This document shows, piece by piece, positions 1-33,939 of a DNA stretch of 33,939 nucleotides (position 1 is the first letter of the stretch; each line of letters begins with the position of its first letter). The notes below the pieces were generated by a model. The model was not told where the DNA came from. It searched no databases and saw nothing but the letters and a program-made list of their open reading frames with translations. This DNA is from Prochlorococcus sp. AG-355-I04 (GTDB lineage Bacteria > Cyanobacteriota > Cyanobacteriia > PCC-6307 > Cyanobiaceae), in the NCBI GenBank assembly GCA_003280915.1, contig QCDL01000013.1, forward strand, positions 1 to 33,939, written 5' to 3'. Made by a program: the position numbers and the translations under genes.

Positions 1-637
1 CACGATTATATTGCATAAAAACAAGATTATAAAATTCAATAAAACGATCTCCATCCTCTAAATCAATATTCTGCAAACCCTTTTCAGGATGAAAATCATA
101 ATAAAGTTCTGAACAAGGTCCACATGGACCTGTTTTGCCAGATGACCAAAAATTATCTTCTTCACCTAGTTTCACTATCCTATCTGGATGAATACCAATT
201 TCATCTCTCCAAATTTTTGCAGACTCTACGTCTTCATGAAAAACACTCACAATTATATTTTCAACAGAAAGTTGATAAATATTAGTAACAAGTTCCCAAG
301 CCCATTGGATAGCTTCTCGTTTAAAATAATCCCCAAAAGAAAAATTACCAAGCATTTCAAAAAAAGTGTGGTGTCTAGCTGTAACTCCAACGTTTTCTAT
401 ATCGTTTGTTCTGATGCACTTTTGGCTAGATGTAGCCCTTTTTGATGGTCTTTCTTTTAAACCTAAAAAAACTGGTTTAAAAGGTAGCATTCCAGCAATT
501 GTGAGCATAACCGTAGGGTCATCTGGAATCAAAGATGCACTTGGAATGATTTTATGTAATTTTTCACTATAAAATTTTAAAAAAGCATTTCTTATCTCAT
601 CTCCAGTAACTATTTTTTTAATTATTTGAGATGTCAT
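1..637 (-). CDS. alaS: Alanyl-tRNA synthetase, N-terminal part (runs off the window)
   Basis: Class II aminoacyl-tRNA synthetase that charges tRNA-Ala in the cytoplasm. Only about the first 212 codons are inside the window; the gene continues past base 1. Translating the minus strand from the ATG at 637 gives the typical AlaRS catalytic start: a [17 protein letters not shown] stretch, then the class II motif region around [15 protein letters not shown] and [18 protein letters not shown], then [13 protein letters not shown]. These blocks are highly specific to AlaRS. The reading frame stays open to the window edge with no frameshift. It is divergent from flv3, with a 119 bp A+T-rich gap. No T-box or other leader element was seen. 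Confidence 0.95.
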
Positions 638-756
638 TTATCCAGAATAAGAAGATTAAAAATTAAAGAAAAGCGTAATTTCGGTTATTTCGCAAAAATA
701 ATCACGCGAATTTATATTCTATATAACTAAAGTTAATTTATAAAGCTAATTATTCT

Positions 757-2532
757 ATGATAGCCTCTGCCCAGACAAGTAATTCTAAATTGGCGCAAAC
801 TAATAACAAATTGACGGTTCAATCCCAATACTTTGCTGATGATTCTTGTGCCATAAGATCTTTGGATTGGGATCGTAGTAGATTTGATATTGAATTTGGT
901 TTAAGAAATGGAACTACTTACAATAGTTTTATTATTAAAGGCGAGAAACTAGCAATTATTGATACTAGTCACGCAAAGTTCGAAAAACTATGGTTTGAAG
1001 AATTACTGAAAAAGGTAAATCCGCAAGAAGTTGATTATTTAATTACTAGCCACACAGAACCTGATCATTCTGGTTTAATAGGTAATCTTTTAGAATTAAA
1101 TCAAAATATCACAGTAGTTGGATCAAAATTAGCACTTAAATTTATTGAAGACCAAATACATATTCCCTTTAAACGTTTAGAGGTTAAAAGTGGAGAGTTT
1201 TTAAATCTCGGAACTAATCCTAATAGTGGTTTAGAACATAATATTGAATTCATAAGTGCACCAAATTTACATTGGCCAGATACCATATTTTCATATGATC
1301 ACAGTACAAATGTTCTCTATACATGCGACGCATTTGGACTCCATTATTGTTCTAACGAATTTTTTGACACTGACCAAAAAGAAATATACGATGATTTCCG
1401 TTTTTATTACGATTGCCTTATGGGTCCAAACGCTAGAAGCGTTATGCAGGCAATTAAAAGAATAGATAAGCTTCCTGAATTAAAAACAATAGCTGTTGGT
1501 CATGGGCCTTTGCTCCATAATCAGGTCAATTTTTGGAAAGGAAAATATCTAGAATGGAGTAGTAATAAAAGCAAAGGCAATGATTTTGTGTCAGTATGCT
1601 ACATAAGCGACTATGGTTATTGTGATCGACTAAGTCAAGCTATATCTCATGGAATAAGCAAAGCAGATGCACAGGTTCAATTAATTGATTTAAGGTCTTC
1701 TGACCCGCAAGAATTAACAAGTTTAATTTCCGAATCAAAAGCAGTAGTCATTCCCACATGGCCAGTAGACTCAGATAATGAATTAAAAGAATCTCTCGGT
1801 ACATTATTTGCAGCACTAAAACCAAAACAATTTACTGCAGTTTATGATGCATTTGGTGGAAATGATGAACCAATAGATTCCTTAGCAAATAAATTAAGGG
1901 AACTTGGTCAAAAAGAAGCTTTCTCTCCCTTAAGAGTTAAAAATATTCCTGATCCCATTATTTATCAACAATTCGAAGAAGCTGGAACTGACTTGGGTCA
2001 ATTGATCAATAAAAAGAAGAATATTGCCTCTATGAAGAGCCTTGATTCAAATTTAGATAAAGCGTTAGGGAGATTAAGTGGAGGATTATATGTAGTTACA
2101 GCGAGCCAAGGCGAAGGTTCTACATTTAGGCAAAGTGCAATGGTCGCAAGCTGGGTTAGTCAAGCAAGCTTTTCTCCACCAGGTATTACAGTTGCAGTAG
2201 CAAAAGATAGAGCTATTGAATCATATATGCAAGTTGGGAAAGGTTTTGTAGTGAATATTCTGAGAGAAGATAACTATCAAAAAATGTTCAGACATTTTTT
2301 AAAAAGATTTGCTCCTGGAGCTGATAGATTTGCAGATGTAGACGTAATTAGCAACATTGCGGAAGGTGGACCAGTTCTCTCAGATTCACTCGCCTTTTTA
2401 GATTGCAAAGTTAGTTCCAGACTAGAGACTCCAGACCATTGGATAATTTACGGAGTTGTTGAAAATGGTAATGTTTCTGACTTATCATGTAAGACAGCTG
2501 TTCATCATAGAAAAGTTGCTAATCACTATTGA
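757..2532 (+). CDS. flv3: Flavodiiron protein Flv3 (oxygen photoreduction)
   Basis: Cyanobacterial flavodiiron protein; with Flv1 it reduces O2 to water using electrons from the acceptor side of photosystem I (family knowledge). The 591 residues fit the three-domain type: metallo-beta-lactamase-like diiron domain (about 30-270), flavodoxin-like domain (about 275-420) and C-terminal flavin-reductase-like domain (about 435-591). The diiron ligands are complete: H99, E101, D103, H104 in SHTEPDH, then H172, D191 and H249. That pattern separates Flv3 from Flv1. The usual FMN loop of the flavodoxin domain is unusual here, reading SDYGYCDRL. No clear Shine-Dalgarno precedes the ATG. Followed by flv1 after 303 bp, where a separate promoter may lie. 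The assignment to Flv3 rather than Flv4 rests on the pairing with Flv1. Confidence 0.93.
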   Translation: MIASAQTSNSKLAQTNNKLTVQSQYFADDSCAIRSLDWDRSRFDIEFGLRNGTTYNSFIIKGEKLAIIDTSHAKFEKLWFEELLKKVNPQEVDYLITSHTEPDHSGLIGNLLELNQNITVVGSKLALKFIEDQIHIPFKRLEVKSGEFLNLGTNPNSGLEHNIEFISAPNLHWPDTIFSYDHSTNVLYTCDAFGLHYCSNEFFDTDQKEIYDDFRFYYDCLMGPNARSVMQAIKRIDKLPELKTIAVGHGPLLHNQVNFWKGKYLEWSSNKSKGNDFVSVCYISDYGYCDRLSQAISHGISKADAQVQLIDLRSSDPQELTSLISESKAVVIPTWPVDSDNELKESLGTLFAALKPKQFTAVYDAFGGNDEPIDSLANKLRELGQKEAFSPLRVKNIPDPIIYQQFEEAGTDLGQLINKKKNIASMKSLDSNLDKALGRLSGGLYVVTASQGEGSTFRQSAMVASWVSQASFSPPGITVAVAKDRAIESYMQVGKGFVVNILREDNYQKMFRHFLKRFAPGADRFADVDVISNIAEGGPVLSDSLAFLDCKVSSRLETPDHWIIYGVVENGNVSDLSCKTAVHHRKVANHY

Positions 2533-2700
2533 TTAGACTTTTCAAATAGAGTTTTGAGACCAATTGATATCACTAAACTCAAATAGCAAATATATTTTTT
2601 AAATTTATAAGAGGCATCAATTTGCTTAGATAACCAAAGAGAAATCAAGTTCCAGTTGAAAACCCTACATTTAACAACTCATTAATGGTGCTGATTTAGG

Positions 2701-2706
2701 TATAAT
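2701..2706 (+). promoter_or_regulatory. Candidate -10 box for flv1
   Basis: A perfect TATAAT lies about 130 bp upstream of the flv1 start, in a 303 bp gap after flv3. No convincing -35 box is present at 16-18 bp. If used, transcription would start near 2713 and give a leader of about 120 nt that contains the inverted repeats at 2720-2805. Confidence 0.45.
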
Positions 2707-2719
2707 CAATTGATAAATA

Positions 2720-2805
2720 ACGGATTCACAAGAACTAAATGTTCTGGTCGATAGTTGAAAATCCGTTGAAAGTCAATGTGACATTTCTCCACGACTAATA
2801 AGTCG
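2720..2805 (+). other. Structured leader upstream of flv1
   Basis: Three inverted repeats are visible: ACGGATT (2720-2726) with AATCCGT (2760-2766), enclosing AGAAC (2731-2735) with GTTCT (2741-2745), and a separate hairpin CGACT (2792-2796) with AGTCG (2801-2805) and loop AATA. In RNA the first two would form a nested stem. It matches no riboswitch class I recognise. It could be a regulatory leader of flv1 or a small separate RNA. The rest of the 2533-2835 gap holds no gene. Confidence 0.4.
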
Positions 2806-2835
2806 CAAATTAAAACTAGAAATTAAGTCTTTAAA

Positions 2836-4638
2836 ATGTCAGATATTAATATAGGCTTACTTGCAGAAAATCAAAACTTATCAGAATTTGAAATTAGCGA
2901 AAATTTTTCGTGTGTAAGATTCTTAGACCAAAATAAAGAAAGATTTGAACTTGAATTTAACCTTGAAAAAGGAACCTCTTTCAACACTTTTTTCATTAGA
3001 AGTGATGAGGAACTTTTTATTATTCACCCACCTGAGAAACAATATTTTGATTCGTTTAATAAAGTAATTTCTAGGTTTTGTGATCAATTTAAATTAGGTA
3101 AAATCAACTTCATTTCTGGTCATATTAATCCCCAAATTATTGAAACTATAAAGAATATAAGTACCCAATTTGAAAACACAACTATTACTTGCTCTAATCC
3201 AGGTTATAAACTTATTAGCGAACTTTGGAATCAAAGAAATCCTAACTTAAAAGACTTCATTGAAATTCAATTACCTAAAATAAACATAGTCAAAAAGGAA
3301 CAAAATTTAGAATTAGATAACATTTCACTAGAGTTAATTCCTATTCCAACAGCACGTTGGCCTGGAGGTCTAATAATTTATGAACGTAATCAAGAAATCC
3401 TTCTAAGTGAAAAAATTTTTTCTGCTCACATTGCTTCTTCAGATTGGTCTGAAACAAATCGAGTTAGTACAGAAATTGATAGGAAACATTTTTATGATTG
3501 CTTAATGGCACCAATGTCTAATCAAGTAATATCAATAACTGAAAAAATTGCAGATTACGATATTAAAACTATTGCACCATTACATGGTCCCGCTATCGAA
3601 TATAGCTTAAAAAGCTTCTTAAATGACTACATTAGATGGGGTGAAAATCTCTCAACAAATAATCCTAAGATCGCTCTGATATATGCAAGTGCATATGGAA
3701 ATACAGCCTCAATAGGTGATGCATTAGCTAAAGGGATAAATAGAACTTCTGTCGAAGTTGAAAGTATAAATTGTGAATTTACACCAAATGATGTACTTAT
3801 AAAATCTATCAAAAACGCTGATGGATATTTAATAGGATCACCAACACTAGGTGGGCATGCCCCAACTCCAATAGTAAGTGCACTAGGAACATTATTATCA
3901 GAGGGTAATAGAGATAAGCCAGTGGGAATCTTTGGTAGTTTTGGCTGGAGCGGCGAAGCTATAGATTTACTTGAAACAAAATTAAAAGACGGTGGTTTTA
4001 AGTTTAGTTTTGACCCTATTAGGATTAAATTCAGTCCAAATAAACCAAAGATTAAAGAATTAGAAGAAATAGGAACTCACTTTGGGAGAAAAATTATAAA
4101 AAAAGCAAAGAAAAAACCCAGAAAATCAGATACTGGAATGATTACAAGCAAAACTGATCCAAAGCTACAAGCTCTTGGAAGAGTTATTGGTTCACTTTGT
4201 GTCCTGACAGCCTCTAAAGGCAAAGATGAGAATAATATTAAAGGAGCCATGCTTGCATCTTGGGTTAGTCAAGCAAGTTTTTCTCCGCCTGGGTTCAGTA
4301 TTGCAGTAGCAAAAGATAGATCAGTAGAGTCTCTTCTACAAGTAGGAGATTCATTCGCATTAAATATTCTTAGTGAAAAAGATTTTAAAGAACCTTTGAA
4401 AAGATTCACAAAGCCCTTTGCACCTGGAGAAGATAGATTTGAAGGAATAAATATTGAATTAACTCCTAATGCACAGATAATAATTCCCGAATCACTAGCA
4501 TGGTTAGATGCTTCTGTAAAAGAGAGAATGGAATGTGGAGATCATTGGGTAATTTACGCCGAAGTTCTACACGGTAATATACTAAAATCCGATAGTCTAA
4601 CGGCAGTTCATCACCGCAAAACAGGTGCTAACTATTAA
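2836..4638 (+). CDS. flv1: Flavodiiron protein Flv1 (non-canonical diiron site)
   Basis: Partner of Flv3 in the Flv1/Flv3 heteromer (family knowledge). It has 600 residues with the same three domains as flv3. The C-terminal flavin reductase domain carries the shared SWVSQASFSPPG block. The diiron ligands are largely lost: where Flv3 has SHTEPDH this protein has GHINPQI, so E, D and the second H become N, Q and I. The next ligand His is Arg (ARWPGG) and the following Asp is Lys; only the last His (LHGPA) remains. The flavodoxin loop is canonical (YASAYGNT). This is the known Flv1 pattern. Same strand as flv3 upstream and the reductase gene 17 bp downstream, so at least flv1 and the reductase are probably one operon. 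Confidence 0.92.
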   Translation: MSDINIGLLAENQNLSEFEISENFSCVRFLDQNKERFELEFNLEKGTSFNTFFIRSDEELFIIHPPEKQYFDSFNKVISRFCDQFKLGKINFISGHINPQIIETIKNISTQFENTTITCSNPGYKLISELWNQRNPNLKDFIEIQLPKINIVKKEQNLELDNISLELIPIPTARWPGGLIIYERNQEILLSEKIFSAHIASSDWSETNRVSTEIDRKHFYDCLMAPMSNQVISITEKIADYDIKTIAPLHGPAIEYSLKSFLNDYIRWGENLSTNNPKIALIYASAYGNTASIGDALAKGINRTSVEVESINCEFTPNDVLIKSIKNADGYLIGSPTLGGHAPTPIVSALGTLLSEGNRDKPVGIFGSFGWSGEAIDLLETKLKDGGFKFSFDPIRIKFSPNKPKIKELEEIGTHFGRKIIKKAKKKPRKSDTGMITSKTDPKLQALGRVIGSLCVLTASKGKDENNIKGAMLASWVSQASFSPPGFSIAVAKDRSVESLLQVGDSFALNILSEKDFKEPLKRFTKPFAPGEDRFEGINIELTPNAQIIIPESLAWLDASVKERMECGDHWVIYAEVLHGNILKSDSLTAVHHRKTGANY

Positions 4639-4655
4639 ATTTATTTATCTAATTT

Positions 4656-5180
4656 ATGACTGAAACAAAAGATCTAATAATCATTACGGCTAGTTGTGGT
4701 AAAAATCTAGAACTTTCTGAAAAATTTCTTGAAAAAAGTAATGAACTGAAAATAAGTTCTGAAATTTTAGATCTTACTACTCTTGACATTCCATTATTTA
4801 ATCCAAGAATTCACAGCAAAGAAAATATTCCAAATGAAATAAAAGAATTAAAAAAAAAGCTTTTCAAGATTGAAAGGTGGGTGATTTGTGCGCCTGAATA
4901 TAATGGATCTATACCTCCTATTCTCTCCAACTTCATAGCATGGCTATCTATTTCGGGAGATGACTTTAGGAATTTATTTAATGGTCAACCTATTGCAATT
5001 GCAACATTTTCTGGTGGCATAGGGTTAGAACTACTGACCTCATTAAGAATTCAATTAGTGCATTTAGGAAGTCAAGTATTAGGAAGACAACTTTTGTCGT
5101 CATATAGTAAACCTATAGATACAAAAACTATTGAAGATATTATTCAAAGACTTTTACAAATGAAAAAATTAAAAACATAA
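4656..5180 (+). CDS. NADPH-dependent FMN reductase family protein
   Basis: 174-residue flavodoxin-fold protein of the NADPH-dependent FMN reductase (SsuE/chromate reductase/azoreductase-like) family. The start IIITASCGKNLELS matches the first strand and phosphate loop, and APEYNGSIPPILSNFIAWLS matches the family's conserved PEYNGS block at about 87-106. A later glycine-rich stretch (FSGGIGLELL) fits the C-terminal half. It begins 17 bp after flv1 on the same strand, which suggests co-transcription and a role in flavin or quinone reduction linked to the flavodiiron pair. That link is inference; substrate specificity cannot be read from the sequence. Confidence 0.8.
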   Translation: MTETKDLIIITASCGKNLELSEKFLEKSNELKISSEILDLTTLDIPLFNPRIHSKENIPNEIKELKKKLFKIERWVICAPEYNGSIPPILSNFIAWLSISGDDFRNLFNGQPIAIATFSGGIGLELLTSLRIQLVHLGSQVLGRQLLSSYSKPIDTKTIEDIIQRLLQMKKLKT

Positions 5181-5204
5181 ACTTTTAATAGCTAAATATT
5201 AATC

Positions 5205-7037
5205 TCATTTTTTTTCATTCCAAACTTTTAAAATTTCTCGTGCCATTGGCAGGGCGTGAACAGATCCACCGCCAGGAGTATTCTGTGCAAAGGCAACTAC
5301 GAGTAATTCGCTATTTTCAGAGGGTGTAAAGCAAACGAACCAAGCATGATCTGAGCCACCTTCACCATCTTCAGCAGTTCCTGTTTTACCTGACACTGGA
5401 GGTAAATTTGAAACTCCATAATTAATTGATACTCCTGTGCCAGACTCTACTACTTTCCGGAGACCACTTTTTATCAATTGAATATTTTGTGGGTCAATTT
5501 CAATTGGAATACGTTTTTTATCTAAAAGACTTTCTTCATCTTTTTTAGTCAAATGTGGAGTAACTAAATAACCTCCATTTGCAATAGCAGCATAAGCTCT
5601 AGCTATTTGAATAGGAGTAACTTGAACAACAAATTGTCCAATAGACATACTCGCAATATCTTCTGGGACCCATGGAGTTCTTCCTGGTTGCCCCCATCCT
5701 CTGCCTTTTTTAGCCCACTCACTACTTGCTACTAATCCTTTATTTTCTTGTTCAGAAATTTCAATTCCAGATAAAGAATTAAAACCAAGTTTTCTAGAAA
5801 CCTTATGAATTTCATCAACTCCTGCACCATATCCGACTTGATAAAAAAATGTATTACTCGAAACTCTTAAAGCATCTTCATAACCTATTACTCCAAAACC
5901 TAAATCATTGTGTTCCCTGAAACATTGGCTTCCATAAGTGATACATGGTTTCGTATCTAACATTGTTTCTCTAGGAAATTTTCCACTTTCCAAGCCAGCT
6001 AAAGCCGTTACAATTTTCCAAACGCTTCCTGGATCGTAGGCATTTAATGCTCTATTAAATAAAGGTTTTTCAGGAGAATTAAAAAGTGTATTATATTCTT
6101 TCTCAGATTTAAATTCCTGTGAGAAAAAATTTAAATCGAATGTAGGTTTACTTGCCATTGCTCTTATTGCACCATCTCTTGGATCCATTACTATTATGGC
6201 TCCAGCTTTTTTATCTTTAAGAACCTCCTCAGCAACTAACTGCAGATTAAGATCGATTGTTAGTTGAATATCATTACCTTGTACTGAAGGTCTTATACCC
6301 AATGATCTTTGAAATTTTCCTAATGAATTTACTTCAACCATTTCTCCGCCCCATTCACCTCTTATAAAATCTTCGTAAACATATTCAATTCCCGTCCTAC
6401 CGATTAAGTCATTTAATTTATAACCCTTTTTAGATAATAATTTATATTCTAATTCAGTAACTGGTTGAGTATAACCAATTACATGGGCAGCAAGGGTTTT
6501 ATAAGGATAATTTCTAATTAAATTGGTAGCTATTTCAAAACTAATTAAATTATCTTCATTCTCCTTAAATTTTATTAATTGATCTACATTTAAATCATCA
6601 CGAATAATTACTGAGAGTTTCTGATTTTTTAGACCATCAGAGTATTTTTTTTGAATTACATTACTATCAATATTTAACAAGTTAGAAATACTTGATTTAT
6701 GTTTTTCCCAATTCCTTTTTTTAACATATTGAGGCTTTATTATTAAAGAATATTTGACTCTACTATTTGCTAGAACATTACCATTTTTATCTAGTATTCT
6801 TCCACGTATTGGCTGCGAGGCAATAAGTCTGATCCTATTCTCATCTGACATTTTCTTATAAGATTCATAATTTAAAAGTTGTAAAAAAATTAACCTAAAT
6901 AGAATCAATAAAAAGCAAACAGAAGAAAAAATAAGTAAGACTAGTGGTTGTCTTTTTAATGAAATAAGTTTTTTATTAGGACTTGTTTTTATCAAAAATA
7001 TAAATTTATTTAAATATTGTTTTTTCCAATAAAGCAA
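5205..7037 (-). CDS. mrdA: Penicillin-binding protein 2 (peptidoglycan transpeptidase)
   Basis: Class B penicillin-binding protein that cross-links peptidoglycan during wall elongation, anchored in the inner membrane. The 610 residues show a short cytoplasmic N-terminus, one membrane helix (about 31-54), a dimerisation/pedestal domain starting near RGRILDKNGNVLA (78-90), and the transpeptidase domain. The three catalytic motifs are present: S338-V-W-K341, S393-S-N395 and K551-T-G553. The downstream neighbour of the motifs (HAWFVCF) is also typical. The 5' end overlaps a tiny upstream ORF (7006-7149) by 32 bp in another frame, so its translation may be coupled. Distinguished from FtsI by the overall PBP2 architecture; division versus elongation role is inferred. 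Confidence 0.9.
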   Translation of the reverse strand: MLYWKKQYLNKFIFLIKTSPNKKLISLKRQPLVLLIFSSVCFLLILFRLIFLQLLNYESYKKMSDENRIRLIASQPIRGRILDKNGNVLANSRVKYSLIIKPQYVKKRNWEKHKSSISNLLNIDSNVIQKKYSDGLKNQKLSVIIRDDLNVDQLIKFKENEDNLISFEIATNLIRNYPYKTLAAHVIGYTQPVTELEYKLLSKKGYKLNDLIGRTGIEYVYEDFIRGEWGGEMVEVNSLGKFQRSLGIRPSVQGNDIQLTIDLNLQLVAEEVLKDKKAGAIIVMDPRDGAIRAMASKPTFDLNFFSQEFKSEKEYNTLFNSPEKPLFNRALNAYDPGSVWKIVTALAGLESGKFPRETMLDTKPCITYGSQCFREHNDLGFGVIGYEDALRVSSNTFFYQVGYGAGVDEIHKVSRKLGFNSLSGIEISEQENKGLVASSEWAKKGRGWGQPGRTPWVPEDIASMSIGQFVVQVTPIQIARAYAAIANGGYLVTPHLTKKDEESLLDKKRIPIEIDPQNIQLIKSGLRKVVESGTGVSINYGVSNLPPVSGKTGTAEDGEGGSDHAWFVCFTPSENSELLVVAFAQNTPGGGSVHALPMAREILKVWNEKK

Positions 7038-7149
7038 TGGTTGATTTTATCTCTTTAAGTCTATTGATTAAATCTTGAAAATCAATATCTTCATTGTTCA
7101 AATCGAACTCGTCATTTTCAAGATTATTTGAATTTAAATTTTCACTCAT
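7006..7149 (-). CDS. Tiny acidic ORF overlapping the mrdA start
   Basis: A 47-codon ORF starts at the ATG at 7149 (MSENLNSNN) and ends with TAA at 7006-7008, inside the first codons of mrdA in a different reading frame. The N-terminal two thirds are rich in Asn, Asp and Glu; the C-terminal third (NRLKEIKSTIALLEKTIF) has heptad-like hydrophobic spacing and could form a short coiled coil. It has no family I recognise. Its position suggests translational coupling to mrdA. The alternative is a chance ORF in A+T-rich DNA; no strong Shine-Dalgarno is visible. Confidence 0.45.
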   Translation of the reverse strand: MSENLNSNNLENDEFDLNNEDIDFQDLINRLKEIKSTIALLEKTIFK

Positions 7150-7257
7150 AAAACTTACAATTTTTAAGCAATTATTTCAATTAATGGAATTCTAAATAAT
7201 AAATTTATTTTTTCAAAATTATTTTTACTTAGATACTTAAAAATTATCAAAAACAAA

Positions 7258-7866
7258 TTAATTTAATTTATTTATATTTTGTTCAAAATAAGGATTACAA
7301 CTATTCTTTGATATCCCTAAAGACCACCCAACAAACGAAGAAACAAATATCGTGACTATTAACGGCAAAATTGCTTGTTGAGTATTTGTAAGACTGAACC
7401 ATTCTCTCCAGCTATTAAAAAATCTTTCTCTCTGAAATTTTCTTTTTTCATTTTCTAATAATCTCGTTTTTTTGGCGAAAGATTTTGTTACCCATTTTTC
7501 GAAAGGAGTTTTTTTTGTAATCGCCATCTTCCTCTCCACTTCTAATAATTGTCCAGAACTAAGATAGGGATGAAATGTACTTATCAATTCAAGAGTTTTT
7601 AAAAACATCTCAATAGTTGCATCTTTTATGAGCTTTTGCTCAGGGCTCAAATCAGCCCACTCTATTTCTGGATAAAAACGATTCCTGTTTGGTGCAATTT
7701 GATCCTCTGACATTTGACCAGGTTCTCTAAGCCATCTATTAGTGTTTTCGTCAAATCTTCGCCAATATAAAAAAGGATTAATAAAAATTGTTTTGCCAGA
7801 TACTTTGACTACATCTTGTTGCAGATGATGAGTTATCTGTCTTTCAGGATTTTTCGAATTTATCAA
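7258..7866 (-). CDS. Hypothetical protein with C-terminal membrane segment
   Basis: I do not recognise this 202-residue protein. It has a polar, Arg/Trp-rich N-terminal region (INPFLYWRRFDENTNRWLR), a middle helical region with many charges, and a single hydrophobic segment near the C-terminus (about 167-187, ILPLIVTIFVSSFVGWSLG). That suggests a tail-anchored protein with its bulk in the cytoplasm. No signal peptide and no catalytic motif is visible. It lies between the mrdA cluster and the nuclease gene, all on the minus strand, with 108 bp of A+T-rich spacer before the tiny ORF. Composition matches its neighbours, so it is probably a lineage gene of picocyanobacteria. Confidence 0.7.
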   Translation of the reverse strand: MINSKNPERQITHHLQQDVVKVSGKTIFINPFLYWRRFDENTNRWLREPGQMSEDQIAPNRNRFYPEIEWADLSPEQKLIKDATIEMFLKTLELISTFHPYLSSGQLLEVERKMAITKKTPFEKWVTKSFAKKTRLLENEKRKFQRERFFNSWREWFSLTNTQQAILPLIVTIFVSSFVGWSLGISKNSCNPYFEQNINKLN

Positions 7867-7946
7867 AAGTCTAAATTATTAATCTAATTAAAGATTATCT
7901 TTTATTCACTATTTTTCCAGAAATATGAAAAATTATCCTATGAATA

Positions 7947-8672
7947 TTAAGTTATCGATAACTGCCAACGCTTCTTTAAATAATTACAATAATCACACTT
8001 TAATGAAGGTTTGGGGAAATTATCCGAGCGTAATAAATTAACCGTATCAATTATCTTATTTTCTACCCATGAAGTAGAACAATCTAATTTAATTAGATGT
8101 ACGTCAAAATTTAATTGGTTATTAAATAACTCTTCATTTTTCTTTCCATTGAAATATAAAAGATAAGCTTCATTAGCCACTTGAAAACCATTTTTTTTAA
8201 ATAACCACTGATACATTTCTAATTGTCTCTTATAGGCTTTTGCATATTCGTATTTATTAAAAGTCTCAGACCAATCAAAATTATTTCTAGAAGTTGCTTT
8301 CACATCAACAATAATAAGATCACCATTTTTTTTCTGCCAAATATCATCCACAGCACCACCAAAATCATAGTTGTGTTCTATTGACAGATATCTTATGCCT
8401 TGAAAATTACTTCTCCAACGTTCTAAATCTTTGTGTTTGAAAGGAACAGCATCAATACCATGTTCAATAAATAAAGGATGGGGCTCCTGAATTTTTCTGT
8501 AATAATCAAATTCATTTTTACATAAGTTATCTACAGCTATATTTAAAGTAAAAGGTAATGATGGAGGTTTTATTTGATATTTTTTGTCAAGTACACAACA
8601 TCTCGGACAACTTAGATATTTCTCAACAGTAGATCGACTTAATTTAATAATCTCGCTCATTAGAGTTAACAC
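7947..8672 (-). CDS. RecB/Cas4-like PD-(D/E)XK nuclease with Cys cluster
   Basis: Predicted DNA nuclease of the PD-(D/E)XK superfamily. The catalytic signature is visible: D109/D110 in GAVDDIW, then D123-V-K125 in LIIVDVKAT, then Q150xxxY154 (QLEMYQW), as in RecB-family and Cas4-like exonucleases. Cysteines C22, C25, C26 near the start and C226, C229 near the end could bind an Fe-S cluster, as in Cas4 and AddB (inference from spacing). No CRISPR array or other cas gene is in the window. The start may be the ATG at 8672 or the in-frame ATG at 8660; the domain is complete either way. It is the last gene before the accessory segment, so it could serve repair or foreign-DNA processing, which is not provable here. 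Confidence 0.78.
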   Translation of the reverse strand: MLTLMSEIIKLSRSTVEKYLSCPRCCVLDKKYQIKPPSLPFTLNIAVDNLCKNEFDYYRKIQEPHPLFIEHGIDAVPFKHKDLERWRSNFQGIRYLSIEHNYDFGGAVDDIWQKKNGDLIIVDVKATSRNNFDWSETFNKYEYAKAYKRQLEMYQWLFKKNGFQVANEAYLLYFNGKKNEELFNNQLNFDVHLIKLDCSTSWVENKIIDTVNLLRSDNFPKPSLKCDYCNYLKKRWQLSIT

Positions 8673-8734
8673 CCCATTTAAAAATATTTCTTAAATAAAA
8701 TAAAAGTCTTAAATTTTTAGAAAATTTGTAATTT

Positions 8735-8753
8735 ACTCCCACTCTATAGTACC
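8735..8753. other. Candidate attachment site: copy of the guaA 3' end
   Basis: This 19 bp stretch matches the last codons of guaA (13342-13360) at 17 of 19 positions and in the same orientation. Read on the minus strand it still encodes GTIEWE followed by a stop (TAA here, TGA in guaA). Similarity ends beyond it. Such a displaced copy of a gene's 3' end is what site-specific integration leaves at the far side of an island. The 3' end of guaA is a known integration hotspot in bacteria. Confidence 0.65.
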
Positions 8754-8820
8754 GAGAAATAAGGCAGTCATAAACGTAGTGATACCAACATGTTTGAACC
8801 CATAATAACACACATTTTCC

Positions 8821-8842
8821 TGAGGGAAACCTGAGGGAAACC
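8821..8842. repeat. Tandem 11 bp repeat pair, left side of island
   Basis: Two exact head-to-tail copies of TGAGGGAAACC (8821-8831 and 8832-8842). The same unit occurs in the same orientation at 13230-13240 and 13280-13301, beside guaA. I noticed it nowhere else in the window. The length, pairing and placement near the att-like sequence resemble arm-type binding sites of tyrosine recombinases. Confidence 0.75.
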
Positions 8843-8887
8843 TCTTTTTAGGCAGGTTGTATTTAACAAAAACTCAAAATTAATTAC

Positions 8888-9070
8888 TCAGTCACAGTAA
8901 ATTAAACAATTTTGATTGGTTGGATGTTCTCTACATTCTTTCTCCCAAAAGTTTTGAAACTCAGGGGTGCATTTCTCAAGTTCTTTTGGGGTTTCGTTTA
9001 GATTTGCACCTGCATAATTAAATGCAGTTAAGTATCTTGGAAGAATGTTAAATTGATTGAATAGTTTCAT
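8888..9070 (-). CDS. Small Cys-containing hypothetical protein
   Basis: A 60-residue protein preceded by a strong ribosome binding site: AGGAGGT ends five bases before the ATG, unusual in this A+T-rich window, where most genes lack one. The protein has an N-terminal region with LPRYLTAFNYAGANLNETP and a C-terminal half with four Cys (34, 46, 55, 59), ending in CLIYCD. I recall similar small proteins in Prochlorococcus genomes, often multi-copy and near high-light-inducible genes, but I cannot confirm that here. No signal peptide is evident. Four Cys suggest disulphides or metal binding. It sits just inside the left boundary of the accessory segment. Confidence 0.75.
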   Translation of the reverse strand: MKLFNQFNILPRYLTAFNYAGANLNETPKELEKCTPEFQNFWEKECREHPTNQNCLIYCD

Positions 9071-9139
9071 AAGACCTCCTAGATCTATATCTATATTGTC
9101 CTCCTTTTTATTTGAAATTCATAGGGTATTTCTACCCGA

Positions 9140-9288
9140 GTATTAGTGCTTTGTGGTTGTCACGACTATCTTTTCCCATTCAGTAGGAGTAGAAATAATT
9201 CAGGAGTCAAAAGCACTTCATCGACTTTGTGGACAGCGAGGTGCATAAGACTCGAAAGGGGCAAATACATGCCCCTTTATTTTGTTTA
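9140..9288 (+). ncRNA. Candidate structured small RNA ending in a strong terminator
   Basis: No ATG occurs on the plus strand in about 180 bp before the strong terminator at 9255-9278, so a non-coding transcript is more likely than a gene. Long-range pairing is available: AGTGCTTT (9145-9152) with AAAGCACT (9210-9217), and CGAG (9237-9240) with CTCG (9251-9254). A further hairpin, GGGTA TTTC TACCC, lies just upstream (9124-9137). I do not recognise the family. The 5' end is a guess, since no clear promoter was found. Confidence 0.45.
9255..9288 (+). terminator. Rho-independent terminator
   Basis: Perfect 9 bp stem AAAGGGGCA (9255-9263) / TGCCCCTTT (9270-9278), six-base loop, followed by the T-rich tail ATTTTGTTT. 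It is the strongest G+C stem in this region and works in the plus direction, where no protein gene ends. Confidence 0.75.
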
Positions 9289-9317
9289 AATTTGAGTATC
9301 TATTGGCAATAAATTAG

Positions 9318-9413
9318 ACAAAAAAAGACCCCTATTTCTAGAGGTCTTTAATGGTTTTACTAAATCAAGTGTTTCCTTGTTTCCACTGTTTCAGTAAAAC
9401 CACTCCTTCACAC
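9318..9413 (-). ncRNA. Yfr2-family-like small RNA
   Basis: Read on the minus strand, a 9 bp stem GGTTTTACT/AGTAAAACC (9401-9393 and 9361-9353) encloses a loop with two GGAAACA motifs (GTGGAAACAAGGAAACAC). Within the loop, CAAG-GAAACA-CTTG can form a small inner hairpin. It is followed by a terminator (9349-9324, stem AAAGACC/GGTCTTT with an extended upper stem and a run of seven T). Stem, repeated GGAAACA loop and terminator match the abundant cyanobacterial Yfr2-type small RNAs as I know them. A TTATACAC promoter-like block lies at 9421-9414. The exact transcription start is uncertain; it may be a few bases downstream of 9413. Confidence 0.7.
9324..9349 (-). terminator. Terminator of the Yfr2-like RNA
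   Basis: Stem AAAGACC (9324-9330) / GGTCTTT (9343-9349), with three further pairs after one mismatch, flanked by a run of A on the plus strand (9320-9326) that gives a T7 tail on the minus strand. Confidence 0.7.
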
Positions 9414-9473
9414 GTGTATAAACTATGCCATATATTTCTTTTCCGTGGAAGGGGTAAATGGAATGTTACTTAA

Positions 9474-9489
9474 CTGTCACATGTGCCAG
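9474..9489. promoter_or_regulatory. Dyad-symmetric candidate operator
   Basis: CTGTCACATGTGCCAG is a 16 bp palindrome with one mismatched pair and a perfect CACATGTG core. It lies about 60 bp upstream of the Yfr2-like promoter block and just after the terminator of the second small RNA. It could bind a dimeric regulator. No factor can be named. Confidence 0.35.
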
Positions 9490-9509
9490 TTTTCCATATT
9501 AGGTTTTTT

Positions 9510-9583
9510 GGCAATAAAAAACACCCTAATTTAGAGAAAAGGGTGTTTGATTATCAGAAATTAGTGTGTGAGGAGTTTCTGAT
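9510..9583 (-). ncRNA. Small RNA with the Yfr1 signature motif
   Basis: The minus strand reads ATCAGAAA, then CTCCTCACACACTAA, then TTTCTGAT: a perfect 8 bp stem (9583-9576 and 9560-9553) that displays ACTCCTCACACAC. ACUCCUCACAC is the ultraconserved core of the cyanobacterial small RNA Yfr1. A 9 bp terminator stem (9548-9519) with a T-rich tail follows. Upstream lie TTATACAC (9591-9584) and a TTGTTC -35-like box 16 bp away (9612-9607). As I know it, Yfr1 has the motif unpaired between two stem-loops; here it sits in a loop, or at the 5' end if transcription starts near 9579. It is therefore called Yfr1-like, not Yfr1. Confidence 0.6.
9519..9548 (-). terminator. Terminator of the Yfr1-like RNA
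   Basis: Perfect 9 bp stem AAACACCCT (9519-9527) / AGGGTGTTT (9540-9548) with a 12-base loop. On the minus strand it is followed by TTTATT; with the stem's own T run this makes a normal intrinsic terminator. Confidence 0.7.
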
Positions 9584-9673
9584 GTGTATAACTTACTGGA
9601 ATAAAGGAACAAATATCTACAGTATTAATTCCTATTAATGCAAATTTGTTCTTTTTTACATTGACGGGATAAT
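9584..9673. promoter_or_regulatory. Divergent promoter region with shared inverted repeat
   Basis: Inverted repeat AAAGGAACAAAT (9603-9614) / ATTTGTTCTTTT (9644-9655), 12 pairs with one G-T wobble. The left arm supplies a TTGTTC -35-like box for the minus-strand small RNA (with TATACA at 9590-9585). The right arm supplies TTGTTC (9646-9651) for the plus-strand secreted-protein operon, 16 bp before GATAAT (9668-9673). The gap 9071-9701 otherwise holds only the RNAs listed and no protein gene that I can support. Confidence 0.4.
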
Positions 9674-9701
9674 TAAAAATAAACAAATAACTTACCTAGG
9701 A

Positions 9702-10061
9702 ATGAAAAAAATATTATTTTTAGGTCTATTTTTTGCCTTAATTAATCCGATAAATGCAGAACAATATAAAAGGCACAAATATACCTGTCCAGAATCGCAA
9801 GGCGAATGCACTGAAGGCGAAAGAGCAGCAATTAAATTAGTTAATGAAACTTACTGGGAGATCCTTACAGAAAGAATTAAGGAGAATAAATTTTACAAAT
9901 ACCCTTGGTATTGGGTTTATAAGAAAGATATCTACAACGAGTGTAAATATACAGTTGCGGCAAAAGAGGATATGCCAACTCATACTGCAAATATGGAATG
10001 GATAGATGTTGATATTTGCAAAAAAACAACTAAGTTAATTGATTTAGGTCGTCGTAGATGA
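9702..10061 (+). CDS. Small secreted protein of unknown function
   Basis: 119 residues with a clear signal peptide: MKK, a hydrophobic core (ILFLGLFFALI), and a likely cleavage after INA (residue 19). The mature part is small, aromatic-rich (YPWYWVYKK at 67-75) and has four Cys (29, 36, 81, 106), which suggests two disulphides in the periplasm. I recognise no family. Its stop overlaps the start of the next gene (ATGATG), so the two are translationally coupled. First gene of a three- or four-gene accessory operon inside the guaA-linked segment. Confidence 0.75.
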   Translation: MKKILFLGLFFALINPINAEQYKRHKYTCPESQGECTEGERAAIKLVNETYWEILTERIKENKFYKYPWYWVYKKDIYNECKYTVAAKEDMPTHTANMEWIDVDICKKTTKLIDLGRRR

Positions 10062-11284
10062 TGAAAAAAATATTCTTTCTAAGTTTGATTTTTACTCTTT
10101 CATCAATTGTTCCTTTGATGGCAGAGAATAAATTATCTGGTTCAAGCAATCAGGTTGTTGATTCAAATGCACGCAAGTTTTCAAAAACCGATCTTGTTGT
10201 AAGAGATGGGATTTTTTATTTTAAGGATTCTGATATTCCCTACAGTGGAAAGGTTATCTATGCAAAAAATGCCTATATTAATCAATCAGGTGAATTAAAA
10301 AATGGTAAAAAAGTTGGGTTATGGATTGATAGATATAGCAAATCAGGGATTTTAGAAAGAGAAAGATTTTACAAAAATGGAAAGATTAAAGACGGACTTC
10401 GCAAAAATTATCACTGGAACGGCAGATTATGGAATAGCGTGAATTATACCAATGGCAAAATGAATGGACTATGGGAAGAGTTTCATGATAATGGACTACC
10501 TTCTTACAGGGTGATGAAGGTAAATGGGAAAGCAGTAGGTCTAGCAGAAGCATTTCATAAAAATGGTCAGATACATTATGCTCACAAATACATTGAAGGA
10601 ATTGAAGAAGATGGACTCTCAAGTTATTTCTTTGATAATGGTCAATTAAGAAGGCAAGGAAATATTAAAGATGGCAAGAAAGAAGGTATTTGGGAATATT
10701 TCAATAAAGATGGTTCTTTTAAAAAAGCGATTACTTTTGAAAACGGGAAAGTAATCGGAAGTTTTACACCTAGCAAAAATACAAAACTCTGCACTCTTAC
10801 AAGTGAAAAGGAATCAGATATCACAATCACAATGAATTATCCAAGCACTGGTTATGGATATGGAACTCTAAATTATAAAAATGAACCAGAATATTATTTT
10901 GAGGTGGGAATAAGTAATGGGTATGGAACTCAGTATTATCAACTAAAAACTTATTCTGCTGAGGCATCTTATCAATATTCTGGTTTGCCTTATGCAGTAA
11001 GAACAAAAGATACTGAATTAATTAGCAATGGGAGATTTGTGAATTTTGTTGGCAATAAGTTAGCAAGATCAACAACGAGGCAAGAAAGAAGAAAAGGAAC
11101 CATGAAGGCATTAATGCCAACATTACCATCGGATTATTATTACTCACTTACAAATAATCATAAAAAAGGAGAGTATGGTCGTTTTAATCTTTCTCCTAAG
11201 ATGAAAGCAATTTTGAATGCTTCTGAAGGTTTCTTTGTTGATTCTGGTGGTTGCAGAAAATATTTTAAATATGGATGGGATTGA
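10058..11284 (+). CDS. Secreted protein with MORN-like repeats
   Basis: 408 residues. The signal peptide (MMKKIFFLSLIFTLSSIVPLMA, cleavage about 22) is written here as MMKKIFFLSL...PLMA. Residues 87-235 hold six repeats of about 24 residues with the pattern G-L/I-W-x(3)-Y/F-x(2)-N/D-G, seen at 87, 113, 137, 161, 186 and 210; this matches MORN_2/YwqK-type repeats. Databases often label these 'antitoxin YwqK family', but that name does not establish a toxin-antitoxin role. Residues 240-408 form an unrecognised domain rich in Tyr and Gly. Overlaps its upstream gene by 4 bp and its downstream gene by 1 bp, so the three are one translational unit. Probably envelope-associated or secreted; function unknown. 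Confidence 0.75.
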   Translation: MMKKIFFLSLIFTLSSIVPLMAENKLSGSSNQVVDSNARKFSKTDLVVRDGIFYFKDSDIPYSGKVIYAKNAYINQSGELKNGKKVGLWIDRYSKSGILERERFYKNGKIKDGLRKNYHWNGRLWNSVNYTNGKMNGLWEEFHDNGLPSYRVMKVNGKAVGLAEAFHKNGQIHYAHKYIEGIEEDGLSSYFFDNGQLRRQGNIKDGKKEGIWEYFNKDGSFKKAITFENGKVIGSFTPSKNTKLCTLTSEKESDITITMNYPSTGYGYGTLNYKNEPEYYFEVGISNGYGTQYYQLKTYSAEASYQYSGLPYAVRTKDTELISNGRFVNFVGNKLARSTTRQERRKGTMKALMPTLPSDYYYSLTNNHKKGEYGRFNLSPKMKAILNASEGFFVDSGGCRKYFKYGWD

Positions 11285-12987
11285 TGACTAAGAAAAATAT
11301 AATTTTTTTATTTTTAGGATTTATTGGAATTATTCTTTTCCCGCCTTTATGGATTCTATTTTTAACAATTACAGTAATTGCAATGATGTTTGCAGCAGTT
11401 AATCAAGATTCAAAGCAGCAATATTCTGATGATGAAAAAAATAATAATGAACAAGGTTATGAAGATCCTGCTCTCCAAAAATGGCGTAATCATAGAAAAG
11501 AATTTGAAGAAGAGGTTTTGAAATTACAAACAGAATCAACTGAAGATGCAGATTATTCAAAACTTAAGAATATGGCAGAAATGATTCCTAGTTTGTTGGA
11601 AGAAATAACAACTCCTAAAACCTTTTATGAAATAGTTGGTGACTTAACAATCAAAACAAGACTTTATTATTTCCAAGAAATAGATCTATCAGATCCAGTT
11701 AAGGGAAAATACCCCTCCCTCAAAGATGATTTTTCAAAAGCAAAAGATATATGCGATAAATTTTTTGATGGGAATGAGTATGTAAAAGTTTGGGTAATTT
11801 ATAGAACGCTACTTCAAAGACAAGTTCCTGAAGAAGAAATTAATAAAAATTTTCCTGAGTTGGTTTCTAAATTAAAAGATATTAGAGACCAAGAATGGAA
11901 ATATGTTGCTTGGGCATATTACATTGCTGATGAAGTAGAAAAAGTAACTGGGCAGGATTCATGCACTAAAGAAAGATATAAATATGTTGAAGAAATTTTT
12001 GCTAAAGATGATCGTAAAAAAGAAAGAATGTTAGAAAATCAGTCTGATGTATTTAAAAATGATCATAAACTTTTGCGAAAATTTGATCTTGAAGAAATTA
12101 AAGAAAAAGATAAAGAGATATCTGAGGGTTTCTTAAAGTCAATTGACTTTACTAAATTCAAAAGCAAACCAAAGAAAATAAAAAGCAAAATTACTTGGAA
12201 ATTAGAGGATGCAATAAAATTTGCCAAGATCATACAAAGTGAATATTCAGAAGTATCTAAATTAAGTGCATTCGGAGAATTTGGAGAGGTAGATGAACTA
12301 ACAAGAAAAAGTTACCAATATGCCGGTTTCGTAAGAAGTGAAGAATATTATGAATCACTTCATGGAGAGAAATTCTTGGATCAGATTCAAGATTTAGAGA
12401 GAATTTCTGATTTCTATCAGTTTGAGATGTTTGATGAAGATCCTATTCAGTCAGCAATAGAAAATGAAGATATTGAGCGAATTATGTTTTATTCATTAAT
12501 TCAAATACCAAGATATACAATCTCGAAGATAGAAGAAGTTTCAAAAGACGATCCTATTAAAAGAGCACCATATTTCAGCATAATGTATGAGCACATGACA
12601 ATCATTCTGAATATTCTAGAAAGACTTGAAATTTTTAATAATGATGAAATAATTATTAGGTCTTGGATTTTTAATCAAATTACGGATCCTTTAGATCAAG
12701 GTAAATCTCAAATATCACTTTCTAAAAAGAATAAGAAAGGTCGTCCATATGACAGAAAATATATTGAGGAATTATGGGTTCCTTTATATCGCTTTATGGA
12801 TTTACAGTTATCTCACCCAGATGGTTTAGTAGGAGATGTTGAAAAGGCATATGAAATAATCGGACGAATTCCAATTAACGTTTTATATAACTATTTCGTG
12901 GGAGATCAAGAGCAGGCATATGCAGCAATGAAACCAATGTTAGATTTAATGAAGGAGCAAGAAAAGAATTCAGAATCAAAAGAATAA
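11284..12987 (+). CDS. Membrane-anchored hypothetical protein, long charged domain
   Basis: I chose the ATG at 11284, which overlaps the previous stop as TGATG; an in-frame ATG at 11275 would add three residues. The 567-residue protein starts with a long hydrophobic stretch (about residues 5-39, FLFLGFIGIILFPPLWILFL and onward) that can form one or two membrane helices. It continues with a very charged, mostly helical soluble region with no catalytic motif I can see. The acidic Asp/Glu-rich linker follows directly after the membrane part. Translationally coupled to the MORN-repeat gene, so the products probably act together at the envelope. Unknown family; coding composition is similar to the rest of the window. 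Confidence 0.72.
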   Translation: MTKKNIIFLFLGFIGIILFPPLWILFLTITVIAMMFAAVNQDSKQQYSDDEKNNNEQGYEDPALQKWRNHRKEFEEEVLKLQTESTEDADYSKLKNMAEMIPSLLEEITTPKTFYEIVGDLTIKTRLYYFQEIDLSDPVKGKYPSLKDDFSKAKDICDKFFDGNEYVKVWVIYRTLLQRQVPEEEINKNFPELVSKLKDIRDQEWKYVAWAYYIADEVEKVTGQDSCTKERYKYVEEIFAKDDRKKERMLENQSDVFKNDHKLLRKFDLEEIKEKDKEISEGFLKSIDFTKFKSKPKKIKSKITWKLEDAIKFAKIIQSEYSEVSKLSAFGEFGEVDELTRKSYQYAGFVRSEEYYESLHGEKFLDQIQDLERISDFYQFEMFDEDPIQSAIENEDIERIMFYSLIQIPRYTISKIEEVSKDDPIKRAPYFSIMYEHMTIILNILERLEIFNNDEIIIRSWIFNQITDPLDQGKSQISLSKKNKKGRPYDRKYIEELWVPLYRFMDLQLSHPDGLVGDVEKAYEIIGRIPINVLYNYFVGDQEQAYAAMKPMLDLMKEQEKNSESKE

Positions 12988-13005
12988 AAATTATTCAATG
13001 CGTTG

Positions 13006-13134
13006 ATGGAAAAGGAACCTAATTACGATAATGATGGATTAGATCCATCCGAAGAGTATTTCAGAAAGATGAAAAAAGGTAATGATGAGGATACCTATTT
13101 CCCACCAGAGGAATCAGAACCACCTCATTATTAA
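13006..13134 (+). CDS. Tiny acidic ORF at the end of the secreted-protein operon
   Basis: A 42-codon ORF (MEKEPNYDNDG to EPPHY) starts 18 bp after the 567-residue gene on the same strand. It is strongly acidic and Pro-rich at its end, with no hydrophobic segment. Its codon use looks coding, and its third positions are A/T-rich as in its neighbours. No Shine-Dalgarno is evident. It could be a small operon member or the remains of a longer reading frame. No family recognised. Confidence 0.45.
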   Translation: MEKEPNYDNDGLDPSEEYFRKMKKGNDEDTYFPPEESEPPHY

Positions 13135-13166
13135 GAGCATAAAAAAAAGAATTTTGAATACAAAGT

Positions 13167-13198
13167 GTAGAGAAATTTAAAACTCTACGATTTCTCTA
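13167..13198. repeat. Two mutually exclusive inverted repeats
   Basis: GTAGAG (13167-13172) pairs with CTCTAC (13183-13188), while TAGAGAAAT (13168-13176) pairs perfectly with ATTTCTCTA (13190-13198). Only one can form at a time. They lie between the plus-strand operon and the end of guaA, so they could act as a weak bidirectional terminator, or a switch. The rest of 13135-13339 holds the 11 bp repeats and no gene. Confidence 0.4.
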
Positions 13199-13221
13199 TA
13201 GAGACAGGATTTTCACTCCAC

Positions 13222-13301
13222 GGGAAACCTGAGGGAAACCTCGCTGTTAAGATCCATTGCAAATAGGATACATAAATTCTGAGGGAAACCTGAGGGAAAC
13301 C
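13222..13301. repeat. Two tandem 11 bp repeat pairs, guaA side of island
   Basis: The unit TGAGGGAAACC occurs at 13230-13240 (preceded by a degenerate copy whose last 8 bases match, 13222-13229) and twice at 13280-13301. The pairs start about 61 bp apart, and the second pair starts 60 bp from the guaA stop codon. Same unit and orientation as at 8821-8842. Confidence 0.75.
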
Positions 13302-13339
13302 TACTTTTTGAGTCTATAACTGGGTTTATAACCTATTCT

Positions 13340-14926
13340 TCACTCCCACTCAATAGTTCCTGGAGGTTTGCTTGTAATATCATAAACAACTCTATTTACT
13401 GAAACTACTTCATTTACAATTCTATTTGCAATCCTTTCCAAAATCTGAAAAGGAATTTTTGACCAATCGGCTGTCATACCATCTTCACTAGATACACATC
13501 GTAAAACTATTGGCCATGCATAAGTCCTTTTATCACCCATAACTCCTACTGTTTTTACAGGTAGCAATACTGCAAAAGCTTGCCAAATATCATTGTAAAG
13601 ACCTGCTTTTTTAATTTCATCTCTCACAATCCAGTCTGCATCTCTTAAACAATCAAGTTTTTCATTATTCACCTCTCCCAAAATTCTAATAGCTAATCCT
13701 GGCCCTGGGAATGGATGCCTTCTTATAATTTCATCGGGCAATCCTAAAGCAGCGCCAACTTTTCGGACTTCATCCTTAAAAAGTTTTCTTAATGGCTCAA
13801 CTAATTTAAATTGTAAATCTTTTGGTAATCCACCCACATTGTGATGACTCTTTATTTTTACAGCTATTCTTTCTCCTGTTTTAGGATCAATATTAGTCCC
13901 AGCACTTTCAATAACATCAGGATAAAGAGTACCTTGGGCTAAATACTGAAAAGGTCCCAATCTATTGCTTTCTTCCTCAAATACCCTAATAAATTCTTCA
14001 CCTATAATTTTTCTTTTTTGTTCTGGATCAGTAATATCTTTTAATTTGGCAATAAACCTTTCTCTTGCATTAATATATTCAACTTTTATGTGAAATTTCT
14101 TATCAAAAAAATTCATTAAAAATTCTGGTTCACCTTTTCTCATAAAACCTTGGTCTATAAACATACATGTAAGCTGATTTCCGATAGCTTTATTGAGAAG
14201 AAATGCAAGAGTTGAGGAATCAACTCCTCCAGATAAGGCAAGCAAAACTTTTTTATTGCCAACTTGCTCTCTAATCCTGGGAATAGTTTCCTCTATATAG
14301 GTTTCGGTTGTCCAATCAGCCGCACAACAAGAAATTTTATAAACGAAATTTTTAATTACCATCATCCCGAACTCTGAATGAACAACTTCAGGATGAAATT
14401 GTACGCCAAATAATTTCTTTACATCATTTGAAATTGCTGCATGGAGTGTGTTCTCGGTATGAGCAATTTTATTAAATCCATCAGGCAAACAATTAATAGA
14501 ATCGCCATGACTCATCCACATTATAGATTTATCTTTTACATTAGAAAGGAGGTCAGATTCTTGGTCTATATTTATTGGTGCTCTACCATATTCAGCTTTT
14601 TTGGTTGCTGAAATAACGGTTCCTCCAAGTTCTTTGACCATTAATTGCATTCCATAGCATATACCAAGAATAGGAATGCCTAAATTAAAAATTTTTTCAT
14701 CACACTTAGGCGCATTTTGTTCATATACAGAATTTGGTCCTCCACTCAAAATAATCCCTTTAGGGTTAATACTTTTAATTTCCTCAATTGAAATGTAATT
14801 GCTTACAACAAGAGAAAAAACATTAGTTTCTCTAATTCTTCTTGCAATCAATTCAGAATATTGAGATCCGAAATCCAAAATTAATATTGATGGGTCTCGT
14901 TCTTTTTTTAAAATTGTTTGACTCAT
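13340..14926 (-). CDS. guaA: GMP synthase (glutamine-hydrolysing)
   Basis: Converts XMP to GMP with glutamine and ATP, the last step of guanine nucleotide synthesis. The 528 residues carry the class I glutamine amidotransferase domain (about 13-200) with catalytic C90 in GICYGMQ and the His-Glu pair in [11 protein letters not shown]. Then comes the ATP pyrophosphatase domain with the P-loop SGGVDSS near residue 230, and the C-terminal dimerisation domain ending KPPGTIEWE. All motifs are intact and the length is normal, so integration beside it left the gene functional. Its last codons are duplicated at 8735-8753. cbiD lies upstream on the same strand across 54 bp. Confidence 0.97.
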
Positions 14927-14980
14927 GTATAAAAGTTAACTCAATTTAATTACAAAAGCATAATGAATCACAAATTAATC

Positions 14981-16093
14981 TCATTGAAAATAAGAAATAT
15001 ACTTATTGCCATTAATTCCAGCCCACCTAATTTTCCTTTTTCTGTCAAAAATGATTGTTGCAATTTCCATATCGGTTTTTACATACCTATTCACATAATT
15101 AAGAGAACGCTTTTCGATCGTATTTGATAAATTCTTGAATAATTTATCAGCTAAAGATTTATTAAATCTTTCAAGAAGTTGTAATGCATTCTCAAGATTA
15201 TCTAACTGAGATAATTCAACCATTATTTCAGGTGGCAACTTTTCTTGAACGGCTAGATAAACAAGAATCTCAATTCTTGCATCAGCTAAATGATTATGTG
15301 TATGAAAAATGCCGCCTGCTAATTTAATTAATTTCCCGTGATAACCAAAAAGAATTACAGTTTTAACTTTTTTTATTGCAGCATCAACTAATAATGGTCC
15401 TATCCAATTTCCAATTTTGATAATTGGCAAATTAACATTATGAGTTTTGGCCAAATTTAACCCATTTTCCCCAATAACAAATACAACTTCCCCTTTAAAG
15501 TCATTTTGAATTAACTTTGCTAGATTATTTTTTGCCTCTTCTAATTGATCAGGTGACGCACTGGAATAAGTCTCAGCAGAAGTACCAATAATAGATAATC
15601 CACCAACAATACCAAATGACTTATTACTAGTTCTTTCAGCTAAAAACGCTCCATTTGGGAAAATAATTTCTAATTTCAAATTAAAGCCGGCAGGAATACT
15701 TTCTAACAAATTTTCATATAAAACTTCTTTGGCAAAATTAGAAATGCATATCTCTGATGTATCTTCTTTTATGCCTACACCAGATCCTGCAATAATATTT
15801 ATTGGAATTGTTTGAACAGGATCATCAAAAGAAATTTTTTCTAAAGAGGCTATTGTCCATATCTCTAAGTTTTGTGTAATATCAAGATCTAAACCAGACT
15901 TTGCGAAGGTAATTCCTAATGCATGCGAGTCATCTTTAAGTAAGCCAACAGAATGAATCTCGATTTTTATTTCTTTTTTTTCATTAGGAATTTTTATTAG
16001 TTCATAATTCTTAAATGGAAACCCTACTAGTTTTTTTAATGCTGCCTTAGCAGCTCCAGCAACCCACAAAGGTAAAGAAAATCCTTTTTTCAA
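14981..16093 (-). CDS. cbiD: Cobalt-precorrin-5B (C1)-methyltransferase
   Basis: CbiD methylates C1 of cobalt-precorrin-5B with S-adenosylmethionine in the anaerobic-type cobalamin pathway; picocyanobacteria use it for pseudocobalamin (family knowledge). The 370 residues include the N-terminal block FSLPLWVAGAAKAALKKL, a central VGGLSIIGTSAETYSSAS block, and the conserved GNWIGPLLVDAA and LFGYHGKLIKLAGGIFHTH region with the HTHNHLADAR motif. The N-terminus lacks the TTGTCA-type motif of enterobacterial CbiD; I believe this is normal for the cyanobacterial form. It is divergent from the aminotransferase gene 60 bp away and sits upstream of guaA, a pairing that may be co-transcribed. Confidence 0.9.
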   Translation of the reverse strand: MKKGFSLPLWVAGAAKAALKKLVGFPFKNYELIKIPNEKKEIKIEIHSVGLLKDDSHALGITFAKSGLDLDITQNLEIWTIASLEKISFDDPVQTIPINIIAGSGVGIKEDTSEICISNFAKEVLYENLLESIPAGFNLKLEIIFPNGAFLAERTSNKSFGIVGGLSIIGTSAETYSSASPDQLEEAKNNLAKLIQNDFKGEVVFVIGENGLNLAKTHNVNLPIIKIGNWIGPLLVDAAIKKVKTVILFGYHGKLIKLAGGIFHTHNHLADARIEILVYLAVQEKLPPEIMVELSQLDNLENALQLLERFNKSLADKLFKNLSNTIEKRSLNYVNRYVKTDMEIATIIFDRKRKIRWAGINGNKYISYFQ

Positions 16094-16153
16094 ATCAAGT
16101 AATTGAAAAATATATAATGAGAACTAATCTAAGAATGACCTATTTAATAAAAA

Positions 16154-17317
16154 GTGGCCATACAACAAAAATTATCATTGATGATTCCTGGACCTACACC
16201 AGTTCCAGAAAAAGTTTTACAAGCATTAAGTAAGCATCCAATAGGCCATCGCAGTAAAGAATTTCAAGATCTAGTAGAGAGTACAACTAAAAATTTACAG
16301 TGGCTTCATCAAACTAAAAATGATGTTCTAACAATCACTGGTAGTGGGACTGCCGCAATGGAGGCTGGAATAATAAATACCTTATGTAGAGGAGATAAAG
16401 TAATTTGTGGAGAAAATGGAAAATTTGGCGAAAGATGGGTAAAAGTTGCTAAAGAATTTGGTCTGGAAGTAATAAAAATTGAGTCCGAATGGGGTACTCC
16501 GCTTGATCCAGAAGAATTCAAAAAGGTATTAGAGGAAGATAAGCAAAAAGAAATAAAGGCAGTTATTTTGACTCATTCTGAAACCTCAACTGGTGTAATC
16601 AATGATCTAGAAACTATAAGTTCATATATTCGCGAACACAACACAGCTTTATCAATTGTTGATTGCGTTACAAGTCTTGGAGCTTGCAATGTGCCGGTAG
16701 ATGAATGGGAATTAGATATTGTTGCTTCAGGATCACAGAAAGGATATATGATACCTCCCGGGCTTAGTTTTATATCAATGAGCCAAAAAGCATGGAAAGC
16801 TGCAGAAAAATCTAATTTACCAAAATTTTATTTAAATTTAAAATCCTACAGAAAAAGTCTTTTAAGCAACAGTAATCCATATACTCCAGCAGTTAATTTA
16901 GTTTTTGCTTTAGATGAAGCTCTAAAAATGATGAGAGAAGAGGGCTTAAATAACATTTTCCGAAGACATAATAAACATAAATTAGCAATGAGTAATGCTG
17001 TAAAAGCTTTAAATCTAAAATTATTTGCTGATGAAAAATATTTAAGTCCTTCAATTACTGCAATAAAAACTGAAGGAATTGATGCAGAAGAATTTAGAAA
17101 AACAATAAAGAATAATTTTGATATTTTACTTGCCGGTGGTCAAGATCATCTAAAGGGGAAAATATTCAGAGTTGGACATTTAGGTTATGTAAATGATAGA
17201 GATATTATAACGGTAGTTGCTGCTATGAGTAATACACTCCTCAACCTCGGTAAAATTACAGCCCAACAAGCTGGTGAAGCATTAGTTATGGCATCAAAAT
17301 ACCTAGAAAGAGATTAA
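16154..17317 (+). CDS. Class V aminotransferase (serine/alanine-glyoxylate type)
   Basis: PLP-dependent enzyme of the alanine-glyoxylate / serine-glyoxylate / serine-pyruvate aminotransferase group; in cyanobacteria such enzymes handle photorespiratory glyoxylate. The 387 residues begin with the family's MIPGPTPVPEKVL block. The cofactor region TGSGTAAMEA (about 62-71), the Asp of IVDCVTSLGA that holds the PLP ring nitrogen, and the Schiff-base Lys in SGSQKGYMIPPG are all present. The start is the GTG at 16154; an ATG at 16181 would remove nine residues right before the conserved block, and the ATG at 16135 is out of frame. Preferred amino donor cannot be read from the sequence. Confidence 0.88.
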   Translation: MAIQQKLSLMIPGPTPVPEKVLQALSKHPIGHRSKEFQDLVESTTKNLQWLHQTKNDVLTITGSGTAAMEAGIINTLCRGDKVICGENGKFGERWVKVAKEFGLEVIKIESEWGTPLDPEEFKKVLEEDKQKEIKAVILTHSETSTGVINDLETISSYIREHNTALSIVDCVTSLGACNVPVDEWELDIVASGSQKGYMIPPGLSFISMSQKAWKAAEKSNLPKFYLNLKSYRKSLLSNSNPYTPAVNLVFALDEALKMMREEGLNNIFRRHNKHKLAMSNAVKALNLKLFADEKYLSPSITAIKTEGIDAEEFRKTIKNNFDILLAGGQDHLKGKIFRVGHLGYVNDRDIITVVAAMSNTLLNLGKITAQQAGEALVMASKYLERD

Positions 17318-17318
17318 T

Positions 17319-17516
17319 TTAAGTACCTGGCTCTTCAACATTTCCACCTAATTCAACAATCTTTTTTCTAAGAACGATTGATTTTTTTTCATCACCTTTG
17401 GTTTGAGCTATTGCAAGAGCAAACTCTAATTTTTCAAGCTGGTGGCCACCCTCAACAAAAGATAATTTTTTCTTTATGCGGTTTTTATTATCTTTATAAG
17501 AAATTTGTGAAGACAT
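17319..17516 (-). CDS. Small conserved-looking hypothetical protein
   Basis: 65-residue basic protein, convergent with the aminotransferase and ending 1 bp from it. The N-terminal third is Lys-rich (KDNKNRIKKKL). The middle is helical (GGHQLEKLEFALAIAQTKGD), and the end is VLRKKIVELGGNVEEPGT. The ATG at 17516 is the only good start. No Cys, membrane segment or signal peptide. I recognise no family; the gene resembles the short single-copy hypotheticals common in picocyanobacteria. Moderately sure it is real because of its amphipathic composition and neat fit between neighbours. Confidence 0.6.
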   Translation of the reverse strand: MSSQISYKDNKNRIKKKLSFVEGGHQLEKLEFALAIAQTKGDEKKSIVLRKKIVELGGNVEEPGT

Positions 17517-17649
17517 AATAAATCATGCTTTACTTAATATTATGCCAACAAAAGGGGACATTACGAGAGGAAACTAAAAATATTATTTGACTATAAACTT
17601 AAACAAAAAAAATTTTTTCTAATATTATGATCAAAAATACTTGAAATTT

Positions 17650-18162
17650 ATGCCTAACATAAATCTAATCTATTATATTTTTGCAGGTTGTCTTTTTGGA
17701 GCTTTAGCTCTAAAAACAGGTATTCCTGCGGCTCCTCTAGCGGGTGCTTTAATAGGCACAAGCATACTTAGCATAAGTGGCAAAGTTGACATCGCAGAGT
17801 GGCCAATAGGAACAAGAACAATTTTAGAAATCGGAATTGGAACAGTCATTGGTACATCATTAACAAAAGACTCATTAGTGGATATTCAAAATTTATGGAG
17901 GCCAGCTATATTAATAACTTTTACTTTAGTTATTACTGGATTAGCAATTGGATTATGGACAAGCAGATTACTTAATATAGATATCATTACAACAATTCTA
18001 GGAGCTGCACCAGGAGGAATTAGCGGAATGAGTCTTGTAGGGTCTGAATACGGAGTGGGGCCTGCGGTAGCAACTTTACACGCTGTAAGATTGATTACTG
18101 TACTTTTAATTCTACCTTTAGTTGTGAAATGCTTGAATATATTTGGAGTGATTAAATCTTAA
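17650..18162 (+). CDS. AbrB-family membrane protein (half-length)
   Basis: 170-residue integral membrane protein with about five hydrophobic segments. The repeats of GxxxG type (GCLFGALALKTGIPAAPLAGALIG, quoted in parts as FGALALKTG and IPAAPLAGALIG) and the TTILGAAPGGISGMSLVGSEYG block with AVATLHAVRL match the AbrB duplication family (ammonia monooxygenase-like transporter/regulator). Most members contain two such units in about 350 residues; this protein is one unit, so it may dimerise. The ATG at 17650 is preferred over a TTG at 17641. No tight operon partner. Substrate unknown. Confidence 0.75.
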   Translation: MPNINLIYYIFAGCLFGALALKTGIPAAPLAGALIGTSILSISGKVDIAEWPIGTRTILEIGIGTVIGTSLTKDSLVDIQNLWRPAILITFTLVITGLAIGLWTSRLLNIDIITTILGAAPGGISGMSLVGSEYGVGPAVATLHAVRLITVLLILPLVVKCLNIFGVIKS

Positions 18163-18218
18163 ATTTCTATAGACATATTTACAAAAAAAGATATTTTTAA
18201 ATAGAAGATAAAAGCCAA

Positions 18219-18683
18219 ATGCAAAGATCAAAGAAGAAAAAACTAATACTATTAGCGTTGGGAATTTTTGCTCCTCTAACCTTTACTACGCCAAGAGTAA
18301 ATGCAAGTGCATTTGGAGCAGAAATTTTTTGTACTATGAGAGAAGGCGGAAATGACCATGAAAGTAGTTGGGATGCAGCTTACACATATATAAAAAAACA
18401 AAAAGGAGGATTCTTCAAAGTTTCACCTAAAAATGCAGCAGCGCAAATTACTGAAACAGTTATAAGAGAGAGAGAAAAATTTAGTTATTGCGTTGAATAT
18501 TTAGATAATCTTCATCCAAATAGAAAACTAATACGAGATTTAAAAAAAGAAGAAGAAAGAAAAGAAAAAGAAGCAATAGATAGAGAAAAGAAAAGAAAAA
18601 AATTAGAAAAAGAATTAGAAGAAGCTAATGAGGAAATTTCTGAAAACTTTACTGATGAAACACTTGATAGATATAGTTATTAA
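18219..18683 (+). CDS. Exported hypothetical protein with charged C-terminal helix
   Basis: 154 residues. A basic N-terminus and hydrophobic stretch (KKKKLILLALGIFAPLTF) followed by VNASA indicate a signal peptide cleaved about residue 30. The mature part has a small domain with two Cys (FCTMREGG and SYCVEYL) and the segment ESSWDAAYTYIKKQKGG. The last 45 residues are almost all Lys, Glu and Arg and should form a long single helix or coiled coil. I recall such exported proteins in marine picocyanobacteria but cannot name a function. Stands alone, 56 bp after the AbrB-like gene. Confidence 0.65.
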   Translation: MQRSKKKKLILLALGIFAPLTFTTPRVNASAFGAEIFCTMREGGNDHESSWDAAYTYIKKQKGGFFKVSPKNAAAQITETVIREREKFSYCVEYLDNLHPNRKLIRDLKKEEERKEKEAIDREKKRKKLEKELEEANEEISENFTDETLDRYSY

Positions 18684-18847
18684 TTGAGATTTGAGAAAGA
18701 TAATAATTTTTTCTAAATCAATTTAATAATATTTTGTATCTAAACACACTAAATCATATTTTTACCAGCAAACATAGGCTGAGAAGTATAAATAAATGTT
18801 GACTTTTAATATATTCAAGCGATTATTTATTTAACTAAATATTCTGA

Positions 18848-19246
18848 ATGCATATTAATGATGCGGTGTTTTTAGAGGATTTATGTCCTAAGTTCAGATT
18901 AAGACAATGGCGAAAATCTATTCATAGGTTTACAGGAAAGAGTTGTATATATTGCGGAAAAACTTCCGAATCTATTGACCATGTAATACCAAGAAGCCAA
19001 GGAGGCTTAAGTACAACAGAAAACTGTGTCCCGGCATGCCTTTCCTGTAATGGTGATAAATCAGATGAAAATGCTTTGTATTGGTATAGAAGACAAAAAT
19101 TTTATGATCCTCGAAGAGCAATGGCTATAAGAGCTTGGTTAGATGGAGATTTAAGACTAGCTATAAGATTACTGCAATGGGCTAATCCTAATTTTCAGGT
19201 TAATAAAAATAACGAAAAAGATGGATCAGAATACAGAGCAGCTTGA
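18848..19246 (+). CDS. HNH endonuclease domain protein
   Basis: 132 residues with a complete HNH nuclease core: zinc Cys pair CIYC (33, 36), D44-H45 in SIDHVIPRSQGG, N59 in TTENC, and the second Cys pair CLSC with N68 (CLSCNGDKSD). Around it lie a basic N-terminal arm (FRLRQWRKSIHRF) and a C-terminal extension (YDPRRAMAIRAWLDGDLRLA) that could bind DNA. The single-domain form is common both in cyanobacterial genomes and in phages, homing elements and defence loci. No intron, phage gene or partner subunit is seen next to it. A TTGACT box (18799-18804) 17 bp before ATTATT may be its promoter. Confidence 0.82.
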   Translation: MHINDAVFLEDLCPKFRLRQWRKSIHRFTGKSCIYCGKTSESIDHVIPRSQGGLSTTENCVPACLSCNGDKSDENALYWYRRQKFYDPRRAMAIRAWLDGDLRLAIRLLQWANPNFQVNKNNEKDGSEYRAA

Positions 19247-19477
19247 TTACCAAACATTACATATTTTTCTAGCGTTATAACTCTCGCATATATTTTCCAA
19301 TTCTCTTGGCGATTCTGGGAATATTAAAATTGTCGATAATGAAATGAGAAGTACAAATAGTTTTTGATAGACTTTAAAGTTAATAAAACTGATTTCTTTT
19401 TCTTTAAGACGACTATAACTTTTGCTAATGCAATAAGTTTTTAATTCTAATTCAGGTTCAAGAACTGTCTTCATCAT
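19247..19477 (-). CDS. Small hypothetical protein with one hydrophobic segment
   Basis: 76 residues, convergent with the HNH gene and directly abutting it. A polar N-terminal half is followed by a hydrophobic segment (LFVLLISLSTILIF, about 40-53) and a short tail with two Cys (NICESYNARKICNVW). The tail has the look of small exported Prochlorococcus proteins with paired Cys; the hydrophobic segment may be an internal signal anchor. An ATG one codon later is equally possible as start. No family recognised; reality of the gene is likely but not certain. Confidence 0.5.
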   Translation of the reverse strand: MMKTVLEPELELKTYCISKSYSRLKEKEISFINFKVYQKLFVLLISLSTILIFPESPRELENICESYNARKICNVW

Positions 19478-19508
19478 TAATAATACATATGTACTACTTT
19501 AGCATCGC

Positions 19509-20387
19509 ATGAAGAACCCCGCAAGTTCACTAAATAGTAAAAGTAAATTTTTAATCTTCGGATGTGGTTTCAGCGGTAGTTTCTTTGCAAAAAAAATTAG
19601 GCAATTAGGTTATACCGCTTTAACAAGTTCGAGATCTGCAAAAAAAGATCCAGATAGTTTCATATTCAACAGCGAAATCGGTATTATTCCTAGTAAAAAA
19701 ACTTTTGATGGAGTCACGCATATTCTTAGTTGCATACCTCCCGACAAGAATGGAAAAGATCCAGTATTAAGCAGTCTTAAAGATCAGTTAAAAAGTTTAT
19801 CCCTTGAATGGGTTGGCTACTTATCGACAACAGGAGTTTACGGGAATACCAAGGGTGATTGGGTTTCTGAAATTGATAATCCAAATCCTTTTCAAGAAAG
19901 AAGTCATAAGAGATTAAATTGTGAAAAAGAATGGCTTGAATCCGGTTTACCTGTACAGATTTTTAGGTTACCTGGTATTTATGGACCTGGACGATCCACT
20001 TTTGAAGCAATAAAAAATAAAAAAGTTCGTGTTATTTCTAAAAAAAATCAGGTATTTTCAAGAATTCATGTTGCTGACATTACTAATGCAATTATTTATC
20101 TATTACAAAATAAAAATTCCTTAAAGTTTTATCAGATTATTAATATTGCAGATGATCAACCCTGTTCTCAAATAGAAGTTATTCAATATTGCTACGATTT
20201 ACTTGGCCTAACAATGCCAAGGCCAATGTTATTTGAAGATGCAAAAAAAGAATTATCACCTATCGCTCAATCTTTTTGGGTGGAAAATAGAAGAGTTTCT
20301 AATAAACTTTTATGCGAAACACTCGGATATAAACTAATTTATAAAAACTATAAAATAGGTTTAAAAAATTGCTATTTCAATAGTTAA
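19509..20387 (+). CDS. NAD(P)-dependent epimerase/dehydratase-like SDR protein
   Basis: 292-residue extended short-chain dehydrogenase fold. The Rossmann start LIFGCGFSGSFFAKKI (GxGxxG type, about 14-29) binds NAD(P). The active-site block YLSTTGVYGNTKGDWV contains the Tyr-xxx-Lys pair (YGNTK). FRLPGIYGPGRS and RIHVADITNAI are typical of the YeeZ / nucleoside-sugar epimerase group. The sugar or other substrate cannot be deduced. It lies 22 bp upstream of pdxA on the same strand, so the two are probably co-transcribed, though no shared pathway is evident. Confidence 0.82.
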   Translation: MKNPASSLNSKSKFLIFGCGFSGSFFAKKIRQLGYTALTSSRSAKKDPDSFIFNSEIGIIPSKKTFDGVTHILSCIPPDKNGKDPVLSSLKDQLKSLSLEWVGYLSTTGVYGNTKGDWVSEIDNPNPFQERSHKRLNCEKEWLESGLPVQIFRLPGIYGPGRSTFEAIKNKKVRVISKKNQVFSRIHVADITNAIIYLLQNKNSLKFYQIINIADDQPCSQIEVIQYCYDLLGLTMPRPMLFEDAKKELSPIAQSFWVENRRVSNKLLCETLGYKLIYKNYKIGLKNCYFNS

Positions 20388-20409
20388 AAAATAAATTTAA
20401 AAACTCTTT

Positions 20410-21444
20410 ATGAATTTTCAGAATACAAAAAAGGATTTGAAGGTAGTAATAAGCGTGGGAGATGAGTCAGGTATTGGACCCGAAATAATTTTAAAAGCAC
20501 TTTGTTCTAATGAGATATCAGAAAATATTGACTTTATATTGGTAGGATCAAAAAGAAATTTACAAAATACGTACAAAAACCTTAGATCCCTAGGATTAAA
20601 AAATCTTGCAAATCCTAAAGATTTAAAGATACATGATCTCGAAATTTCCTCAGCAGGTAATGATTCTAAATCAAGTTATGGTAATTCAAGTTTCTATTAC
20701 TTAACAAAAGCAATTGAACTTGTAAAACAACATCCTAATTCAGCACTTGTAACTGGACCAATCTGCAAGAAATCATGGTCACTATCAGGTCATTATTTCT
20801 CTGGTCAAACTGAAGTATTAGCAAAATCGTGTGGAGTTAAAAATGTTGGAATGTTATTCACAGCAAAATCACCAATCACAGGATGGAGATTCAATACGCT
20901 ACTAGCTACTACTCACGTAGCTCTTTGTGAGGTTCCCAATCAATTAACTACAGAATTAATCCATTCAAAACTAGACCTTTTCAAAGATTTTTGTAATACC
21001 TATATTGATAAACCTATTTTAAAAGTTGCAGGATTAAACCCTCATGCTGGCGAAGAGGGAATTTTGGGTAGTGAAGAAAAAGATTGGCTCAATGATGCAT
21101 TGATTGCTTGGAATGAAAACAATAGAGGTGTTAAATTATTAGGCCCTTTATCCCCAGATAGTTGCTGGAATTCTTCCGTAAAAGCATGGAATTACAAAGA
21201 TGCGGAAAAGCATGATGGCATTCTTGCTATGTATCATGATCAAGGTTTAATACCAATGAAAATAATAGCTCTTAATTACTCAGTAAACACTACAATCGGT
21301 TTACCTTTTATAAGAACATCTCCAGATCATGGAACAGGATTTGATATTGCTGGTAAAGGAATTGCTCAATCTCAGAGCATGATTGAAGCTATTAAAGCTG
21401 CCGTAGAAATGACTAAAAATTCAAGACTGCTTAACACGCATTAA
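20410..21444 (+). CDS. pdxA: 4-hydroxythreonine-4-phosphate dehydrogenase
   Basis: NAD-dependent, metal-dependent enzyme of pyridoxal 5'-phosphate synthesis. The 344 residues have the family blocks in order: GDESGIGPEIILKAL at the start, VTGPICKKSW, ATTHVAL (metal His), GLNPHAGEEG (metal His), AMYHDQGLIPMK (metal His) and FIRTSPDHGTGFDIAGKG. The usual GHTE motif reads GQTE here; this may be the normal cyanobacterial variant, which I cannot verify. The last 24 bp overlap the end of accB on the other strand, tail to tail. Confidence 0.93.
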   Translation: MNFQNTKKDLKVVISVGDESGIGPEIILKALCSNEISENIDFILVGSKRNLQNTYKNLRSLGLKNLANPKDLKIHDLEISSAGNDSKSSYGNSSFYYLTKAIELVKQHPNSALVTGPICKKSWSLSGHYFSGQTEVLAKSCGVKNVGMLFTAKSPITGWRFNTLLATTHVALCEVPNQLTTELIHSKLDLFKDFCNTYIDKPILKVAGLNPHAGEEGILGSEEKDWLNDALIAWNENNRGVKLLGPLSPDSCWNSSVKAWNYKDAEKHDGILAMYHDQGLIPMKIIALNYSVNTTIGLPFIRTSPDHGTGFDIAGKGIAQSQSMIEAIKAAVEMTKNSRLLNTH

Positions 21445-21927
21445 AACTTGACCAAATTCAACTGGGGTTCCATTTTCAACGAGAATCTCTACTATTTCAG
21501 CATTAAATTCAGATTCAATTTCATTCATCAACTTCATAGCTTCCAAAATGCAAATAGTTTGACCGACCTTAACATTATTCCCTATTTCCACAAATGGCTC
21601 TTCACCAGGCGCTGCAGCTCTATAAAATGTCCCAACCATAGGAGAAGTTATTTCAGTTAGATCAGAGCGTCCTGGGGGTGCCACCTGAGGTACTTCAGGC
21701 TCATTAACAACAGGAAGATTATCATTAATAGTTTTTTGATTAGCAATTGTCTGCTTATCAAATGAAGTATTAGATACTAAATTATTAATAACTTGATTCT
21801 GATCAAATACGTTCCTTTTTATTTCGAGTTTAAAATCTTCTCCCTCTAGCGAGAACTCTTGTATATCACTTGTAGAGATTTTCTCTATTAAGCGATCTAA
21901 ATCATCATGATCTAATTTCATAGCCAT
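21421..21927 (-). CDS. accB: Biotin carboxyl carrier protein of acetyl-CoA carboxylase
   Basis: Carries the biotin that is carboxylated by AccC and used to make malonyl-CoA for fatty acid synthesis. The 168 residues show an N-terminal helical part (MKLDHDDLDRLIEKI), a flexible Pro-rich linker (about 75-95) and the C-terminal biotinyl domain (about 90-166) with the biotinylation motif EAMKLMNEIE. Its start codon overlaps the efp stop codon (TAATG), so the pair is translationally coupled, an arrangement common in cyanobacteria. The 3' end overlaps pdxA by 24 bp. Confidence 0.95.
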   Translation of the reverse strand: MAMKLDHDDLDRLIEKISTSDIQEFSLEGEDFKLEIKRNVFDQNQVINNLVSNTSFDKQTIANQKTINDNLPVVNEPEVPQVAPPGRSDLTEITSPMVGTFYRAAAPGEEPFVEIGNNVKVGQTICILEAMKLMNEIESEFNAEIVEILVENGTPVEFGQVLMRVKQS

Positions 21928-22487
21928 TAATTTTCACGTCCAAGATAACTGTCATTACGAGTATCAACTTTAATCATTTCTCCCACAGAAATAAATAAAG
22001 GAACCATAACTTGAGCACCTGTTTCTAGAATAGCTGGTTTAGTGCCCCCACTAGCAGTATCACCTTTAACTCCAGGATCAGTCTCTGTAACTTTCAAAGT
22101 AATAGATATTGGAAGTTCTACTTCTAAAATTTTACCATTATGAAAAATTACATTAACCTCCATTCCCTCTTTTAAATACTTTGCACCTTTACCAATTTGT
22201 TCAGAGGTGAGTCTTGTCTCTTCAAAACTTGTCATGTCCATAAAAACATAATCACCAGACTCCACATAAGTATGCTGCAGGTTAGACTTCTCAAGGATAG
22301 CCTGCTGTACTGATTCTCCGGCTCGAAAAGTTTTTTCAACCACGTTGCCGCTTTGAACTGATTTTAATTTTGTTCGCACGAAAGCAGAACCCTTGCCAGG
22401 CTTGACATGTAGAAATTCTACAACACGCCAAACTTGTCCATCCAATTCGATGGTAGTACCTGTGCGAAAATCGTTACTGGAAATCAT
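21927..22487 (-). CDS. efp: Translation elongation factor P
   Basis: Relieves ribosome stalling at polyproline stretches. I start the gene at the ATG at 22487, giving [14 protein letters not shown] and 186 residues, the normal EF-P length. An upstream in-frame ATG at 22523 would add 12 residues without similarity. The first domain holds the modification loop [10 protein letters not shown]; the second and third OB-type domains follow, with the conserved end near [11 protein letters not shown]. First gene of the efp-accB pair and divergent from the cyclophilin gene, 43 bp away. Confidence 0.95.
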
Positions 22488-22530
22488 TCCTGTATTACAT
22501 CCCCAAGGATCATAAACCTGCAAGAGTGCT

Positions 22531-23622
22531 ATGCAAAAATTCTTATCAAATCAGAACAAACTTTTCTTAATTTTATCGATTGTAATTTTACAGGTTTTTC
22601 TCTTAAAACCTATTCAAGTATTAGCTGATTTACCTACTGGAAATGCAGTAAAAGACCCTAGTGCAATCCTCAGAAACGCACTCCCTATCAAGCAAGTTGA
22701 GTTGCAAGAACTTCAACACAAATTAGAAGACACTAGTGACCTCGTAAGAGGAGGAAGATGGCCCGCTCTTATAAAAACTGTTACAAAATGTCAATCTTTA
22801 CTAAAAAAATACCAGAGTAAAATTATTCAAGAATTACCAAACGATAAAAAGACAATTGCTGAAAAAACATTTTTAGAGCTCAAAGAAAATTTTGATAGTC
22901 TTCAAGATTTCTCTAAATCAAAGGATAAATACTCATTTATAGCGACCCGAAGAGATGCTTTGGATAAAATAGGTGGATTAGAAGAATATTTTCTACCAAA
23001 TGAATTTCCATACTCTATTCCCCAAGAATTTGATAATTTACCTAGATTACTTGGCAGAGCAAAAGTCAATATAAAAACCTCCAAAGGTGATATGCAAGCT
23101 ATAGTGGATGGATTTAACGCGCCACTTACAGCAGGAGCATTTATAGATTTATCTTCAAAAAATTTCTACAAAGATTTACCAATCAATAGAGCAGAAGAAT
23201 TTTTTGTACTGCAAACAGGTGATCCAATTGGGGAAGATATTGGTTACTTAGATCCTGAAACTAACGAAGAACGTCACGTTCCCTTAGAAATTAGAATTCC
23301 TGATGAAAAAGATACTTTTTATAATCAAACTTTTGAAGATTTAGGTCTTTATACAGAGACGCCAACATTACCTTTTGCAACACTTGGAACTCTGGGATGG
23401 TCCCATTCAAATACCGCAGTTGATGATGGCTCATCGCAATTTTTCTTCTTTTTATATGAAGCAGAATTAAATCCAGCAGGTCGCAATTTAATTGACGGGA
23501 GGAATGCTGCCTTTGGTTACGTTATAGATGGATTTGATGTATTAGAAGAGCTAACTAAAGATGACACAATAATTTCAATTAATGTTTTAGAAGGGATTGA
23601 GAACCTCAAATTAAATGCATAA
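22531..23622 (+). CDS. Exported cyclophilin-type peptidyl-prolyl isomerase
   Basis: 363 residues with an N-terminal signal ([21 protein letters not shown], cleavage near 32 before DLPTGNAV; quoted here in part as [10 protein letters not shown]). A helical domain (about 35-180) precedes a cyclophilin domain (about 185-355), an architecture like thylakoid-lumen TLP40/CYP38-type proteins. The cyclophilin part shows [11 protein letters not shown]-like entry ([16 protein letters not shown]), FFVLQTGDP, and [28 protein letters not shown], of which SSQFFFFL and [12 protein letters not shown] are typical. Probably acts on photosynthetic proteins in the lumen or periplasm (inference). Its end overlaps thiL by 8 bp. 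Confidence 0.87.
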
Positions 23623-24601
23623 AGAAGTATTAGAAGATATAGGGGAAAAAGAATTAATAAATAGGCTAGGAAAATTTATGCCTAAAAACCAAATTTCAGA
23701 TGATTGCGCTTTAATTAAAACTAAAAATGAAAATTTACTTGTTAATACTGATTCTTTGGTAGAAAATGTTCATTTCAATGACATTACTATTTGTCCTAGG
23801 GACCTTGGGTGGAAAGCAGTTGTAAGCAACATCTCAGACTTATTATCTAGTGGAAGCAAGAAAACTATTGGTATTACAATAAGCTTAGTTCTACCTCCTA
23901 GAACTGAGTGGATTTGGGTTGAAGAATTATACAAAGGAATAAATAAAGCATTAGCAGAATATGGCGGAGTAATTCTAGGGGGAGATTGCACAAAGGGGGA
24001 TGAAAAAATCATTTCAATTACGGCCTTAGGAATTCAAGGTGAACTTGAATTACGAAGAAACGCATGTAAACCAGGGGAGATAATCTTAACTACAGGAATT
24101 CATGGTCTTAGCAAACTTGGATTTTTGATACAAAATAAAATTAATTTCGATAACAAATTTTCTCTTAATGAAAGATTAATCATTAAGTCCATTGAACATT
24201 TTTGTCGCCCAAGAGTTTACCCAAATTTTCTAAATAATCTCCTCACAACTCGCTCCAACAAAAAAATAAGGAGAATAGGATGCACTGATAGCAGTGATGG
24301 TCTATTTCAAGCCCTACAAGATTTAGCAATAGCTAGCAACTGTAAAGCAATCATAAATTATGGGAAAATACCTAAAGATAGGGATTGGCCTAAAGGAGAT
24401 AAATGGGACGAATATTATTTTTTTGGGGGAGAAGATTATGAATTGGTTTTCTCATTGCCAAAAAAATGGGCGAAAAATTTATCTAAACTTGATAAAGATA
24501 TTAACGAGATTGGTTTTTTTACTCATGGTGAACCATCAATTGAATTTAAAGATAATAAAAAAAACGAATTATTTAATAACACACCTTTCAAACACTTTTA
24601 A
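23615..24601 (+). CDS. thiL: Thiamine-monophosphate kinase
   Basis: Phosphorylates thiamine monophosphate to the active diphosphate with ATP. The 328 residues carry the ThiL/PurM-type motifs: DDCALI (Mg-nucleotide Asp pair), VNTDSLVENVHF, LGWKAVVSNISDLLSSG, ILGGDCTKGD, CTDSSDGLFQALQDLA and FFGGEDYELVF. All expected Asp residues are visible. The start ATG lies inside the last codons of the cyclophilin gene (8 bp overlap), so expression is coupled. The stop codon directly abuts the stop of gap2 on the opposite strand, with no spacer. Confidence 0.93.
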   Translation: MHKEVLEDIGEKELINRLGKFMPKNQISDDCALIKTKNENLLVNTDSLVENVHFNDITICPRDLGWKAVVSNISDLLSSGSKKTIGITISLVLPPRTEWIWVEELYKGINKALAEYGGVILGGDCTKGDEKIISITALGIQGELELRRNACKPGEIILTTGIHGLSKLGFLIQNKINFDNKFSLNERLIIKSIEHFCRPRVYPNFLNNLLTTRSNKKIRRIGCTDSSDGLFQALQDLAIASNCKAIINYGKIPKDRDWPKGDKWDEYYFFGGEDYELVFSLPKKWAKNLSKLDKDINEIGFFTHGEPSIEFKDNKKNELFNNTPFKHF

Positions 24602-25624
24602 TTACTCCCAATTTTTAGCAACAATCTCTGCTAAATCTACAACTCTCTGACTATAACCCCACTCATTGTCGTACCATGCAAGCACCTTTACAAGGTTATC
24701 TCCGATACACATAGTAAGATCACTATCAACAATTGATGATTCATTAGTACCTGCATAATCGCTTGACACTAATGGTTCATCTCCATACTTAATAATGCCT
24801 TTCATTGTAGTCAGAGATGCATCCTTGAGAGCATTATTGACTTCTTCAGCTGTGACAGATTTAGAAGATTCAAAAACAAAATCTACTGCTGAAACGTTAG
24901 GAGTTGGAACTCTCATCGCAATTCCAGTTAATTTGCCTTTCATTTCTGGATAGACAAGGGCGACTGCTTTTGCAGCTCCTGTAGAAGTAGGAACGATATT
25001 TGTAGCAGCGGCTCTAGCCCTTCTTAGGTCTCTATGACTATTATCTAAAATTCTTTGATCACCTGTATAACTATGAATTGTAGTCATCAAACCTTTATTA
25101 ATCCCAAAAGTTTGATCTAAAACTTTGACTACTGGAGCTAAACAGTTCGTTGTACAACTAGCATTACTCAAAATATCATAATCTTTGTGTTTATATGTAT
25201 CAGCATTAACTCCAACTACATAAGTACCAACACCATCGCCTTTACCAGGAGCAGTTAAGATAACTTTTTTTGCTCCTACCTCTAAGTGCTTACTTGCTCC
25301 AACGTCTGTATTAAATACACCAGTAGATTCAATAACCAAATCTACACCCCAGTCTTTCCAAGGAAGATTCATTGGGTTTCTATCTGAGAAACATTTAATT
25401 GTCTTGTTATTAATTACAAAAGTATCATCAGTATATTGAATATCAACACCATCAAGTTGACCAAGGACTGAGTCATATTTTAATAAATGAGCATTAGTCT
25501 TAGGATCTGATGTAACGTTAATTCCGACTACTTCAATATTGGTGTAAGCCCCTCTACTGAGCCAACAACGCATAAAGTTTCGACCAATTCTGCCAAAGCC
25601 GTTAATTGCAACACGCAAAGTCAT
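24602..25624 (-). CDS. gap2: Glyceraldehyde-3-phosphate dehydrogenase, Gap2 type
   Basis: Calvin-cycle GAPDH of cyanobacteria, working in the reductive direction with NADPH and also with NADH (family knowledge). The 340 residues start with [15 protein letters not shown] (nucleotide fold) and contain the catalytic Cys in [12 protein letters not shown], the [11 protein letters not shown] block and the substrate-binding STGAAKAV. The end [19 protein letters not shown] is also typical. The type is judged from the N-terminal [18 protein letters not shown] pattern and the lack of a Gap1-like acidic residue after the second strand, so less firm than the enzyme itself. Divergent from murC across 193 bp. 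Confidence 0.94.
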
Positions 25625-25660
25625 AACTAATAATTTCTAAATGATTAACCTAAGTTGCTG

Positions 25661-25666
25661 ATCATA
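25661..25666 (-). promoter_or_regulatory. Candidate -10 box for gap2
   Basis: TATGAT on the minus strand, 37-42 bp before the gap2 start, in a 193 bp divergent gap with murC. No matching -35 was found at 17 bp. The rest of the gap is poly-A/T-rich (25740-25770) and shows no other element. Confidence 0.3.
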
Positions 25667-25817
25667 CTGAATTTTGTGCAATAACGTAAGGTTTTTTTGA
25701 TTTATTAAGCAAATAAGTCTAGTTTTGTATTAATTCAAGAAAAAAAACATTTTTTTTTTAAGAAAAAATAGCAAAATTTTACCTAGAAGTTATTTTGATT
25801 TAAGTAAAAGATAAACA

Positions 25818-27239
25818 TTGGATAAAAAATTACTTTTGAAAAGTCATTTTCATTTTATTGGGATCGGAGGTATTGGGATGTCAGCATTAGCAATGGGTTT
25901 ACTTAAAAAAGGTTGTTCAGTTTCAGGATCTGATTTAGTTAAAAACGATGAAACTAATAAATTGGAGAAACTAGGTGCAGTAATCTTTACTTCTCAAGTT
26001 CGACAAAATATTCAATTTGTTACTTCAAAATTTACTAACAGATTGATTAATTTTGTAGTAAGCTCCGCAATCAAGCCAGAAAATGAAGAATTTTCGTATT
26101 GCAAAGAAAAAAATTTATCAATAAAACATCGTTCAGAGATACTTGCAATGCTAATGCGCACTTATACTGCATTGGCGATAGCAGGCAGCCACGGAAAAAC
26201 ATCAACTAGTACATTTCTTTCTACGATACTTGAGTTATGTACACGTAATTCTTCTTCTATAACTGGAGGAATAATTCCTATTTACGACTCTAATTGTCAT
26301 TTAGAAAATACAAAATACTTAGTAGCTGAAGTTGATGAATCTGATGGGACTATTGACAAATATAAATCTGATATTGGAATAATCAATAACATTGATTTTG
26401 ATCATTGCGATCACTTTTCTGATTTAAGTGAAGTCATATCTTCTTTTAAAAGTTTCGCTAAAAACTCTAAAAAATTATTACTTAATTTTGATTGTGAAAC
26501 CTCAAGAAAAAATTTTTATTCTAATTGTAAGTGGTCAAACTCTACGGCTAAAAACGTATCATATGCAATTATCCCGACTGAAATTAATTCAAAGTATACA
26601 ATTGGAAAATATTATGAAAATGGAAATTTTATCAGTAATTTAAATATTCCAATTCCAGGACTTCACAATCTATCCAATATCACTGCAGCAATAGCAGCTT
26701 CCAGAATGATAGGAGTAGATTTTATAGAAATTAAGAAAAATATACAATATTTGAAACTGCCAAAAAAAAGATTTGAATTTAGAGGCCAAATAGATGAAAG
26801 AAGTTTATATGATGATTATGCACATCACCCAAACGAAATAAAAGAGACGATTAAATTAGGGAGATTATTTATTAAGCAAAAAAATAAAAATGAATTTCAA
26901 AAAAATAGACTAATTGCTTTATTTCAACCTCATAGATATTCTCGAGTAAAGCAATTTAATAAAGAATTCGCTGAAGAATTATCAAAAGCAGATGTTATAT
27001 ATGTAACCAGTATTTATGCAGCAGGAGAAGAAAACGAAGATAAAATTACTTCCAAAATTATTACTGATCTGATTTATAAAAAAAATAAAAATGTTAGTTA
27101 CATAAAAAATTATTTTGAATTTACAAAGAATTTTTACGAATTAACTCAAAAAGGGGATTTAATTTTGAATATGGGAGCTGGTGATTGTCATAATTTCTGG
27201 TCAATTTTAAATGAAAAAAATAATTACAATAAAAACTAA
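25818..27239 (+). CDS. murC: UDP-N-acetylmuramate--L-alanine ligase
   Basis: Adds L-alanine to UDP-MurNAc, the first peptide step of peptidoglycan precursor synthesis, in the cytoplasm. The 473 residues show the Rossmann-like N-domain (FHFIGIGGIGMSALA), the ATP loop GSHGKTSTST near 122, EVDESDGT and NNIDFDHCDHF in the central domain, and the C-terminal domain with DDYAHHPNEIKET and FQPHRYSR. The start must be the TTG at 25818; the first in-frame ATG lies inside the conserved GIGGIGM motif. Followed by murB after 3 bp, clearly one operon. Confidence 0.95.
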   Translation: MDKKLLLKSHFHFIGIGGIGMSALAMGLLKKGCSVSGSDLVKNDETNKLEKLGAVIFTSQVRQNIQFVTSKFTNRLINFVVSSAIKPENEEFSYCKEKNLSIKHRSEILAMLMRTYTALAIAGSHGKTSTSTFLSTILELCTRNSSSITGGIIPIYDSNCHLENTKYLVAEVDESDGTIDKYKSDIGIINNIDFDHCDHFSDLSEVISSFKSFAKNSKKLLLNFDCETSRKNFYSNCKWSNSTAKNVSYAIIPTEINSKYTIGKYYENGNFISNLNIPIPGLHNLSNITAAIAASRMIGVDFIEIKKNIQYLKLPKKRFEFRGQIDERSLYDDYAHHPNEIKETIKLGRLFIKQKNKNEFQKNRLIALFQPHRYSRVKQFNKEFAEELSKADVIYVTSIYAAGEENEDKITSKIITDLIYKKNKNVSYIKNYFEFTKNFYELTQKGDLILNMGAGDCHNFWSILNEKNNYNKN

Positions 27240-27242
27240 TTT

Positions 27243-28136
27243 ATGAATAAAAAAATTTTTTCTGAAAACTGTAATTTAAGTAGTTATACAACTATAAAAG
27301 TGGGAGGAGTAGCTGAATATTTTGCTGAGCCAAGAAGCATTCAAGAACTTTCATATCTAATAAAATGGGCTAATTTAAATAAACAAAGATGTCAAATAAT
27401 TGGCGCAGGTTCAAATCTTTTAATAAATAATATTTTCATAAAAGGCTTAGTTATTTGTACAAAAAAATTGAAATCACTAAAGATAGAACCATATTCAGGA
27501 ATTATTGAAGCGGAAACAGGTGTAATGCTCCCAACATTATCTAATTCCCTTGCTAAAAATGGTTTACAAGGAGGGGAATGGGCTGTCGGAATTCCAGGAA
27601 CATTAGGAGGCGCAATTTTTATGAATGCTGGTACAGGTAATTTATCACTAGCAAAAAATCTTATTTCCGTAAAAGTTATTAATAATAAAACTCTTGAAAA
27701 ACTTGAAATTGAAAAAAAAGATATCAATTTTGACTATAGATTTAGCTCTTTTCAAAGAAATGATTTAACAATCATTAGTGCAAAATTACATTTTGAACCT
27801 AATGGAAATCTAGAAAAATTAATTCAAACAACCAAAAATAACCTTAAATTAAAAACAGAAACACAACCATATCATCAACCAAGTTTTGGTAGTGTTTTTA
27901 AAAATCCTGAAAATAATTATGCAGCAAAATTAATTGATGATATTGGTTTAAAGGGATTTAAAATTGGCGGTGCTGAAATTTCTACAATGCATTCAAATTT
28001 TATAATTAATACTTCTTCAGCAAGTTCAAAAGATATTTATGAATTAATAACAGTAATTCAACAAAAAGTACTACAAAACAAAGGGATTTATTTGCAACCG
28101 GAAGTAAGAATGATTGGTTTTGACTATCCTAACTAA
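27243..28136 (+). CDS. murB: UDP-N-acetylenolpyruvoylglucosamine reductase
   Basis: FAD enzyme that reduces UDP-GlcNAc-enolpyruvate to UDP-MurNAc with NADPH, just before the MurC step. The 297 residues contain the FAD-binding blocks [22 protein letters not shown] (about 55-64) and [15 protein letters not shown]. The catalytic Ser is in [10 protein letters not shown] and the catalytic Glu is in [10 protein letters not shown] at the end. The YRFSSFQ block contains the conserved Tyr-Arg. Length and motif order fit the short MurB type. Same operon as murC, with ybaB 17 bp downstream. Confidence 0.95.
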
Positions 28137-28153
28137 AGAAACTTTTTTACAAA

Positions 28154-28504
28154 ATGGCGGGTTTTGGACTTCCTAACTTTGGACAACTTACAGAAGCTTT
28201 TAAAAAAGCTAAACAAATTCAGCAAGATGCTCAAAAATTACAAGATGAACTTGAAAATATGGAGATTGAAGGCAAAAGTGATGATGAAATGATAAAAGTT
28301 TGGATAAGTGGAAACCAACTTCCCTTAAAGGTAGAAGTACAAGAAAATATTTTAAATGCAAATAAAGAACAAATAGAGCAAAATATTCTACAAGCTATTC
28401 AAAAAGCTCATGAATTATCAACTACAACTATGAAAGAAAGGATGAATGATTTGACTGGTGGATTAAATCTTAATCTTCCTGGTTTTGATAATAGTGACTC
28501 TTAG
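28154..28504 (+). CDS. YbaB/EbfC nucleoid-associated protein
   Basis: 116-residue DNA-binding protein of the YbaB/EbfC family, which forms tweezer-like dimers and coats DNA. It starts with a Gly/Phe-rich segment ([12 protein letters not shown]), then the long helix [19 protein letters not shown], a strand region ([16 protein letters not shown]), and the C-terminal helix [20 protein letters not shown]. This is a textbook order. It lies 17 bp after murB on the same strand. The last 35 bp overlap the end of rsgA on the other strand. Confidence 0.88.
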
Positions 28505-29387
28505 AAGACTCAATCATTTCTTTATAAAAAGAATATCTTTCGAAGGATTTATCTAAATTACATCCCTCATCGTTTAAATGTAAGCAGTTACGAAATTTAC
28601 ACTTAATTCCTTCTTCGATTACCTGTTTATATATTTCTGAATAAAGATTTGGTAACAACTTAATATCAACCTCTAGAGGTTGCATATTAAAACCAGGAGT
28701 ATCCACAATGTAACTTTGATTCGACAAAGCAAATAACTCAACATTTCTAGTAGTATTTTTTCCTCTCTTAATTTTATTGGAAACTGGGGCAGTACTATTT
28801 TGAAGACCTGGAATAATCATATTTAGCAAAGTAGTTTTGCCAACTCCGGATGGACCCATAAAAATTGAACATTCTTTTTGCTTTAGCTCGGCTAATAAAT
28901 TTTTAAAACAATCAGATTTCTTTAAATTTAAAGTTATTAATTGGTAACCCCATTTCTCAAATTTATCAAGTAGATATGATCTTCTTTTATCAGAAATTAA
29001 ATCACACTTTGTCAAGACTAGTGAGACTTCAACTCCCATTGATTCTGCTGATATCAAAAACCTATTAACTTGAGATAAATTTAACTCTGGTTCATCAACG
29101 GAAAAAGTAACGTATATGTTAGAAATATTTGCAACAGAGGGTCTAACTAAAAGATTTTTTCTTTTTTTTAAACTTGTTATTACCGCGCGTTTACTTTTAA
29201 AGTCAATTTTTTCAAGCGCTACTTCATCTCCAACATAAATTAATTGATCCTTGAAATTTATAGACTTCTTGACCTTACATAAAAATTTTTGGCTATTTCC
29301 AGAGTTTTCTTGATTTTTTAAATCAACTAAAAAAAAATCATTAAATTTTTTTGTAACTAAACCTAAATATTTACTATTAGTTCTCAT
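28470..29387 (-). CDS. rsgA: Ribosome small subunit GTPase RsgA
   Basis: Circularly permuted GTPase that helps mature the 30S subunit. The 305 residues show an N-terminal OB-fold (about 1-75), then the permuted G-motifs in the order G4 (LTKCDLI), G1 ([12 protein letters not shown]), switch region ([11 protein letters not shown]) and G3 (DTPGFN). A C-terminal zinc-type region follows, with Cys/His pattern [14 protein letters not shown]. Complete and of normal length. Its start overlaps the end of the TusA-like gene by 11 bp, and its end overlaps ybaB tail to tail. Confidence 0.94.
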
Positions 29388-29607
29388 TCAATATTTTTAT
29401 TTTTATAAATTTTTCATTTTCTTTGATTTGTTTAAACAAACATCCCATCTCTTTTAAATTGTTTAATACCATTTCTTCTGGTTCACCTTTATCTAGTTCA
29501 ACAATAAGTTGTTCATTTTTAGATAACTTCTCCAAAGCCAATTTAATTTTGACAACATTTAAAGGACATGGAACAGATTTAAGATCCAAATGCTTTAAGG
29601 AAGTCAT
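29377..29607 (-). CDS. TusA/SirA-like sulfur carrier protein
   Basis: 76-residue protein of the TusA (SirA/YeeD) family, which passes sulfur as a persulfide on a conserved Cys. The family signature is near the start: LDLKSVPCPLNVVKIKLALEKL, in which the Cys of CPLN matches the CPxP motif, with Asn instead of the last Pro. LDKGEPEEMVLNNLKEMG in the second half also fits. It overlaps rsgA by 11 bp and dnaJ by 1 bp, in one tightly packed operon. Its acceptor is unknown. Confidence 0.82.
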   Translation of the reverse strand: MTSLKHLDLKSVPCPLNVVKIKLALEKLSKNEQLIVELDKGEPEEMVLNNLKEMGCLFKQIKENEKFIKIKILNEN

Positions 29608-30731
29608 TAAGATTCTTTACCAAATAGTTTACTAAACAGTCCAGTACTGGAATTAATATTTTTATCTGAATATTGAGAAGCTAAACCCTCTAAAAGCTCT
29701 CTTTCTGAGTCGGTTATACGAGTTGGTAATTTTACTTTTACCAAAACTTCATGATTTCCTCTCGCAACCGGATTTCCAAGTCTAGGTACCCCTTTATTCT
29801 CAAGTGAAAGAGTTGTATTTGGCTGCGTGCCACTTGGAATTTTTAAATTAACATCTCCATCAACTGTAGTGATTTTTACAGTATCACCCAAAATAGCCTG
29901 TAAATAACTCACTGCTATTTCTGAATAAATAGTTACACCATCTCTTTTAAGTTTTGAATCATTCTTAACCTTTATAAAAACATAAAGATCTCCAGGTGGA
30001 CCCCCTTTCAAACCAACATTTCCCTCGCCGGAAACTCTTAATTTAGTGCCAGTATCAACTCCTGCAGGAATATTAATTCTTAATTTTTTTCTGACTTGCT
30101 TTACGCCATTACCGCCGCAAGTTACACATGGATCTGCAATTATCTGGCCAACCCCATTACATGAAGGACATTCAGCTACTTGTGTGAAATTACCAAAAGG
30201 TGTTCTTGTAGCTCTTCTAACTTGTCCACTTCCACCACATGTTGAACAAGTTTTGGGTCCTGTACCTGGTTTTGCACCTGTTCCCCTACAGACTTCACAT
30301 GTCTCCAAATGAGGAATTTTAATTTCTTTTTGTTGGCCAAAAATTGCATCTTTAAAGTCAACATTAAGGTCATACCTTAGATCATCTCCTTGTTGAGGGC
30401 CTCTTCTTTGTGTTCTTCCTCCTTGTGGATTTTGCCCACCAAAGCCATTAAAAAAAGTTTCAAATAAATCTGCAAAGCCACCCATATCTCCCATATCAGG
30501 CATTCCAGCTGCACCTCCAAGGCCAGCTTCTCCAAATTGGTCATATCTTGCTCTAGTTTCAGGATCAGCTAATGCTTCGTAAGCCTTACCAATTTCTTTA
30601 AATTTATCTTCCGCACCAGGTTCTTTATTAACATCAGGATGGTATTGTCTTGCTAATTTTCTATAAGCCCTTTTTAAGGTATCCGCATCAGCATCTCTTG
30701 AAACTCCAAGTATTTGGTAAAAATCAGCCAT
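29607..30731 (-). CDS. dnaJ: Chaperone DnaJ (type I)
   Basis: Hsp40 co-chaperone that stimulates DnaK ATP hydrolysis. The 374 residues contain the J domain (1-65) with the essential HPD, a short Gly/Phe region with [15 protein letters not shown], and the zinc domain with four CxxCxGxG-type motifs ([32 protein letters not shown]). C-terminal substrate-binding domains follow. All four zinc motifs are intact, so it is a true type I protein. Located 29 bp downstream of grpE on the same strand. No CIRCE operator was seen near this operon. Confidence 0.96.
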
Positions 30732-30760
30732 TAGATAATGCTCAAATAAGAATTTGGAAT

Positions 30761-31480
30761 TTATACATCTTCAGAAGTATTTACCTCTGAATTAGCATCC
30801 CCTTCAACTGTATCCTTTTCTACTTCCTGTTGTGAATTTTGTTTACCTGGTCCCATAGAAACCTTAACCAATGCATGTCTCAAAACCTTACCCTCTAGAT
30901 GATATCCTCGCTGCAATTCTTCAATAATAAAATCCTCTTCTAACTCTTCACTAGGTTCTCTTAATACAGCTTCATGCAAGTTTGGATCAAATTGCTGACC
31001 AACAACTCTCATAGGTGACACTCCCTGTTGTTTTAAAACTTCTACTAGTTGTTTATACAATCCTTGATAACTTCTATGAAGAGCTTGAGCCTCCTCATTT
31101 TCTGGTTTAAGTTGTTGTCTTGCTCTCTCAAAATTGTCAACAATAGGAAGTATGGCAGTTAAAGTCTTGGAAACAAGTTGGATTTTCAAATCGTCCTGAT
31201 CCCTAGACTGCCTTTTTCTGAAATTATCAAAATCTGCTGAAATCCTTACATATTGATTTTTTAATGTTTCATGCTCTTTTTCTAATTGTTCTAATCTTGC
31301 ATCATTATTTGAGATAGTATTTTTTAATTCTTCAGTATTAATTTCTTCTGTTTTTTGAGAAGATAATTCATCATTTTCAGTAGTTGAATTTTGGGTAAAT
31401 GATATATCCTCAGGAGCATTATCCTGATTACAATCATCATTTTCTTTATTATCAATATTGTCTGATTGATTTTCAATCAT
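30761..31480 (-). CDS. grpE: Nucleotide exchange factor GrpE
   Basis: Releases ADP from DnaK. I chose the ATG at 31480 ([14 protein letters not shown]), giving 239 residues; an in-frame ATG at 31531 would add 17 residues that look like intergenic sequence. The first 60 residues are acidic and disordered, then a long coiled coil (about 60-115) and the GrpE core: [47 protein letters not shown], and the closing [18 protein letters not shown]. Forms an operon with dnaJ. Confidence 0.94.
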
Positions 31481-31533
31481 TTTTCTAAAATTTAATAAAA
31501 CTATTCTCCAATAAAGTGATGCACAAAACAAGT

Positions 31534-31547
31534 TGCGGAAGGCCGCA
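31534..31547 (-). terminator. Possible terminator between msrB and grpE
   Basis: G+C-rich hairpin TGCGG (31534-31538) / CCGCA (31543-31547) with a four-base loop, 8 bp after the msrB stop. On the minus strand it is followed by AACTTGTTTTG, a weak T tail. It may separate msrB from the grpE-dnaJ operon. Confidence 0.4.
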
Positions 31548-31554
31548 CAAATAT

Positions 31555-32049
31555 TTAGTCAGGAACAAATCGTAACGCTAATCCATTGTTGCAGTATCTT
31601 TTACCAGTGGGAAGTGGCCCATCATTGAAAACATGACCTTGATGTCCTCCACATCTAGAGCAATGATATTCGGTTCTAGGGACAATTAACTTAAAATCAA
31701 CTTTTGTTTCTACTGACCCTTGAATTGAATCCCAAAAACTTGGCCATCCTGTGCCACTATCGAACTTTTTATCTGAGGAAAAAAGTGGCAAATCGCATCC
31801 TGCACAGTAAAAAATCCCTTTTCTTTTTTCATTATTTAATTGGCTACTGAAAGCTCTTTCAGTGCCTTCCTCCCTCAAAATATAATAAGATTCTGGACTT
31901 AGCCTAGATTTCCATTCATCTTTTGATAAATTCCACTCCTCTTTAGAAACAAGCGAAGAAGCTAATACTTGCATAGGCTTAAAGATTATTTTTAAAATTG
32001 ACATAGTAGGAATTAAAATAAAAGTTCTTCTTGATAGAAATTGATTCAT
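31555..32049 (-). CDS. msrB: Exported methionine-R-sulfoxide reductase MsrB
   Basis: Repairs oxidised methionine (R form). 164 residues: a twin-arginine-like signal (SRRTFILIP within the first 15 residues, hydrophobic stretch, LAS at about 31), then a full MsrB domain. Both zinc Cys pairs are present (CAGC and CSRC), as are SGTGWPSFW and the catalytic Cys in [12 protein letters not shown]. The signal suggests Tat-dependent export to lumen or periplasm, where photosynthetic oxidants form; this is inference. It is divergent from the dusA-like gene 23 bp away and followed by grpE. Confidence 0.9.
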
Positions 32050-32072
32050 ATATTTAAATTACATAAAAAATA

Positions 32073-33077
32073 ATGAGTTCCAATCCTTCTAATTCTATTA
32101 AAAATATTCATAAATTAAGTATTGCTCCAATGATGGATTGTACAGATAAGCATTTCAGAATGATAATGAGAAAAATAAGTTCTGAAGCTCTATTGTATAC
32201 CGAAATGATTGTGGCCCAGAGCTTAGTTTATACGAATAAAAAAGAAAACTTCCTAGATTTTAATAGTGAAGAACACCCGATATCGATTCAGTTTGGCGGG
32301 GACGATCCTAAAATACTCAAAGAAGCAGCGCAAATGGCAGAGGATTGGGGTTATGACGAAATAAACTTTAATGTTGGTTGTCCGAGTCCAAGAGTCTGTT
32401 CTGGAAATTTTGGCGCTTCACTTATGAAAGATCCAAAAAAAGTAGCTAAATGTATAGAATCCTTAAAAAATAATTGTAACTTACCGGTTACGATCAAACA
32501 CAGAATAGGTGTGGATAATGATGATAGTTTCACTAAATTAAATAATTTCGTAAGAATTATTGCAAATGCTGGTGCAGACAGATTTACAGTTCATGCAAGG
32601 AAAGCCATATTAAAAGGTTTAAATCCAAAACAAAACAGAACTATTCCTCCGCTTAATTACGATGTAGTAAAAAAATTAAAAAATTTCAATCCAAAATTAT
32701 TAATAGAAATAAATGGAGGTTTCACTAATATCGATGAATCGTTAGAAGCTCTTAATGATTTTGATGGTGTCATGATTGGAAGATCAGTATATAATCATCC
32801 TTTGAGATGGGCGGAAATTGATCAAAGAGTTTATGGGATCAATACGAAATCCAAATCTGCTTCAGCAATTATCTTCTCTTTAGTTCCATACATAGAAAAA
32901 CACTTAACTAATGGAGGAAAATCATGGGATATATGTAAACATCTTATAAATTTAGTTGAAGGGATTCCTAAAGCTAAAATTTGGAGAAATCAAATTTCAA
33001 CTAAGTCTATTAAAAAAGAATTAGACATTAAATTTCTTATTGAATTAACTTCAAGACTTGAAGAAATGGGATATTAA
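32073..33077 (+). CDS. dusA: tRNA-dihydrouridine synthase (DusA-like)
   Basis: FMN enzyme that reduces uridines in the D-loop of tRNA. The 334 residues form a TIM barrel with family blocks SIAPMMDCTDKHFRMIMR, LLYTEMIVAQ, PISIQFGGDDP, INFNVGCPSPRV (catalytic Cys in CSGNFGASLM), IKHRIGVD, FTVHARKA, EINGGF and GVMIGRSVYNHP. The MMDWTD/MMDCTD start and length are those of DusA rather than DusB or DusC. Its last 4 bp overlap the end of the RRM protein gene, tail to tail. Confidence 0.91.
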   Translation: MSSNPSNSIKNIHKLSIAPMMDCTDKHFRMIMRKISSEALLYTEMIVAQSLVYTNKKENFLDFNSEEHPISIQFGGDDPKILKEAAQMAEDWGYDEINFNVGCPSPRVCSGNFGASLMKDPKKVAKCIESLKNNCNLPVTIKHRIGVDNDDSFTKLNNFVRIIANAGADRFTVHARKAILKGLNPKQNRTIPPLNYDVVKKLKNFNPKLLIEINGGFTNIDESLEALNDFDGVMIGRSVYNHPLRWAEIDQRVYGINTKSKSASAIIFSLVPYIEKHLTNGGKSWDICKHLINLVEGIPKAKIWRNQISTKSIKKELDIKFLIELTSRLEEMGY

Positions 33078-33583
33078 TTCTCCTCGTTTGGTACGTTATT
33101 CACGTTTGAAACTCCCCTTTTTCTCCTGCTCCTGCCGCTTTCATATTCAGAGTTGTCAGAAGAATTTCCATAACTTCTGTCTTCCCAACCTTCTGCTCCA
33201 GATGATTTATTAGTATAAGAGCTATTAGATTCAGAATTACCACCACTATAGCCACCACCGCCATAGCCTCCATTATTGCCACCGCCATAGCCGCCGCCGC
33301 CGTAGCCTCCTCCTCTTCCTCCTCTACGAGAACCGCCAGAACCTCTTGGCTCGGCTTTATTAATTCTTAATGGTCTTCCCATGAGTTCAGTGCCTTGCAA
33401 ACCATCAATAGCGGTTGACTCAATCGCTTCATCTGCCATTTCAATAAATGCAAATCCTCTTTTCCTTCCAGTATCTCTTTCCAAGGGTAGAGAACAATTT
33501 AAAACCTCACCAAAAGGGGCAAATAACTGCATGACATCTTCGCGCTCTGCGCGGAATGGCAAATTGCCAACAAAAATACTCAC
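33074..33583 (-). CDS. Glycine-rich RRM RNA-binding protein
   Basis: Cyanobacterial Rbp-type protein, many of which accumulate in the cold and may act on mRNA localisation or stability. The 169 residues begin with a single RRM (1-80): RNP2 SIFVGNLPF and RNP1 KRGFAFIEM. A Gly/Tyr-rich tail follows with repeated GGGYGGGGYGGG-type units (about 88-115), then a Ser/Asn-rich region and a basic end (GRSRRKRG). The tail is longer than the minimal Rbp type, and its Gly repeats are likely to vary between strains. A TATAAG -10-like box (minus strand, 33614-33609) lies just upstream. Confidence 0.9.
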   Translation of the reverse strand: MSIFVGNLPFRAEREDVMQLFAPFGEVLNCSLPLERDTGRKRGFAFIEMADEAIESTAIDGLQGTELMGRPLRINKAEPRGSGGSRRGGRGGGYGGGGYGGGNNGGYGGGGYSGGNSESNSSYTNKSSGAEGWEDRSYGNSSDNSEYESGRSRRKRGVSNVNNVPNEEN

Positions 33584-33619
33584 TTTAAACTAAACAAAGA
33601 AAATTAACCTTATAAAAAA

Positions 33620-33634
33620 ACTACAATAAGTAGT
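33620..33634 (-). terminator. Possible terminator downstream of argH
   Basis: Minus-strand hairpin ACTAC-TTATT-GTAGT followed by a run of seven T (33614-33620 region), 65 bp after the argH stop. The stem is short and A+T-rich, so confidence is modest. Confidence 0.4.
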
Positions 33635-33698
33635 CCCATAACGTTGCTTTACTATTCTACTTCAAAGGATACCCTTGTTGTAGAAAAATAATTGAGAT

Positions 33699-33939
33699 TC
33701 AAAGTAGCAATTTTTTTTGCCAATTATTTACCTCTCTTTCTACCTGAGCAAATCCTGTACCACCTTCGCTATTTCTTGATTTAACAACATTAAGAGGTTT
33801 AAGATCCACAAAAACATCCTCATCAAATTCGGGATGAAATTTTTTAAATTCATCAATTTTTAGATTTTTAAATAAAATTTTTCTCTCAAGACAATATTTA
33901 ACTATTTCACCAACAACTTGATAAGCTGTTCTAAAAGGA
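33699..33939 (-). CDS. argH: Argininosuccinate lyase, C-terminal part (runs off the window)
   Basis: Splits argininosuccinate into arginine and fumarate. Only the last 79 codons are inside the window; the gene enters from the right edge. The translation starts with [18 protein letters not shown], matching the conserved C-terminal region of ArgH (LPFRxAHxxVG). It continues through [15 protein letters not shown] and ends with [19 protein letters not shown], where the SxGGTxxxxV block is typical of the family. The stop is the TGA at 33701-33699. Confidence 0.9.

Follow-up and report, generated by a model that had tools for sequence, protein, structure and literature searches.

Do two small RNAs that lie side by side on one strand, one of them complementary to the other, represent a new regulator encoded together with its own sponge? 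The question is raised by a Prochlorococcus contig of 33,939 nucleotides (the whole stretch analysed, hereafter the window), for which a first-pass annotation described a Yfr1-like RNA and a Yfr2-like RNA transcribed in tandem. Our analysis chiefly corrects this view: what looked like a new regulator-sponge pair is, with the explanation taken as a whole, very probably the published yfr10-yfr2 tandem of Prochlorococcus, a known arrangement in which Yfr2 sequesters Yfr1/Yfr10.

Identity and layout of the two small RNAs

The Rfam scan of the window identifies the upstream RNA as Yfr10 (RF02362), with 102.9 bits against a cut-off of 43 at positions 9583-9506 and an alignment covering model positions 1-78 of 78. 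The Yfr1 model (RF01116) gave no row at this locus up to E = 1; Yfr1 itself is a separate gene of the same genome (G000), located at C7:33551-33604 and scoring 58 bits. The upstream RNA is thus Yfr10 and not the Yfr1-like RNA that it had been called. The gene (9506..9583, minus strand) starts with ATCAGAAACTCC, at a 5' end homologous to that of MED4 Yfr10 at 346661, and folds into a 5' hairpin, whose loop holds the motif, and then a terminator hairpin (9548-9519, minus). The Yfr1/Yfr10 motif ACTCCTCACAC occupies 9566..9576 on the minus strand. In the predicted fold its last ten bases are unpaired with a probability of 0.9-1.0 and the leading A with 0.3, and ACUCCUCACAC lies in a single-stranded loop on a stem, the feature by which the family is recognised.

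The downstream RNA matches Cyano-1 (RF01701), which we take to be the Yfr2 family, with 71.4 bits against a cut-off of 41 (9417-9348). This equivalence is borne out here because the yfr2-type genes of MED4 carry Cyano-1 matches. In addition to scoring over the cut-off, the RNA has the GGAAACA repeat expected in the loop, where GTGGAAACAAGGAAACAC (9369..9386, minus) holds a double GGAAACA. The gene probably spans about 96 nt (9318..9413, minus), its 3' end following a predicted terminator hairpin and T-run (9349-9324, minus). The 5' end GTGTGAAGGAGT (9402..9413, minus) is the complement of the motif with one bulged A, and its first nine bases are predicted to be single-stranded.

Yfr10 and Yfr2 each appear to have their own promoter-like and terminator elements. 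The likely -10 element of Yfr2 is CATAGT (9422..9427, minus), with nATAnT at the same place in 55 of the 75 class-B loci described below. For Yfr10 it is probably TAAGTT (9590..9595, minus), with TAAATT at the equivalent place in a second Yfr10-Yfr2 tandem of the same genome (C7:61035-61249, L004), which is of class A and has the motif intact. The shared promoter block TTATACAC noted earlier does precede both RNAs in the window, but it is found directly before Yfr2 in only one of 75 class-B loci, the window itself, and we rejected it as a conserved box for Yfr2.

Coordinates for yfr2-5 of MED4 have been published with 5' ends mapped by RACE (PMC1242208). The MED4 sequence used here is genome G015, taken as MED4 because the published coordinates of yfr2-5 and Yfr10 fit it to the base; the same yfr2-5 coordinates were also recovered by pattern search. 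In all four genes the mapped 5' end corresponds to the first G of GTGTGTAGGAG. By homology with these four RACE-mapped ends, Yfr2 of the window would start at 9413 and not downstream of 9402.

Strength of the complementarity

The complementarity first noticed in this stretch is exact to the base. ACTCCTCACAC (9576-9566) pairs with GTGTGAAGGAGT (9413-9402), both on the minus strand, through 11 pairs in which ACUCCU faces AGGAGU and CACAC faces GUGUG, with one bulged A. The duplex of the 11-mer with the 12-mer has an energy of -14.7 kcal/mol; when Yfr2 was shuffled by dinucleotides, 6 of 1000 sequences equalled it in binding the 11-mer. If Yfr2 folds by itself, bases 9404-9402 at the end of the segment sit in the foot of the first stem and full pairing therefore has to open them.

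We ranked all 12-mers of the window on both strands as sites for the motif. The Yfr2 5' end came out as the third-best separate site, behind the complement of the motif itself and another at 24249(-). The energy of the whole-length duplex proved uninformative as a pairing test, with 246 of 1000 Yfr10 shuffles equally low.

The arrangement is already in print

The first-pass annotation was right in kind in proposing side-by-side complementary small RNAs of which one is able to sequester the other; its claim of novelty falls, as the arrangement was in print between 2007 and 2019. The motif upstream of Yfr2 and Yfr5 was noted in 2007 (PMC2190773). In 2008 Yfr10, Yfr12 and Yfr18 were reported to adjoin directly Yfr2, Yfr4 and Yfr5, respectively, with complementarity, and a 270-nt precursor holding Yfr10 and Yfr2 was reported in MED4 (PMC2518516).

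The regulator-sponge interpretation of Yfr10/Yfr2 is also already published. According to Lambrecht 2019 (PMC6778093), Yfr1 and Yfr10 of MED4 are enriched with Yfr2, Yfr2 relieves Yfr1 repression in an E. coli reporter, and RNase E cleavage of Yfr2 is abolished upon binding of Yfr1 or Yfr10. The same source describes Yfr10 homologues encoded upstream of Yfr2 homologues in high-light strains and a broad targetome for Yfr2, which is itself cleaved by RNase E. For Nostoc, Yfr1-Yfr2 binding has been reported by EMSA (PMC6974561). The accessible text of PMC7368042 and PMC5069720 holds nothing further on the Yfr10-Yfr2 pair.

Genomic context

The pair sits between mrdA and guaA. Its placement on one mobile segment, as had been suggested, is unproven: the neighbouring proteins that were scanned include none of an integrase or transposase family, and the tRNA search of the window found no tRNA that could offer an attachment site nearby. 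We examined about 1.5 kb per side around 30 of the 75 class-B loci and found the ORF at 8888-9070 in 24 of 30, the Cas4-like nuclease in 1 of 30 and the three other window neighbours in none. The right-hand neighbours are thus variable.

The ORF at 8888-9070 (minus), downstream of Yfr2, encodes 60 aa without a Pfam or PHROG match. The one at 7947-8672 (minus) encodes a PD-(D/E)XK nuclease that is weakly Cas4-like, below the NCBIfam cas4 cut-off.

Yfr2 classes and their upstream motif

A Cyano-1 match is present in 176 of 200 genomes of the genus. We sorted Yfr2 loci by their 5' end, using 149 distinct loci (164 matches minus 3 with short upstream sequence and 12 duplicates) that came from the window's own genome, the 30 best Cyano-1 matches, matches listed from titled contigs and four MED4 places. 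Among the matches listed, the exact motif lies upstream in 72 of 78 loci of class A (GTGTGTAGG), 2 of 23 of class B (GTGTGAAGG, the class of the window), 19 of 36 of class C (GTGAGGAG) and 5 of 12 unsorted loci.

With the Yfr2 side fixed by the search patterns, the class-A and class-B counts inform on the neighbour only. The class-A pattern matched in 180 of 265 genomes, with the exact motif in 29 of 30 among the loci listed. A systematic class-B search of 266 genomes found 75 places in 74 genomes; there the motif of the neighbouring Yfr10 was exact in 13, carried only wobble-compatible changes in 24, was broken in 17 and had gaps in 4, and in the other 17 no Yfr10 could be recognised. The exact local partner is thus not kept in most class-B relatives.

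At L118, L124 and L137, in class-C genomes, two or three Yfr2 copies share one stretch of 8 kb, with a distance of 419 bases in L118. Every copy has an upstream Yfr1-like motif, exact or within two mismatches, giving repeated Yfr10-Yfr2-like units.

An 18-bp near-perfect palindrome, ACTGGCACATGTGACAGT (9473..9490, minus), lies 60-77 bp upstream of the Yfr2 start and is a candidate operator. Within three mismatches it is found in 69 of the 75 class-B loci, starting exactly at -77 in 58 of them, and it is kept in 15 of the 17 loci without a recognisable Yfr10. Among the class-A loci listed, TGTG[AC]CA[AG]TTAA is present within one mismatch in 28 of 30 and the palindrome in 1 of 30. A GntR regulator, PMM1637, is reported to control two yfr2 genes (PMC6778093), and it is a guess that the palindrome is its operator.

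Local co-evolution versus pairing in trans

If complementarity is maintained between neighbours, the two sides should change together. From the 149 rows we dropped 32 with no motif within two mismatches or no recognised Yfr2 5' end and kept 117. Across 79 unique pairs, pairing with the own neighbour was no better than permuted pairing, which did equally well in 310 of 2000 trials; for permutation inside class A, B or C the numbers were 370, 1633 and 1119 of 2000. The compensatory changes between co-occurring neighbours for which the first-pass annotation had called were sought among the same 79 pairs, and none was found. Changes in the class-B motif were not enriched for those that keep the pair (32:19, where the terminator flank gave 80:35; p = 0.47 by Fisher's test), in a test on 36 distinct haplotypes that is weak since many loci share ancestry. 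There is no detectable co-evolution of the neighbours, a result that we present as new, together with the class-B counts for the adjacent Yfr10 and the upstream palindrome. The first-pass annotation had named a pairing that is not conserved as grounds for refutation, and this applies in part: in class B the neighbouring motif is exact in just 13 of 75 loci, and own pairing is no better than permuted pairing. The pairing looks like a family-wide property acting in trans that is not kept between these two neighbours, and the complementarity is best ascribed to the families as a whole.

It is conceivable that the Yfr2 5' sequence GTGTGAAGGAG owes its conservation mostly to other targets or to cleavage by RNase E at this site, the pairing with the neighbouring Yfr10 being incidental. 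Class-B Yfr2 genes without a recognisable Yfr10 do exist, an argument that is conditional in that the search pattern itself dictated the Yfr2 sequence, and the published targetome and RNase E cleavage (PMC6778093) point the same way. We nevertheless regard this explanation as unlikely: the separate Yfr1 of this genome can serve as partner, and the relief of Yfr1 repression by Yfr2 is itself published (PMC6778093).

Less probable still is the reading proposed for this locus at first, in which complementarity is kept specifically between the neighbours as a locus-encoded regulator-sponge module. Such a module would fit the frequent adjacency, the exact motif being present, among the matches listed, in 72 of 78 loci of class A and 19 of 36 of class C, and the finding that 24 of the 41 class-B motifs changed without gaps show only wobble-compatible changes. 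It does not fit the undetected co-evolution, a change spectrum that matches the flank, or the 17 of 75 class-B Yfr2 genes that have no recognisable Yfr10 while 15 of these 17 keep the palindrome. Nor does it fit MED4 yfr3, for which the 511 upstream bases analysed contain no copy of the motif with 3 or fewer mismatches.

Chance complementarity between two AT-rich RNAs, to which the third rank of the Yfr2 5' end in the window and the unremarkable whole-length duplex energy might point, is scarcely credible, because the match is conserved across the family and binding has been published, so that chance is already contradicted in relatives. The match is confirmed as real by this conservation and the published binding.

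In one class the adjacent Yfr10 has often decayed while Yfr2 and the putative operator stay, and the antagonism is therefore best studied as a multi-copy trans network.

A possible mechanism and the co-transcript

By analogy, the window copies would behave like those of MED4. Yfr10, and Yfr1 elsewhere, would act on mRNAs via ACUCCUCACAC; the near-complement at the Yfr2 5' end would sequester Yfr1/Yfr10; and binding of Yfr1/Yfr10 would shield Yfr2 from RNase E. With read-through, the two genes would also yield a joint co-transcript of some 266 nt, comparable to the 270-nt precursor known from MED4. Before processing, this co-transcript may be self-neutralised by cis pairing of the two segments, which processing could release.

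The pairing of the tandem co-transcript with itself is predicted only. In a model that excludes pseudoknots, the expected number of cis pairs in the ensemble, out of 11, is 8.3 for the window, 9.0 for MED4 and 9.3 for the genome's second tandem, and none of 60 shuffled motifs reached the value of the window. For the co-transcripts of MED4 and C7, the cis duplex is part of the minimum-energy fold. It is absent from that of the window co-transcript, for which a fold with the duplex is just 0.1 kcal/mol worse.

The motif in cyanophages

The same motif appears exposed in structured RNA outside long genes in some cyanopodovirus-like contigs and in the isolate P-SCSP1a. Viral contigs scanned for AAACTCCTCACACAC gave 47 matches, of which 35 lie inside open frames of at least 70 codons and five looked like structured RNA; as a rough estimate, chance alone would yield tens of AAACTCCTCACACAC matches. 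The L201 terminase shares 80.6% identity with its counterpart in Synechococcus phage S-SRP02, and the terminase of the L193 contig is 99% identical to that of L201. Between the terminases of L189 and Prochlorococcus phage P-SCSP1a the identity is 79.5%, and the L192 and L196 contigs carry relatives of the L189 enzyme (96 and 100%). Loci bearing the motif include L304/L305/L313/L355 (L201, L193), L494:3703, and L412, L417, L423 and others.

In the S-SRP02-like group, the intact 10-mer CTCCTCACAC lies between a hairpin and a terminator in all four terminator-holding loci, with flanks that differ in three, and a motif-free terminator search found the identical four contigs. L310 has a similar hairpin-motif-terminator layout, but the fold shows its motif partly paired. 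In relatives, the first P-SCSP1-type element is often without the 10-mer, and in L384 its long stem is absent from the fold. The second element of this group is a hairpin right in front of a small gene. A search by its stem alone gave 34 matches, 25 of them with the 10-mer, and the isolate P-SCSP1a has it as well.

Among named phages, 9.8 kb of S-SRP02 contained no copy within one mismatch and one two-mismatch site, P-SCSP2 has just a one-mismatch copy, and P-RSP2 has an exact copy within its terminase gene. With chance sites counted in, 7 of 80 and 17 of 79 loci of terminase relatives have the motif within one mismatch. None of 400 shuffled 11-mers was as frequent outside ORFs in either phage group, a control that is inflated by groups picked for the motif and by the relatedness of their members. 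Rfam returned no match up to E = 0.5 for five phage loci (four S-SRP02-like, one P-SCSP1-like), with Yfr1 not called, and no small RNA match for two ACTCCTCACAT sites in the host genome that look like chance occurrences. A blastn comparison of two phage stretches with the named phages gave no match. We also looked for Yfr2 in viral contigs: 20 contigs hold GGAAACAAGGAAACAC, and by eye none looked Yfr2-like around the match. Among the open-access papers listed for Yfr1 with cyanophage (five) and for cyanophage with small or noncoding RNA (20 of 18,726), and by term search in PMC9860041, we saw no report of the phage motif.

We tentatively hypothesize that T7-like cyanophages tap the Yfr1/Yfr2 axis, an idea that we hold possible and short of probable. 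Two cyanopodovirus-like groups, one near the MED4 phage P-SCSP1, carry CTCCTCACAC, predicted to be mostly unpaired, in structured RNA outside long genes, in one group as a Yfr1-like hairpin-motif-terminator RNA, and these RNAs might titrate host Yfr2 or mimic Yfr1, while the host co-transcript would be self-paired and freed by processing. A phage RNA polymerase promoter is a less likely explanation of the motif, as the complete P-SCSP1a genome has a single site for CTCCTCACAC when up to one mismatch is allowed. Should the phage elements prove to be genuine Yfr1-motif RNAs, they would amount to a naturally occurring perturbation of the Yfr1/Yfr10-Yfr2 network.

Comparison with known systems

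As described in PMC2518516 and PMC6778093, the Yfr10/Yfr2 tandem of MED4 has the same order on one strand, similar spacing, the motif and the 5' complement, and it is located in genomic island 1, a MED4 feature. The Yfr2 5' end reads GTGTGAAGGAGT in the window and GTGTGTAGGAG in MED4; the pairing in the window leaves a single A of Yfr2 bulged, whereas MED4 has a bulged C and a mismatch. The Yfr12-Yfr4 and Yfr18-Yfr5 pairs of MED4 (PMC2518516) show the same adjacency and complementarity as the window pair at other loci, with Yfr4 and Yfr5 starting with GTGTGTAGGAG and Yfr12 having a CAUAUAC change. Yfr1 (RF01116) shares with Yfr10 an identical 11-base motif, placed between two stem-loops in Yfr1 (PMC6778093) and in a hairpin loop in Yfr10.
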